A stretch of DNA of 64,000 nt from Saccharofermentans sp. (GTDB lineage: Bacteria > Bacillota > Clostridia > Saccharofermentanales > Saccharofermentanaceae). The stretch is taken from contig JAILNR010000009.1 of assembly GCA_024691325.1 (NCBI GenBank), forward strand, positions 87,409-151,408, given 5' to 3'. This document shows positions 1 to 64,000 of the stretch, in pieces; position 1 is the first letter of the stretch, and every line of letters starts with the position of its first letter. Below the pieces are notes generated by a model that worked only from the letters and a program-made list of their open reading frames with translations, made no database searches and was not told the DNA's origin. The position numbers were made by a program, and so were the translations under genes.

Positions 1-1
1 C

Positions 2-235
2 ATTTGTACGATAAGGAAAGCTCCGGGCGAGTTCTTTGATATCTCAGGATCTGATGATGCATGTGTAAGTAATGTTCTCAAGGTCGATGTCGAAGGAGCA
101 GGGCATGTCAGATTAGAGGGAGACATAGAGCATATTACTTCTGCTGTATGGATATGCGGCGGAAACTCATACTCTATTACCTGCGAACCCATGAGTTTGG
201 ACGATATTACGGCTTTGATCGGGGAAGTTAACTGA
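2..235 (+). CDS. C-terminal part of an unidentified protein, truncated by the window edge
   Basis: Open frame from base 2 to TGA at 233-235; start lies outside the window. Confidence 0.5.
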   Translation: MCTIRKAPGEFFDISGSDDACVSNVLKVDVEGAGHVRLEGDIEHITSAVWICGGNSYSITCEPMSLDDITALIGEVN

Positions 236-308
236 TATACATTTATCACACTAAAGATTTGTGATAGAATACGCGGGTGTTATGAATTAAAGAAAAGAGG
301 TATTTCTT

Positions 309-1106
309 ATGAAGAAATTACTTACCGTCACACTCGCAGCTGCTATGCTTGCTTTGCCTCTTACGGCTTGTACTGATGTGGACACTGCTGAAGGTTCAGC
401 ATCCGCAACCGACGGACAGTTCGTCGTTGGCTTTGATGCTGAGTTCCCTCCGATGGGCTTTGTGGCTGATGACGGAACTTATACAGGTTTTGACTTGGAT
501 CTTGCAGCAGAGGTCGCTAACAGATTAGGTCTTGAGTTTGTAGCTCAGCCTATCGCATGGGATTCCAAGGACCAGGAACTTAATTCAGGTAACATTGACT
601 GTATCTGGAACGGATTTACCATCTCAGGCCGTGAAGATTCTTATGCATGGACGCAAGCATATATGGCTAACAACCAGGTCGTTGTCGTTAATGCTGATTC
701 TGCTATCTCTTCGCTCTCTGATCTTGCAGGTGCAGTTGTTGCGGTTCAGAAGGATTCTTCCGGACTTGCTGCCTTGGAGGAGAATACAGATCTTCTTAAT
801 TCATTTGCCGAGCTCGTTCAGGTTGATGACTATCTGAATGCCATGATGGAGCTTGAGTCCGGAGCTGTTGATGCTATCGTAATGGATGAGATCGTAGCAC
901 GTTACCAGATCCAGGAGTCAGGAAGCAACTTTGTTGTTCTTGATGAGTCTGTTGCATCTGAAGAGTATGGTGTCGGATTCGCTCTCGGTAATGAAGCATT
1001 AAGAGATCAGGTTCAGGAAGCTCTCGAGCAGATGGCCGAAGATGGTACTCTTGCTGAGATTTCAACCGAGTGGTTCGGTGAGGATATCACAACTATCGGA
1101 AAGTAA
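309..1106 (+). CDS. Amino-acid ABC transporter substrate-binding lipoprotein
   Basis: Lipobox (LPLTAC), FDAEFPPMGFVADDGTYTGFDLDLA typical of SBP family 3; followed by permease and ATPase. Confidence 0.93.
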   Translation: MKKLLTVTLAAAMLALPLTACTDVDTAEGSASATDGQFVVGFDAEFPPMGFVADDGTYTGFDLDLAAEVANRLGLEFVAQPIAWDSKDQELNSGNIDCIWNGFTISGREDSYAWTQAYMANNQVVVVNADSAISSLSDLAGAVVAVQKDSSGLAALEENTDLLNSFAELVQVDDYLNAMMELESGAVDAIVMDEIVARYQIQESGSNFVVLDESVASEEYGVGFALGNEALRDQVQEALEQMAEDGTLAEISTEWFGEDITTIGK

Positions 1107-1777
1107 TGGCGGAGCTTCAGTCGACACTATTTCAACTTGCAGGCGGATTAAGATTCACTGTTGGAATCTTTTTCCTGACATTGCTTTTTTCCATACCCCT
1201 CGGGCTTATTGTAGCCCGGGGGCGTATGTCTAAGAATAAGATTCTTGCGGGAGTCGTGCGTATCTATATCTCGGTCATGAGAGGAACGCCGCTGATGCTT
1301 CAGCTCCTGCTCGTTTACTTCGGTCCTTACTATGTATTCGGCGTTAAGCTTGCCGATCTTGATGTGGGACCTTTCAAATACCGTTTTGTTGCAACAATAA
1401 TCGGTTTCTCATTAAATTATGCTGCATACTTCGCAGAGATCTTCAGGGGAGGCATACAGTCTATGCCTGTAGGTCAGTACGAAGCAGCGCAGATATTGGG
1501 CTTTTCGCGCATGCAGACTTTCTTCAGGATAATCCTTCCGCAGGTGATAAAGAGGGTGCTGCCTTCTGTTACCAATGAGGTAATAACGCTTGTTAAGGAT
1601 ACTTCTCTGGCACAGGTGCTTGCCGTAACCGAGATGTTCACGATGGCAAAGAATCTGGCCTCAACACAGGTTTCTGTCATGCCTTTTATCGCGGCAGGTG
1701 CGTTCTACTATATTATGAACGGCGTCATCGAGATCGTGATGACACGAGCCGAGAAATCAATGAGTTACTATTCGTAA
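1106..1777 (+). CDS. Amino-acid ABC transporter permease (HisM/GlnP type)
   Basis: MRGTPLMLQLLLVYFG and EAAQILGFSRMQTFFRIILPQ signatures. Confidence 0.93.
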   Translation: MAELQSTLFQLAGGLRFTVGIFFLTLLFSIPLGLIVARGRMSKNKILAGVVRIYISVMRGTPLMLQLLLVYFGPYYVFGVKLADLDVGPFKYRFVATIIGFSLNYAAYFAEIFRGGIQSMPVGQYEAAQILGFSRMQTFFRIILPQVIKRVLPSVTNEVITLVKDTSLAQVLAVTEMFTMAKNLASTQVSVMPFIAAGAFYYIMNGVIEIVMTRAEKSMSYYS

Positions 1778-1780
1778 GAG

Positions 1781-2536
1781 GTGAGCATGGGCGTACTCGA
1801 GATGAAAGATATTTGCAAGTCATTTGACTCCCTTAAGGTCCTTAAGGGAATCGATCTTGAGGTCAAAAAAGGAGAGGTGGTGGCTATCATCGGTCCTTCG
1901 GGCGGCGGTAAGTCAACTCTTCTGCGCTGCGCGACCACGCTTGAGCATATCGATTCGGGGAGCATCGTTATAGCAGGTGAAACGCTTGTTAAGACTTCTA
2001 GCAGCGGTCTTACACAGTACACTGATAAGAAGACACTTCAGGACATAAGAGGAAAGTTCGGACTGGTGTTCCAGAACTTTAATCTTTTCCCGCATTTCTC
2101 GGTAAGACGCAATATAACCGAGTCTCTTGTCCATGTTCATAAGAAGAGCCGTGATGAGGCGGATGCCATCTGTGATGCGCTTCTTGAGAAGTTCGATCTG
2201 ACAAGTAAGGCTGACGCTTATCCTTGCAACCTGTCAGGAGGACAGCAGCAAAGAGTTTCCATTGCAAGGGCGCTCGCGGTCAATCCCGAGATACTCTTCT
2301 TTGATGAGCCGACTTCCGCGCTGGACCCCGAGCTTACATCCGGAGTTCTTAAGGTAATCCGTGAGCTTGCTAAGGAGAAGATGACGATGGTTATAGTTAC
2401 CCACGAGATGTCTTTCGCAAGGGATGTTGCCGATAAGATCGTCTTCATGGACGGAGGAGTCATCGTGGAGCAGGGTGCTGATGTCATCAGCAATCCGCAT
2501 AACGAGAGAACCAGGGAGTTCCTGTCGAAGTTCTGA
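1781..2536 (+). CDS. Amino-acid ABC transporter ATP-binding protein (GlnQ type)
   Basis: Walker A GPSGGGKST, LSGGQQQRV, Walker B ILFFDEPTSALD. Confidence 0.95.
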   Translation: MSMGVLEMKDICKSFDSLKVLKGIDLEVKKGEVVAIIGPSGGGKSTLLRCATTLEHIDSGSIVIAGETLVKTSSSGLTQYTDKKTLQDIRGKFGLVFQNFNLFPHFSVRRNITESLVHVHKKSRDEADAICDALLEKFDLTSKADAYPCNLSGGQQQRVSIARALAVNPEILFFDEPTSALDPELTSGVLKVIRELAKEKMTMVIVTHEMSFARDVADKIVFMDGGVIVEQGADVISNPHNERTREFLSKF

Positions 2537-2574
2537 TTTATTGACATATCGGGACTCAAGTGTTTTAATAATTC

Positions 2575-2852
2575 AAAGGCGCTGAAGGGAAAAAAGATGC
2601 GCAGAACCTGTTAAGAGAGCCGGCGGGTGGTGTGAGACGGTACAGGGAGCGTAATGATGAGTCGTCCCGGAGCCATAAGACTTAAAGCTTATGTGAGTAG
2701 GTCTTATCGGGTTCTCCCGTTACAGAGAAGGGTGTTGATAGACACCGCTGAGTGAGGTCCATGACCTAAGAAGAGTGGTACCGCGGAAATTAAGTCTTTT
2801 CGTCTCTTCTTCGTGCAAGATGTATTCCTTGTGCGAAGAGGAGACTTTTATT
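2575..2852 (+). promoter_or_regulatory. T-box riboswitch leader upstream of ilvB
   Basis: AGAGAG...GGTGTGAGA stem I signals, GTCGTCCCGGAG specifier-like segment (2661), T-box AAGAGTGGTACCGCGG (2770-2785), terminator hairpin GTCTCTTCTTCGTGCAAG/CTTGTGCGAAGAGGAGAC plus T-run. Confidence 0.92.
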
Positions 2853-2877
2853 TTGAGAAAAAGGAGAGACTTTGATC

Positions 2878-4545
2878 ATGAAACTGAGCGGAGCAGAAAT
2901 CGTAGTTGAGACTTTGATCGAACAGAAAGTTAAGACTATCTTCGGTTACCCCGGAGGAACCGTACTTGATATCTACGATCAGCTCTATAAGAAGAGCGAC
3001 CGTATAACTCATATCCTGACAGCTCACGAGCAGGGCGCTGCACATGCTGCTGACGGATATGCGAGAGCAACAGGTGAGATCGGGGTCGTACTTGCGACAT
3101 CAGGTCCCGGTGCAACCAATCTCGTTACGGGAATTGCAACAGCACATCTTGATTCAGTCCCTCTTCTTGCGATAACAGGTAATGTTGCCAATAACATGAT
3201 CGGAAGAGACTGCTTCCAGGAGATCGATATCTCCGGTGTGACTTTACCTATCACCAAGCATAACTTCATCGTACATAACGTCGAGGATCTTGCAGACACG
3301 ATTAGAGAAGCTATAAGGATCGCGAAGTCCGGCCGTCCCGGTCCGGTTCTCGTTGATATCCCCAAGGATATCCAGCTTGCCAAGTGTGAGTTTACTTACA
3401 AGGCTCCGGTAACAAAGGATGAGCCGGATCCTTCATCTGATGAAGCCGTTAAAGAGGCTGTTAAGATGATCGCTGAGTCGAACAGGCCTTATATCTACTT
3501 CGGAGGCGGTGCGGTAAGAGCCGGTGCCGGAGCTTTGATTTCCGAGCTTGCGGATAAGATTGATGCGGTTATCGGATGTTCTTTAATGGGATTGTCCGAG
3601 CTCCCCACCAAGCTTGACAGATTCCTGGGCTTCCAGGGAATGCATGGTCACTATGCTTCTTCCAAGGCAATGGCAAAGGCGGATCTTATTATTGCCATAG
3701 GTGTACGTTTTTCTGACCGTTCCACGGGAGATGCACAGAAGTTCTCTGCAGGTGCAAGAAAGATACACATCGATATCGATGCTGCTGAAATAGACAAGAA
3801 CGTTAAGGTTAATCTCGGCGTTTCCTGCGATATCTCAGACTTTTTAAGAAAACTCATCGATGTTGTTGATTATAAGCGTAATCCTAACTGGATGACCAAG
3901 GTTGCAAAGCTTCGTGAGCAGGAAGCCCAGCAGGCAGTTCCTGATTTCCTGCCTGAGCAGGCGATTAAGGCTGTATCTGATATTGTTGATGAGGATACTG
4001 AGATTGTTACGGATGTTGGTCAGCACCAGATGTGGACAGCCCAGTTCTACGACTTTAAGAAGAAGAGAACATGGATATCATCGGGCGGTCTCGGAACAAT
4101 GGGATTCGGTATGGGAGCTGCCATAGGATCAGCTTACGGAAGTGGTAAGAGATCTGTTCTTATTACAGGTGACGGAAGCTTCGGTATGGATCTTACAGAG
4201 CTTGCTACGGCAGTTACCTACAACGTTCCTCTGACGATAGTTGTTATGAACAACAGTGTTCTTGGTATGGTCCGTCAGCTTCAGAATCTGTTTTATGATA
4301 AGGTTTATTCGAATACTACGCTCGACAGGAAGACTGACTTCGTTAAACTTGCCGAGGCATTCGGTGCCAAGGGTTTCCGCGCAACGGATGAGGAAGAGTT
4401 CCGCGAAGTGTTCGAGGAAGCTTATAAGATCGACGGTCCTGCGGTAATTGATCTTTTGATTGATAAGGACGAGATGGTTTTGCCTATGCTTCGTCCGGGC
4501 GGAACCTTTGACCATCTGATTCTCGACAAGGAGGATAGGGCATGA
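2878..4545 (+). CDS. ilvB: Acetolactate synthase large subunit
   Basis: ThDP-enzyme sequence (FGYPGGTVLDIYD, GDGSFGMDLTELATA); followed by ilvN/C/D. ORF track gives an upstream TTG start at 2872. Confidence 0.95.
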   Translation: MKLSGAEIVVETLIEQKVKTIFGYPGGTVLDIYDQLYKKSDRITHILTAHEQGAAHAADGYARATGEIGVVLATSGPGATNLVTGIATAHLDSVPLLAITGNVANNMIGRDCFQEIDISGVTLPITKHNFIVHNVEDLADTIREAIRIAKSGRPGPVLVDIPKDIQLAKCEFTYKAPVTKDEPDPSSDEAVKEAVKMIAESNRPYIYFGGGAVRAGAGALISELADKIDAVIGCSLMGLSELPTKLDRFLGFQGMHGHYASSKAMAKADLIIAIGVRFSDRSTGDAQKFSAGARKIHIDIDAAEIDKNVKVNLGVSCDISDFLRKLIDVVDYKRNPNWMTKVAKLREQEAQQAVPDFLPEQAIKAVSDIVDEDTEIVTDVGQHQMWTAQFYDFKKKRTWISSGGLGTMGFGMGAAIGSAYGSGKRSVLITGDGSFGMDLTELATAVTYNVPLTIVVMNNSVLGMVRQLQNLFYDKVYSNTTLDRKTDFVKLAEAFGAKGFRATDEEEFREVFEEAYKIDGPAVIDLLIDKDEMVLPMLRPGGTFDHLILDKEDRA

Positions 4546-5045
4546 ATAAGCAAAGTTATGTAATTGCGGCATTTGTGGAGAACAAATCCGGTGTCCTCAT
4601 GAGAGTAACAAGTATGTTTAACAGAAGAGGATTCAATATCGATACTCTTACAGTGGGAGAGACCGAGTCTTCTGAGTATTCGCGTATCACACTGACTTTC
4701 TCAGGTGATCAGGATGATCTTCAGCAACTGGTAAGCCAGCTTCAGAAGCTTTATAATGTCAAGAAGGTTGAGGTTATAAGCGCTGAGGTCGGTATCAGAA
4801 GAGAACTCCTTCTTATCAAGGTTAAGAATTCAGCACAGACCAGAAGCGATCTTAGGGATGCGGTTGATGTCTTTAAGGCAAAGATCGTCGATTACTCTGC
4901 TGAGGCTATGTGTCTTGAAGTAACGGGTGATTCGACCAAGATTGATAATTTTATCGACAATATGAAACCTTTTGGGATCATAGAGATGTGCAGAACGGGC
5001 ATCGTGGCTTTGGAGCGCGGTTCCGAGAGCATTTTAAGCAAGTAA
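4542..5045 (+). CDS. ilvN: Acetolactate synthase small subunit
   Basis: ACT domain (VENKSGVLMRVTSMFNRRGFNIDTLTVG); overlaps ilvB by 4 nt. Confidence 0.95.
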   Translation: MNKQSYVIAAFVENKSGVLMRVTSMFNRRGFNIDTLTVGETESSEYSRITLTFSGDQDDLQQLVSQLQKLYNVKKVEVISAEVGIRRELLLIKVKNSAQTRSDLRDAVDVFKAKIVDYSAEAMCLEVTGDSTKIDNFIDNMKPFGIIEMCRTGIVALERGSESILSK

Positions 5046-5049
5046 ATAA

Positions 5050-6096
<1,047 letters not shown>

Positions 6097-6118
6097 TATA
6101 ATATATATTCAGAGAAGC

Positions 6119-6154
6119 GATCCTCCCGGGGACTGCCCTCGGGAGGATTTTTTT
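6119..6154 (+). terminator. Rho-independent terminator between ilvC and ilvD
   Basis: ATCCTCCCGGGG...CCTCGGGAGGAT followed by T7. Confidence 0.85.
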
Positions 6155-6171
6155 GAAAGAAGGTTTATGTC

Positions 6172-7833
6172 ATGATCAAAGATACAATAGTTGACGGTTT
6201 CTCGAATGCGCCCCACAGGTCGCTTTATCACGCACTCGGTCTTACAAAGGAAGAACTCGAGCGCCCGTTGATCGGAATCGTTAATTCCTATAATGAGATA
6301 GTTCCCGGTCATATGAATATCGATAAGATCGTGGAGGCTGTTAAGGCAGGTGTAAGACTTGCCGGAGGAACACCTGTCGAGTTCCCGGCGATCGCTGTCT
6401 GCGACGGTATTGCCATGGGTCACATAGGAATGAAGTATTCACTTGTGACAAGAGATCTTATAGCGGATTCCACGGAGTCCATGGTTCTTGCTCACGGATT
6501 CGACGGACTGGTCATGATACCTAACTGTGATAAGAATGTTCCGGGTCTTCTTATGGCTGCCGCAAGACTTAATATACCTACTGTTTTTGTAAGCGGCGGA
6601 CCTATGCTTGCAGGTAAGGTTGACGGGAAGAAGCGTTCCCTTTCTGCGATGTTTGAAGCAACCGGTGCTTATGCCGCAGGCAAGATAGATGATGAGAAAC
6701 TCGAGGAGTTTGTAAATAAGGTTTGTCCTTCCTGCGGATCGTGTTCAGGTATGTATACTGCCAATTCCATGAACTGTCTTACCGAGGTTCTCGGTATGGG
6801 ACTTAAGGGTAATGGTACTATTCCCGCAGCTTATTCCGACAGGATCATCCTTGCCAAGCATGCGGGTATGCAGGTGATGGAGTGCGTTAAGAATAATATC
6901 CGTCCGAGAGACATTCTTACAAAGGATGCTTTTGAGAATGCTATCGCAGCTGATATGGCTATCGGATGTTCAACAAACTCTATGCTTCACATTCCCGCTA
7001 TTGCAAATGAATGCGGATTAAGTATTGATCTTGATCATATCAATGAGATATCTGAAAGAACTCCGAATATATGTCATCTTGCTCCTGCAGGCCCGACATA
7101 TATGGAGGATCTTAATGAGGCCGGCGGTATCTACGCCGTTATGAAGGAAATGCTCGACGGAGGCCTTCTTAACGGAGACGTCATGACTGTTACCGGCAAG
7201 ACATTAAAAGAGAATGTTAAAAACAGCACAGTTATCGATCCCGAGGTTATAAGACCTCTTGATAATCCTTTCACCAAGGAAGGCGGACTTGCTGTTCTTA
7301 AGGGTAATCTCGCACCGGACGGCTGCGTAGTTAAAAGATCTGCAGTTGCTCCCGAGATGCTCGTTCATGAAGGCCCTGCAAGATGCTTCAACAGTGAAGA
7401 GGAAGCGATCAAGTTTATCTACGACGGTAAGGTAAAGGCCGGAGATGTAATTGTTATAAGATATGAAGGTCCTGCAGGCGGCCCCGGTATGAGAGAGATG
7501 CTTTCTCCTACTTCTGCCATCGCCGGTGCAGGTCTTGATAAGGATGTTGCACTTATTACTGACGGACGATTCTCCGGTGCAACAAGAGGTGCTTCCATAG
7601 GTCATGTAAGTCCCGAAGCTGTATCGGGCGGAACGATCGCTTATATCAAGGATGGAGACATCATCTCGATAAACATCCCTGAGTATAAGATAGAACTCAA
7701 GGTCTCTGACGAGGAGCTTGAGCAAAGAAGAAAGACTATGCCGCTTCTGAAGAAGCCTGAACTTACCGGATATCTCAAGCGTTACTCCAGGATGGTTTCT
7801 TCAGCTGACAAGGGTGCGATCATAAACTACTGA
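6172..7833 (+). CDS. ilvD: Dihydroxy-acid dehydratase
   Basis: [59 protein letters not shown]. Confidence 0.97.
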
Positions 7834-7834
7834 T

Positions 7835-9043
7835 ATGAAGACTTCCGGAAATAAAACCGTCAGGATCATAGTAATATCCCTGATACTCCTGCTTATTATC
7901 ACAGGTGCTTATGTTGTCTACCTTAAAAGATCCTCAGATAGAGTGAGAGTGTACGATATGGATTCTGATGAGATTTCCGTTGAAGTCTTTAATCCGGAAG
8001 GGAAGGTCTGGGATGATATGTACAGATATCCCGGTCACCCGTGCGGAGCCGAGTATTCGGTCAACATAGACAACAACAGCAAAATAAGAATGTCAGACTG
8101 GACGATCAGCATTGAGTTCGACGGACCGTTTGAAATCGATTCTTCCTGGAACGGTGTGTTTGAAGCGGATGGTAATACGCTCAAATTTACACCTGAAGGG
8201 GAACTTGTAGTTATTGAGCCTGAGGGAGGAAGATATTTTGGTGCCGTTTTGTATTCAAGATATCTTCTTAATGTTGTGTCTTATACGGTAACGGGAAAGA
8301 TGACTCCCGATCCTTTCATGATGCCGCTTACTTACCTCATTGCTTTTATGTATGCTCTTTGGCTTGTCTATCTGGGTTCACATGTTCTCTCATATGCAAA
8401 GATCGAGAGCCTTCTTAAGCAAAGAGCGCATGACATTGAGATCATAGACCAGTCCATCAGAACTTTCACATCATTTGTTGATGCGAAGGACAGTTATACA
8501 AGAAACCATTCACTTCGTGTCGCTATCTATGCCAAGGAAATCGGAAGAAGGATCGGACTTGATGATAACGAACTTCAGGATCTTTACTATGGAACACTGC
8601 TTCATGATGTCGGAAAGATAGGCATTCCTGATGAGATCTTAAGAAATAAGGGAAGGCTCAATGAAATGGAGTATGAGATCATCAAGACTCATCCTTCAAA
8701 GGGTAAGGATATGCTTAAGGACTTCACGGCTATTCCCAAGATATCCGACGCTGCTTATTATCACCATGAAAGATATGACGGTAACGGTTATCCCGAAGGT
8801 CTCAAGGGTGAGAAGATTCCTCTGTATGCCAGGATTGCAAGTATCGCAGATGCTTATGATGCGATGTCATCCAACCGCCGCTACAGAAAGTCTCTGAGCC
8901 GCGAGAAGACTATTTCAGAATTCAAAGAGAACTCAGGCACACAGTTTGATCCTGAATTGGTACCCGTAATCATCAGTATGATAGAAGACGGTTTTACTGA
9001 CAGGATTCAGGAAGAATACGGTCAGGATGCCGACGAGGATTAA
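7835..9043 (+). CDS. Membrane-anchored HD-GYP domain protein (putative c-di-GMP phosphodiesterase)
   Basis: LHDVGKIGIPDEIL, HHERYDGNGYPEGLKGEKIPLYARI; N-terminal TM segments. Confidence 0.9.
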   Translation: MKTSGNKTVRIIVISLILLLIITGAYVVYLKRSSDRVRVYDMDSDEISVEVFNPEGKVWDDMYRYPGHPCGAEYSVNIDNNSKIRMSDWTISIEFDGPFEIDSSWNGVFEADGNTLKFTPEGELVVIEPEGGRYFGAVLYSRYLLNVVSYTVTGKMTPDPFMMPLTYLIAFMYALWLVYLGSHVLSYAKIESLLKQRAHDIEIIDQSIRTFTSFVDAKDSYTRNHSLRVAIYAKEIGRRIGLDDNELQDLYYGTLLHDVGKIGIPDEILRNKGRLNEMEYEIIKTHPSKGKDMLKDFTAIPKISDAAYYHHERYDGNGYPEGLKGEKIPLYARIASIADAYDAMSSNRRYRKSLSREKTISEFKENSGTQFDPELVPVIISMIEDGFTDRIQEEYGQDADED

Positions 9044-10260
9044 CGGTTAACAATAAACCCGGCAATACCGGGAAGGTATTCTGACAGGAAATCCGACAGG
9101 GTGAGAACTATAAAGGACCAGAATACAGGCGACTTAACTGCTTGTCCTATCAAAGCCGACTTTGAAGGCTCCCCGGGTGCACGGTAGATCTTAATGTATC
9201 TTTTATAGAATACACACAGAAGCACGATACCCGTAACGGCGATAAGGAGCAGTAACAAAACCCAGCCCATAAATCCCATCATGATCAAAGCCGTGAATGT
9301 ATCCATGTTATCTGCAAGATCGGGATTATCGTGAACAATAGGGTACAGTTTTGATAAGATCGATGTCGTTACGACGGATGTCGACAGATTAACTGCCATG
9401 TGAAGGAATATCGTATAGCGGATCCTTCCGGTTCTTATATAGACATGAGCAAATAATGCACCTGCCAAAGTCGCGAAGAAGAACTGCTGGAAGTTTCCGT
9501 GGAAAAGACCGAACATCAGACCCGAGAGGGCGATGCTTATAAACTCACCATATTTGATAGTGCGGTCGATGAGGATCTTCCTGAACATAAGCTCTTCGAA
9601 TATGGGAGCGAGTACACCGACAGTTAAAACCCTTTCGAAAAGTGAGGAGTTAAGCATCATCTCGGTGATGGTGGAGCTCGCATTTGAATTGAAGGGGATT
9701 GTCAGAGCCATATGTACAGGCGCTCCGATGAATGCCCCGACCATGCAAAGACCGGCGACAATGGATACATACATAAGGAACTTCGGAAGTCCGAGTGCTT
9801 TTTGCCCGATCTTCATTGCGGGAGTTTTCCTCGCACTTAAAGCAAGTGAAGGGAAACCTATCACATACATGGTTACGATAGTCATAAGGAATGCGATGCT
9901 TATGTAGTGTGCTTCATAAAAGTCAGTCATGTCTTTGGAGCTTATAAGAGCACGTCTTATGAGGTAAGGGAAGACAGTCGTTACGATACACAAAACCGAG
10001 AATGCTCTTTCAACCGAATCGACGCGTAAAGTTAATGGATCGTGGACCTTGTTTATAATTCCCGTGACTACTGAAAGTATGAGAAACAAAGCCGATACAC
10101 CAAGGTATATCAAAGGCAGATAATTAAGAATGCTGTTCCCGGAATCGGTCACGACCAAAACGTTGTTAGCAGTTCTTACAGCGGTAAAAAGAACCGCAAG
10201 GATCAAAAGCAGCCAGGGCAAAACTTTGTTGTTTCGAATTTCAGTATTTTCCATATTCAT
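9040..10260 (-). CDS. CPBP family intramembrane metalloprotease
   Basis: APIFEELMFRK (EExxxR) and FGLFHGNFQQF motifs, multiple TM helices. Confidence 0.88.
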   Translation of the reverse strand: MNMENTEIRNNKVLPWLLLILAVLFTAVRTANNVLVVTDSGNSILNYLPLIYLGVSALFLILSVVTGIINKVHDPLTLRVDSVERAFSVLCIVTTVFPYLIRRALISSKDMTDFYEAHYISIAFLMTIVTMYVIGFPSLALSARKTPAMKIGQKALGLPKFLMYVSIVAGLCMVGAFIGAPVHMALTIPFNSNASSTITEMMLNSSLFERVLTVGVLAPIFEELMFRKILIDRTIKYGEFISIALSGLMFGLFHGNFQQFFFATLAGALFAHVYIRTGRIRYTIFLHMAVNLSTSVVTTSILSKLYPIVHDNPDLADNMDTFTALIMMGFMGWVLLLLLIAVTGIVLLCVFYKRYIKIYRAPGEPSKSALIGQAVKSPVFWSFIVLTLSDFLSEYLPGIAGFIVNR

Positions 10261-10372
10261 AATCTCCCATCCGAGTAGTGATTATACCAAATTAACATTT
10301 ATTCGTGAATTATCGCAAAGTGTTGTTGATAGGGTTTGCTTCAAATGTGATAATTAAAGCCGAGGTTTATTT

Positions 10373-11302
10373 ATGAGTGACTCTAACAAAACATACGGTT
10401 TTTACGGCTGGGAGAATGCTGATGTTCTCCCCACTGATCCCAATTATAAGAATGTCGGCACCCCGTGCGATCTTTATGATCTGCTTTCAAAGATCTGGCA
10501 GCGGGACACCTGTGCTCCGAGAATGGCATCTGAATGGAGTGAATCCAACAAGACTTTAGGCCAGTGTTCCATAACCGCATTTCTTGTGCAGGACATTTAT
10601 GGAGGCGAAGTCTACGGCATCTTAAGGCCGGGCGGCAATTACCACTGCTATAACGTGGTTGACGGCAAAGTCTTTGACCTGACCTCTGAGCAGTTCGGGG
10701 AGGAAGCGGGGACACTTAAGTACGAGGGCAACCCACTGCAGTTAAGGCAGGACCACTTCTCGAAAAGGGAGAAGAGGCTGCGCTATGAGCTTTTAAGGAG
10801 CAGGCTGCAGGAAGCGGCGGGAGCTTTTCGCAAGATGAGAAGATTCGGTCAGCAGATCCCTTATGAGAAATGCTATGAGATATTGGAAAAGCAGTGGAGA
10901 GGCGTACTGTCACTTGAAGGCGATAACGGGTATCCCCACAGCATTGTGGTGGATTACTTCTTCGACTGTGTGACGGGGAAAATATACTTTCATGGAGCGA
11001 AGGAAGGTTATAAGGTTGATCTGATTAAGCTTAACCCGAAGGCGTGCTTTTGTGTTTACGATGAAGGGTTTAAGAAGGATGGGCAGTGGGCTCTTAATAT
11101 CAACAGTGTTATCTGTTACGGAAAGATGAGATTTATAGATCCTGAGGAGACAATCTTTCAAGATTCATTAAAAAGACTCGGGAGAAAGTATTATACTTCC
11201 GATGAAGAAGTAACAAATGAAATAGAAAGAGCCGGCAGCCGTGTGCTTATGACGGAGTTTTCCATCGAGCGTATGACAGGGAAGCTGGTTAATGAGTCGT
11301 GA
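10373..11302 (+). CDS. Two-domain protein: YunG-like N-terminus, NimA-like/pyridoxamine-oxidase-like split-barrel C-terminus
   Basis: N-term WSESNKTLGQCSITAFLVQDIYGGEVYG; C-term RGVLSLEGDNGYPHSIVVDYFFD..GKIYFHGAKEGYKVD. Confidence 0.75.
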   Translation: MSDSNKTYGFYGWENADVLPTDPNYKNVGTPCDLYDLLSKIWQRDTCAPRMASEWSESNKTLGQCSITAFLVQDIYGGEVYGILRPGGNYHCYNVVDGKVFDLTSEQFGEEAGTLKYEGNPLQLRQDHFSKREKRLRYELLRSRLQEAAGAFRKMRRFGQQIPYEKCYEILEKQWRGVLSLEGDNGYPHSIVVDYFFDCVTGKIYFHGAKEGYKVDLIKLNPKACFCVYDEGFKKDGQWALNINSVICYGKMRFIDPEETIFQDSLKRLGRKYYTSDEEVTNEIERAGSRVLMTEFSIERMTGKLVNES

Positions 11303-11308
11303 CGGTTT

Positions 11309-12829
11309 ATGACACTTAAAGATTTGCTTGATTATGATGATATAGTGGTTCAGTGCCACGATATTCCGGATGCGGATGCAATCGCTTCCGGGTATGGAGT
11401 CTATTCCTACCTTAAGGCTAACGGAAAAAAGGTAAAGTTCATATATGGCGGAGGCGGCAGAATCAGTAAGTCGAATCTGTCTTATCTGATTGAAGTGTAT
11501 GACATTCCGGTTGAGCACGTGACTGTGCTAAGGAAAAAGCCTCAATTGCTTGTTACCTGTGATTGCCAGCTCGGCAACGGTAATGTGCAGGCGTTTGAGG
11601 CCGAGAATTATGCGACGATCGATCATCACCAGATCTCAGGCAATATTCCTGATTTAAGTGAAGTCAGGCCCGGTATGGGAAGTTGTGCAACTATCGTATG
11701 GGATATGTTGAAGAAAGCGGAATTTCACATTGATGACAGGCTTGCAACTATCCTTTTCTACGGACTTTACATGGATACCAATGCTCTTACTGAGCTTGCG
11801 CACCCTCTTGACAAAGATATGTATGACGAGCTTTTCGTAAGGCGTGACCAGAGTGTCGTGAAGAAGCTTGTTAATATGAATATCACGTTGGAAGAGGCCA
11901 AGGTAGCAGGTAAGGCTTTTCTCGGGTTTGAATATGATGACGAGTACAGGTATGCGATAGTTGAGACCGAGTCTTGCGATCCCAACCTTCTCGGCCTTAT
12001 AAGCGATCTTATGTTGTCTGTGGATAAGGTTGATGTATGTGCCGTTTATTCGATCGTCCACGGCGGCGTAAAATACTCCATCAGAAGTTGTGAGACTGAA
12101 GTTCAGGCGAACGAGCTTGCAGGTTATATTGCTCATGAGATCGGTACTGGCGGCGGACACCGTGATAAGGCGGGCGGATTTCTTGATAACGATCTGATCG
12201 ATCAGGCGTTTAATGCGGTTGATGTAAAGAGCCGTGCTTCAAGAAGTGATCTTGTAAGAACTATTATTGAGGGAAGACTTGATAAGTACTTCTCAGATAC
12301 AACGATTATCTATTCCGGCAAGTTTGTGCCGCAGGACGGCACTATGAAGCTTTACGAGAGACTTCCTCACATTATGGGTTATGTAATCCCCTCGCACTTT
12401 GTTCCTACGGGATCTCCTATCATCGTAAGAACTCTCATGGATGATATAGAGACCGTGGTTACTCAGGATACGGTTATCATGATAGGCTCCAAGGGCAGAA
12501 TATTCCTTACTGATACAGATCACTTTAATAAGAACTATGTGCCTCAGGATTGTTTTTATACTCCGAATGTGGATTATTTCCCTACGATCCGTGTTAATAC
12601 GACGGGTGTAAGTATCGATCTTGCACCGTTTACATATTCATGTATGTTCCCCGGAGGCGAGCGCGTCCTCGTTAAGAAACTTAATAATGTAACCAAAGTT
12701 TTTGGTAAAATGATGAAGACTTATATTAAAGGGGATGTCGGAGATTACCTGGCGGTTAAGGAGAATGATCCTGAAGATATCTTTATTATCGGTAAGGAAA
12801 ACTTCAGAAAGATGTACCAGGAAGTCTGA
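11309..12829 (+). CDS. DHH family phosphoesterase
   Basis: CHDIPDADAIASGYG, TIDHHQ, GGGHRDKAGG. Confidence 0.88.
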   Translation: MTLKDLLDYDDIVVQCHDIPDADAIASGYGVYSYLKANGKKVKFIYGGGGRISKSNLSYLIEVYDIPVEHVTVLRKKPQLLVTCDCQLGNGNVQAFEAENYATIDHHQISGNIPDLSEVRPGMGSCATIVWDMLKKAEFHIDDRLATILFYGLYMDTNALTELAHPLDKDMYDELFVRRDQSVVKKLVNMNITLEEAKVAGKAFLGFEYDDEYRYAIVETESCDPNLLGLISDLMLSVDKVDVCAVYSIVHGGVKYSIRSCETEVQANELAGYIAHEIGTGGGHRDKAGGFLDNDLIDQAFNAVDVKSRASRSDLVRTIIEGRLDKYFSDTTIIYSGKFVPQDGTMKLYERLPHIMGYVIPSHFVPTGSPIIVRTLMDDIETVVTQDTVIMIGSKGRIFLTDTDHFNKNYVPQDCFYTPNVDYFPTIRVNTTGVSIDLAPFTYSCMFPGGERVLVKKLNNVTKVFGKMMKTYIKGDVGDYLAVKENDPEDIFIIGKENFRKMYQEV

Positions 12830-12841
12830 CAAAAGGGTGTT

Positions 12842-14038
12842 ATGTCTGAGCTTTTAAGGGAGATTGATTCTATAGCTTTGTTCAGGGGCGTAAAGGAGAA
12901 GGAACCTCTCAAAAGTCTGTGTGATTTCCTTCAGAAAATGGAGCCCGATTACTCTATCGAGGAGATGATCGACAGCTACGGTAACTTCTGCTCGAAGCTT
13001 TATGAGTTAAGAGCAGACTGCGACCTCTCCGCCGCTATCTGGGATGCTCTTGTTGACGATATGAATCCCTACTTAAGATTCAAGATCGATCTTATTAATA
13101 ATCCCGAGACTGCTAACAGAATGAGCAGGTTAATGGAGCTTACTGCGACGAGGGAGCTCGATCTTTTGACGAGGATTGGAAACTACTCTTCGTTTGATTT
13201 CAAAAACGAGATGTACTACGACGGATATCTTCCTGACTTCAGAACATCCCATATAGATCTGAAGAGCAGATACTTAAGGATGCTCGAATCCATCGAGACT
13301 GAAGGTTACGGGGTCTATAAGCGCTGTAATATCTTCAGGATAAAAGACGGGGAATTGTGTGTTGTAAAGCATCCTGATCCCATAAGAAGTGAGGATCTGT
13401 TCTGCTACGAGACACAAAGAGGGAAAGTAGTGGATAACACACGGGCCTTTTGTGAAGGAAAGCCTTTCGCAGATGTTTTGCTTTACGGTGATGCCGGTAC
13501 GGGAAAGTCTTCGGCCGTCAAGTCTTCTGCGCGGATGTTCTTCAGTAAAGGCGTCAGGCTTGTTGAACTTCCCAAGCAGGAGATAGGCAGGCTTCCCGAT
13601 ATTATTGAACACTTAACCGAGATTCCTTTGAAGTTCATCATATTTATAGACGATATCTCTTTTGATGCTGATGACGACAGGATCGGTTCACTCAAGTCTG
13701 TTATAGAAGGTGCGGCATCAGGCGGAAGAAAGAATATTGTTATCTATGCGACCAGTAACAGGCGCCACATGATAAAGGAGACCTTCTCAGCAAGAGAGAA
13801 TGAGGTTCACCGCTCGGACACCATCGCAGAGCAGATGAGTCTGTCAGAGCGCTTTGGTCTGAGGATTCTGTTTGAGAAGCCTAATAAGGATACATATCTT
13901 GAGATAGTCAGGAATCTTCTTAAGCTTCGTAAGATCAAGATGAGTGAAGAGGATATGGCTTTGAAGGCTGAGCAGTTCGCCACAAGAAGCGGCGGACGTT
14001 CTGCGAGGACGGCAAGGCAGTTTGCCGACTCTTTATAA
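12842..14038 (+). CDS. DUF815-type AAA ATPase
   Basis: LLYGDAGTGKSSAVKS Walker A, FIIFIDDISF Walker B; DUF815-like layout. Confidence 0.8.
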   Translation: MSELLREIDSIALFRGVKEKEPLKSLCDFLQKMEPDYSIEEMIDSYGNFCSKLYELRADCDLSAAIWDALVDDMNPYLRFKIDLINNPETANRMSRLMELTATRELDLLTRIGNYSSFDFKNEMYYDGYLPDFRTSHIDLKSRYLRMLESIETEGYGVYKRCNIFRIKDGELCVVKHPDPIRSEDLFCYETQRGKVVDNTRAFCEGKPFADVLLYGDAGTGKSSAVKSSARMFFSKGVRLVELPKQEIGRLPDIIEHLTEIPLKFIIFIDDISFDADDDRIGSLKSVIEGAASGGRKNIVIYATSNRRHMIKETFSARENEVHRSDTIAEQMSLSERFGLRILFEKPNKDTYLEIVRNLLKLRKIKMSEEDMALKAEQFATRSGGRSARTARQFADSL

Positions 14039-14176
14039 AGCACTTTTCAAATGAAAGTGAAAACTCTTTCATTAACATCAGTACAAATTTTATTCATTTT
14101 TATTTAACACACTTCGAAAAGTATATGTGCTAACATAAAGCCATAAGAAAAACACATACAGAAAGGGGTGAGGCCG

Positions 14177-14233
14177 ATGTACGAAGAATTTTCAATTGCG
14201 GGACTTAGGTCTCGCAGAATGATTACCTCCTAA
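14177..14233 (+). CDS. Possible 18-aa small protein MYEEFSIAGLRSRRMITS
   Basis: GAAAGGGGTGAGG ribosome-binding-like sequence 5' of ATG; short ORF before a terminator. Confidence 0.35.
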   Translation: MYEEFSIAGLRSRRMITS

Positions 14234-14278
14234 GTATTTGGTTTTATTTCTTACTCATAGGCAATTTCATATAAATAA

Positions 14279-14309
14279 AAAGGGAACTTCAATCGAAGTT
14301 CCCTTTTCT
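14279..14309. terminator. Bidirectional Rho-independent terminator
   Basis: AAGGGAACTTC-AATC-GAAGTTCCCTT flanked by A-run and T-run, between opposing genes. Confidence 0.85.
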
Positions 14310-14327
14310 TATCAGTTTAGGTTCTTA

Positions 14328-14639
14328 TCAGTTGAACATGTCTGTGATGTTTGACATAGCATCAGGATTGAGACCGAAGTAAATAGCATTACCGATCCAG
14401 ATAAGGATACCGATGATACCGAGGACCAATCCGGCTGTTGCCATACCGGACTTGTTACCCTGATTCTTAGCTACGATAGAAAGGATCAAAGCAGCGATAG
14501 CGCAAGGTCCGCAGCAAACAACACCAAGAATACCTGTTACCAATGATGCGATGGCCTGGCCTCTTCCTGCTGTGGAATTAGCGGGCTCGTCGTTGTTCCA
14601 TGTGGTCTCAGGCTGCTGATAGTACTGATTGTTTTCCAT
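14328..14639 (-). CDS. DUF4190-type small membrane protein
   Basis: GQAIASLVTGILGVVCCGPCAIAALILSIVA. Confidence 0.8.
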   Translation of the reverse strand: MENNQYYQQPETTWNNDEPANSTAGRGQAIASLVTGILGVVCCGPCAIAALILSIVAKNQGNKSGMATAGLVLGIIGILIWIGNAIYFGLNPDAMSNITDMFN

Positions 14640-14696
14640 AAAAACTCTTCCCCCTTTTTTAGAAGTTCGTCATTAATATATCATAATATTCTGATA

Positions 14697-15068
14697 TTAC
14701 AAAGATAATGCGATTCTTAGGAAACCAAAGATAATGAGACAGATCGCAAATATGGTAATAGCAATGACATTCCACTTCGGAAGATCTTTCTTTGCTTCAA
14801 CGTTATAGATGATATATATGATCTCGCAAGCTACAAGGGGCCAGGTTATAAACAGGAACTGGTTATCTTTAAATGCGCTTTTAAAATCCAAAGCTATAAG
14901 ATCAATAGCCATGTGCGAGACTCCGCATGAAGGGCAGGGTAAACCTGTGATCTGCTTGATGGGGCAGGTGAATCCGAATCCGGTCAGCCTGTATATAAGA
15001 TAGTAGATGAAACCTGCTGCAAGCAAGATGACAATATCGCGCAGCGTTTTTTTCCATACCGTACTCAT
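14697..15068 (-). CDS. DUF2752 domain membrane protein
   Basis: FGFTCPIKQITGLPCPSCGVSHMA motif. Confidence 0.8.
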   Translation of the reverse strand: MSTVWKKTLRDIVILLAAGFIYYLIYRLTGFGFTCPIKQITGLPCPSCGVSHMAIDLIALDFKSAFKDNQFLFITWPLVACEIIYIIYNVEAKKDLPKWNVIAITIFAICLIIFGFLRIALSL

Positions 15069-15115
15069 GAGTTGATTATAGTATAATCAAGTGATTAATA
15101 CACGGAGAATTAAAG

Positions 15116-15637
15116 ATGAAGTTTCTTGTCGTATCTGATATACACGGAGATAGTTACTGGGCAGAGCGTGTAGCCGGGCTGATGCATAAAGAACAGGCCG
15201 ACCATCTGGTTATACTGGGAGATATACTCTATCACGGTCCGAGGAATGACCTTCCTTCACACTACGAACCCAAGAAAGTAATTGAGATACTGAACAATAT
15301 CTCAGACAGGATCCTCGCCGTAAGAGGAAACTGTGAAGCCGAAGTCGATCAGATGGTCTTAAAGTTCCCCGTCATGGCGGATTACATCTATCTGGTCTCC
15401 GGGCAGACTACTTTCTTCTTCACACACGGACATATATATAACGAGGATTCTCTTCCTGCGCTTATTACGGAAGGGACAGTCTTTGTAAGCGGTCACACTC
15501 ATGTGACAAAAGATGTTATTAAAAACGGAATCAGATTCATGAACCCGGGATCGCCTTCGATACCGAAGGAGGGTTGTAAGCCCTCTTATATCACTATCGA
15601 GGACGGCAAAGCCGAGCTTAAGGAATTTGATAACTGA
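15116..15637 (+). CDS. yfcE: YfcE-like phosphodiesterase (metallophosphatase)
   Basis: VVSDIHGD, VILGDILYHGPRN, VRGNCEAEVD, FVSGHTHV. Confidence 0.9.
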   Translation: MKFLVVSDIHGDSYWAERVAGLMHKEQADHLVILGDILYHGPRNDLPSHYEPKKVIEILNNISDRILAVRGNCEAEVDQMVLKFPVMADYIYLVSGQTTFFFTHGHIYNEDSLPALITEGTVFVSGHTHVTKDVIKNGIRFMNPGSPSIPKEGCKPSYITIEDGKAELKEFDN

Positions 15638-15647
15638 GGAGGACGAT

Positions 15648-17126
15648 ATGGTAAAGAATGATGAAGGTATAGTAAAGCTTAACCATCATATATTAGAGCA
15701 GGTCTGCAGGCTTGCATGGGATGGCAACCTTGATGCTGAGCATGAGGAGGAGCTTGTCTATAGAATCAGTCCCGGACCTAAGCCCGAGTACCGCTGCTGC
15801 GTCTATAAGGAACGTGAGATAAACCGTCAGAGAATCCGTCTTGCCAAAGGTCTTTGTCCGACGGCTGACCCCGATAAGCAGCACCATAATGTAGTCCAGG
15901 TAATAAACCCTGCATGTGACTCCTGTCCTTTGCAGTCTTATGTTGTTACCGATAACTGCAGATTCTGTCTTGGCAAAGCCTGCCTTAACTCCTGTAAGTT
16001 TGACGCCATTTCGAAGGGTGAGCTTCGCATGCGTATTGACCCTTTTAAGTGTAAGGAATGCGGTAAGTGCGCAGGTGCCTGCCCTTACGAAGCTATCATC
16101 CACCAGATCCGTCCTTGTAAGAGAGCATGCCCTGTCGGCGCCATCACTTACGATGAATACGGTCTGTGCCTTATAGATGAGGAGAAGTGCATCCACTGCG
16201 GTCACTGTATCCACAGCTGCCCGTTCGGTGCTATCGCGTCAAAGACATATCTTGTCGATATCATCAATGCGATCCGTGACGGCAAGGAAGTATATGCGAT
16301 GGCTGCTCCCGCGACGGAAGGCCAGTTCGGTTCCGACATCACGATGGGTTCCATCCGTAAGACTCTTATGGATATGGGCTTCAAGGATATGGTTGAAGTC
16401 GGATTAGGCGGGGATATGACAGCGGCTTTTGAAGCTCTCGAGTGGGCAGAAGCCTTGAAAGAGGGCCGCAAGATGACGACGTCGTGCTGTCCTGCATTCA
16501 AGAATCTGCTTAAAAAGCATTTCCCCGATCAGTATAAGGAGAACATGTCACAGACGGTTTCTCCTATGGTCGCGATCAGCCGCTATCTTAAGTTAATTCA
16601 TCCCGGATGCGTGACCGTCTTTATAGGTCCCTGCATCGCTAAGAAGGCGGAGGCGAATGACAAATCCATTCCTGATACAGCAGACTATGCCATTACATAC
16701 GGCGAGCTTCGTGCTCTCGTACGCTCAAGGGATATGGAGATCAAGCCTGTTACGGAAGAATACCAGGAAGCATCATCCTGGGGTAAGAGATTTGCCACGA
16801 GCGGCGGCGTTGCAAACGCAGTTATGGAGGTTATGCAGGAAAGAGGCATCGACACATCTTCCATTAAACTCGAGCGCTGTGCAGGCGGCGATGAGTGTCG
16901 AAAAGCAATTTTGCTTCTTAAGGCAGGCCGCATAGATGCCGACTTTATCGAAGGAATGATATGTCCCGGAGGATGCGTCGGAGGACCTTCCAAGCACAAG
17001 ACCGAGGCGGAGATTACCAAGGCACGTAACGAACTTCTTGATAAGGCGGATGACAGAAAGGTTCTCAATAATCTTGAGAAGTATCCTATGGATAAGTTCT
17101 CCATGTTCAGGGACGGCCACATGTGA
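15648..17126 (+). CDS. [FeFe]-hydrogenase, group B-like, with ferredoxin domains
   Basis: H-cluster-like motifs TSCCPAF, GPCIAKKAEA, EGMICPGGCVGGP; multiple CxxCxxC clusters. Confidence 0.85.
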   Translation: MVKNDEGIVKLNHHILEQVCRLAWDGNLDAEHEEELVYRISPGPKPEYRCCVYKEREINRQRIRLAKGLCPTADPDKQHHNVVQVINPACDSCPLQSYVVTDNCRFCLGKACLNSCKFDAISKGELRMRIDPFKCKECGKCAGACPYEAIIHQIRPCKRACPVGAITYDEYGLCLIDEEKCIHCGHCIHSCPFGAIASKTYLVDIINAIRDGKEVYAMAAPATEGQFGSDITMGSIRKTLMDMGFKDMVEVGLGGDMTAAFEALEWAEALKEGRKMTTSCCPAFKNLLKKHFPDQYKENMSQTVSPMVAISRYLKLIHPGCVTVFIGPCIAKKAEANDKSIPDTADYAITYGELRALVRSRDMEIKPVTEEYQEASSWGKRFATSGGVANAVMEVMQERGIDTSSIKLERCAGGDECRKAILLLKAGRIDADFIEGMICPGGCVGGPSKHKTEAEITKARNELLDKADDRKVLNNLEKYPMDKFSMFRDGHM

Positions 17127-17893
17127 TGATCGACCGCGAACTTGTAAAAAGGGAATTCAAGTCATACGTATCCGGTTACGATATCAATGACGACAAGATA
17201 AAACTCAAGGTCCTTCACACCTATAAGGTTGCTTCTAACTGCGAGAATATCGCCACGAGTCTTAATCTGTCATCTTCAGACGTTGATCTTGCATGGCTGA
17301 TAGGTATGCTTCATGACATAGGAAGGTTCGAGCAGCTTCGAAGATTCCACACATTCATCGATAAGGACTCTATCGATCACGCTAAGTTCGGTGCCAATCT
17401 TCTGTTTAATGAAGGACTTATAGACAGGTTTAAAGTAGACGGGAAGCTCTATCCTGTTATCGAGAGTGCAATCAGGTTTCATAATTACTTTGTGCTTCCC
17501 TGTGATATCGATGAGAGGACTTTGCTTTTCGCGAAGATAATAAGGGATGCTGATAAGACCGATATCTTCAGGGTTGCCGTGGAATTTTCTGCGGCTGTCG
17601 TTTACGATACTACTGAAGAGGCTCTTAAGGATGCTTCTATATCGGACGAGGTCCTGGACGCAAGCCTTAAGCATCTTACCGTCGATAAGGAAATCAGGAA
17701 ATCGCCTGTCGACTACATAGTAAGCCATATAAGTCTTGTTTACGGGCTGTATTTTCCTGTAAGCTTGAAAGTGGTTAAGGATCAGGGGTTCCTGCAAAAG
17801 GTTATGGATTTCAGAAATGATAATCCGCAGACAAATGAAAGAATGAAGCTGATATCGGATGAAGTAAACAGTTACATCGAAGAATGTGGGTGA
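17123..17893 (+). CDS. HD domain protein (putative phosphohydrolase)
   Basis: WLIGMLHDIGRFEQLRRF ... DADKTDIFR. Confidence 0.82.
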   Translation: MMIDRELVKREFKSYVSGYDINDDKIKLKVLHTYKVASNCENIATSLNLSSSDVDLAWLIGMLHDIGRFEQLRRFHTFIDKDSIDHAKFGANLLFNEGLIDRFKVDGKLYPVIESAIRFHNYFVLPCDIDERTLLFAKIIRDADKTDIFRVAVEFSAAVVYDTTEEALKDASISDEVLDASLKHLTVDKEIRKSPVDYIVSHISLVYGLYFPVSLKVVKDQGFLQKVMDFRNDNPQTNERMKLISDEVNSYIEECG

Positions 17894-20090
17894 GAGTATG
17901 ATTGATGAACTTATCTCGAAGATGACGCTCGAGCAGAAGGCTGCTCAGATGATCCAGGTTCCTGTCGCCATGGTCGGTATGGAGAAGGCAAAGGAGTGGG
18001 CAAGAAAGGGCGTAGGTTCTTTCCTCCATGTTCTTGGTGACGATGCCCGTGAACTTCAAAGGATAGCTGTTGAGCAGTCCGAACTTAAGATACCGGTCGT
18101 GTTCGGTATTGATGCCATTCACGGCCACTGCCTTAACCGCAATGCAACGATTTTCCCTTCGCAGCTTGCGATGGCTTCGAGCTGGGACAGGGATCTTGTC
18201 CGGCGTGTAGGTCATGCTACCGCTGCCGAGGTCGCAACTGACGGACTTCACTGGACTTTTTCTCCCGTGCTCTGTCTGGGAAGAGATGCAAGATGGGGAA
18301 GGATAAATGAGACATTCGGTGAGGATAAGTATCTTGCAGGAGAACTCGGTGCCTCGATAATTAAGGGGTATCAGGGTGATGACCTTTCTGCTGATGATTC
18401 CGTTCTTGCGTGTGCCAAGCACTTCATAGCTTATGGTGAAGCTACAGGCGCGAGAGATGCTTATGACACGGAAGTTACTTACCGTAAGATAAAGGATGAG
18501 TTCCTTCCTCCGTTTAAGAAGGCAGTCGAAGCAGGATGTGCCACATTCATGACGGCATACGGATCCGTTGACGGCACTCCATTTACGATCGACAGGAAGA
18601 CATTACATAACATCTTAAGGGAAGAACTCAAGTTCGACGGTTTCCTTATCACAGACTGGGACAATGTAAACGCTCTTATCAGAAGACAGAGAGTATGCGA
18701 TAACATCGGCGATGCCTCCGCACTTGCTGCCAAGGCCGGAAACGACATGATCATGTGTTCCACGGAATTCTATGAAGGCATTATAGAGCAGGTAAGATCC
18801 GGCAAGATCGAGGAGAAGTATCTTGATGAGGCCGTAAGACACATTCTGACCATCAAGCTTAGAATGGGGCTTTTCGAAAAGCCGGACAAGAAGGGCGTGC
18901 CCGGAAGCATCGGCTGTGAAGCACACAGAAAGACATCACTAGAGGCTGCCCGCAAGAGCATAACCGTGCTTAAGAATGACGGTATCCTTCCTGTAAACAA
19001 GAAGAATATCAGGAGAATTGCTGTTATAGGACCTAATGCGGATGATATCAGGGCTCAGTATGGTGACTGGACTTACTTCACGCATCCCGTCCCAGGCAGA
19101 TTTACTGAACCCCAAAGGCCTTATGTAACCTTGCTTGAGGGCATAAAGGAATCTTTGAAGGATTCGGATATCGAGGTTGCATACGCATACGGATGCAGTG
19201 TTAACGGACGTGGTTACTATAAGGGAGACTATCCTGATACCGGTGCTTTCATGGAGCAGGTCTATCAGGATAACAGCCACGATAATGACGGTTCCAAGGA
19301 GATGCCGTACATTAACGAAGCAGCAGAGATTGCCAAGAAAGCTGATCTGATCATTCTGGCTTTGGGAGACAACTATAACCAGGCCGGTGAATATAACGAC
19401 AGAGCCGATCTTAATCTGTCGGGAATGCAGGAAGCGCTTGTAAGGATACTGAGCACTATGAAGATTCCTATCATTACAGTTCTTATCTCTTCCAAGCCTT
19501 TGGCGATTCCTCAGATCGTTAATTGGTCAGATGCAGTTGTCTGTGCCTTCAATGGAGGCATGTATGGCGGTCAGGCGGCATCAGAGGCGATATTCGGCGA
19601 TTTTAATCCTCAGGGGCGACTTCCCATATCTTTTCCTGTTATGACCGGACAGGTTCCTGTCTATTACAACCAGTTCCCCGGATGGCACGAGGGCAGATAT
19701 GTTGATTGTCCCAAGGAGCCTTTGTTCGCATTCGGCGAAGGTCTTTCTTATACATGGTATGAGTATTCCAATCTTAAGTTTGATAAAGAAACTAAGACTG
19801 TGTCGGTAGATGTCAGCAATAAGGGTTCAGTAAAGGGAGTTGAGACTGTTCAGGTCTATATCGATGATGTCGTAAGTTCAGTTATGACAGCAGTTAAGAA
19901 TCTTGCCGGATTTGATAAGGTCGAGCTTGAACCCGGACAGACAAAGACCGTAAGCATCAAGTTAGAAGACGATTCTTTCTCTGTGGTCCTTCCTGATGAG
20001 ACCCGTGTAATTGAGCCGGGTGAATTCGTTATCATGGCAGGACACAGTTCGAAGGATGAAGATCTCATTAAATTGTCTGTCGAACTTTAA
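17886..20090 (+). CDS. Glycoside hydrolase family 3 (beta-glucosidase)
   Basis: VFGIDAIHGHCLNRNATIFPSQLAMASSWD, LITDWDNVNAL, C-terminal Fn3-like domain. Confidence 0.94.
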   Translation: MGESMIDELISKMTLEQKAAQMIQVPVAMVGMEKAKEWARKGVGSFLHVLGDDARELQRIAVEQSELKIPVVFGIDAIHGHCLNRNATIFPSQLAMASSWDRDLVRRVGHATAAEVATDGLHWTFSPVLCLGRDARWGRINETFGEDKYLAGELGASIIKGYQGDDLSADDSVLACAKHFIAYGEATGARDAYDTEVTYRKIKDEFLPPFKKAVEAGCATFMTAYGSVDGTPFTIDRKTLHNILREELKFDGFLITDWDNVNALIRRQRVCDNIGDASALAAKAGNDMIMCSTEFYEGIIEQVRSGKIEEKYLDEAVRHILTIKLRMGLFEKPDKKGVPGSIGCEAHRKTSLEAARKSITVLKNDGILPVNKKNIRRIAVIGPNADDIRAQYGDWTYFTHPVPGRFTEPQRPYVTLLEGIKESLKDSDIEVAYAYGCSVNGRGYYKGDYPDTGAFMEQVYQDNSHDNDGSKEMPYINEAAEIAKKADLIILALGDNYNQAGEYNDRADLNLSGMQEALVRILSTMKIPIITVLISSKPLAIPQIVNWSDAVVCAFNGGMYGGQAASEAIFGDFNPQGRLPISFPVMTGQVPVYYNQFPGWHEGRYVDCPKEPLFAFGEGLSYTWYEYSNLKFDKETKTVSVDVSNKGSVKGVETVQVYIDDVVSSVMTAVKNLAGFDKVELEPGQTKTVSIKLEDDSFSVVLPDETRVIEPGEFVIMAGHSSKDEDLIKLSVEL

Positions 20091-20176
20091 GAAGTCTTAG
20101 TCTGTGAATTCTTTACATTCAACTGCTGTTTAGGTATATTAAATATGTTTTATACATTCATAGGAGGATAGAAGTT

Positions 20177-21070
20177 ATGAAGTTAAAGAAGTTTATGTCA
20201 TTGGCTCTTGCCGCAGCTATGGTTGCTTCAGTGGCAGGATGCGCTAAGGTTAAGTCAATCTCTAGCGATGATTTCATCTCTGCTTGTGATAAGCAAGATG
20301 CACAGGAAGTTGACTATGACGATGCAAATGATGCAGATCCGGATGATTTGGAGGACGGTCTTTACACAGTTCTCGATTCAGATCAGATCGAGGAAATCAT
20401 GGATGATCCGTATACTTCGATGTCCATATCGCAGATGGGTGTTGAAATTCCTTATGACTCAGATGACATCGAGTCAATGGTTATCTACGCCAAGATGAAT
20501 GGAGTCGATGATATCGACAGCGTCAGCGATCCGGAAGATCTCGGTGATATCGAGACCAACGGTGTTGTCGGCGTTCAGATTACGATGACAGAGGCTGATA
20601 TGGTTCCTGAACTGTTTGATGCTATCGCTGATGCATTTGATGACGGCCTTGACTACGAGGTTGACAGTTTCAGCGGCAATGAGTACTACACGGGTAAGAA
20701 TGAGGGTTATTTAAGAGTCAATATTTCCGTTGAAGATCTTGTTGCAGCGTTCCGTGATTCTGATATTTACGGATACCTTGGTGACATGTCCGGAGATGAT
20801 ATGGATGATCTCGAGGATGTTCTTGACAATCTTACAGGTAATCTTTGTGTAGCTGTATATGCTAAGGGCGAGAACATAGTTATAGTTGTCGGCTTCTCTA
20901 TCGGAAGCGATGTAACACTTCTTGATTCTTTCTGCTCTGACCTCGGTGTACAGAGTCCTTCAAAGGTACCTGCTAATGCGGATCTTCCTGTTGCTATCAT
21001 GGATGCAGTCGATGATTCGCTTGGTTCACTTATGTCTATGTACAGTACGTATGCAGTAGATGAATACTAA
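20177..21070 (+). CDS. Acidic lipoprotein of unknown function
   Basis: Signal peptide with lipobox VASVAGC; Asp-rich mature sequence. Confidence 0.65.
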   Translation: MKLKKFMSLALAAAMVASVAGCAKVKSISSDDFISACDKQDAQEVDYDDANDADPDDLEDGLYTVLDSDQIEEIMDDPYTSMSISQMGVEIPYDSDDIESMVIYAKMNGVDDIDSVSDPEDLGDIETNGVVGVQITMTEADMVPELFDAIADAFDDGLDYEVDSFSGNEYYTGKNEGYLRVNISVEDLVAAFRDSDIYGYLGDMSGDDMDDLEDVLDNLTGNLCVAVYAKGENIVIVVGFSIGSDVTLLDSFCSDLGVQSPSKVPANADLPVAIMDAVDDSLGSLMSMYSTYAVDEY

Positions 21071-21094
21071 TTAAGTAATCTTAAAGACTGACCG

Positions 21095-21119
21095 GCGGGC
21101 GAGTAATCGCCCGCTTTTT
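21095..21119 (+). terminator. Rho-independent terminator
   Basis: GCGGGCGA-GTAA-TCGCCCGC-TTTTT. Confidence 0.85.
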
Positions 21120-21201
21120 GTTTGCCGGGAATTAAAATCTTTATAATATGCCACACTTTCAAATGATATAATGGTTATTATCATTCAGTAATTATACTCA
21201 G

Positions 21202-22563
21202 ATGATTGGGGGATTTTTGATGTTCAGAAAATATATTGTCAAGATGATTGCATCTGTTCTTGTTGCGGCAATCGTACCCACGGCGTTTCTTTTTAACCCC
21301 TCAGTACGTGCTGATGATGGCGCAGATGCTGCGGCCATCATAAACGCAGCTCTTGCTTCAGGTGCACACAGGTGTAATGTGGATGCCCCGAGATCCGGCA
21401 ATGTGTTTATTCAGCTGATGGGTACCTTCGATGGAACTTCAAAAGATTCAATATTAAGTCAGGTCAACAGCATCAGACTTGAAGCCTGCCAGAACGGTTA
21501 TCCCGATCCCAGAAACAGGGGACGTGCTCTTACAATGGCGGATTATGTACCGCTCAAGTGGTCGAGCGGACTTGAGGAGATGGCTATGCTTAGGGCCGCA
21601 GAAGCTACCTATACTTTACATCATGTCAAGATTACCGGTGAGGATTGCTTCAATTCAAGTTATAACGTTGCTTCTTTTGGAGAAGTCCTTGCATGGGGCG
21701 GCGGCATTAATGCCGGTATTTCAATGTGGAATGCAGAGAAGCCAGGTTGGATAAGCGGTAACGGAAACAGCAGTCACTATGCAATGATCATTAACCCGTC
21801 TAACACATATTGTGCATTTTCCGCTTTCAATAACACTTCAGCAGGTGAATTTACATCACAGGGCGGACTTGATGAGTCTAAGATCAATGTTGCCCAGTAC
21901 AATTCACAGTTGGCTGAGATCCAGGCAGCTTTTGTATCCATGGTAACATTAGCAAGCACATCAGGTTCTTTCCTTATTGGACAGAACAGCCGTGCGATTG
22001 CTGTTTGTACGATTCAGGCTGCAGGTTACAATAAGAGACATACATATACTAATATCAGAGTTCTTCCTTCATCTTTCTGGTGCAACAACGGTAATATGCT
22101 TACTTTGGACGGCGCAGGAAATGCTACAGGAAAGGCTCCGGGTATGGTCGGTGTCTGCTGCAGGATTGCAGGTGTAACCTATGAATCAAGTGTCCGTGTT
22201 ACTGACGGAGCCGGAATTAGAGGTTTTGCTTCGAGACTTTACTCTATCGCATTGAACAGAGCGCCTGATCAGGCAGGACTTGATTACTGGACACAGCGTT
22301 TGTCTACGAGAGCTGTCTCGGGTGCAGAAGTTGCTTACGGCTTCTTCTTCAGTGCCGAATTCCAGAATGCAAATCTTTCTAATGAAGAGTTCATCTTAAG
22401 ACTTTACAGGACATTCCTTGACAGAGATCCCGATAACGGCGGTTATGCTTACTGGCTGCAGAGAATCGCCGACGGTGCATCCAGACAGGAAGTATTCTAC
22501 GGATTCACAGGTTCAGCTGAGTTTGCCGGTATCTGTGCATCAGCAGGAATTAATCCTAACTGA
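21202..22563 (+). CDS. Secreted CAP-domain protein with C-terminal DUF4214 repeats
   Basis: LKWSSGLEEMAMLRAAEATYTLHH..GEVLAWGG (CAP); LYSIALNRAPDQAGLDYWTQRL and LYRTFLDRDPDNGGYAYWLQRI (DUF4214). Confidence 0.8.
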   Translation: MIGGFLMFRKYIVKMIASVLVAAIVPTAFLFNPSVRADDGADAAAIINAALASGAHRCNVDAPRSGNVFIQLMGTFDGTSKDSILSQVNSIRLEACQNGYPDPRNRGRALTMADYVPLKWSSGLEEMAMLRAAEATYTLHHVKITGEDCFNSSYNVASFGEVLAWGGGINAGISMWNAEKPGWISGNGNSSHYAMIINPSNTYCAFSAFNNTSAGEFTSQGGLDESKINVAQYNSQLAEIQAAFVSMVTLASTSGSFLIGQNSRAIAVCTIQAAGYNKRHTYTNIRVLPSSFWCNNGNMLTLDGAGNATGKAPGMVGVCCRIAGVTYESSVRVTDGAGIRGFASRLYSIALNRAPDQAGLDYWTQRLSTRAVSGAEVAYGFFFSAEFQNANLSNEEFILRLYRTFLDRDPDNGGYAYWLQRIADGASRQEVFYGFTGSAEFAGICASAGINPN

Positions 22564-22604
22564 TTGTCTGTGGTTGAATAACACGGGTTTAGGTACTATT
22601 AAGA

Positions 22605-22638
22605 GCTTCTCACATACTTTTATGTGAGAAGCCTTTCT
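22605..22638 (+). terminator. Rho-independent terminator
   Basis: GCTTCTCACAT-ACTTTT-ATGTGAGAAGC followed by CTTTCT. Confidence 0.75.
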
Positions 22639-22654
22639 ATTGTAGGAGGTAATT

Positions 22655-23764
22655 ATGTCACAAAAAGTAAAAGCTCTGTCTTTGATGTTGACTTGTTCAT
22701 TGCTTATAAGTGCGGCAGGGTGTGAGAAAACAGCAGGAAGGTCTCATGAATCGGATGAAACAAGTGAAGAAACAAACACCCGGGAATCTGTGACAGAGAC
22801 ATCTGATGAAACGGCATCGGCAGAAGAGTCAGACGTAACGGCTGCAGATCCGACAGCTGAATCAGGATCTTCAGATGCTGAACTTGCTTACAATGCGTAT
22901 ATGGAGTTTGCAGCTACATGTGCTGAGGACTTTGAATCGGAACTGCTTTTCAGATTTGAAAGAAATTTTGCTGACGGCAAAGAAAAATGGAGCCTTATCA
23001 TATCCTACCCCGACAGTAATATGACCGAGGTTTACGAGTATAACGGTGGTGCAGTTTCCTATGTCGGCGCACTCGATTACTATGATGAACACGGGGTGTC
23101 TTACGGACTATTCCGTGAACTTCCCTGTATGATCGATTTTTATGGTTCTTCGTACGGCGACTCATTGGCTGAACCTGTTGACGGAAGATACTTCGGTAAT
23201 ATCGAGGCTTGTGCTGCTGACGGTTCTATGATGCTGATATCTATCGGCGATCCGTTCATTCTTACTGAAGAAGAGTACAATTCACTCGAGATCGGGGATG
23301 TAATCGATGTTCCGTCGCTTTACACCGGCGATGAGCCCGGAATGACGGTAACAGATATTACTGAAGTTAACGGCAGAAGAGATGTCGAACTTGATGATGG
23401 TGCGGAGTGCTGGTTTGACCAGGGCGGATACACCGAGAATCCTACGGACTATATTCTTATGACATCAAGTGATAATCCGATGTGGTTTAATCCCCGTCTT
23501 GTACTTGTCGATGTGGCAGCCGACTGTGAGATTACTGATACATTCGAGTATTTGTTCAATGACGATGAACAGGTTATGTATAGTGTCTGGTCACCGGATG
23601 CGGGTTCCAATGCACTTCTAAAGACTGCTTTCTGGTTCTACGAGGTTGATTTGTCAGAATACACGCCTGAGGTGGTGAACGGATGGCTTCCTGTCGGCGG
23701 TCTTGCCTATCCTGTAATTATAAGGAACGGGGAATTAACAAGCATTAACATAGAGTGGAGATAA
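22655..23764 (+). CDS. Lipoprotein of unknown function
   Basis: Lipobox LLISAAGC then S/T/E-rich linker. Confidence 0.65.
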   Translation: MSQKVKALSLMLTCSLLISAAGCEKTAGRSHESDETSEETNTRESVTETSDETASAEESDVTAADPTAESGSSDAELAYNAYMEFAATCAEDFESELLFRFERNFADGKEKWSLIISYPDSNMTEVYEYNGGAVSYVGALDYYDEHGVSYGLFRELPCMIDFYGSSYGDSLAEPVDGRYFGNIEACAADGSMMLISIGDPFILTEEEYNSLEIGDVIDVPSLYTGDEPGMTVTDITEVNGRRDVELDDGAECWFDQGGYTENPTDYILMTSSDNPMWFNPRLVLVDVAADCEITDTFEYLFNDDEQVMYSVWSPDAGSNALLKTAFWFYEVDLSEYTPEVVNGWLPVGGLAYPVIIRNGELTSINIEWR

Positions 23765-23801
23765 TGCGGTAACCCATATATCAGGTGTATAATTTACCAG
23801 T

Positions 23802-25163
23802 ATGGGTATAGTAGAGTTATTTTTACTTGCGGTAGGAATGTCGATGGATGTTTTCGCGGTTTCTGTCTGCAAGGGTATTGAAACGAAGAAGGCGACATTA
23901 AAGCAGGTCATGATCTGCGGTATATGGTTTGGGTGCTTCCACTTCATAATGCCGATGACAGGCTACTTTTTAAGTTCTTTCTTCTCCGTATTCATTAATA
24001 AAGTAGCTCCGTGGCTCGCATTCGGCCTTCTGGCTTTCCTTGGCGCGAAGATGCTAAAAGAGGCATTTTCTTCTGATGATGAGCAGACGAAGCCCGGATT
24101 CAACTTTAAGACAATGCTTCCTTTGGCAGTCGCAACCTCGATAGATGCACTTGCGGTAGGCGTTACGCTTGTAGCTGTCCCTGTTCATATTATGGAAGCT
24201 TCGGTTACTGTAAATACGGTTACCGGATGCTTGGTCATATCCGTGATCACTTTCTTCTTCGCCTGTGCCGGTGTAAAAGTCGGCAACGCATTCGGTACAA
24301 GATACCAGTCCGGTGCTGAGGCAGCAGGCGGCTTCATCCTGATCTTTATCGGACTTAAAGTCCTGCTCGAGCATCTGGGTGTTATCGATTTCATGAATGA
24401 TGGAGATGTTCTGTTCGGTCTTCTCATTCCGTTTGCAGGAACGATAGTAGGTTCAGCCTTTGTTTTCGTTATCAAAGAGAAGCTTAACGAAGGCATCAAA
24501 CTTGTTTTGACGGGTATGGCGGGAGGCATTATGATGGCGTGTTCGATGTGGACGCTCATTTATCCCTCCATACTTAAAGGGAAAGTATATACCGCAGCAG
24601 CAGGATTTATCATAGGTATAGGTTTTCAATATCTGCTTGATAAGGCAATCCCCCATACTCATGTATTTACAAGTGTTGAAGAAGGTCCCTCGAGTAAACT
24701 TACCCATTCAAGCAAGGTTATGCTCTCGGAGATGATCCACCATGTTCCCGAAGGAATGGCTATAGGAGTTATTTTCGCAGGGGTACTTAACGGTTCCGGT
24801 GATGTAAGTATTGCTGCGGCTGCCGCGGTTACTATCGGCATCGCGATACAGAATATCCCCGAGGGAGCATTCGTTTCCTCTCCTTTGTGGTCGGGCGGCG
24901 AGGATAAAAGCAAATCTTTTCTGATGGGAGTAGTATCGGGCGTAGTTGAGCCTATTCTCGGTATTGGTACAATAATACTTGTTAATGCCCTGCCGGGTAC
25001 ATTATCATTTATTATGTCTGTTACAGGCGGAGCTATTACATTCCTTGTGTTAGAAGAGACGATACCTTCGATGCACACGGGAAATCATTCGGATAAGGGA
25101 ACTATCTCGTTCGCGGTTTTCTTCTGCCTTATGATGATACTTACTTTTGCGGTTGGAGTTTAA
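23802..25163 (+). CDS. Fusion of MntP-like manganese efflux domain and ZIP-family metal transporter domain
   Basis: N-term VELFLLAVGMSMDVFAVSVCKG, VATSIDALAVGVTL (MntP); C-term HHVPEGMAIGVIFAGV, AIQNIPEGAFVSSPLWSG (ZIP). Confidence 0.88.
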   Translation: MGIVELFLLAVGMSMDVFAVSVCKGIETKKATLKQVMICGIWFGCFHFIMPMTGYFLSSFFSVFINKVAPWLAFGLLAFLGAKMLKEAFSSDDEQTKPGFNFKTMLPLAVATSIDALAVGVTLVAVPVHIMEASVTVNTVTGCLVISVITFFFACAGVKVGNAFGTRYQSGAEAAGGFILIFIGLKVLLEHLGVIDFMNDGDVLFGLLIPFAGTIVGSAFVFVIKEKLNEGIKLVLTGMAGGIMMACSMWTLIYPSILKGKVYTAAAGFIIGIGFQYLLDKAIPHTHVFTSVEEGPSSKLTHSSKVMLSEMIHHVPEGMAIGVIFAGVLNGSGDVSIAAAAAVTIGIAIQNIPEGAFVSSPLWSGGEDKSKSFLMGVVSGVVEPILGIGTIILVNALPGTLSFIMSVTGGAITFLVLEETIPSMHTGNHSDKGTISFAVFFCLMMILTFAVGV

Positions 25164-26310
25164 GATGACGAATATATGCTGCAGTAATTGTTTTAACCCG
25201 AAGCGAGACTCTTTCCATCACTTCATCAAGCAGCACGGGGTAATAAATAATAATCTGTGTCCGTACTGCAAGAGTACTGACGGAATAAAGATAGATGCAA
25301 AAGTCTTAGGCGGGTTTATTAAGACCGGTATAGACAGGGCTTACGATGAATGTGAAGAAGGGGAGGACAAGCTTTCCGTCTTCGAGATCCTTAATGACCG
25401 CGTTATCTTGTTTGAGTGGGAGAACCACGAGGAAAGAAAGCTGACTCATGATCTGTTCGAGGGAACTCAAGATGAAGACATCGATGCCAAAAGGTACTGC
25501 CTTAAGCTTGAGTCTATTGGAGATGATGAGGAACAGTACAGAATCTGGCGCAACTTCGAGCACGACTGCAAGTATTTTAACCGTTTCTTCGATCTTACTC
25601 CGAGAGGCGAGGGGAACAGCAACAAGCGTACCGAGATGCTCGAGAAGATATATGAGTCTTGTCTTAAGAACTTAAAGGAGGAGATAGAGCCCGGTACTGA
25701 GCTTTTCAGAGCGAGGGTTATCGATTCCAAGTTTAAAAGGGGAAGAGATTACGACCTTGATGAAGTCTCCATAGGTCCTGCGGATAAGTCCAATTCCCAG
25801 GCCGGAAGAATGAATCCGGAGGGGATCAACTACTTCTATGTTGCCGAGGATGAGGCGACGGCTCTTAAGGAAGGACGCTTGAGGGCTAATGAGCGTGTTC
25901 TTATAGGAAGGTTCAACACAATAAAGAAACTCACGGTTATCGACTGGACCAAGGCGAATATCTACGAGAAGGCTGTAGATATATTCTCTCCCAAGTATTC
26001 TCCTTCGATGGCCGTGTATCAGGACTTCTTAAGAAGATTTGCTATCGAGGTAGGAAAACCTAACGAGACAGCCAAGAATATCGAGTATGTAGCTACCCAG
26101 TTGGTTGCAGAATACGTTAGAGGGCACGGTTTTGACGGCATTAAGTATGACAGTGCGGTCGGAAACGGGTTTGATGTTGTTTTCTTTTACGGTCCGGAAA
26201 TTGAGAAAGAAAACAACGATTTTAACACTATTCCCGATTATACTGATATCGCTAAGCTCACAGATGTGAGAGAATTTAAGATAAAGATCGAGTATTTCCT
26301 CGAACCATAA
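25164..26310 (+). CDS. HEPN/RES N-terminal plus RES domain protein (putative NAD-degrading toxin fold)
   Basis: LFRARV, AGRMNPEGINYFYVAEDEATALKE, YVATQLVAEYVRGHGFDGIKYDSAVG..DVVFF; ATG 25164 directly abuts the previous stop (ORF track start 25147 is upstream). Confidence 0.78.
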
Positions 26311-26328
26311 ACCGGAGGACGGATATAT

Positions 26329-27423
26329 ATGAATGTAAAGATCGATAATGTCACCAAGGTGTTTCCCAGCCGTGACAAGAAGGATAAAACCGGTGTCGTC
26401 GCGGTCAGAGACTTCACGATAGATATTCCGGATGGCGAACTCGTTTGTTTGTTAGGTCCTTCAGGTTGTGGTAAGAGTACACTTCTTTACATGATCTGCG
26501 GTCTTGAAAGTCCCACGGAAGGCAAGATATTCTTTGGCGATTCCGATGTTACAGATCTTCCTTCGGAGAAGAGGGGCGTCGGTCTTGTGTTCCAGAACTA
26601 TGCTTTGTATCCCCATATGACGGTAAGGCAGAATATAAGATTTCCGCTTGAGAATCTTAAGGGAGCCGATAAGCTTACTAAGGAACAGATGGAGGAAAAG
26701 GTGGTCGAGGCTGCCAAGATAGTGCAGATCGACGGACTTCTCGACAGAAAGCCCGGTCAGATGAGCGGCGGCCAGCAGCAGCGTGTTGCTATTGCAAGAG
26801 CTCTTGTTAAGATGCCGAAGGTCCTCCTTATGGATGAGCCTTTGTCCAATCTTGATGCAAGATTAAGGCTCCAGACAAGAGAAGAGATAAGAAGAATACA
26901 AAGACATACAGGTATTACGACAATATTCGTTACTCATGACCAGGAAGAGGCGATGAGTATATCTGACCGTATCGTGGTTATGAAGGACGGAGTGCTTCAC
27001 CAGATCGGAAAGCCTCAGGAAGTCTATGACGATCCGCAGAACCTGTTTGTCGCATGCTTCCTCGGCACCCCCGCTGTTAATGTTTTCGAGGGGGAGGTAA
27101 AAAGAGGCGGACTATATATCGGTAATCAGAAGGTCCTTGATGTGGAAGGCGTAAGTGACAGACCTGTTTACGTCGGTGTAAGACCTGAGGGATTCATAGC
27201 GGATCCGAATGGTAACCTCACATGTGACCTTAACGGAATCGATGTCATGGGCCGCGACATAAGTGTTGTCTGCAGCCATAAGTCGAGTGAGAATGTTATC
27301 CGTGCGATCATCAGTGCGGAGAGCGAAGTTGACCGCGAGTGCAAGACTGTTAAGTTTAATCTTAAGCCACACAAGACATATTTGTTTGATAAAGAGACAG
27401 AGGAGAGGATAAAGTTCTCATGA
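26329..27423 (+). CDS. Sugar ABC transporter ATP-binding protein (MsmK/UgpC type)
   Basis: Walker A GPSGCGKST, MSGGQQQRVAIARAL, LLMDEPLSNLDARLR, C-terminal TOBE-like domain. Confidence 0.93.
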   Translation: MNVKIDNVTKVFPSRDKKDKTGVVAVRDFTIDIPDGELVCLLGPSGCGKSTLLYMICGLESPTEGKIFFGDSDVTDLPSEKRGVGLVFQNYALYPHMTVRQNIRFPLENLKGADKLTKEQMEEKVVEAAKIVQIDGLLDRKPGQMSGGQQQRVAIARALVKMPKVLLMDEPLSNLDARLRLQTREEIRRIQRHTGITTIFVTHDQEEAMSISDRIVVMKDGVLHQIGKPQEVYDDPQNLFVACFLGTPAVNVFEGEVKRGGLYIGNQKVLDVEGVSDRPVYVGVRPEGFIADPNGNLTCDLNGIDVMGRDISVVCSHKSSENVIRAIISAESEVDRECKTVKFNLKPHKTYLFDKETEERIKFS

Positions 27424-28346
27424 GTTCCAGAAAGGAATTAAGCGGTGTCAACAGCGTCAAGACACAGGTAAGAGGCTGGCTCTACCTTTTGCCGGCACTC
27501 TTGTTTCTGGGAGCTTTCATGGTCTATCCTCTGATAGATGTATTCGTCTATTCTTTTGAGGAGGGATTCAATTCCGCATCCCAGACATCATTCGGTACAG
27601 GTTTTTATAACTATATGTACGTTCTAAGAGACCCCTACTTCATAAAGGCGGTTAAGAATACATTTATACTTGTTATCATTACTGTTCCGGTATCGACGGG
27701 ATTGTCTCTTCTCATATCTTTGGGATTAAGCTCAATCCAGAAGTTCAGAAACTGGTTCCAGACTATATTCTTCCTGCCTTATGTTACCAATACGTTGGCA
27801 GTAGGACTCGTCTTCATGATACTGTTCAGGAAGACCCCTTATACGGATGGCCTTGTTAATCTTATTCTGGGTAAGTTCGGCGTTAGCCCCATCGACTTTA
27901 TCGACGGACCTTACTGGGCGAAGATGATGGTGCTGTCCATTTATGTAATATGGATCGTTATGCCGTTCAAGATCCTTATCCTGACTTCGGCCATCGCGTC
28001 CGTCCCCGAGGTTTACTATAAGTCTGCAAAGATCGACGGTGCCTCATCGTGGAGAGTATTCTGGCGTATTACTCTTCCGGTTATTTCACCCATGATCTTC
28101 TATCTTGTTATAACGGGATTCATCGGAGCGTTCAAAGCATATTCCGATGCTGTCGCCATCTTTGGCGTCAACCTCAATGCTGCAGATATGAATACTATCG
28201 TAGGTTATGTATATGACATGCTGTACGGAGACGGAGGCGGATATCCTTCATATGCCTCGGCGGCTGCCATCATCCTGTTCGCGATAGTTCTTACCATTAC
28301 AGTCATCAACCTGATCGTCAGCCGCAAGGCTACCGATAATACATGA
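27420..28346 (+). CDS. Sugar ABC transporter permease (MalF type)
   Basis: EVYYKSAKIDGASSWRVFWRITLPVISP. Confidence 0.92.
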   Translation: MSSRKELSGVNSVKTQVRGWLYLLPALLFLGAFMVYPLIDVFVYSFEEGFNSASQTSFGTGFYNYMYVLRDPYFIKAVKNTFILVIITVPVSTGLSLLISLGLSSIQKFRNWFQTIFFLPYVTNTLAVGLVFMILFRKTPYTDGLVNLILGKFGVSPIDFIDGPYWAKMMVLSIYVIWIVMPFKILILTSAIASVPEVYYKSAKIDGASSWRVFWRITLPVISPMIFYLVITGFIGAFKAYSDAVAIFGVNLNAADMNTIVGYVYDMLYGDGGGYPSYASAAAIILFAIVLTITVINLIVSRKATDNT

Positions 28347-28356
28347 GGAGGGGAGT

Positions 28357-29181
28357 ATGAAGATTAAAAAGCCTATCATTTACTTCCTTCTTACGATATG
28401 GGCCATCATCGTACTGTTCCCGTTCTACTGGATGGTACTGACGAGCTTTAAGAGCTATGCTTCATATGCAGGTGAGAGAATACCGAGATTCATTGCAACG
28501 AATCCGACATTCGAGAACTACTCATCTGCTTTCATGTCAGTGCCGCTTGCAAATTACTTCTCGAACACTCTTATTTTCACTGTGGTGACCACTGGTCTTA
28601 TGGTGGCAATTATCATTTTTGCGGCCTATGCGTTCGCGAGGATAAACTTTAAAGGCAGAAACCTGATGTTTGTTGCGATCCTCGCATTGATGATGATTCC
28701 TAACGAACTTGTTGTCATCACGAACTTTGTTACCATAACGGACCTTAATCTGCGTAATTCATTCACAGGTCTTATACTTCCGTCGGTAACGTCGGTGTTC
28801 TATATTTATCTTTTGAAAGAGAATTTCGAGCAGGTTCCTGACGAGCTTTACTACGCGGCGAAGGTTGACGGAACGTCAGACCTTAAGTATCTGTTCAAGG
28901 TCATGGTCCCGATATGCAGGCCGACTATCATTACCGTCATCATACTTAAGGTAATAGAGTGCTGGAATTCGTACGTGTGGCCCAGGCTCATCACGGATGA
29001 CCCCAAGTATTTCCTCGTCAGCAACGGCATACAGGAGATACGCGAAAACGGCTTCGGCCGCGATAACATTCCTGCAATGATGGCAGCTGTGGTTGCGGTA
29101 TCCGTGCCCTTAATAGTCCTCTTCCTGATCTTCAGAAAGAAGATAATGGCAGGAGTCTCAAGGGAGGGTATAAAAGGATGA
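28357..29181 (+). CDS. Sugar ABC transporter permease (MalG type)
   Basis: ELYYAAKVDGTSDLKYLFKVMVPICRP. Confidence 0.92.
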   Translation: MKIKKPIIYFLLTIWAIIVLFPFYWMVLTSFKSYASYAGERIPRFIATNPTFENYSSAFMSVPLANYFSNTLIFTVVTTGLMVAIIIFAAYAFARINFKGRNLMFVAILALMMIPNELVVITNFVTITDLNLRNSFTGLILPSVTSVFYIYLLKENFEQVPDELYYAAKVDGTSDLKYLFKVMVPICRPTIITVIILKVIECWNSYVWPRLITDDPKYFLVSNGIQEIRENGFGRDNIPAMMAAVVAVSVPLIVLFLIFRKKIMAGVSREGIKG

Positions 29182-30767
29182 TAAAGTCACGTAAAGCATT
29201 ATCTTTGCTATTATCTTTTGCCGTGCTCGCATCGTCGTTTCTTATGAGTGCGTGCCATGAGCAGGTTGAACGTCACGAGTTTATCGTGCCTGATGCCTTT
29301 GACTCGATGCACCAGTACGAGATCACATTCTGGGCAAAGAACGATACCAATATCAATCAGACGAGGATCTATAATCAGGCGATAGAAGACTTTGAGGCCT
29401 TGTATCCTAATATCCATGTAACCATCAGGCTTTATACTGACTACAACAAGATATATAACGATGTAATTACTAATATCGCTACGGATACTACTCCTAATGT
29501 CTGTATCACTTATCCTGACCATATTGCCACATATATCTCGGGTGAGAATACGGTCGTACCTTTGGATAATCTGTTCACCGATCCGAACTACGGATTAGGC
29601 GGAGCTCTTGTAAGATTTAATTCGCCTTCTGTAGATCAGGTGGTTCCCGAGTTTTTGGACGAGTGCGTTATCAATAACCGGCACTATGCCATCCCGTACA
29701 TGAGATCTACGGAGGCTCTTTACATCAACAAAACATATGTTGAAGCCTTGGGATACGAGGTCCCCGATATCGTTACATGGGATTTTGTTTGGGAGGTAAG
29801 TAACGCGGCTATGGCTCAAAATGCCGATGGTACTTATGCAGTTAACGGCCAGTCGGTTATGATTCCCTTCATCTATAAGTCATCAGATAACATGATGATA
29901 ACTATGCTAAGGCAGCTTGATGCAGGTTATTCGGACAACATGGGCAATATCGGCCTGTTTAATAACACGACCACTTCAATTTTGAGAACTGTTGCGGATG
30001 AAGTCGGACAGGGAGCTTTCTCGACGTTTACCGTATCCGGTTATCCCGCGAACTTCCTTAATGCCGGTCAGTGTATATTTGCCGTGGATTCCACTGCAGG
30101 TGCCACATGGATGGGCTCTGATGCACCTTTGTCCGATATCCACGAGAGCGAGATCGTTGACTTTGAGACTGTCGTAAGACCGGTTCCCCAGTTTGATACT
30201 GCTAATCCCCGGATGATATCCCAGGGACCTTCAATCTGTATCTTCAATAAGGAAGATCCCCAGGAGGTACTGGCTTCCTGGCTTTTCGCGCAGTATCTTC
30301 TTTCCAATGAAGTTCAGATTGCATATGCAGGTACTGAAGGCTATGTCCCTGTCACCACGATGGCACAGCAGTCGCAGGAGTACCAGGATTATCTTAATGA
30401 TCCTGCGCAGTACAGTATCAAGATAGCGGCTACCAACATGTTCCTTGATAATATCGACAATACATTTGTAACGGCTGTCTTTAACGGATCAACTTCTCTG
30501 CGTAATGCGGCTGCCCAGCTTATAGACAGTACGGTCAAGTCGGTAAGAAGGCACGAGACCATTAATGACGATTACTTTGATCATCTTTATGCTGAGGTTA
30601 CGGCATTATACCGTCTCGATCAGTTGTCAGGTGCCAAGGACAGCCGTACGGATCTGGGACCTTTGCCTGCTGAATCCAAGTTTTTGCTGACTTTGCTTGG
30701 TGTAGTTTGGATAGGAATAGGCGCCTATTTTATAACCGATTTGGTAAAAAAGCGAAAAAAGGCTTAA
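29178..30767 (+). CDS. Sugar ABC transporter substrate-binding lipoprotein with extra C-terminal TM helix
   Basis: Lipobox SFLMSAC; SBP family 1-like body; C-term LLTLLGVVWIGIGAYFITDLVKKRKKA. Confidence 0.85.
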   Translation: MIKSRKALSLLLSFAVLASSFLMSACHEQVERHEFIVPDAFDSMHQYEITFWAKNDTNINQTRIYNQAIEDFEALYPNIHVTIRLYTDYNKIYNDVITNIATDTTPNVCITYPDHIATYISGENTVVPLDNLFTDPNYGLGGALVRFNSPSVDQVVPEFLDECVINNRHYAIPYMRSTEALYINKTYVEALGYEVPDIVTWDFVWEVSNAAMAQNADGTYAVNGQSVMIPFIYKSSDNMMITMLRQLDAGYSDNMGNIGLFNNTTTSILRTVADEVGQGAFSTFTVSGYPANFLNAGQCIFAVDSTAGATWMGSDAPLSDIHESEIVDFETVVRPVPQFDTANPRMISQGPSICIFNKEDPQEVLASWLFAQYLLSNEVQIAYAGTEGYVPVTTMAQQSQEYQDYLNDPAQYSIKIAATNMFLDNIDNTFVTAVFNGSTSLRNAAAQLIDSTVKSVRRHETINDDYFDHLYAEVTALYRLDQLSGAKDSRTDLGPLPAESKFLLTLLGVVWIGIGAYFITDLVKKRKKA

Positions 30768-30861
30768 AGGATATTACATACCCCGATAAATCATATATAA
30801 TTACCCTTAGGTTACCGGCTTGCATTAACTATATCCGCGACCGGTAAGAAAGAAGGTTATT

Positions 30862-31626
30862 ATGAAGACATTTAAGAAGGTTATGTCCCTTGCAGTAGTT
30901 GCAGCAATGGCTCTTTCTGTCTTTGGTTGTGCTAAGAATGATGCATCTGAGACAGAGGCTGCTGAGAGTGCGCAGAGTCAAGTGGATGCTGAGTACCTCT
31001 CATATGCAGAGTACGAGGCAGCAGCAATTGATACACAGGTTACAGTCCTTTGTACAGTAATGGCTACACAGTCCTGGTGGGAAGATAAGATCACAGTTTA
31101 TGCTGCTGATCAGGACGGTGCTTACTTCATCTATGAGATGGCTTGTTCTGAAGAGGATGCAGCTAATCTTACAGCCGGAACAACAATCCTTGTAACAGGT
31201 TACAAGTCTGAGTGGGAAGGTGAGATCGAGATTACTGATGCTACATTCGAGTTTGCTGATGTCGACGGCGTAGCAATTGCAGCAGTTGATCTTACAGCTG
31301 ATTTTGCTGATGACGATGCTTTGCTTGCACATCAGAATCAGTATTTCTCAATGAGCGGTCTTACAGTTGAGGCAATCGGCGATAACGGCGAGGCTTTCTT
31401 CTATAAGTGGGATAATTCCGGTACACAGGGTGATGACCTCTACTTCACAGTTTCTGACGGTACAGTTACACGTACATTCACAGTTGAGGCTTATCTGACA
31501 GGCGCTGATACAGATGTTTATCAGGCTGTTGAGGGCTTGAATGTCGGTGATACGATCGATGTATCCGGTTATATGTACTGGTACGAGGGTCCTAATCCTC
31601 ACATCACATCCGTATCTGTCGGATAA
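30862..31626 (+). CDS. Lipoprotein of unknown function
   Basis: Lipobox ALSVFGC; secreted acidic protein. Confidence 0.65.
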   Translation: MKTFKKVMSLAVVAAMALSVFGCAKNDASETEAAESAQSQVDAEYLSYAEYEAAAIDTQVTVLCTVMATQSWWEDKITVYAADQDGAYFIYEMACSEEDAANLTAGTTILVTGYKSEWEGEIEITDATFEFADVDGVAIAAVDLTADFADDDALLAHQNQYFSMSGLTVEAIGDNGEAFFYKWDNSGTQGDDLYFTVSDGTVTRTFTVEAYLTGADTDVYQAVEGLNVGDTIDVSGYMYWYEGPNPHITSVSVG

Positions 31627-31658
31627 TAAAGACTTAAGAGTATAAAGAAGAATAGAAG

Positions 31659-31685
31659 GACCGTCTCTTCGGAGACGGTCTTTTT
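31659..31685 (+). terminator. Rho-independent terminator
   Basis: GACCGTCTC-TTCG-GAGACGGTC-TTTTT. Confidence 0.9.
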
Positions 31686-31774
31686 GTATCATTTAAAACA
31701 CTCTGATGACCCCTCTTTGTAACATTGTTAACTTACAATGAGATTAATAACGTGAAAGTGAGGAAGTGTCAGCA

Positions 31775-32401
31775 ATGGAAGAACAGTTAATCTCCAAGAT
31801 TGAACTTCTTAAGGTAACCAAGATATCTTACGGAACCCTCTACAGATGGAAAAGATTAGGTCTTATCCCTGAGAGCTGGTTTATTCACAGAGCTACTGAT
31901 ATCGGTCAGGCAACATACCTTCCGCGTGAGAAGGTGCTTACCAGAATTGCCAGAATACAGGAGCTTAAAAGCGAGCTTACTGTCGAGCAGATGCAGGAGC
32001 TTTTCTCTGCGAATGTTAAGAGCTTCAAGATCCCTTTGAAGGATTTTTCCGATCTTAATATCGTATCCAAGCTTGCGCTTACGGCTTTTACCGGTATCTT
32101 CCCCACGAAGGATAAGCTTGATTTCAACGATGTATTCTCCATGTATGTTGTGGATCATCTCATGAAGCTCTCGGGTTTCTACCTTGAGGATGCCAAGCAG
32201 GTATTAAGACTTCTTTGCAAGTATCTGTCGAAGGAGACTTCAAAGGACTATCAGCTGCTTCTTCTGCGTAAGATGGGCGTGCCGATGACGGTTCTTGTTA
32301 AGGGTGATGAGGAGATCTTGCTCGAAGACAACACCGAGATCATCGCCTGTGCTAATCTCGTTGAGTTCGAATCAGCATTGAAGAACAGACTTATCGCATA
32401 A
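31775..32401 (+). CDS. YhbD/DUF4004-like HTH protein
   Basis: LLKVTKISYGTLYRWKRLGLIPESWFIHRATDIGQATYLPREK; ORF track start 31766, SD-spaced ATG at 31775. Confidence 0.75.
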   Translation: MEEQLISKIELLKVTKISYGTLYRWKRLGLIPESWFIHRATDIGQATYLPREKVLTRIARIQELKSELTVEQMQELFSANVKSFKIPLKDFSDLNIVSKLALTAFTGIFPTKDKLDFNDVFSMYVVDHLMKLSGFYLEDAKQVLRLLCKYLSKETSKDYQLLLLRKMGVPMTVLVKGDEEILLEDNTEIIACANLVEFESALKNRLIA

Positions 32402-32790
32402 TGGCAGCACAGTTCGAGATTCTTATGCACCGTTTATCAATCCTCGCGGAACCGATGAGGCTTGATATACTTGCGGTAATAAGCAGCTCGGGCACATGCT
32501 GCGCTTCAGATATTCTTGCGCACTTTGATATCACTCAGCCGACCCTGTCACACCACATGAGTGTGCTGATCGAGAATGAGATCGTCACTGCGGTTAAGAG
32601 CGGACGCTTTATGCAATACAGCATCAACAAAAAGGCTGTGGGCGAGCTAAAGCAGGTTCTCGACGCACTTTGTGAAGACAATGTGGCAGTGGCGCCTCCG
32701 GTTAAGACGGAAAACGCTTCCGAAGACAAGAACCGTAAGAAGAAAAAGAAGAGCGAAAAGAAGAAAAAAGACAAGAAAAAGAAGAAATAA
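32401..32790 (+). CDS. ArsR-family HTH regulator with poly-lysine C-terminal tail
   Basis: EPMRLDILAVISSSGTCCASDILAHFDITQPTLSHHMSVL; tail KNRKKKKKSEKKKKDKKKKK. Confidence 0.85.
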   Translation: MAAQFEILMHRLSILAEPMRLDILAVISSSGTCCASDILAHFDITQPTLSHHMSVLIENEIVTAVKSGRFMQYSINKKAVGELKQVLDALCEDNVAVAPPVKTENASEDKNRKKKKKSEKKKKDKKKKK

Positions 32791-32794
32791 GTAC

Positions 32795-32822
32795 AAATGC
32801 CTCGTAATATCGAGGCATTTTT
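32795..32822 (+). terminator. Rho-independent terminator
   Basis: AAATGCCTCG-TAATAT-CGAGGCATTT-TT. Confidence 0.85.
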
Positions 32823-32935
32823 GAATTATTCGCATAATATTTACTTTTATCTATTCAAAAAAATGTGCAATTAATCTAAAATAGACTTATCCGATGAGAG
32901 TCGGAAAAAGAACACAACTGAAGGAGATCTTCTAT

Positions 32936-33343
32936 ATGATTAAGATTATCGCAGGTGAAAAGGGAACAGGAAAGACAGCGAAGCTTGTTGAAGATATCAA
33001 CACAGCTTCAAGACAGGACAACAATATCGTCTGCATTGAGCGCGGCAACAGATTAGACCAGCTTCTTAAGCCTAATGTCAGACTTATAAATATGAAAGAA
33101 TATCCGGTTGAAGGATTTGACCAGCTTTTGGCATTCGTCGGCGGTATCTGTTCTAAGGATTATGACCTTACTCACATCTACATCGACAGTATCTTTAAGG
33201 TAGCAAACGAAGAGGGCATGGATAAGCTCGAGACATTCCTTACAAAGCTTGACCTTTTCCTCAAGGACACTCCTGTAACGGCAATGATCATCTTGAGCGG
33301 CAAGACAGATGACTTCCCTGAATCCATTAAGGCATATCTTTGA
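32936..33343 (+). CDS. P-loop protein of unknown function
   Basis: IIAGEKGTGKTAKL; AAGGAG SD before ATG 32936 (ORF track start 32894). Confidence 0.7.
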   Translation: MIKIIAGEKGTGKTAKLVEDINTASRQDNNIVCIERGNRLDQLLKPNVRLINMKEYPVEGFDQLLAFVGGICSKDYDLTHIYIDSIFKVANEEGMDKLETFLTKLDLFLKDTPVTAMIILSGKTDDFPESIKAYL

Positions 33344-33365
33344 TAAATACAGATTATTGAAGGAA

Positions 33366-33392
33366 GAAGGAGCTTAACGGCTCCTTCTTTTT
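33366..33392 (+). terminator. Rho-independent terminator
   Basis: GAAGGAGC-TTAACG-GCTCCTTC-TTTTT. Confidence 0.88.
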
Positions 33393-33410
33393 ATATATAA
33401 AAAAGAAAGT

Positions 33411-33439
33411 TTGCCAGACGGCGTCCTTTATGTTAATAT
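33411..33439 (+). promoter_or_regulatory. Sigma-A type promoter for the rimP-nusA-infB operon
   Basis: TTGCCA - 17 nt - TAATAT. Confidence 0.65.
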
Positions 33440-33466
33440 GTACGCGGTCAGATTACTTTATTAAGT

Positions 33467-33497
33467 AAACGAGCTTCTTGGAGCTCGTTTTTCTTTT
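33467..33497 (+). terminator. Leader terminator/attenuator between the promoter and rimP
   Basis: AAACGAGCT-TCTTGG-AGCTCGTTT followed by TTCTTTT, 23 nt before rimP ATG. Confidence 0.75.
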
Positions 33498-33519
33498 AGT
33501 AAAAACAACAGGAGTGGGT

Positions 33520-33987
33520 ATGGCAAAAAGATCCAAGATCGCTCAGGAAGCATACGACATTGCTAAGCCTGAAGCGGAAAAGATGGGGTATGACCTCGTT
33601 GATGCCGAGTACAAGAAGGAAGGGCAGGACATGTTCCTGAGGCTCTTCATCGACAGAAGAGGCGGAATATCGATTGACGATTGCGAAGCATTCAGCAAGG
33701 TGATAGATCCGATCTTTGATGAGAAGCTTAAATGCGATGCTGATTACTTCGAGGTAAGCTCGCCGGGATTAACAAGGCCTTTGGAGGATATCTCGGATTA
33801 CAAAAGGTACGAGGGTGAGCTTGTTGACGTAAAGCTGTTTACGGCGGAGAAGCTGGGGACCAAGAGCTTTACGGGCAAGATACTCGAGGCAAAGGACACG
33901 ACGGTTATTTTCGAGAAGGAAGACGGAACCGGGGCTGAGCTTGAACTTACTGACATAAGCAAGGCCGTAAGACACATAGTTTTTTAA
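33520..33987 (+). CDS. rimP: Ribosome maturation factor RimP
   Basis: GYDLVDAEYKKEGQDMFLRLFIDRRGGISIDDCEAFSKVIDPIFD; precedes nusA. Confidence 0.93.
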   Translation: MAKRSKIAQEAYDIAKPEAEKMGYDLVDAEYKKEGQDMFLRLFIDRRGGISIDDCEAFSKVIDPIFDEKLKCDADYFEVSSPGLTRPLEDISDYKRYEGELVDVKLFTAEKLGTKSFTGKILEAKDTTVIFEKEDGTGAELELTDISKAVRHIVF

Positions 33988-34006
33988 TATTTGGAGGTAT
34001 ATAAAA

Positions 34007-35182
34007 ATGGCAGCAAAGAAAAAGGAGTCTCAGCAGGAGCCCAGAGATAATGTGCTTGATGTTATCAAGCTTCTTGCAAGAGAGAGAGGAATTGACGAGG
34101 AAGAACTCATCAAGGCTGTAGAAGACGGTATGGTCACAGCTTACAAAAGAGAGTTCTCAAGTGCAGGTATCATCGAGACTGTTGAAGCCGAGATCGATCG
34201 CGAGACAGGTGAGATCTATGTATACCAGTTGAAGGAAGTAGTTGACGAGGTTGAGGATCCCGTTAATGAGGTTTCCATTGAAGAGGCAAAGGCCGCAGAT
34301 CCTGATGTAGAGCTTGGCGACTTCCTCGAGTACGGCCTTGATGCCGATAAGCTCGGAAGACTTGCTGCTACAGCAGCTAAGAGTGCTATCTCACAGAAGG
34401 TAAGAAGCGCAGAGTATAAGAGAATCAACGACGAGTTCTCCGGCAAGATCGGTGAGCTTGCTTCCGGTATCATCGTAAGAAAGGATGCAAGAAACGTTTA
34501 CGTTGATATCGATCACGCTGAGGCTGTTCTTCCCAGAAACGGACAGATCAGAGGCGAGAGCTATGAAGTAAACAGGACAATGAAGTTCCTCGTATTAAGA
34601 GTTGAGGAGCACAACGACCGTCCTTCAATCACAGTATCAAGAACAGCTCCTGAGCTTGTTAAGAAGCTCTTCGAGCTTGAGATCCCCGAGGTTAAGTCCG
34701 GTGAAGTTATCATCCAGGGTGTTACAAGAGAACCCGGTTCAAGATCCAAGGTTGCTGTTTACTCAAGAGATGAGAACATCGATGCCAAGGGTTCCTGCGT
34801 AGGTCCCAGAGGTCAGCGAGTTCAGACTATTATGAACGAATTGGGCGGCGAGAAGATCGATATCATCGATTGGAATGAAGATCCCGCACTGTTTATAAGC
34901 GAAGCTTTACAGCCTGCTAAGGCAATCAGAGTTGATACAGAGGTAACAACCAAGGAAGACGGTCATGTTGAGCGTTATGCCAAGGTTATCGTTCCCGATC
35001 AGCAGTTCAATCTTGCAATCGGAAGAGCAGGTCAGAATGTAAGACTTGCAGCTCACCTCACAGGCTATAAGATCGACATTAAAAGAGAGTCTGATGATGC
35101 GACAGAGGCAACTCAGTCCGTTATCGATAAGTTCACTGTTGCTGATGAGGCAAGTGAAGAGGAAGTAAAGACTGAAGAATGA
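34007..35182 (+). CDS. nusA: Transcription termination/antitermination protein NusA
   Basis: S1/KH layout; CVGPRGQRVQTIMNELGGEKIDIIDW, NLAIGRAGQNVRLAAHLTGYKIDI. Confidence 0.96.
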   Translation: MAAKKKESQQEPRDNVLDVIKLLARERGIDEEELIKAVEDGMVTAYKREFSSAGIIETVEAEIDRETGEIYVYQLKEVVDEVEDPVNEVSIEEAKAADPDVELGDFLEYGLDADKLGRLAATAAKSAISQKVRSAEYKRINDEFSGKIGELASGIIVRKDARNVYVDIDHAEAVLPRNGQIRGESYEVNRTMKFLVLRVEEHNDRPSITVSRTAPELVKKLFELEIPEVKSGEVIIQGVTREPGSRSKVAVYSRDENIDAKGSCVGPRGQRVQTIMNELGGEKIDIIDWNEDPALFISEALQPAKAIRVDTEVTTKEDGHVERYAKVIVPDQQFNLAIGRAGQNVRLAAHLTGYKIDIKRESDDATEATQSVIDKFTVADEASEEEVKTEE

Positions 35183-35454
35183 CGACAGTAAAGCCGAAGA
35201 AGCAGCCCCAGAGAATGTGCGTCAGCTGCAGAACGAGACGCGACAAAAGAGATCTTGTCCGTGTAACGCTCAAGGATGACGGAACGCTGGTCGTTGATCC
35301 GACGGGTAAGATGCCCGGAAGAGGAGCCTATCTTTGTAAAGATATTAACTGCATAAAGATGGAGCTCAAGGCACACCGCATATCGAAAGGTCTCGGAGCC
35401 GAACCCGGTGAAGATGAACTTTTGAAGTTTGCAAAGGAGATAGAGAATCTTTGA
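35179..35454 (+). CDS. ylxR: YlxR (RnpM) family protein
   Basis: RMCVSCRTRRDKRDLVRV, GRGAYLC. Confidence 0.92.
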   Translation: MTTVKPKKQPQRMCVSCRTRRDKRDLVRVTLKDDGTLVVDPTGKMPGRGAYLCKDINCIKMELKAHRISKGLGAEPGEDELLKFAKEIENL

Positions 35455-35792
35455 CGGACGGACTTAACACATTGAAGTTCTTAGGTCTCGCAGCAAGAGC
35501 GGGAAGTGTCGTATCAGGATTTGATCAGGTTACGTCCTCGGTAAGAAGAGGACAGGCCGAGCTTCTGATAATAGCTACCGACATATCAAGAAACACATTG
35601 TCCAAGCTTCTTGATATAGGAAGTAAGGAAGGCGTAAAAATGCCGGAAGCATTCAGCTTCGGAACGCAGTATGAACTCGGCAGGGCAATAGGCAAACCTG
35701 ACAGGGCTCTCATTGCCGTAACGGACAAGGGGTTCGCGGATAAATTATCCGCCATGCTTCAATCGATGATTAACAAGGAGGATATTCATTAA
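35451..35792 (+). CDS. ylxQ: L7Ae-like ribosomal protein YlxQ
   Basis: [36 protein letters not shown]; position between ylxR and infB. Confidence 0.88.
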
Positions 35793-38617
35793 TGAGTGAG
35801 AATTCCGATAAGGATAATAAGTCACAGGTTATAAGCAAAGGAGTTTCCGGAACAAAGGAACTCCGTGTAAGGCGTGTTCATAAGAAGAAGACTTCCGAGT
35901 CTTCGGCTGCGCCTGCTGCTGAGCCTGTAAAGGCAGCGGAAGTTGCAGCTCCTGCTGTTACTGCTGAAGTTGCTCCCGCTGAGCAGAAGGAAGCAGCGAA
36001 AGCTACTAAAACAACTAAAACTGCTAAGACAACAAAAACCACTAAGGCTTCCGAAGAGCAGGCCCCTGTTAAGGAGTCCAAGGAAGAAGAGGTTAAGCCT
36101 GCTGCTAAGAAGAAAACAACAAAGAAGGCAGCTGAATCTGAGGAGCCGGCCGAAGAGAAGAAGCCTAAGGCAACTAAGACTTCAAAGGCAAAGACACAAG
36201 CTAAGGCTGAAGAGGAAACAAGTAAGCCTGAGCCTGCACCTGAACAGGAACCGAAGAAGGAACAGACCCCTGCTGCTGAAGCAGAACCCGCTCCCGAGGC
36301 TCCCGCTAAGGAGAATAAGGAACCTGCTATCGACAGAACGAAGATATCTTCCGCTGTTGTTGCCATGCCTGAGACAGTAAGAACATCAACTGTTATTCCT
36401 GAGAGAAGATACGGCAACAGAGCAGGCGGCTACCAGGGCAACAATTACAGAGGCGGTGCTCAGGGAAGAGGACCCAGACCTCAGGGCCAGGGCGGCGGAT
36501 TCAGAGCCGGAGGTCCCGGAAGAGGACCTGCAGGCGGTTTTGCCAAGGATAAGGATGAAGAGGGTTCTAATGCACATCCTGCTGCAAGAAGACCTTCCAA
36601 GCCGAAGTCTGATGCACCTATGGAAGACATCAAGAAGAGCAGGACCTCATATGCTGAGAAGTCTGCTTTCGACAAGAAGCATGATGATAGAGACCGCGAG
36701 AGACAGAACGGTAACGGCGACAGACGTCTCAAGAACAGAGGCGGTCAGTTCAACGGCCGTATGTCTTCAGGTGACGACGAGTATGATGATTATTCATACG
36801 GAAGAAAGAAGAAGAAGAAGAATTCTTACGAGGAGACAAGTGTAGTCGAGCAGACTATCACGGATATCCAGATCCCGCCTTTCATTACTGTTAAGGAATT
36901 TGCAGAGGGTATCGGTAAGAAGTCTTCTGACGTTATCAAGGAACTCATGGTAAAGCTCGGAGTTATGGCTACGATCAACCAGGAGCTCGACTTTGATACA
37001 GCTTGTCTTCTTGCTGACGGATTCGGCATCAATGCTACGCTCCTTGAGGAGAAGACAGAGGAAGATATCCTCTTTGATGATGATGACGAGAAGATCACAG
37101 AGAACATGGAGACAAGACCTCCTGTAGTTGTTGTTATGGGTCACGTTGACCACGGTAAGACTTCACTTCTCGATAAGATCCGTGCATCTTCTGTTGCTGC
37201 AGGCGAGGCCGGCGGTATCACGCAGAAGATCGGTGCTTATACAGTTAGAGTAAAGGGAAGACAGATTACTTTCCTTGATACGCCTGGTCACGAGGCGTTC
37301 ACAACGATGAGAGCCAGAGGTGCGCAGGTAACCGATATCGCAATTCTTGTTGTTGCTGCTGACGATGGTGTCATGCCCCAGACTATCGAGGCTATCAACC
37401 ACGCTAAGGCAGCTAACACCGAGATCGTTGTTGCTATCAACAAGATCGATAAGCCCGGTGCTAATCCTGATAAGGTTAAGCAGGAGCTTTCAAATTATGA
37501 GTTGATCCCCGAGGAGTGGGGCGGTTCCACTATCATGGTTCCCGTTTCCGCTAAGCAGGGTATCGGTATCGACGAGCTGCTCGAGAATGTTCTTCTTGTA
37601 GCAGACGTCAAGGAGCTGAAGGCTGATCCGAAGAGACAGATGAAGGGTACCGTTATCGAGGCACAGCTTGATAAGAGCAGAGGTCCTGTTGCTACTATCC
37701 TCGTACAGAGAGGTACGTTAAAGCAGGGTGACGCTGTTGTCTGCGGCGCTATGATCGGTAATATCAGAGCTATGTACGACGATAAGGGCGAGCCTATCAA
37801 GAAGGCAGGTCCTTCCATTCCTGTTGAGATCTTAGGTCTTCCTGAAGTACCTGATGCAGGTGAGTCCATCTACGCCGTTAAGGACGAGAAGATGGCAAGA
37901 CAGCTTGTTGAGAAGAGAAAGATCAAGCAGCGTGAGGAGCACATCAGAAAGAGCTCCAGAATGAGCCTTGAGACTCTCGCAGCTCAGATGGCCGAGGGTA
38001 ACATCAAGGATCTTAACATCATCGTTAAGGCCGACATCCAGGGTTCAGTCGAGGCTGTAACACAGTCCTTCGAAAAGCTCTCGAACGACGAGGTACGTGT
38101 AAAGGTTATCCACGGTGCTGTAGGTGCCATTAATGAGTCCGATATCGTTCTTGCAGACGTAAGTAACGCGGTTATCATCGGCTTCAATGTAAGACCTAAT
38201 GCCATAATTACAGAGAAGGCTAAGGAAGCCGGCGTTGAGATCAAGCTTTACGACGTTATCTATAAGGCTACAGAGGATATCGAGAAGGCTATGAAGGGTA
38301 TGCTCGAGCCTACTTTCGAAGAGGTTGTACTGGGTCATGCCGAGATCCGCGAACTGTTCAAGGTCAGCGGTGTCGGTACGATCGGAGGCTGCTATGTTAC
38401 TGACGGTAAGATCATCAGAAACTGCGGCGTAAGAATCTTAAGAAACGATATTGTTATCCATACAGGTGAACTTGCTTCTCTCCAGAGACTTAAGGATTCC
38501 GTCAAGGAAGTTGTCTCCGGATTCGAGTGCGGACTTTCTGTTGCTAACTATAACGACATCAAGGTCGGCGATGTAGTTGAAGCATTCACAAGCCAAGAGG
38601 TAGAAAGAGATGCGTAG
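35792..38617 (+). CDS. infB: Translation initiation factor IF-2
   Basis: [35 protein letters not shown]; long K/A/P/E- and G/R-rich N-terminus. Confidence 0.97.
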
Positions 38618-39020
38618 AGACAGAGCACAGATCGTTGGCGATGAGATGAGGAAGGTGATGCAGGACATCATCAGCAACGAGGTTAAAGATCCCCGTGTTC
38701 CTCTTTTGACGTCGGTCACGCAGGTCAAGATGACCCGTGACCTGTCTCACGCCACGGTCTTTGTTTCCGTCTTCGGCAATGATTACGACAAGAAGCAGGC
38801 TCTTGACGCCATTGACGGTGCCAAGGGTTTCATCAGGTATGAGATGTGCAAGAGGATTAACTTGAGACTTGCTCCCGAACTTCACTTCAAGCTTGATAAC
38901 ACACTCGAGGAAGCAGCCAGGATGGAAGCGATAATCGATAAGGTAAAAGCTGAAGACAAGGCAAGAAGGGAAGAACTCGGATTGCCCGAACCTGATGATA
39001 CTGAGGAAGAAGAAGGATAA
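38610..39020 (+). CDS. rbfA: Ribosome-binding factor A
   Basis: [34 protein letters not shown]; downstream of infB. Confidence 0.94.
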
Positions 39021-39024
39021 CTTC

Positions 39025-40077
39025 ATGAAGGAACGTTACATCGAAGGCGCAACCAGAATGGCGAAGCTCATTTTGGAAAGAAGAGATGAGCTTAAGTCAA
39101 AAGACGGCGCTGCTCTTGTGTTCCCGCACAGCAGTGTTGACGGTGACTGCGTAGGTTCCGCCTGTGCCGTCGCTTCGGTTTTAAGGTTCCTGGGTGTAAG
39201 TGCCTGGGTTTCCATGCCGGAAGAACTTCCTGACAACATGAGCTTTCTCGGCGTTGAGGATCTTCTTTTTTATCCGACGGAAGAGTTTACCTGCGGGGAT
39301 CTTCTGATTAACGGCAAACACTATGATCTTGCTTTCTCTGTCGATTGTTCCGAAGGTCACCGCATGGGGGACAATAACTGTAAGTTGTTCGAACTCTATG
39401 ACGATGCTCTTGATATCGATCATCATGAGGTATTGCATTTATCTTCCGATCTTAAGTGGATTGATCCCGGGTCATCATCCGCGTGTGAGATGGTCTGGTA
39501 TGTTCTTGTTAAGATATCCGAGCTTATTGGCAAACCTGTCAGTGAGGTGGTTGATGTAAGAACCGCCAAATGTCTTATGGCTGGTATCGTAACTGATACC
39601 GGAAGGTTTACGTACACGAATACCAAGCCGGAGACTTTGGAAGCGGCAGGTGCGCTTATGGATCTTGGCGGAAACATAACAGAGGTTTGCTACAACCTGT
39701 TTGATATGAAGACGCCTGAAGAGTTCTCGATAACTTCAGCCGCCTGTTATGAGGCGAGATTCTGTCTGGATGGAAAGCTTGCACTTGCAGTAGTTCCGGA
39801 ACAGATGTTCAGAAAGTACAATGCCGGCAAAGATGCACTTGCCGGAGTTGCCGAGAAACTCCGTGATGTCGGAGGCGTTGAGTTCTCCTGCGTCTTAAGG
39901 GAAATTGATGGCAGCATAAGAGCCAATCTTAGATCGAAGTCCGAGTTTGACTGTTCCGAATTCGCCGAGAAATACGGTGGTGGCGGACATAAGCGTGCAG
40001 CGGGCTTCAGAGTTACGGGCAGGGATATAAATGACCTTGCCGGGGAGATCATAAGCGAGGCTTCAAAGTATCTATGA
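39025..40077 (+). CDS. nrnA: DHH/DHHA1 oligoribonuclease-like protein
   Basis: SSVDGDCVGSACAVASVLR, DIDHHE, GGGGHKRAAGF; ATG 39025 preferred over ORF track start 38995. Confidence 0.88.
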   Translation: MKERYIEGATRMAKLILERRDELKSKDGAALVFPHSSVDGDCVGSACAVASVLRFLGVSAWVSMPEELPDNMSFLGVEDLLFYPTEEFTCGDLLINGKHYDLAFSVDCSEGHRMGDNNCKLFELYDDALDIDHHEVLHLSSDLKWIDPGSSSACEMVWYVLVKISELIGKPVSEVVDVRTAKCLMAGIVTDTGRFTYTNTKPETLEAAGALMDLGGNITEVCYNLFDMKTPEEFSITSAACYEARFCLDGKLALAVVPEQMFRKYNAGKDALAGVAEKLRDVGGVEFSCVLREIDGSIRANLRSKSEFDCSEFAEKYGGGGHKRAAGFRVTGRDINDLAGEIISEASKYL

Positions 40078-40979
40078 TTCCGGACGGCATCATCCTTCTT
40101 GATAAGAAGAAGGGCATCTCGTCGATGGCCTCTGATAACTTTATCAAGAAAGTGGCCGGTACGAGGAAAGCAGGTCACAGCGGAACACTCGATCCGTTTG
40201 CAACCGGTCTGCTCCCGATCTTTACGGGACGTGCTTTGAAAGTCATGCGTTATACCGATGACTACGATAAGGCATACGACTGTACTGCAGTGTTCGGCGT
40301 AAGAACCTCGACCATGGATCCTGAAGGTGAGATCACGGGAACACATACGCTTACGGGCTCTGCTGATGAGTTCGATAAGATCCGCGAAGCTTTCTTAAGC
40401 CTTGCGAAAATAACCTCGCAGGTGCCGCCCTCTTTTTCTGCCAAGAAGATTGACGGGCAAAAGGCATACGATCTTGCCCGTAAGGGAGTCGAGGTGGAAC
40501 TTAAGCCCCATCCTGTGAAGATACATTCACTTACGGTTAATGACTTAAGGTACGAAGACGGCAAGATCTTCGCGGATATCAGTGTTTCCTGTTCCAAGGG
40601 TACATACATAAGATCTATCTGTGATGATGCAGGTATGATGACCGGATTCTACGCGCATGCTTTGACCTTGCGAAGAACAAAAGCAGGTCCGTTTGATATC
40701 AAAGATGCTCATACTGAGGAGCAGATATCGGATATGATCGCCAAAGAGGATTATTCATTCATATTACCCAGAGAAAGCTGTATGACTCTGCTTACCAAAG
40801 TTGAGCTTAACGAAGAGCAGTATGCTGATGTAAAACTCGGTAAGAAGATATCCTCGTCCGGTTTTGATCATATAGGTGAAGGAATTAAGATTGCTGCATT
40901 TTATAATGGCAGCATTGCAGCCGTCATTTACAGGGACGGCGGTATTATGAGAATAGAAAGGATGCTTGCAGTTGATTAA
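40074..40979 (+). CDS. truB: tRNA pseudouridine(55) synthase
   Basis: GIILLDKKKGISSM, KAGHSGTLDPFATGLLPIFTGRA, KGTYIRSICDD. Confidence 0.96.
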   Translation: MIPDGIILLDKKKGISSMASDNFIKKVAGTRKAGHSGTLDPFATGLLPIFTGRALKVMRYTDDYDKAYDCTAVFGVRTSTMDPEGEITGTHTLTGSADEFDKIREAFLSLAKITSQVPPSFSAKKIDGQKAYDLARKGVEVELKPHPVKIHSLTVNDLRYEDGKIFADISVSCSKGTYIRSICDDAGMMTGFYAHALTLRRTKAGPFDIKDAHTEEQISDMIAKEDYSFILPRESCMTLLTKVELNEEQYADVKLGKKISSSGFDHIGEGIKIAAFYNGSIAAVIYRDGGIMRIERMLAVD

Positions 40980-41913
40980 GGGAACTGATGTTTTTTATCT
41001 GGATACACTTCCGTATCTTTTTAACGGCCGTGCTGTTGCACTCGGTTTTTTTGACGGCATCCATATGGGTCACCTCGATATCATAAGAAAGACCGTAAAG
41101 ACCGCGGTCCTCGAGGGGATGACTTCAACAGTACAGACTTTTATTAACTTCGGTAAAAGTGAAGAGGGCGTTCTTACCACTATCGAAGAGAAGCGCGAGA
41201 TTCTTTCTTCTTTGGGTGTGGATGAGATGCTCGTGCTTGATTTCAATGCCGTAAAAAACATGTCGCCCGAGTTGTTCTGTGATGAGATCCTTAACATGAA
41301 GATGAGCTCACGTGCGCTTTTCGCAGGGGAAGATTACAGGTTCGGCAAGGATGCATCAGGGGATAAGGATGCCCTTAAGGCTTTTGCTGACAGGATTGGT
41401 GCGGATCTTACTATATTTAAGGATAAGCTTTACGGCGATGAGCAAAGACGGATCTCCTCCACATGGCTTCGCGAGGCTTTGTGTGACGGTAAGCCGGAGT
41501 TATACAGTGCACTTTGTGCCGGAAGGCCGTTCTCGTACTCGGGGATGGTTGTTAAGGGCAATCAGTTAGGACGTAAGCTCGGGTTTCCTACTGCCAATAT
41601 CGAGGTGCCGGAGGATAAGATTAAGGTCAAGCGTGGTGTGTATGCATCGCGTGTCATGCTCGGCTCTAACAAACTTTACGGTGTAACCAATGTGGGAGTT
41701 AAGCCTACTGTTGACGATGCCTCCCCGGTTATAGCCGAGACCTTCATTTTTAATTTTGACGATGACATCTATGGTGCGAGGATCAAGGTCGAGCTTATGG
41801 AATTCTTAAGACCTGAGTGCAAATTCGACTCTGTTGATGCTCTTAAGACAGCCGTGGAGGGCGATAAGGAGAATGCAAAGACAATACTTGCGAAAAGCGG
41901 TATAATCGTCTGA
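40966..41913 (+). CDS. ribF: Bifunctional riboflavin kinase/FAD synthetase
   Basis: ALGFFDGIHMGHLDIIRKT, GNQLGRKLGFPTANIEVPE..GVYASRV. Confidence 0.95.
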   Translation: MQLIKGTDVFYLDTLPYLFNGRAVALGFFDGIHMGHLDIIRKTVKTAVLEGMTSTVQTFINFGKSEEGVLTTIEEKREILSSLGVDEMLVLDFNAVKNMSPELFCDEILNMKMSSRALFAGEDYRFGKDASGDKDALKAFADRIGADLTIFKDKLYGDEQRRISSTWLREALCDGKPELYSALCAGRPFSYSGMVVKGNQLGRKLGFPTANIEVPEDKIKVKRGVYASRVMLGSNKLYGVTNVGVKPTVDDASPVIAETFIFNFDDDIYGARIKVELMEFLRPECKFDSVDALKTAVEGDKENAKTILAKSGIIV

Positions 41914-41932
41914 GCAAATATGAGGTATAAGT

Positions 41933-42850
41933 ATGAGTATTGATGAAGTTAAGTTCCCATATCTGGGGTTCTCCGTAAATGTGGATCCGGTAGCGTTCAG
42001 TATCGGAGGCTTTGAGATCTATTGGTACGGAATAATAATCGGCGTTGCAATTCTTCTTTGCGGGTTTCTCGCAGTAAGACAGGCTAAGTCACACAGATTC
42101 AGTGAGGACCTTGTCTATGACATCCTTCTTTCAGGTCTGCCCGGAGCTTTGATCGGCGCCCGTCTTTATTATGTGGCATTCGAGTGGGATTACTACTCAC
42201 AGGATATCAGACGTATATTCGATATCCACTCCGGCGGTCTTGCCGTTTACGGTGGTGTAATAGGTGCTGTTATAGCTGTTTACATTATGTGCAGGATCAA
42301 GAAACTTCCCTTTGTCACAGTTCTTGATTATGCAATCGTCTATATTCCGTTAGGTCAGGCAATCGGACGCTGGGGTAATTTCTTCAATCAGGAAGCATTC
42401 GGCACGACTACGAATCTTCCCTGGGGTATGACATCTCAGAGGATCTATAACTATATCGCGGCTAATTGCCCGAATCTCGATCCTTCTATGCCGGTTCATC
42501 CGACATTCCTTTATGAGTCTTTGTTTAATATTTTCCTGTTCGGTTTCCTTCTTTATGTAAGAAACTACAGTGAGCATAAGTTCGAGACGACTACAGCATA
42601 TATGGTCTGCTACGGATTTATAAGATTCATTATCGAAGGACTCCGTACAGATTCTCTTTATATCGGAAATTCAGGTATTAGAGCATCCCAGCTTCTGTCC
42701 ATTGTTATCATTATCGCAGGTCTTGTCCTGACTTTGGTATCTCACTGGAATGATATGAGAAGAACAGCTTTGCCTTCATCTGCCTTTGCTTCCTTAAGGG
42801 CTGACGCAGGTAAGTCTAAGAAGACCGAAGAGGACAAAAAGGAAGCATAA
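41933..42850 (+). CDS. lgt: Prolipoprotein diacylglyceryl transferase
   Basis: GARLYYVAFEW, GGLAVYGGVIGAV, GQAIGRWGNFFNQEAFG. Confidence 0.96.
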   Translation: MSIDEVKFPYLGFSVNVDPVAFSIGGFEIYWYGIIIGVAILLCGFLAVRQAKSHRFSEDLVYDILLSGLPGALIGARLYYVAFEWDYYSQDIRRIFDIHSGGLAVYGGVIGAVIAVYIMCRIKKLPFVTVLDYAIVYIPLGQAIGRWGNFFNQEAFGTTTNLPWGMTSQRIYNYIAANCPNLDPSMPVHPTFLYESLFNIFLFGFLLYVRNYSEHKFETTTAYMVCYGFIRFIIEGLRTDSLYIGNSGIRASQLLSIVIIIAGLVLTLVSHWNDMRRTALPSSAFASLRADAGKSKKTEEDKKEA

Positions 42851-42851
42851 T

Positions 42852-43973
42852 ATGCCCGGCAAATCCGGTATAGAAAGACTCCGCAATACGCAATACTTCA
42901 GAAAGGTCGACTATTTCCTTATAGTTCCGATCTTTCTTATTACGGTAATCGGTCTTTATGTTCTTAATCAGGTTCTTAAGGACGGATACGAAGCATATCC
43001 CAATAATCTGTACAGACAGATAGGCGCTGCTGTAATCGGAATGGTAATTACGGCTTTTCTGTGTGCCATGGATACGCAGATCTTGCGAGTCTTCGGATGG
43101 GTGGTCTATGGTGCTTCACTTTTCCTTTTGATACTTGTCCCTATCGATGGTTATGATCTTACATGGAAGTGGGGAGCGGATTCCTGGCTTAACCTTCCTG
43201 TTATCGGTAATATTCAGCCCTCCGAGCTCATGAAAATCGGACTTGCGATGGCTGCAGGAGATATCTTTGAACGTATACATTTAAAGCAGGTTTCTGTTCT
43301 GAAGGGAATGGGACTTCTCGCTCTTACATACGGTCCTCCTATGCTCCTTATCTTAAGTCAGCCTGACTTCGGTACAGCTATGGTTATCGTTGCCTCGTTT
43401 GTCTGTATCGTCTTTGTCCTAGGACTTAAGTACAGATACTTCCTTCTTGCCACATCGGGAATTATCGTTATCGGTCTTCCTTTGGTTTGGAATTTCTATC
43501 TTAAGGACTATCAGAAGAAGAGAATACTGCCTCTTATTTTCGAAGGTACTGACCCTAAGGGTGAGTGGAACCTTATCCAGTCTAAGGCTGCTATAGCGTC
43601 AGGCGGTTTGTCCGGAAACCACACAGGAGTAATCGTCACGGTTCCGGTTAAGGAGAGTGACTTTATATTCTCAGCAACATCTGAGCACCTGGGTTTTATC
43701 GGAACAACGGCGCTTATCGTTCTTGCGTTTTTCTTCCTGTGCCGCTGCCTTTATGTTGCGGCCAAAGCATCGCGTCCTGCATATTCATACATGATCGTAG
43801 GTCTTACCGCATCGTTTGCTTTCCACTATATAGAGAATATGGGTATGGCTGTAGGTCTTCTTCCTATAACCGGTATTCCGCTTCCGTTCGTAAGCTACGG
43901 AGGTACGGCCATGCTCGTTAACTTCATATCGTTCGGAATAATACTTAATATTTCCATGGAGCTTAAGTCTTAA
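42852..43973 (+). CDS. rodA: FtsW/RodA/SpoVE family protein (RodA-like)
   Basis: GNIQPSELMKIGLAMAAGD, LSQPDFGTAMVI, TGIPLPFVSYGGTAML. Confidence 0.9.
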   Translation: MPGKSGIERLRNTQYFRKVDYFLIVPIFLITVIGLYVLNQVLKDGYEAYPNNLYRQIGAAVIGMVITAFLCAMDTQILRVFGWVVYGASLFLLILVPIDGYDLTWKWGADSWLNLPVIGNIQPSELMKIGLAMAAGDIFERIHLKQVSVLKGMGLLALTYGPPMLLILSQPDFGTAMVIVASFVCIVFVLGLKYRYFLLATSGIIVIGLPLVWNFYLKDYQKKRILPLIFEGTDPKGEWNLIQSKAAIASGGLSGNHTGVIVTVPVKESDFIFSATSEHLGFIGTTALIVLAFFFLCRCLYVAAKASRPAYSYMIVGLTASFAFHYIENMGMAVGLLPITGIPLPFVSYGGTAMLVNFISFGIILNISMELKS

Positions 43974-44090
43974 AAGCTTTGTTTGAACTGTCAGGAGTTA
44001 TTTTTAGTTCAGTATTGCACAATGTATAATACTGTGCTATATTTAGAACCGTAGGTTGAATCCGCGCAAATTTGAGACAGGGGGATAGAT

Positions 44091-44408
44091 ATGAACAACC
44101 AGTTCAAAAAAGGTGTACTTGATTTGTGCGTGCTTACCATCCTGAAGAAAGGTGACAGCTACGGCTATGACGTAGCTGACACTCTTTCAGGAAAGATACA
44201 GGTTTCAGACGGGACAGTTTACCCGATACTGCGTAAGTTAGCTTCTGACGGACTTGTAAGCACATATCTCAAGGAATCACAGAATGGTCCGCCGCGGAAG
44301 TATTACCACCTGACTGACGAGGGAGCAAAGAAGCTTGAAGCAGATAAACAGGAGTGGGACGTATTTACAAAAGCGGTAAGAGAAATATTGGAGGATGAGG
44401 ATAAATGA
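44091..44408 (+). CDS. PadR family transcriptional regulator
   Basis: LDLCVLTILKKGDSYGYDVADTLS, VSDGTVYPILRKLASDGLVSTYL. Confidence 0.92.
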   Translation: MNNQFKKGVLDLCVLTILKKGDSYGYDVADTLSGKIQVSDGTVYPILRKLASDGLVSTYLKESQNGPPRKYYHLTDEGAKKLEADKQEWDVFTKAVREILEDEDK

Positions 44409-44968
44409 CAAAGAAGGAATATCTGGACAAGCTCACCAAAGAGCTCGGCTCGATGTCTTATAACGATGTCAAAGATATCTTGAGCGATATAGAAGATCAT
44501 TTTACAGTCGGAATATCTGCAGGTAAGACAGAAGAGGATATTGCTAATGATCTTGGCGATCCCAAGGCTCTTGCCGCTGATTATAAGGAAGGCATGGATC
44601 TTCCTAAGATACTTGAGAAGAAGACTGTTAACGAGAAGAAGCCCAAGGCACCTGAGCCTACATCAGCTACGGTTTGCTTCTGTGTACTTATTACAGTATT
44701 TGTAGCAATACCCGCATTCTTCTCACTTCTCGCAGTTGTACTTACGATTGTTTTGTCAGAGATTGCTGTTGCATTGGGCGGTATAGCGCTTCTGGCGTTT
44801 TTCTGGACTTTCGGACCGTTTAAGGCAACCGGTCTTCTCGGAGGTCTTGCGCTGATTGCCCTTGCTGTATTCGGATATGCTTTAAGCTATTTTGCAGTTA
44901 AGTATTTTGTGCTTGGAACAAAGTGGTATATCGCATTCATCAGAAAGACATGGCATGAAGGTCTGTAA
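44405..44968 (+). CDS. DUF1700/HAAS domain membrane protein
   Basis: MTKKEYLDKLTKELGSMSYNDVKDILSDIEDHFTVGISAGKTEEDIANDLGDPKALA. Confidence 0.88.
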   Translation: MTKKEYLDKLTKELGSMSYNDVKDILSDIEDHFTVGISAGKTEEDIANDLGDPKALAADYKEGMDLPKILEKKTVNEKKPKAPEPTSATVCFCVLITVFVAIPAFFSLLAVVLTIVLSEIAVALGGIALLAFFWTFGPFKATGLLGGLALIALAVFGYALSYFAVKYFVLGTKWYIAFIRKTWHEGL

Positions 44969-44983
44969 GGGAGGGAAGACACT

Positions 44984-45241
44984 ATGAAGAAATCTGAAGT
45001 AAGACTTATTATCACAGGAATCGCTTCTTTGGTTGTCTCGATCCTTCTTGGTATTGCAACAGTTATCGCTTTTGTAATTAATGCAGGAACGGGACTTGCT
45101 GAGAATAAGAGTTCTATCACAAACGGTATCAACAGCATCGGAGATACGATCGAGAGTATGTCAAACGATATAAGCGGTGTTGTATCAGATGTTAATACCG
45201 GTATAGAGGAATTGGAGCAGGCTAATATCGAGCTTTCTTAA
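44984..45241 (+). CDS. Small membrane protein of unknown function
   Basis: One N-terminal TM helix; co-directional with the PadR/DUF1700 pair. Confidence 0.6.
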   Translation: MKKSEVRLIITGIASLVVSILLGIATVIAFVINAGTGLAENKSSITNGINSIGDTIESMSNDISGVVSDVNTGIEELEQANIELS

Positions 45242-45312
45242 CTTTCAGGACTAACAAGGTTTACTGTTTGTTAACGCACAATAAAAGAATGCTTTATCGC
45301 CGATATTTTATA

Positions 45313-45343
45313 ATGGGACAGAACAGAAAACTGTCCCATTTTT
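45313..45343 (+). terminator. Rho-independent terminator
   Basis: ATGGGACAG-AACAGAAAA-CTGTCCCAT-TTTT. Confidence 0.85.
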
Positions 45344-45372
45344 GTTGGGAGAAACTGGGGGGAGTCATTGTT

Positions 45373-45633
45373 ATGAAGTCATTTGATTATACGATAACGG
45401 ATGAAGTCGGAATCGATGCTAATCCTGCTGTATCCATTGGAAAACTTGCCAAGGAGTATCCTGACAGCGAAGTCATTTTAAGAAACGGAGACAAGAAGGC
45501 GCAGGCTACTATGCTTATGGCTATCATTGATCTTTGTGTAAAGTGCGGAGACAGGATAACTGTTGAGGTTAGCGGAGGCAATGAGCAGAAGACAGCCGAT
45601 GCCTTTGAGAACTTCTTCAAAGAGAATCTCTGA
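45373..45633 (+). CDS. HPr-fold protein lacking the active-site His
   Basis: GIDANPAVSIGKLAKEYPDSEVILRNGDKKAQATMLMAIIDL aligns by eye to HPr GLHARPA...NGK..KSIMGVMSL; ATG 45373 (ORF track start 45268 crosses the terminator). Confidence 0.75.
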   Translation: MKSFDYTITDEVGIDANPAVSIGKLAKEYPDSEVILRNGDKKAQATMLMAIIDLCVKCGDRITVEVSGGNEQKTADAFENFFKENL

Positions 45634-45658
45634 TTGGTATATTCTCTTATATTTACGG

Positions 45659-45682
45659 GCCGTGCAAGACACGGCTTTTTTT
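45659..45682 (+). terminator. Rho-independent terminator
   Basis: GCCGTG-CAAGA-CACGGC-TTTTTTT. Confidence 0.85.
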
Positions 45683-45725
45683 ATGCTATACTTTTTAAAG
45701 TATTTTTACGAATAAGAGGTTTATC

Positions 45726-46628
45726 ATGAGCGATGGATTTATGTTGAAGACTACCGGTCTTTGCAAAAGTTATGGCAAGAAACAAGTCCTCAAAGATATT
45801 GATATAACTATCAACAAAGGGGATATATACGGTCTGGTAGGAAGAAACGGTGCAGGTAAGACGACTATTATGAGGACACTGACCGGTCTTCAGCTTCCCA
45901 CATCAGGAACTATCGAATTCGGATTCGACAATAAAAGATTGGGTTCTATCGGTTCTCTCGTTGAGTTGCCGTCTATTTATTCGAATAAGTCTGCAGCAGA
46001 GAATATCAAGTTCCAGTATCTTAATCTGGGCCTTAAGTTTGATGACTCCATCTATAAGACTTTGGAATTTGTAGGACTTCATACAACAGGAAATAAGCCC
46101 GCAAGCAAGTTCTCTCTTGGTATGAGACAGAGACTCGGTATTGCGATGGCAATGGTTGGTGATCCCGATCTTCTTATACTCGATGAGCCTATCAACGGAC
46201 TTGACCCGCAGGGTATTATCGGAGTTCGTAATCTTCTTTTAAAACTTAACAGGGAGAAGGGAATGACTATATTGATCTCAAGTCACATCCTTTCTGAGTT
46301 ATCCAAGCTTGCTACAAGATACGGTTTTATAGACGGTGGTACGATCATCCGTGAAGCTACAGCTGATGAGGTGGAGCACACAGGTGAGAAGCTGATGATC
46401 CTTACAGCTGATAACTTCGAAGTCTTAAGCCAGAAACTTGTAGATGCGGGTTATAAGGCCGAGACCGCTTCGCATCCCGGTAAGATTACTTTGCACGGTG
46501 ATGCGAATATTGCCGATATAGCAATCTTTGCTAAGACGAATGGCTTTAATATTACGGATATAAAGACAGACGAGGCTGATCTCGAGAATTTCTATGTAGG
46601 TCTTGTAGGAGGTAAGAAGAATGGTTGA
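45726..46628 (+). CDS. ABC transporter ATP-binding protein (BcrA type)
   Basis: GLVGRNGAGKTTIMRTLTGLQLPTSGTI, LGMRQRLGIAMAM, LLILDEPINGLDPQGI. Confidence 0.92.
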   Translation: MSDGFMLKTTGLCKSYGKKQVLKDIDITINKGDIYGLVGRNGAGKTTIMRTLTGLQLPTSGTIEFGFDNKRLGSIGSLVELPSIYSNKSAAENIKFQYLNLGLKFDDSIYKTLEFVGLHTTGNKPASKFSLGMRQRLGIAMAMVGDPDLLILDEPINGLDPQGIIGVRNLLLKLNREKGMTILISSHILSELSKLATRYGFIDGGTIIREATADEVEHTGEKLMILTADNFEVLSQKLVDAGYKAETASHPGKITLHGDANIADIAIFAKTNGFNITDIKTDEADLENFYVGLVGGKKNG

Positions 46629-47673
46629 GCTTCTGAAATTTGAGTATTACAGGATCTTAAAGAGTGTATTTATATGGATTTTAGTTGCAATAGCGGCAGT
46701 AATCCCGGTGCTTACTGTTATGAGTTTAATGTCAATTATATCGATGATTGGAGGACATGCTGACGTAATTGCAGATATGCATCTTACTTCATCTAATATC
46801 AAACTTGCCAACTGGTATGTCATCTCAGCTCTTTATGAGAGACTTCCAATTGCTATTGCGCTGTTTGTTCCTCTTTTTCTCGGAAGAGATTATAAGGATG
46901 GTTTTATCAGAAACAAGCTGACAGCCGGACACACAAGATTGCAAGTTTATTCAGCTGCTGCAATTACACAGGTTACGGTTACCTTAGCACTCTCATTTGT
47001 CTATATTCTGTTTGCGATTATAGCCTTGGCCTTTACACCTATCGAAGTAAACCTTAATGGCGGAGAAATGCTAGTAAGAGCTTTTACATTGATACTGTCG
47101 CTTTGTGCTACAACACTACTGTTCTGTGCGCTTTCGTTTGTTATTAAGAGCCGCGCCGGAGCTGTAGTCCTTGCTATCGTGTTTGTGTTATCAAACGGTA
47201 TTTTCTCGCTATTATCGAGCGGCTACAATTATAACCGCAGAATGGTTCACGAATATGTTGAGCTTTATAACGAAGTGGTTGATGACAATCCTGAATACAA
47301 TTATGAAAAATTGGATGAAGACGCATACTTTAATGTTGGTTGGTATATCGGGCATCCCATTTTCATTCTTACAAACTCAAGTTTACCCAAAGAACTTATG
47401 CCCCAAACCGGGATTAATGCTTTATTTGGGAATGATTTTATGGAGTATCCCAAGAAGGTATACCGCAACGGATTTTCCAATTCGATTATTGCGGCACTCA
47501 CTACCCACAGCTACATGGCATATATGATAGATAGTGATGATATAAACGATATTGACGGTGTAACGGTAAAGGTGGAACAGGTTGAACTTGAATACAATAT
47601 GAAGTCCATTTGCTGGGGTATTATCTACTTTGCCGGAGGATATGCATTATTCAGGAAGAAAAACATTTCCTGA
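46621..47673 (+). CDS. ABC transporter permease
   Basis: Multi-TM protein overlapping the ATPase gene; RDYKDGFIRNKLTAGHTR. Confidence 0.82.
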   Translation: MVELLKFEYYRILKSVFIWILVAIAAVIPVLTVMSLMSIISMIGGHADVIADMHLTSSNIKLANWYVISALYERLPIAIALFVPLFLGRDYKDGFIRNKLTAGHTRLQVYSAAAITQVTVTLALSFVYILFAIIALAFTPIEVNLNGGEMLVRAFTLILSLCATTLLFCALSFVIKSRAGAVVLAIVFVLSNGIFSLLSSGYNYNRRMVHEYVELYNEVVDDNPEYNYEKLDEDAYFNVGWYIGHPIFILTNSSLPKELMPQTGINALFGNDFMEYPKKVYRNGFSNSIIAALTTHSYMAYMIDSDDINDIDGVTVKVEQVELEYNMKSICWGIIYFAGGYALFRKKNIS

Positions 47674-47680
47674 TAATGTG

Positions 47681-47708
47681 TTGACACATTAAAAATCCGT
47701 GATATTAT
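47681..47708 (+). promoter_or_regulatory. Sigma-A type promoter upstream of 47800 ORF-rpoD
   Basis: TTGACA - 16 nt - TATTAT. Confidence 0.6.
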
Positions 47709-47799
47709 AGATAGTGCACTTTAATGCCGTACTATGCCCTTTTGAGGTCTTTGTACTGTGTTTTCTAAGTGTATAAACGGAAGATGAAGGCGGGTTTTA

Positions 47800-48558
47800 A
47801 TGGCTATTATTCAAGGCATGTGCAGAAACTGCGGCTCTCTCATTATGTTTGATGACAGAGATGATAAATGTGAGTGCGTTTTCTGCCATTGTGTTTTCCC
47901 TTCAGCGGAAGCAGTTGAGATACTTAATGCACCTGAAGGAAGAACGTTTGCAAATGAGAAGTTTGAGCCGTCTAATGACGGAACCAAGCATAATGCTACC
48001 AGGGTTTTCTCAGCTGAGAGTCTTGAGAAGCAGATTGCAAGGGATGAGATAAAGAGAGCAAACAATCCTGATCAGAAGAAGAATGAGTACGAAGTACAGG
48101 CATCGGATGTCAAGGCACCGAAGCCGCTTCTCATCGGGTTGATAACGGGTATTGTGGCAGCCGCTGCGATTATCCTTATCATTGCATATCCTATGTACAC
48201 AAAGCGTATTGCTCTTCGCAGTGATATAGAAGCATCTATCGAGACCGTGTTCGATGGAATTGCTGATATCGATACATCGAGTGATGAGCAGAATGTGTAC
48301 TTCAAGGGCTTTAGTGTTTTTGGACAGACTTGTCAGTACATGAACGCTATTACGATGGATGAGATCAGTGATGAAGATGCTGAAACCATTTTCGATAATT
48401 ATTGTACATTAAGAGCAGAAAAGTTAGGACTTGGCGGTGATATCTACGCCGGTGTGCAGTTGAAGATCTACTGTAACGGCGGATATTTTACTGTCACAGG
48501 AAACGGCGGGGATGTAAACGCTGAATTCACTGCAGATGCAGAGATTACGGAGGACTAA
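47800..48558 (+). CDS. Zinc-ribbon plus single-TM protein of unknown function
   Basis: [49 protein letters not shown]. Confidence 0.7.
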
Positions 48559-48562
48559 GACT

Positions 48563-50320
48563 ACGGCTAGCAAGAAGAATACACCAGCATCCAAGAAGGC
48601 TGCTGCAAAGACTAAGACCTCAACGAAGAAGGCTGCTGCTAAGGCACCCGCTAAGAAGACTGCACCTGCAAAGAAAGCAGCACCTGCAAAGAAAGCAGCG
48701 CCTGCAAAGAAGGCAGCACCTGCAAAGAAAGCTGCACCTGCAAAGAAGGCAGCACCTGCAAAGAAGGCTGCACCTGCAAAGAAGGCAGCACCTGCAAAGA
48801 AGGCAGCGCCTGCAAAGAAAGCAGCACCTGCAAAGAAGGCAGCACCTGCAAAGAAGGCTGCACCTGCAAAGAAGGCAGCGCCTGCAAAGAAGGCAGCTCC
48901 TGCAAAGAAGGCAGCGCCTGCAAAGAAAGCTGCACCTGCAAAGAAGGCAGCACCTGCAAAGAAGGCTGCACCTGCAAAGAAGGCAGCACCTGCAAAGAAG
49001 GCGGCACCTGCAAAGAAGGCAGCACCTGCAAATAAGGCGGCACCTGCTAAGAAGGCAGCGCCTGCAAAGAAGGCAGCACCTGCAAAGAAGGCAGCACCTG
49101 CAAAGAAAGCTGCACCCGCAAAGAAGGCAGCACCTGCTAAGAAGGCAGCACCCGCAAAGAAGGCAGAACCTGCGAAGACAACCAAAGCTGCTAAGACATC
49201 CAAGAAGGCAGCTAAGGAGGTTAAAGAAGAGACAGCAGTTACTCCTGAAGTCTCTGATTCCGGCGAGGACATCAGCGGCTTGATGGCTCAACTGAAGCTC
49301 ATGGCTTCAGGCAGAGATAACTCTATTACTGAAGGTGAGTTCGATCTTCTCATGGTTGAGAAGGATGTTTCTCCTGAGACTTCCGAGAGACTTCTTGCCA
49401 AGCTTCAGGCTGCTAAGATAAAGATCGTTCCTGATACAGATGACGATGAGGATTCTACGGATGACGGTTCAGTTTCTACATCCGAAGAGATCAGCGTTGA
49501 TGACTCTGTACGTATGTACCTTAAGGAGATCGGTAAGATTCCGCTTCTTAACGCTGATCAGGAAAGAGACCTTGCACAGAAGATGCAGGATGGCGATATC
49601 GAGGCTAAGAATACTCTTGTTGAGTCTAACTTAAGACTCGTTGTTTCCATCGCCAAGAAGTATATGAACAGAGGATTGAGTCTTCTCGATCTTATTCAGG
49701 AAGGTAATATCGGTCTTATCAAGGCTGTTGATAAGTTCGACTATTCCAAGGGCTTTAAGTTCTCCACATATGCTACATGGTGGATACGTCAGGCTATTAC
49801 GAGAGCTATTGCCGATCAGGCAAGAACGATCAGAATCCCTGTACATATGGTCGAGACGATCAACAAGCTTACGCGTATGCAGCGTCAGCTCATTCAGGAT
49901 CTCGGAAGAGAGCCTACTATCGATGAACTTGCTGAGAAGATGAATATGCCTGTTGATAAGATCAGAGATATCCAGAGAATTTCCCAGGATCCCGTATCCA
50001 TCGACAAGCCTGTCGGTGAGGAGGAAGATTCACATCTCGTTGATTTTATCCCTAGTGAGGAATATACATCTCCTGACGATGAGGTTTCCAAGGATCTGTT
50101 GAGAGAAGACCTTATCAAGGTTCTCGATCTTCTTACTGAGCGTGAGGCTAAGGTAATCAGATTGAGATTCGGTCTTGATGATGATAAGCAGAGGACTCTT
50201 GAAGAGGTCGGCAGAAGTCTCGGCGTTACAAGAGAGAGAATCAGACAGATTGAGGCTAAGGCTATAAGAAAGCTCGGTAGATCTTCTTATGCTAAGCGCC
50301 TTGAGGGATATACTGATTAA
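48563..50320 (+). CDS. rpoD: Primary sigma factor (sigma-70) with AAPAKK-repeat N-terminal extension
   Basis: [74 protein letters not shown] and region 4. ORF track start is ATG 48536; ACG 48563 proposed as start (see findings). Confidence 0.93.
48659..49180 (+). repeat. In-frame 18-bp tandem repeat (GCAGCACCTGCAAAGAAG-like) encoding AAPAKK, about 29 units
   Basis: Direct reading; third-position variation; one variant unit AAPANK near 49031. Confidence 0.95.
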
Positions 50321-50328
50321 GCCGGCCT

Positions 50329-51822
50329 ATGCTTGCAGGCAGGCACATCTATTCATTCTATAGAGGATTTGGCAGTGACAACGACCTGGATTTTTCCAGG
50401 CGTTCGTCTTTTGACCGTGATGTTATGCTCGAGAGGATCTATCCGAGAAGGATCATCCTCCCGATGCGTCAGCATTACGGGGAAAACTGCGTTCCGGTAG
50501 TTAAAGCAGGTGAGTCCGTAACCATCGGTCAGTGTGTTGGAGCACCTAATCCCGGAACCATGGCTGTTCCGGTCCATAGCGGCATATCAGGTAAGGTCAA
50601 GGATATCCGTCCTATAGTTCTTCCTGACGGAGTCATGTGCGATGCCGTTTTTATCGAGGGCGATAACAAAAGGACTTATCACCCGTCTGTAAGGCCCAGA
50701 AATAATGTAAATATCAGTGCCACTTCGGTTATGGGAATAATACGTGATGCCGGTATCGTCGGCCTCGGTGGAGAAGGAACACCGACGGTAGCCAAGATCA
50801 ACCGTGCGAAGAGACTCAAGGTCAAGGAGCTTCTCATTAACTGCCTTCAAAGTGAACCATATGCTGCATCTGACTATCTTACCTTAAGTGAGTATGCTGA
50901 TTATGTCATAATGGGTGCCGTAGCTCTTGCAGGAGCATGCGGCGTGCATGTAATAAACATCCTTATCTCCAAAGATCACAAGTACGAGATCTCAACCTTG
51001 CGTACTGCAATGGAGAGAACATCCACCAGATATTCCGGATATGTTTTTAACTTTATCTATCTTAAGCAAAGATACCCTCAGGGCTATTACCGCATGGTTG
51101 CGAAAGCTCTTTATGACGTTAATCTTGAGGAAGGTGAGTGCCTCGAGGATATATGCCATGCCGTAATGTTTAACTGTTCTACCGTTTATGCCTGTTGGAA
51201 TGCGATTGCAGAGAGTATGCCTCTTGTATCACGCGTGATAAGCATAAGCACGGAAGACGGTATTAAGCACAATGTAGTGGCTCCGATAGGAACTCCGGTA
51301 AGCGAGCTTTTCGAGAATGTAAATGGTATCTCGAGTACTTCGAAGAGAGTGATCTGGGGCAACTGCCTTACAGGAATAGAGTTAACGGATCCTGATAACA
51401 CGCCGATAATCAAGACTACTTCAGGCATCTGCGTTATTACAAGGCAAGAGGACCTGAGGGCGCCGTGCTCATTGTGCGGAAGGTGCCAGGATGCGTGTCC
51501 TATGGGGCTTGAACCCAACATACTTTACGGGCTTATCGGAGCAGGCAAGGACAAGGCTGCGGATAAGATACATGCTGACAGATGCATTGGGTGCGGTGCG
51601 TGCTCCTACGTCTGTCCTTCTTACCTTAACCTCGCTTCCGTTATCGGAGAATATGCATCAGCCAAGCGAAAAACTGTCAGCTTCCCGTTCTCGAGCGTGG
51701 GCGACAGAAGGTGGCTTGATGATGTTACTTTATTGTCGGCTGACAGCGTTAAGGTAGCGGAGAATCTGAAGAAAAAGGATGATTCACTTACGCTGCCGTT
51801 TGAAGGGTGGGAAAACAGATGA
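50329..51822 (+). CDS. RnfC-like electron transport protein
   Basis: GIVGLGGEGTPTVAKI, CLQSEPYAASDY, two clusters CSLCGRCQDACPM and CIGCGACSYVCP. Confidence 0.85.
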   Translation: MLAGRHIYSFYRGFGSDNDLDFSRRSSFDRDVMLERIYPRRIILPMRQHYGENCVPVVKAGESVTIGQCVGAPNPGTMAVPVHSGISGKVKDIRPIVLPDGVMCDAVFIEGDNKRTYHPSVRPRNNVNISATSVMGIIRDAGIVGLGGEGTPTVAKINRAKRLKVKELLINCLQSEPYAASDYLTLSEYADYVIMGAVALAGACGVHVINILISKDHKYEISTLRTAMERTSTRYSGYVFNFIYLKQRYPQGYYRMVAKALYDVNLEEGECLEDICHAVMFNCSTVYACWNAIAESMPLVSRVISISTEDGIKHNVVAPIGTPVSELFENVNGISSTSKRVIWGNCLTGIELTDPDNTPIIKTTSGICVITRQEDLRAPCSLCGRCQDACPMGLEPNILYGLIGAGKDKAADKIHADRCIGCGACSYVCPSYLNLASVIGEYASAKRKTVSFPFSSVGDRRWLDDVTLLSADSVKVAENLKKKDDSLTLPFEGWENR

Positions 51823-52769
51823 TAGTAAGACAGGGCGCACCTTTCATAAAGACGGAACGGAACCTTACTTACATATCTGCAATAAGGCTTCTGTCATTGT
51901 TGCCTGTTATTGTTGCAGCGGTTGTTTTTTACGGCTTGCGCGCTTTAATACTCATAGCATTTTGTTCAGTGATGTTCTTCGCTTTTGATGAGTTTTGCAC
52001 TGCAATTAAGCATGTGCACCAGCCAAGAGATATGAGTTCTTTCTTTAATGGCGCACTGATTGCTTTGATGCTCCCGCCGGATACACCTTTATACATAGCT
52101 TTTACGGGAGTGTTGTTCGGATCGGTCATAGTAAGACAGCTTTCCGGAGGAAGAGGATCTGAATTTATCTGTCCTGCTGCGGGTGGAAGGATATTTATAA
52201 GGATCATTTTCCCTATGAACGAGACTTCTTTCGCATTCCCGACTGAGGACAGATTTGCTTTGAGAAGTCTGATCTTCGGTTCGCAGGGATTTGAGGGAGT
52301 TGATATTAAAAGTTTTCATCTGTTTGAACTGGTAGTGGGTAAGTATCCGTCGTTTATAGGAATGTCATGTGCTTTGCTTATCACTGCAGGAATGATCTAC
52401 ATGATAGTGAAGAAGGCCTACAGATTCTATGTGCCGTTAGCATACACGGTCTCGCTTGTTATTCTTCTTATCATAAAAGACAGCGTCTATCATACAGATA
52501 ATGCATTGGTTTACATACTTACCTCAGGCGTGTTGTTTCAGGTGGCTTACCTTTTAAGTGACGAGAGTTCCTTCCTGGCATTCGGACCAATGGCCATTCT
52601 TGAGGCGGTCATGTGTGCTGCTTTGTCATTCCTTATGTCGTTCAAGACAAACGGAATAGATGTTGTTCTTGTTCCTTATATTCTTACGGCTGTTCTTACA
52701 GGTGTAATCAAATATGCGGGAACCATTATGAAAGCTTACACGGAGGACAAACTGCGTGCTGAGTCGTAA
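51819..52769 (+). CDS. RnfD-like membrane protein
   Basis: FFNGALIALMLPPDTPLYIAFTGVLFGSVIVRQLSGGRGSEFICPAAGGRIF resembles RnfD; ATG 51819 overlaps the previous stop (ORF track start GTG 51807). Confidence 0.75.
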   Translation: MIVRQGAPFIKTERNLTYISAIRLLSLLPVIVAAVVFYGLRALILIAFCSVMFFAFDEFCTAIKHVHQPRDMSSFFNGALIALMLPPDTPLYIAFTGVLFGSVIVRQLSGGRGSEFICPAAGGRIFIRIIFPMNETSFAFPTEDRFALRSLIFGSQGFEGVDIKSFHLFELVVGKYPSFIGMSCALLITAGMIYMIVKKAYRFYVPLAYTVSLVILLIIKDSVYHTDNALVYILTSGVLFQVAYLLSDESSFLAFGPMAILEAVMCAALSFLMSFKTNGIDVVLVPYILTAVLTGVIKYAGTIMKAYTEDKLRAES

Positions 52770-54066
52770 TGATGTAATCAAGTTTACTATAGAGGGAATA
52801 CTTATAGCTGTAGTGAGCTTTATTGTTCTGTTCCTCGGAATAATCTCGACGAGAGGACTCGAGTACGATCGCCGTCAGGAAAGCTACAGAAGTGAATTTA
52901 CCGAGGTTTTACAAGCTGATTCCTATCAGGAGGTTGTAAGTCCTCTTATAGCGGGATACAGCGGTATAAATGAAGTTTATGAAGGCGTTGATGCTAATGG
53001 TGCTCCAATTGGTTATGTTTTTGAGATTGAAGTAACAGATCGCGGAACAGGTAATCCTCTAAGGCTTCTTATCGGTATCGACTATAACACGGCTCAGCTT
53101 ACGGGCATGATGAGGTCAAGAAGTGACAATTATAACTCATCGATAACGGATGAGGATATTGCGACCATACTTGAGCAGACTATCCATAGAAGAATACCCG
53201 TATCATATGGGCAGGAAGGTCAGCAATCGGAGGCCGAAACTTCGGATCAGCCCAGACTTGCCAATCTTAATGATGGTGTCTATTATGCACAGTCATTATC
53301 TGACGACAATTCAGGTTACATCGACTATGTCGAGATGACGATTGAGAATGGGGTAATAACACTTGTACAGTGGGATGCTTTCAATATCGATATGAATTAT
53401 AAAAACAGAAGGCAGGCTTCTCTCGACGGAGTTTATACTGTTCAGGGGTTAAACTGGGCGTCACAGTCATATCTTCTGTGTCATGCACTTATGGATGTTC
53501 AGAATCCTGATCTGCTCGCTATGAAATCAGATGGTACTACCGACATAGTTGATGGTGTTACAGTTAACATAAGGACATTCTACGATCTTTGCGTTGAATG
53601 CATCGAGAACTCCAGGGCAGGCTTTGATAAGGACGATTACTTTGCAGGCTTGCAGGAGGTGGTAGATGGGCTTTTCGCAGGTGACTTCGAGTCACTCGGC
53701 GTAGTTAATGACGACGGATTTATAGTGTTCCCCTTTGATGATTATCCCGGTGTTTTCCTGAGTGAAGACGGCAGTCAGCTTAATCTGAGACAGAGAATTA
53801 CAGGTGATATGACGGACTATTCTGATTTCGATTCCGCGTCTGTAGACGGAGGGGAGGAGATGGCTGTTACCGTTGACGGGAATGAGGATGGCGTGAGGAC
53901 CGGTGATTCAACCATAGATGCAGACAGCATCGATGGTCTTCCTATGTCTGAGATTAACACATTTATTGACGGAATACCGGATCACTTCATGAGAACTGCG
54001 GATATCGTTACGGCGATAAACACGTCGTATAAATTCCTCAAGGATTATCTTAACTGGATGGCATAA
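52756..54066 (+). CDS. RnfG/FMN_bind-like membrane-anchored extracytoplasmic protein
   Basis: N-terminal TM; GAPIGYVFEIEVTDRGTGNPLRLLIGIDYNTAQLTG and second segment NDGVYYAQSL..GYIDYVEMTIENGVI. Confidence 0.6.
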   Translation: MLSRNDVIKFTIEGILIAVVSFIVLFLGIISTRGLEYDRRQESYRSEFTEVLQADSYQEVVSPLIAGYSGINEVYEGVDANGAPIGYVFEIEVTDRGTGNPLRLLIGIDYNTAQLTGMMRSRSDNYNSSITDEDIATILEQTIHRRIPVSYGQEGQQSEAETSDQPRLANLNDGVYYAQSLSDDNSGYIDYVEMTIENGVITLVQWDAFNIDMNYKNRRQASLDGVYTVQGLNWASQSYLLCHALMDVQNPDLLAMKSDGTTDIVDGVTVNIRTFYDLCVECIENSRAGFDKDDYFAGLQEVVDGLFAGDFESLGVVNDDGFIVFPFDDYPGVFLSEDGSQLNLRQRITGDMTDYSDFDSASVDGGEEMAVTVDGNEDGVRTGDSTIDADSIDGLPMSEINTFIDGIPDHFMRTADIVTAINTSYKFLKDYLNWMA

Positions 54067-54067
54067 T

Positions 54068-55228
54068 ATGAGCATGTTGGAAGATATCAACAAGGTTATT
54101 AAAGAAAGATCACTTACCGGTGCAGATTATTTAAGTACCAGATCTTCGCTGTTTACTGCGTATGCAGTCGTGGGAATCTGTCTTATGGTTCCGGCCTTTG
54201 CCGGAGATATGAGTGCTTTGGTATTATCGATGCTCGTGTCTATGGGTGTAAGCCTTGCTATGGTCTTGCTTTGGACTTTCACTTTCAGATTTTTTGAGAA
54301 TCCCGATATGCTTCCTGTTGATGTTGTGTTGAATCTTCTGCCCGCGGTAATCGCAGGTATTTTCCTAAGTGACAAGATATCTTTGGAAGGACTTGTATTT
54401 ATCAGTGGCGGACTTACATGTTTTGCAATCACATCATCCGAGAAGATTAAGAAGAGCAAGCTTACTGAGAAGGGTTTTAAGGAGGTTGGTTTTCTTAACG
54501 GAGAATTTGTAAAGGCGAATGACTTTATTATTGTTGACCCGTCTTCCGAGGTTTTTGTTCCGCTTACGCTCGCTTTGTTGACATCTTATATAAGCATTGT
54601 AGCCGTTGCTATATTGCAAAAGATGACAGGAGTTTCAAGTAAGGGACTTAGAGTGTTTATTGCTTCGGTTTTGCTTATGTTTATCTCATTTGCCGTAAGT
54701 AAGATCAGGGGGAAGGATTTTATCATCTCGTCTAAGAATTTAAGCGATCCGACAAGACTTCCCACAGTAAGCTACACGGCTTTAAGAAGTTTTCTTCTGA
54801 GGAGACTTAGATTCATTATCAGCTTTGTTCTAATTGCCGCAGGGTGTCTTGCCTGTGATTATATTAACAGCAATTTCAATCTGGGGTTTCCCTATATGAA
54901 GCATGTGCTTTCTATCCTTTTGGTTTTTTCATTTGCTTTTATCAGAGGTCGTAACTCTCACCACAAGGTTCAGTTTACGCTCGAGCTTGGAATAATCCTT
55001 GCAGTATGTGTTACGAGATGCACTGATATCGAGAATGCTATTAAACTGACTTTGGCAGGTGTTTTTGCAGATACTGTCATTAATGGTCTGCTGTATACAC
55101 ATAACAGACGTCTTATCATGTCATCGAGGAGCAGATATGTTGCAGGTCTTCCTTTGGAATTAATGTCAGTTTCCATTATTGTTATGGTGTTTGAAATCTT
55201 GTTGGAATACGGAGAACTTGTGTTATAA
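54068..55228 (+). CDS. Multi-TM protein of unknown function in the Rnf-like cluster
   Basis: About 10 hydrophobic segments; 1-bp spacing to the previous gene; no recognised family. Confidence 0.65.
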   Translation: MSMLEDINKVIKERSLTGADYLSTRSSLFTAYAVVGICLMVPAFAGDMSALVLSMLVSMGVSLAMVLLWTFTFRFFENPDMLPVDVVLNLLPAVIAGIFLSDKISLEGLVFISGGLTCFAITSSEKIKKSKLTEKGFKEVGFLNGEFVKANDFIIVDPSSEVFVPLTLALLTSYISIVAVAILQKMTGVSSKGLRVFIASVLLMFISFAVSKIRGKDFIISSKNLSDPTRLPTVSYTALRSFLLRRLRFIISFVLIAAGCLACDYINSNFNLGFPYMKHVLSILLVFSFAFIRGRNSHHKVQFTLELGIILAVCVTRCTDIENAIKLTLAGVFADTVINGLLYTHNRRLIMSSRSRYVAGLPLELMSVSIIVMVFEILLEYGELVL

Positions 55229-55238
55229 TTTTCTGTAC

Positions 55239-55315
55239 GATTGTGTAGCTCAGCTGGATAGAGCGTCCGCCTCCTAAGCGGAAGGCCAGCGGTTCGAATC
55301 CGCTCACGATCACCA
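55239..55315 (+). tRNA. tRNA-Arg (anticodon CCT)
   Basis: Acceptor GATTGTG/CACGATC, D arm GCTC..GAGC, anticodon stem TCCGC/GCGGA with loop CTCCTAA, GTTCGAATC T-loop, encoded CCA. Confidence 0.96.
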
Positions 55316-55323
55316 ATAAAATC

Positions 55324-55357
55324 AGGGGTTTTCGGGTTCCGGCCGACCCCTTTTTTT
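55324..55357 (+). terminator. Rho-independent terminator downstream of the tRNA
   Basis: AGGGGTTTTCGGGTTCCGGCCGACCCCTTTTTTT: GGGGT/ACCCC stem and T-run. Confidence 0.6.
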
Positions 55358-55393
55358 ATGGTTGAAATTCACGAAAAATGGTTGAAAAATCAT

Positions 55394-56626
55394 TTATGCG
55401 ACTCCAAACAGTTTTTTTCTGACATCTTCAACCGTTCTTTCATCACCGAACGAATAGTTCTTCTCGTTGGTCTGCATATTATGACCAAGCACATAACACC
55501 GTTGATTAGCATCAACTCCGGCTTTTATGAGTCTTGCGTTAAAAGCAACTCTGAAAGCATGGTTATTGCTGATATTTATGCCCAACGAGGCACACCTGCG
55601 TCTTAAATAGTATTCATAGGAATCCTTTAAGACCGGTTTGCCGTTCGGATGATGGAATAAGTACTCTGACTTACCCGGCAGTTTGAGAGCTATTTCCAAA
55701 GCTTTTTGGCATTCCTTGGTGATCGGTATCTTTCTGCCACCCCTCGGATTAGCTCTTTCGTTTTTGGTGTAATCGACTTCTTTAAAGCGGTTTTTCTTGC
55801 CTGAAGCGGTCTTCGGTTCTTTGAGTTGTTGACGGTGAACATAGATGTAGCCGTCACGAACATCATCTTTTCTCAATGCAGGCAGCTCTCCGGCACGCAT
55901 TCCTGTTTCGATCGCTACCAGCATTACCGCCGCATGAGGATTATTGGAATCCTTCAGACCATATTCCCGTAATTTTTCGATGTCTTCTTCAGAGAAAGAC
56001 CGTTCCTCGTTGGTTTTGGTCTTCAGATTACAAAACTTAAAGTAGTCTTCAACCAAAATATCCTGCGCGGGATTATCAAAACAGAGTTTTCTGCGGATTC
56101 CGAATGTATATACCGCTTTTATCAACTGGAGCATTTTCTTCAATGCTTCCTTTTTGGGATTCCGCTTAAGGAAATCGCACATCAACCATTCTCGGAGTTC
56201 GTCTTCGGATATAAGCACAAAGCTTTTGTTCCTGATCTTCTTGCTGAGAAACCCGTTGATACGCCGATATTCTCTTAAGGTCAACTCTGATCTGCCGTAA
56301 GACCGCTTGGATTTGATGTATGCTTCAAACAAATCATCGTAGGTCTTGGGAATGTCTTCCATATCCCTGTAGAAACCATATAAGAAGTCGTACAATTTGT
56401 CTTCTGTCGGTTTTTGCACCACCTTTCTCTTGCCGTTAACAATTATGTGAGTGTACCAGTAACCTTCGCGACTCTTGCCTTTTGCATGCAAAGGAGAGAT
56501 CTTGAATTTGTGATGTTCGCCCACATATATCCTTTTTGCCTCAGTTTTTGCATTACTCATCGTAATTAACCTTGAGACAATCTCGGGGTTGCTTTTTAAT
56601 AATATCATCATTTCCTCATCAGTCAT
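55394..56626 (-). CDS. Tyrosine recombinase/integrase
   Basis: ETGMRAGELPAL, NHAFRVAFNARL, YVLGHNMQTNEKNYSF (R..HxxR..H..Y). Confidence 0.93.
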   Translation of the reverse strand: MTDEEMMILLKSNPEIVSRLITMSNAKTEAKRIYVGEHHKFKISPLHAKGKSREGYWYTHIIVNGKRKVVQKPTEDKLYDFLYGFYRDMEDIPKTYDDLFEAYIKSKRSYGRSELTLREYRRINGFLSKKIRNKSFVLISEDELREWLMCDFLKRNPKKEALKKMLQLIKAVYTFGIRRKLCFDNPAQDILVEDYFKFCNLKTKTNEERSFSEEDIEKLREYGLKDSNNPHAAVMLVAIETGMRAGELPALRKDDVRDGYIYVHRQQLKEPKTASGKKNRFKEVDYTKNERANPRGGRKIPITKECQKALEIALKLPGKSEYLFHHPNGKPVLKDSYEYYLRRRCASLGINISNNHAFRVAFNARLIKAGVDANQRCYVLGHNMQTNEKNYSFGDERTVEDVRKKLFGVA

Positions 56627-56695
56627 CTTGATATTATTAGCCGCGTCTCACAAATCCGACCTTCTCCTTTCCTGCAATTTATTGAATCAACGAGC

Positions 56696-57910
56696 TTAGG
56701 AAATACCGTCTTTTAAGCCGTTTTTTATGCCGTTTCCCAACTCGCGGGCGGCTTCGCTCATGTTTTTACGGAATTTATCTGCCAGATCACGGCTTGAGAA
56801 GCCGCCCGCGACCGTTTCGTATAATCCGGCTGCATTTCTGTAAACGACACGGTATTTCCCGTCCTCGTTATCAGGGATAACTCGGTACAGACGAGAGTCT
56901 TTCTCATCCAATCCTTTCTGCATACGCTTAATCTCTTCGTTAACGTCTTTGGAAGGATATTCCGGTGTCTCGTCCGGCACGTTGATACCGAATATTCTCA
57001 TAAGGCGAGCCCCGGCCTTGCGGGTGATCTCTTCAAGTTTTTCCTTGAGACTGATTACATAAGCCTTGTACTGTTCAAGGTCTTCTTTGAGTTTTTGTAT
57101 GATGCTTTCTTTTATTGTCAGTTCTTGCTTTAAGGCTTTGTTTTCGGCAAGCAGTTTTTTATAGTCTTCTGCCAATTCCTTCATGTGAGCCTGCTTGTAC
57201 TCTTGTGAGCTGAGGCCATGTTTGGGCGGATTGAGTTTTCTTTCAGCCTTTTCTTCCTCTGTCAGCATGTCATAGGTGCGGCAGTCTTTTATGTCGTACC
57301 CCAGTTCTTGCATCTTAATCGGGTAATTCTTATGAATGTAGTGAAAGAATTTAGTTGTAACTTCGCCTTTGGCGTTGAAAAACGGAATGCCGTTCTTGTC
57401 GATGGAAGGGATTAGAACAATGCTATGTGTATGAGCAGACAATCCACCGAATTCATCGTGATGCTGAACCGCTTCAATGATCCGCCAATTCGGATTCCAG
57501 TTATGAATCAGGTCTGTCATGACCTTATGTCCGTCATTTAAGAATTTGACTTTATCCTCATACGAAAGAGTTTGCATATATGTCATTGAAGGCTTTTCTA
57601 TGATGGATATAACCGACACAGTATCACTTCTGACGGATTTGTTTCCAACCGCATGACGCTGCTCATTTACCCGGTCGATCTCTTTCTGCACAATTCCAAC
57701 AACATCATCCTGAGACGAGCCTTCCATCCACACATTCTTGTTTGTCATGGATTTATCAATTGTTTTATCTCGTCCGATTCTTTCATCGTTCATTTCGTTC
57801 CATGCTTTATCAATAGGACAGGTTTTGGATTTCTTTCCTGACTTACTATTCTTTACTTTTGATGGATTGAGACTGCATTTCATTACGGGGATTCCGACAT
57901 TAAAACTCAT
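56696..57910 (-). CDS. MobV/Pre-type plasmid mobilization relaxase
   Basis: IIEAVQHHDEFGGLSAHTHSIVLIP metal-binding His motif; coiled-coil C-terminal region. Confidence 0.82.
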   Translation of the reverse strand: MSFNVGIPVMKCSLNPSKVKNSKSGKKSKTCPIDKAWNEMNDERIGRDKTIDKSMTNKNVWMEGSSQDDVVGIVQKEIDRVNEQRHAVGNKSVRSDTVSVISIIEKPSMTYMQTLSYEDKVKFLNDGHKVMTDLIHNWNPNWRIIEAVQHHDEFGGLSAHTHSIVLIPSIDKNGIPFFNAKGEVTTKFFHYIHKNYPIKMQELGYDIKDCRTYDMLTEEEKAERKLNPPKHGLSSQEYKQAHMKELAEDYKKLLAENKALKQELTIKESIIQKLKEDLEQYKAYVISLKEKLEEITRKAGARLMRIFGINVPDETPEYPSKDVNEEIKRMQKGLDEKDSRLYRVIPDNEDGKYRVVYRNAAGLYETVAGGFSSRDLADKFRKNMSEAARELGNGIKNGLKDGIS

Positions 57911-57946
57911 AATTATCTCCTTGGGGACAGCACAGGGCGAAGCCCG

Positions 57947-58125
57947 CCTAATTTATTAGGTATAAGTCCTTAGACTTATCTTCGTGCATACGCACTCGAT
58001 AAGTCTCAGGACGCCTGCCGGCAGCTCTCGCAGAGCGATTCTTTTCAGAAGGAACTCCTTGTCGGAGAGACTACTTCCTCAGACGGTGAGGAAGCGAACC
58101 GGGCATCCGCACATTCGTACGGATG
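57947..58125. other. Inverted-repeat cluster upstream of the relaxase; candidate oriT
   Basis: CCTAAT-TT-ATTAGG; AGACTTATC...GATAAGTCT enclosing GTGCATACGCAC; GCTCT-CGC-AGAGC; CTTCCTCA-GACGG-TGAGGAAG; CATCCG...CGGATG. Confidence 0.5.
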
Positions 58126-58134
58126 AATTGAGAA

Positions 58135-59754
58135 TCAGTATGACGTGCTCTCATCGTGGAGCTCGGCATTCAGCTTCTCAATTTCTGCTGATTTATCGTT
58201 AAGCATGGGAATTGTAAAATACGGAGCTTTCTTAACGATAAACCAGTCTCCTCTTGCGAATACCAGTAATTTGTTATCTCTGGACAAATTCTGGATATCC
58301 GCAACGTCCACTGCGGGGCGGTATTCTTGCGAACTGCTTCTTGTAGAAGAAGCAGAACTGCCCCTTGTGGTCGTCGATGTTTTTCTTTCCGAAAAAACAC
58401 CGGTCCTCTTTGATATTGCTTCGCAAGTGGGAAGGTCGTTGGAACCAAAGACAATAGTAGTTTTGCAGCAGTCTTTGATGGCGCGTGTCATATCACGGCC
58501 ATATGTAGTGTCCAACTGACCTTCAGATTGAATAACAAGGCTGACTTGTATGCCTTTTGATCTGCCTCTGGCCAAAACATCGCCCAGAATCGGCAGCTTG
58601 CCGATAGAGCCGGCTTCATCAATAAGCACCCAGATAGGACGCTTATTGGAACGTCTGGCCTCATCTTGAGACATAAGGCACTCAAGGCATGTATTTACGA
58701 TCAGACGCTGAACTGATGCCAGACGCTTTACCTCATGTTCGGGAATTGCCAAAAACACGGAAATTCCGTTAATGAGGTCAAGAGGGGAGACCTTTTTAGG
58801 GTTTGTAGAAGCAAAACAGGCTTTGACTTTATCATCATCAAATACCGCAAGGTCATTCTTGAGTGTCATTGCGACATCCTGAAAGCCGTCAGATGTCTTT
58901 CCGTCAAATTCACTGATGAGGCGCTTGATCTTACTGTGATTATCCATACGATCATCTGTTATGATCTGTGCAATCAGATCGCTTACCGGAACATTACGCA
59001 TTTCCTCAATGCATTCTCCGAATTGTTTGCCGGTAACAAAACCGTACATAAGAAAAGCCGTAAAGATGTTTTTAGCCGCATCCGAAAAGAACCGGTTATC
59101 CGCACCTGAATCCTGAATAACTGTATCCGCGATCATAGAAAACCTTTGAGATAATTCATCATCGGTTGTTTTCGACGTCAGCCCGTAGAAAATATTGAAT
59201 CCACATGAACCAAAAACAGTCGGATTTATTATCTTTATGTCGTCTCTGCCCTCATAAACACCTCTGCGCGACAGTTCCGGCTTAACATCCAAAACCAGCA
59301 TACTGCAGAGTTTTTCTTCCGAAGTTGCGAAGTTAAAATCATATATGATCGCATTCTGCATGGTGACGGATTTGCCTTCGCCCGGAGCACCGATAATGAG
59401 CTGATGTTCCGGTGAAGAGTAGAAGGGAATACCGACATAATGCCTTTTGAATCTTCCGACTGTAAGCCCGTTTGGCTGTTTTGAAAGAAATTCTTTTGAC
59501 GGAGCGCGTCTTAATGCCTTTTGTTTGCTTGGGCTTTTTTTGAAAACATCGTCCTCATATTCCGATGTATCACCGATAAAGTCATAAGCAATCTTAAATC
59601 CGGCAACTGAGACTAATAACGCTATGGCAGCAGCATATTCCCTTGAAAAGATAGGGTAATCGTAAAACGAATGCAGCACCGTTGGGCCTAAAAGATAGTA
59701 AGTGCCGCCTAAACCAACACCGATAATGGTGCTTTGAAGCATGCGATTTTTCAT
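58135..59754 (-). CDS. VirD4/TraG-type coupling protein
   Basis: LIIGAPGEGKSVTMQNAIIYDF, PIWVLIDEAGSIGKLPILGDVLARGRSKGIQVSLVIQSEGQL; start MKNRML with GGAGGAAT SD (ORF track start 59823). Confidence 0.9.
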   Translation of the reverse strand: MKNRMLQSTIIGVGLGGTYYLLGPTVLHSFYDYPIFSREYAAAIALLVSVAGFKIAYDFIGDTSEYEDDVFKKSPSKQKALRRAPSKEFLSKQPNGLTVGRFKRHYVGIPFYSSPEHQLIIGAPGEGKSVTMQNAIIYDFNFATSEEKLCSMLVLDVKPELSRRGVYEGRDDIKIINPTVFGSCGFNIFYGLTSKTTDDELSQRFSMIADTVIQDSGADNRFFSDAAKNIFTAFLMYGFVTGKQFGECIEEMRNVPVSDLIAQIITDDRMDNHSKIKRLISEFDGKTSDGFQDVAMTLKNDLAVFDDDKVKACFASTNPKKVSPLDLINGISVFLAIPEHEVKRLASVQRLIVNTCLECLMSQDEARRSNKRPIWVLIDEAGSIGKLPILGDVLARGRSKGIQVSLVIQSEGQLDTTYGRDMTRAIKDCCKTTIVFGSNDLPTCEAISKRTGVFSERKTSTTTRGSSASSTRSSSQEYRPAVDVADIQNLSRDNKLLVFARGDWFIVKKAPYFTIPMLNDKSAEIEKLNAELHDESTSY

Positions 59755-59794
59755 GCTAATTCCTCCTGTTTGATTGAAAAATGAGTTCTTCAAT

Positions 59795-59897
59795 GTAAAA
59801 TGGAGGAGATGTAGAGCGTCCAAACTTTTACATCTCCCATTTTACGATGGGGTATGAAGCTTAGGTGTGTTAGCGCACATCTAGGCTTCTTTTTTAT
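59795..59897. promoter_or_regulatory. Structured leader upstream of the coupling-protein gene, with possible + strand RNA
   Basis: IR GTAAAATGGAGGAGATGTA (59795-59813)/TACATCTCCCATTTTAC (59829-59845); hairpin GAAGCTTAGGTGTG-TTAGCG-CACATCTAGGCTTC followed by TTTTTT on the + strand. Confidence 0.55.
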
Positions 59898-59939
59898 AGA
59901 TCATAGAATCACCTCCCACAGCAGCAATTTAGTAAAACC

Positions 59940-60677
59940 TTAAGAATCCCATGCCTGAGAGTGCTTCCTGATGAGTTCTCCAAGCTTATATTGTTCTTCC
60001 GGGTATACTATCCACTCGTAGTCAGTTTGAAGAATTGCATACAAGGCTCGATACGTATAAGTTGAATCTTTCAGGACAAACCAATTGTCCTTTATGATGT
60101 CTATATATGTAAGGAGCTTGATTTCCTCAAGGTTCTTATTTGTTAATTGAATACAATCGTTAAAATGCTTTATGGTATTACCAAGCATCGCCAATTTGTC
60201 TTCTTTATCTTTGTTTTCAAGAATATTGGACAGAGTCTTTAATTGGGATATTAGATAGGGTTGTTCTGCTTCATTGTATTTCCCACGCTGTCTGCGTGAA
60301 TTGTTTATGATCATCATTTCACGTGCAAACTCAACAAAGGGCAGGATTGATTCAGGAGACCACCTGCACTTAAATCCTTCATCGCAAGATGCATTCCTAT
60401 TGAATATGGATGCCAGAACATCTTTAACGGACATATCGGTATATAACGAGAAAAAGAGCTCTTGTCCAATTTGATTTTTGGGATATATATCGTTTAGCAA
60501 GTGATGTTGTATTATTGCAGAGCCGGACAAGCGAGTAATGGAAGATTCTGCGTTTGCATAATTCTCCACAAATCGTTTGGTTTTCACATCACTAAAGACA
60601 AGTAGTTTTTGTAGTTCTTTTGATATAGGCACGAATAATCCTCCTATCATGCGAGGTCTATGCCTACTATATACCAA
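59940..60677 (-). CDS. Protein of unknown function (element cargo)
   Basis: Long ORF; internal GTG start (VPISKELQ) likely; no family recognised. Confidence 0.55.
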   Translation of the reverse strand: MVYSRHRPRMIGGLFVPISKELQKLLVFSDVKTKRFVENYANAESSITRLSGSAIIQHHLLNDIYPKNQIGQELFFSLYTDMSVKDVLASIFNRNASCDEGFKCRWSPESILPFVEFAREMMIINNSRRQRGKYNEAEQPYLISQLKTLSNILENKDKEDKLAMLGNTIKHFNDCIQLTNKNLEEIKLLTYIDIIKDNWFVLKDSTYTYRALYAILQTDYEWIVYPEEQYKLGELIRKHSQAWDS

Positions 60678-60826
60678 ACATATAACATGTTCAAGTAACC
60701 TTATAAATTGGTTTCGGGTTATTGTTAAACAATATTTACAAGGTATACCTTATTTAATCTATTCTTTACCCATTAGTCCTATATCTGACACCATTGAGGC
60801 AAAAAACGCTCAAATTTAAAAGGGTG

Positions 60827-60978
60827 TATAATATACGTGCGACACAATTTCATATATTCAAGAGCTGCTGACGTTGGTAAAAACGTCGGCTTCTTCGTTC
60901 AGCTCTTGAATGAATTGTGTCGCAACAATCGAGGCTGGCGTTTTTCGGTGCGGTAGCTTCGGTTGCCGCACTTTTTAT
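60827..60978 (+). ncRNA. Candidate structured RNA: -10 element, long compound hairpin, terminator
   Basis: TATAAT (60827-60832); GCGACACAATT/AATTGTGTCGC, ATTCAAGAGCTG/CAGCTCTTGAAT, CTGACGT/ACGTCGG nested arms; terminator GTGCGGTAGC-TTCG-GTTGCCGCAC-TTTTT. Confidence 0.65.
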
Positions 60979-60992
60979 TTGGGAGGCGTTTT

Positions 60993-62498
60993 ATGAAGAC
61001 CCGTAAGAATACTATTACTGCAGTTTTTCTTATTTCAGTTTTGGTTATGTTGACAGCATGTTTCAGTGCCAAATCTAAATTGGACAGCCTTGTATCAGCA
61101 AAAAAATACAACGAAGCTATCCAGTACTATCTTGAAAAGAAAGATGATATATCCAGGGACGAAGCCAAAGAATCTTTTACTAAAGCGTTAGATCAGATGT
61201 ATCAGGACTACTTAAAAGGTAAAGTTGAAATCAATGATATTGCGAATTATCTCAATGATCTTGAGAAGTTAAACTCCGGTGAGATCTATGAATATGGTCG
61301 AAACACATACTTAAAAGTATATGCCGTTGAAAAGTCAAAAGAAGCCTTTGTCGATGCCGAATTCGCGTATAAAGACGGGCAATATGAAAGGGCAATAGGC
61401 CTTTATAAGCAAGTTGTCAGCGATGATACGAACTATGAGATCGCTCAGAAAAATATAGCTGAATGTATAAAGGAGTATAAGAAGCTAAAGGTAGCGGAAG
61501 CCGAAGAGTTTGCACATAACGGTGATTACAAAAATCCGATCCAGCTCCTTAGACAGGTTGCTTCTTTGATCGGTGATGATAGTGAGATTAACAGTCTCAT
61601 TGTCTCATACCAGTCGAAACTGGAAGAGCAAGTTGTGAGCAACGCTGAATCTTTGATCAATGAAGGAAAGTACGATGAGGCCATCGAGCTTATCAACGAA
61701 AACCAGGATGCGTTTTCTGACAGTAAAAAGTTTGAAGAAGCAAAAAACACTATTACTGAAAAGGTTGTAGAGAAGGAGTTATCCGATTCAAAAGTTGCAG
61801 GCCTTATCTCTGACGGTATGTTTGAAAAGGCGTTAGAATCTATTAATTCCATCAAAGAAAAGTATCCTGATTCCAAATTGATCGAAAAGACCTACAAAGA
61901 TGCTGCTGAACAATATGTTAAGCAGGAACTTGCTAAGATCGAAGAACTTATGAGTAAATCGGATTATGATGCTGCATACGATGAGTGTGAAAAAGCTCTT
62001 GAAAAGGTGCCTGATTCTGAAGAGATAAAGAGTAAGATGGCTTACGCTGGAGAAAGAAAGCCAACAGATCTAATGGATCGTTTTCTGGCTGTTAATGCCG
62101 AAAGCGGCGCAGAAGTGATAAAAATCAATAAAGAAAATACCTTTACTGATAAATCAAATGTTAAGTATTCAAAAAATGCTCTGGATTATGAGTTTTGTGG
62201 TGCCTGGTTTAGAATTGAAAGAGTAGCAAACGCTGAGTTCAAATTAGACAAGAAATACAAATCATTAAGAACTGCAGCTGTACTTGCTTGTTCATTAAAG
62301 AAAGATGATAAAGCGTATATACGAATTTACGGCGATAACAAGTTATTAGTTAAGAAGAAAATTGATAATCATACTACGGCTGACAACATTATTGAGGTTG
62401 ATGTAAGTAATGTTGAAATATTGAAAATTGAAATCAGTTATACGGCTCCTACTATGAATAGTATTGCAGTCGTTAATTCAAAACTGGATAAGAAGTAA
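60993..62498 (+). CDS. Lipoprotein with TPR-like helical repeats
   Basis: Lipobox VMLTACF; SAKKYNEAIQYYLEKKD, GQYERAIGLYKQVV, GKYDEAIELI repeats; GGAGG SD before ATG 60993 (ORF track start 60963 lies in the hairpin). Confidence 0.75.
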   Translation: MKTRKNTITAVFLISVLVMLTACFSAKSKLDSLVSAKKYNEAIQYYLEKKDDISRDEAKESFTKALDQMYQDYLKGKVEINDIANYLNDLEKLNSGEIYEYGRNTYLKVYAVEKSKEAFVDAEFAYKDGQYERAIGLYKQVVSDDTNYEIAQKNIAECIKEYKKLKVAEAEEFAHNGDYKNPIQLLRQVASLIGDDSEINSLIVSYQSKLEEQVVSNAESLINEGKYDEAIELINENQDAFSDSKKFEEAKNTITEKVVEKELSDSKVAGLISDGMFEKALESINSIKEKYPDSKLIEKTYKDAAEQYVKQELAKIEELMSKSDYDAAYDECEKALEKVPDSEEIKSKMAYAGERKPTDLMDRFLAVNAESGAEVIKINKENTFTDKSNVKYSKNALDYEFCGAWFRIERVANAEFKLDKKYKSLRTAAVLACSLKKDDKAYIRIYGDNKLLVKKKIDNHTTADNIIEVDVSNVEILKIEISYTAPTMNSIAVVNSKLDKK

Positions 62499-62549
62499 AG
62501 CTAATTTGGGGAAATTGAAGAGTTGTTGCACTTAACGCGGAGGTAATAC

Positions 62550-62612
62550 ATGATAATACGCCTTGAAGAAATGTATAAATCAGTTAATAACTGGAGAAGA
62601 GATAATCGGTAG
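62550..62612 (+). CDS. Possible 20-aa small protein MIIRLEEMYKSVNNWRRDNR
   Basis: GCGGAGGTAATAC SD before ATG; terminator about 35 nt downstream. Confidence 0.3.
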   Translation: MIIRLEEMYKSVNNWRRDNR

Positions 62613-62646
62613 AGTATTGTATTAATATATTTGAATTATTGAAAAG

Positions 62647-62671
62647 AAGCTGTCCTTGTGACAGCTTTTTT
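62647..62671 (+). terminator. Rho-independent terminator
   Basis: AAGCTGTC-CTTGT-GACAGCTT-TTTTG. Confidence 0.8.
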
Positions 62672-63018
62672 GTTGCTCCGCAATTCGAATCGTTTACTTG
62701 AAACATCATCGGCTACTGCCTTTCTATCTTTTTATTCCATTTACTGCCATCTCCGTTAATGGTTAGGCTCCATTATATTACGCGCCGCGAACCCGTAAAG
62801 ACTAAATGGTACTCGCTATGCTCGGCCTTTACAGAACCGCTTAAAACGCTTCATTTCATTTGAGCCATAACCCCAAACGGCGACGGCTTTAAACGGAAAT
62901 ACAGAAAAGACAGAAAGGAGGCGATGCCTATGATTGTTTCAAACGATTCGAAAGATTAACCCCACCAGCTCCGGCATTACCGGAAATATCTACCATTAAT
63001 TTTCAGGAGGAAATCAAA

Positions 63019-63927
63019 ATGTTATTTTCAGAGTTTAAGAATTATGCCACAGAGAACATCATCAACTATCTCACATCCGACTATGAGGGTGCAGAGATGT
63101 CAATCAGCACTATCCGCAAGTCAAACGGATACGAATACGAAGCCTTGAGAATCAACAAGAAGGGTGAGAAGTGCAGCATCATTCCCGCACTTGACCTCAC
63201 AAGAGCCTATAAGGAATATCAGAAGGGTGCAGACCTTGACGAGATCCTCGCTAAACTCGCAGATATTCGTATGAACGCAAAACTCAGCGGTTTTGACAAG
63301 GAGTCAATTCTTACTTTTGACGGTATCAAGGACAAAATCCTTCCGAGACTTATCAATACGGCAAGCAACGCTGATTATCTCGCAGACAAGCCTCATTTTG
63401 AAATTGCAGACCTTTCAGTAATGTTTGCAGTAAGAGTAGAAGAATCTTCCGATGGTGTTGCAGACGCTCCAATAGATAACAACCTCATGAATCTTTGGAA
63501 CGTAAGCGTTGAAGATATTAAGGAATCAGCATTTGCAAACATCTCAAATCAGACTCCTGTGTTTATGAGCATTGAAAAGGCACTTTTTGAAAGCAACCTT
63601 GATAATTCATTCGACCTCGAGACCGCAGACCCGATGAATGATGAAATGCCGTTCTACATCTTGAGCAACAGACAGAAGGTTCACGGAGCAAGCATTATCT
63701 TTAACAAGTCCTTAATGGCAAAGATAGCCGAGAAGCTTGGAAAATACTATATCCTTCCTTCATCCATCCACGAAGTCCTTATAGTCCCGGCTACTTTAGG
63801 CAGAAATGCAAAAGAACTTGCTGAAATCGTAAGGAACGTAAATGCCGAATCAGTACCGCCACAGGAGAGACTTTCAGATAACATTTATGAGTTTGATATC
63901 GAAGACGAGACAATTAAGATAGCATAA
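63019..63927 (+). CDS. DUF5688 family protein
   Basis: MLFSEFKNYATENIINYL...ALDLTRAYKEYQKGADLDEILAKLADI typical of DUF5688; AGGAGG SD. Confidence 0.75.
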   Translation: MLFSEFKNYATENIINYLTSDYEGAEMSISTIRKSNGYEYEALRINKKGEKCSIIPALDLTRAYKEYQKGADLDEILAKLADIRMNAKLSGFDKESILTFDGIKDKILPRLINTASNADYLADKPHFEIADLSVMFAVRVEESSDGVADAPIDNNLMNLWNVSVEDIKESAFANISNQTPVFMSIEKALFESNLDNSFDLETADPMNDEMPFYILSNRQKVHGASIIFNKSLMAKIAEKLGKYYILPSSIHEVLIVPATLGRNAKELAEIVRNVNAESVPPQERLSDNIYEFDIEDETIKIA

Positions 63928-63933
63928 CTCAAA

Positions 63934-63960
63934 AGAGAGGGGGCAACCCCTCTCTTCTTT
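63934..63960 (+). terminator. Rho-independent terminator
   Basis: AGAGAGGGG-GCAA-CCCCTCTCT then TCTTT. Confidence 0.7.
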
Positions 63961-64000
63961 ACTCTTCAACGCCAGGCACGCCGCCTTCGGCGGCGTGATC

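Follow-up and report, generated by a model that had tools for sequence, protein, structure and literature searches.

A putative second, anciently diverged Rnf-type complex encoded directly behind rpoD in a clostridial family

Directly behind rpoD, the gene for the principal sigma factor, the 64,000-nucleotide stretch of DNA analyzed here (the window) carries rnfC-, rnfD- and rnfG-like genes followed by a membrane gene, X, all on the forward strand. Our favored interpretation, held with modest confidence, is that these genes encode a second complex of the Rnf type, long diverged (RnfC2-D2-G2-EA2, below Rnf2), that has kept the cytosolic electron handling and lost the pump, and that works as a redox-responsive membrane module, a function suggested by sequence. 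More tentatively, and at somewhat less than even odds, Rnf2 might be an Rnf-derived, non-pumping redox sensor or signaling module which is tied to the housekeeping sigma-factor locus throughout the family and is the sole Rnf-type system of one large genus from the rumen. The literature searched, where absence is no proof, contained no description of an Rnf that is linked to rpoD or lacks RnfB. Rnf2 appears to be Rnf-derived but is without several of the features tested that define the Rnf complex, namely RnfB, the intramembrane Fe-S cysteines and the covalent-flavin motifs.

The putative operon is compact. rpoD (48536..50320, +; Pfam Sigma70 r1.2, r2, r3, and r4) is separated by eight bases from rnfC2 (50329..51822, +; 497 aa), which is followed by rnfD2 (51807..52769, +; 320 aa), rnfG2 (52756..54066, +; 436 aa), and X (54068..55228, +; 386 aa, about 11 TM helices). 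The four reading frames overlap or abut and lie at the positions given in an earlier note on this DNA. The last one ends 5' of a tRNA-Arg(CCT) gene (55239..55315, +; found by ARAGORN), which is followed by a terminator-like hairpin and T run (55334..55349, +; consensus scan only) that may form the end of the operon. On the 5' side of the operon, before the gene that precedes rpoD, lies a strong promoter-like site (47681..47708, +) made up of TTGACA, 16 nt, and TATTAT with an extended -10, and its 11 of 12 matches come from a consensus scan only and are not evidence of function. The gene directly 5' of rpoD (47800..48558, +) encodes a protein of 252 aa that has CxxC pairs and a single hydrophobic stretch; it is without Pfam match, occupies the same position across the genus and its sister genera, and may be part of the same conserved operon. 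At the N-terminus of RpoD an 18-bp repeat (PAKKAA; 48644-49178) occurs about 30 times; the length of the repeat seems variable, as the RpoD of relatives within the genus is longer or shorter (350–641 aa). On the minus strand, directly 3' of the tRNA gene (55394-64000), a tyrosine integrase, a Mob_Pre relaxase and a VirD4-type coupling protein are encoded. These apparently belong to an integrative element, mobilizable or conjugative, that has inserted at the end of the tRNA gene; the contig stops with the window, before the far border of the element comes into view.

The rpoD-rnfC-D-G-X neighborhood pointed out in the earlier note is conserved. The order rpoD-C2-D2-G2-X was found in 20/20 regions from genomes of the window's genus and in 56 genome-contig loci of a separate genome collection, as far as the contigs reach and with overlap between the two sets, and an rpoD-linked cluster of C2, D2, G2, and the corresponding X2 was present in 13/13 loci from sister genera. 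The dN/dS ratio was 0.03–0.18 where dS, which is near saturation, could be computed, and the locus is under purifying selection. Taken together, a gene order kept in dozens of species and the low dN/dS argue that the arrangement is not due to chance. In a sample of 115 genomes of the family, 85 from the window's genus and 30 from four sister genera, a C2 profile detected Rnf2 in 112 genomes (584–772 bits). It detected none in the remaining families of the order, where scores of at most 323 bits came from canonical RnfC. Among 391 genomes of the class, searches with full-length G and X profiles gave no match beyond the family, save one marginal short X match. Close relatives of the window genome, including Saccharofermentans sp., are mostly from rumen and horse gut.

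The sister genera hold two systems, a canonical rnf cluster in the order C-D-G-E-A-B and the rpoD-linked C2-D2-G2-X2 cluster. RnfA/E was found in 28/30 of the sister-genus genomes but in 0/85 genomes of the window's genus, and ApbE in 29/30 and 3/85, respectively; the window's genus has lost canonical Rnf and keeps Rnf2 only. The three genus genomes with ApbE (G024, G043, G080) encode it without a canonical Rnf. In maximum-likelihood trees a branch with 100/100 support splits C2 from canonical RnfC, and D2 also stands apart from its canonical counterparts, save that a single D2 from a sister genus falls at the branch that divides the two; C2 and D2 are both on long branches and the depth of the split is uncertain. 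As both systems occur in the sister genera and C2 and D2 form branches separate from every canonical sequence in the sample, Rnf2 appears to be an old paralogous system. The trees do not support a recent origin of Rnf2 by duplication of the canonical Rnf of this family. It is also very improbable that the locus is what remains of a canonical Rnf that is decaying in this organism. The lack of canonical Rnf in the genus and the loss of several subunits and motifs could be read in this way, but a remnant is ruled out by the coexistence of both systems in sister genera, the separate RnfC2 and RnfD2 clades and the distribution in the family, where the locus is kept in 112/115 genomes, and its low dN/dS likewise speaks against decay. 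The proposal of a repurposed, reduced complex that lacks RnfB, ApbE, and S/TGAT is supported, but not in the sense of a reduced form of the organism's own Rnf.

RnfC2 passes the TIGR01945 model (274 bits, cut-off 246). In a residue tally, numbered for C2 and D2 as in C. tetanomorphum, the eight Fe-S cysteines were present in 68/68 sequences and the FMN loop was kept save for three copies from sister genera in which Gly is changed to Arg, so that the FMN site and the two 4Fe-4S clusters of an RnfC can be recognized. Glu163 is replaced by Gln in 67/68 sequences and Cys164 by Ser in all; the ECEPY motif reads QSEPY, a change correctly noted before, and the QGAEK segment reads QGYYR in the window's genus. 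In complex I the NuoF equivalents of Glu163 and Glu237 sit at the NADH site, and this suggests, as a lead, that the donor of RnfC2 may have changed. In the genus, RnfC2 has a variable C-terminal tail that ends in an invariant LPF (residues 489–491, window 51793-51801), and RnfC2 of the sister genera is without such a tail.

RnfD2 passes PF03116 (132 bits, cut-off 27.7, E 3.8e-38) and matches 9eri_D and 7zc6_D, but fails the rnfD model TIGR01946 (89 bits vs. a cut-off of 207). Asp248, Asn124, and Arg130 are kept in 64/66, 56/66, and 61/66 sequences, while Asp147, Thr153 (FMN), Asn90, and Glu185, all of which the canonical D of the same family keeps, are lost. In the published model of canonical RnfD, Asp248 is near riboflavin and the Na+ site, and Thr153, Asn90, and Glu185 lie on the extracytosolic FMN/Na+ side (PMC9588780). 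The conservation of Asn124, Arg130, and Asp248 in D2 may reflect the fold rather than riboflavin. The covalent FMN motif is missing from D2 and present in the canonical D of the sister genera. No NqrF-type NAD domain is fused to D2, which shows PF03116 only.

G2 has no Pfam match and matches rnfG_Methano (4.5e-5) and PplA (7e-4) weakly. By hhalign, however, residues 1–155 and 372–436 align to RnfG (99.1%, E 6e-19), and G2 appears to be a membrane-anchored RnfG fold, between the two parts of which an FMN_bind-like domain is inserted (about residues 165–300). The inserted domain matches 2kzx by sequence (E 4e-18) and both 2kzx and 3o6u by fold (TM 0.66–0.77); together with the alignment of the core, this rules out a G without an FMN domain, as the Pfam search had suggested. 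The domain thus shares the fold of PplA and of the clostridial FMN_bind-like domain (2KZX, 3O6U), but is placed within an RnfG core and has a degenerate S/TGAT. The SGAT flavinylation site of the RnfG core is replaced in G2, and an S/TGA(S/T) motif is absent throughout. The earlier note was right about the lack of S/TGAT in D and G, but missed a degenerate motif in the inserted domain, TDIVDGVT (53539..53562, +), which aligns with TDAISGAT of 2kzx and leaves DGVT in the window copy. Its threonine, Thr269, does not vary among 35 genus sequences, in line with a flavin at this residue. About half of the copies from sister genera, however, carry E, V, K, or R instead, although ApbE is present in these genomes. 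With SGAT lost and no ApbE in the genome, a covalent FMN motif in RnfG accompanied by ApbE was not found. Nor do the D- and G-like proteins score as canonical flavinylated subunits, an alternative considered earlier, as RnfD2 stays below the TIGR01946 cut-off and the motifs are lost.

X on its own gave no match in Pfam, NCBIfam, a PDB sequence search, or Foldseek. It is homologous to X2 of the sister genera over 328 columns (96.2%, E 2.3e-9). With RnfE and RnfA reference profiles built from canonical clusters across Clostridia, residues 13–178 of X2 match RnfE (94.1%, E 1.2e-7), including the RE(I)xGxGS/T stretch, and the C-terminal half of X2 matches the end of RnfA (E 1.2e-4). The genus X profile alone finds no RnfE match and a weak RnfA match (152 columns, E 8e-4), and the C-terminal RnfA match falls in the same register with the separate profiles. 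The signal was weak with the genus profile and family-only references and clear with X2 and Clostridia-wide references. Reversed-profile controls gave E 0.1–0.8, with 0.6 for X2 and RnfE; in an earlier, shallower test 33 unrelated membrane families scored at most 22 vs. 50 for RnfE; and one X2 member matches TIGR01948 (rnfE, 9e-4). X also occupies the E-A slot of the canonical order C-D-G-E-A-B. The AlphaFold (AF2) model of X is confident (pLDDT 86, pTM 0.86), and a Foldseek search with it returned no PDB neighbor, RnfA and RnfE included. As there is no fold match for X and no RnfE match from the genus profile, the case for an EA fusion is made by the sister-genus homologues and the gene order. 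At the level of sequence these comparisons establish a relationship of the X homologues with RnfE and, with less certainty, with RnfA, and there are good grounds to regard X as a fused, very divergent RnfE-RnfA. The suggestion that the 54068-55228 protein stands in place of A/E agrees with its position, but rather than an unknown replacement it would be a diverged fused E-A.

It is rather improbable that X is an unrelated membrane protein, e.g., a transporter, that joined C2-D2-G2. Such an origin would be consistent with the lack of Foldseek and Pfam matches and with a genus profile that matches RnfA only, and weakly; it sits poorly with the similarity of X2 to RnfE, the TIGR01948 match, the C-terminal RnfA match found in register from separate profiles and the exact E-A place of the gene. 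A relationship between X and RnfD gave no signal. In canonical Rnf a [2Fe-2S] cluster is held between RnfA and RnfE (PMC9588780, PMC12174285). A conserved cysteine set was found in neither X nor X2, and the cluster is therefore most likely absent from the fused E-A.

The whole source genome (assembly completeness 98.4%) contains no PF02508 protein (RnfA/E), no match to ApbE and no FMN_bind match in Pfam. PF03116 is found in a single protein, the RnfD2 of the locus, so there is no second RnfD, and the search for RnfB gave ferredoxin-domain matches only, none above the TIGR01944 cut-off. The absence of ApbE from the window and of RnfA, RnfB, and RnfE from the vicinity, both observed earlier, thus extends to the genome, and the case in which RnfA/B/E are encoded elsewhere with these as the sole C, D, and G copies does not apply. 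Although RnfC2 passes TIGR01945, as an ordinary Rnf would, there is next to no likelihood that the locus is part of such a complex with its A, B, and E subunits and ApbE encoded at a distance; at 98% completeness this is ruled out for the source genome, and RnfA/E was negative in 85/85 genomes of the genus.

Rnf2 can be compared with three kinds of known system. First, with canonical Rnf, RnfCDGEAB (Clostridium tetanomorphum 7ZC6; PDB matches 9ERI, 8AHX), for which cofactor path and residues were taken from PMC9588780 and PMC12174285, it shares the FMN loop and two 4Fe-4S sites of RnfC, the RnfD and RnfG folds and the gene order C-D-G-(E-A). It differs in that RnfB is missing, E and A are apparently fused and without Fe-S cysteines, the covalent-flavin motifs are absent, G2 has an inserted domain, the NADH-side residues of RnfC and the Na+-path residues of RnfD are changed, and the locus adjoins rpoD. 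Judged by sequence, Rnf2 has the features of RnfC and of the RnfD family, but not RnfB, the A/E cysteines or the covalent FMN motifs of D and G. Second, the NQR/RNF-like partial systems (Meheust et al., 2021, PMC8238504) also have part of the Rnf/Nqr machinery only, suggesting a single electron path. The defining marks of these systems, which occur mainly in Actinobacteria and CPR, are ApbE, substrates that are flavinylated and an NqrF-like NAD domain, whereas Rnf2 has neither ApbE nor an NqrF domain but does have RnfC, and no ApbE with a flavinylated FMN-binding substrate was found in the source genome. Third, the SoxR-reducing Rsx of E. coli is an Rnf homologue with an assigned regulatory, redox-control role (PMC12174285), in which Rnf2 may resemble it; unlike Rnf2 it is complete, with six subunits, and both RsxD and RsxG carry a flavinylation motif.

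Electrons can presumably still enter RnfC2 from a soluble donor and pass via FMN and the two 4Fe-4S clusters to the riboflavin of D2. The loop that ferredoxin drives across the membrane would be broken, as would the ion pump coupled to it. The redox state would then be relayed by way of D2 and EA2 to G2, which is large and extracytosolic, or, with lower likelihood, electrons would leave the cell via a flavin bound non-covalently. It is unlikely that ferredoxin still drives ion pumping because the path from RnfB via A/E to G and the return path from G to D are without cofactor sites, and since most transmembrane electron-carrying parts are lost the job of Rnf2 probably differs from that of Rnf. 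The main rival to this reading, which we consider unlikely, though well ahead of a remnant or an ordinary Rnf, is a one-way electron exporter in which electrons flow from RnfC2 via D2 to a non-covalent flavin in the inserted domain of G2 and on to an extracytosolic acceptor; apart from the lack of ApbE, it would resemble flavinylated NQR/RNF-like systems and those for extracellular electron transfer. The second FMN_bind-fold domain of G2 with its genus-wide Thr269, the preserved C-D half of the chain and the existence of single-path NQR/RNF-like systems (PMC8238504) are all compatible with export. On the other hand, ApbE is absent from 82/85 genus genomes, Thr269 is replaced in some sister-genus copies although ApbE is present, and the FMN site of D2 between riboflavin and G is lost, which leaves a gap in the exporter path.

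Rnf is central to energy conservation in anaerobes, and in genome annotation its presence is inferred from matches to RnfC and RnfD. The whole genus would be scored as partly Rnf-positive though the transmembrane path is without its cofactor sites. If Rnf2 is indeed a diverged Rnf-type complex that has lost its pump, it would constitute a natural experiment, an Rnf fold without RnfB, the intramembrane Fe-S cluster and covalent flavins. A genus with Rnf2 only also raises the question of how ferredoxin and NADH are balanced in rumen fermenters without a standard Rnf.
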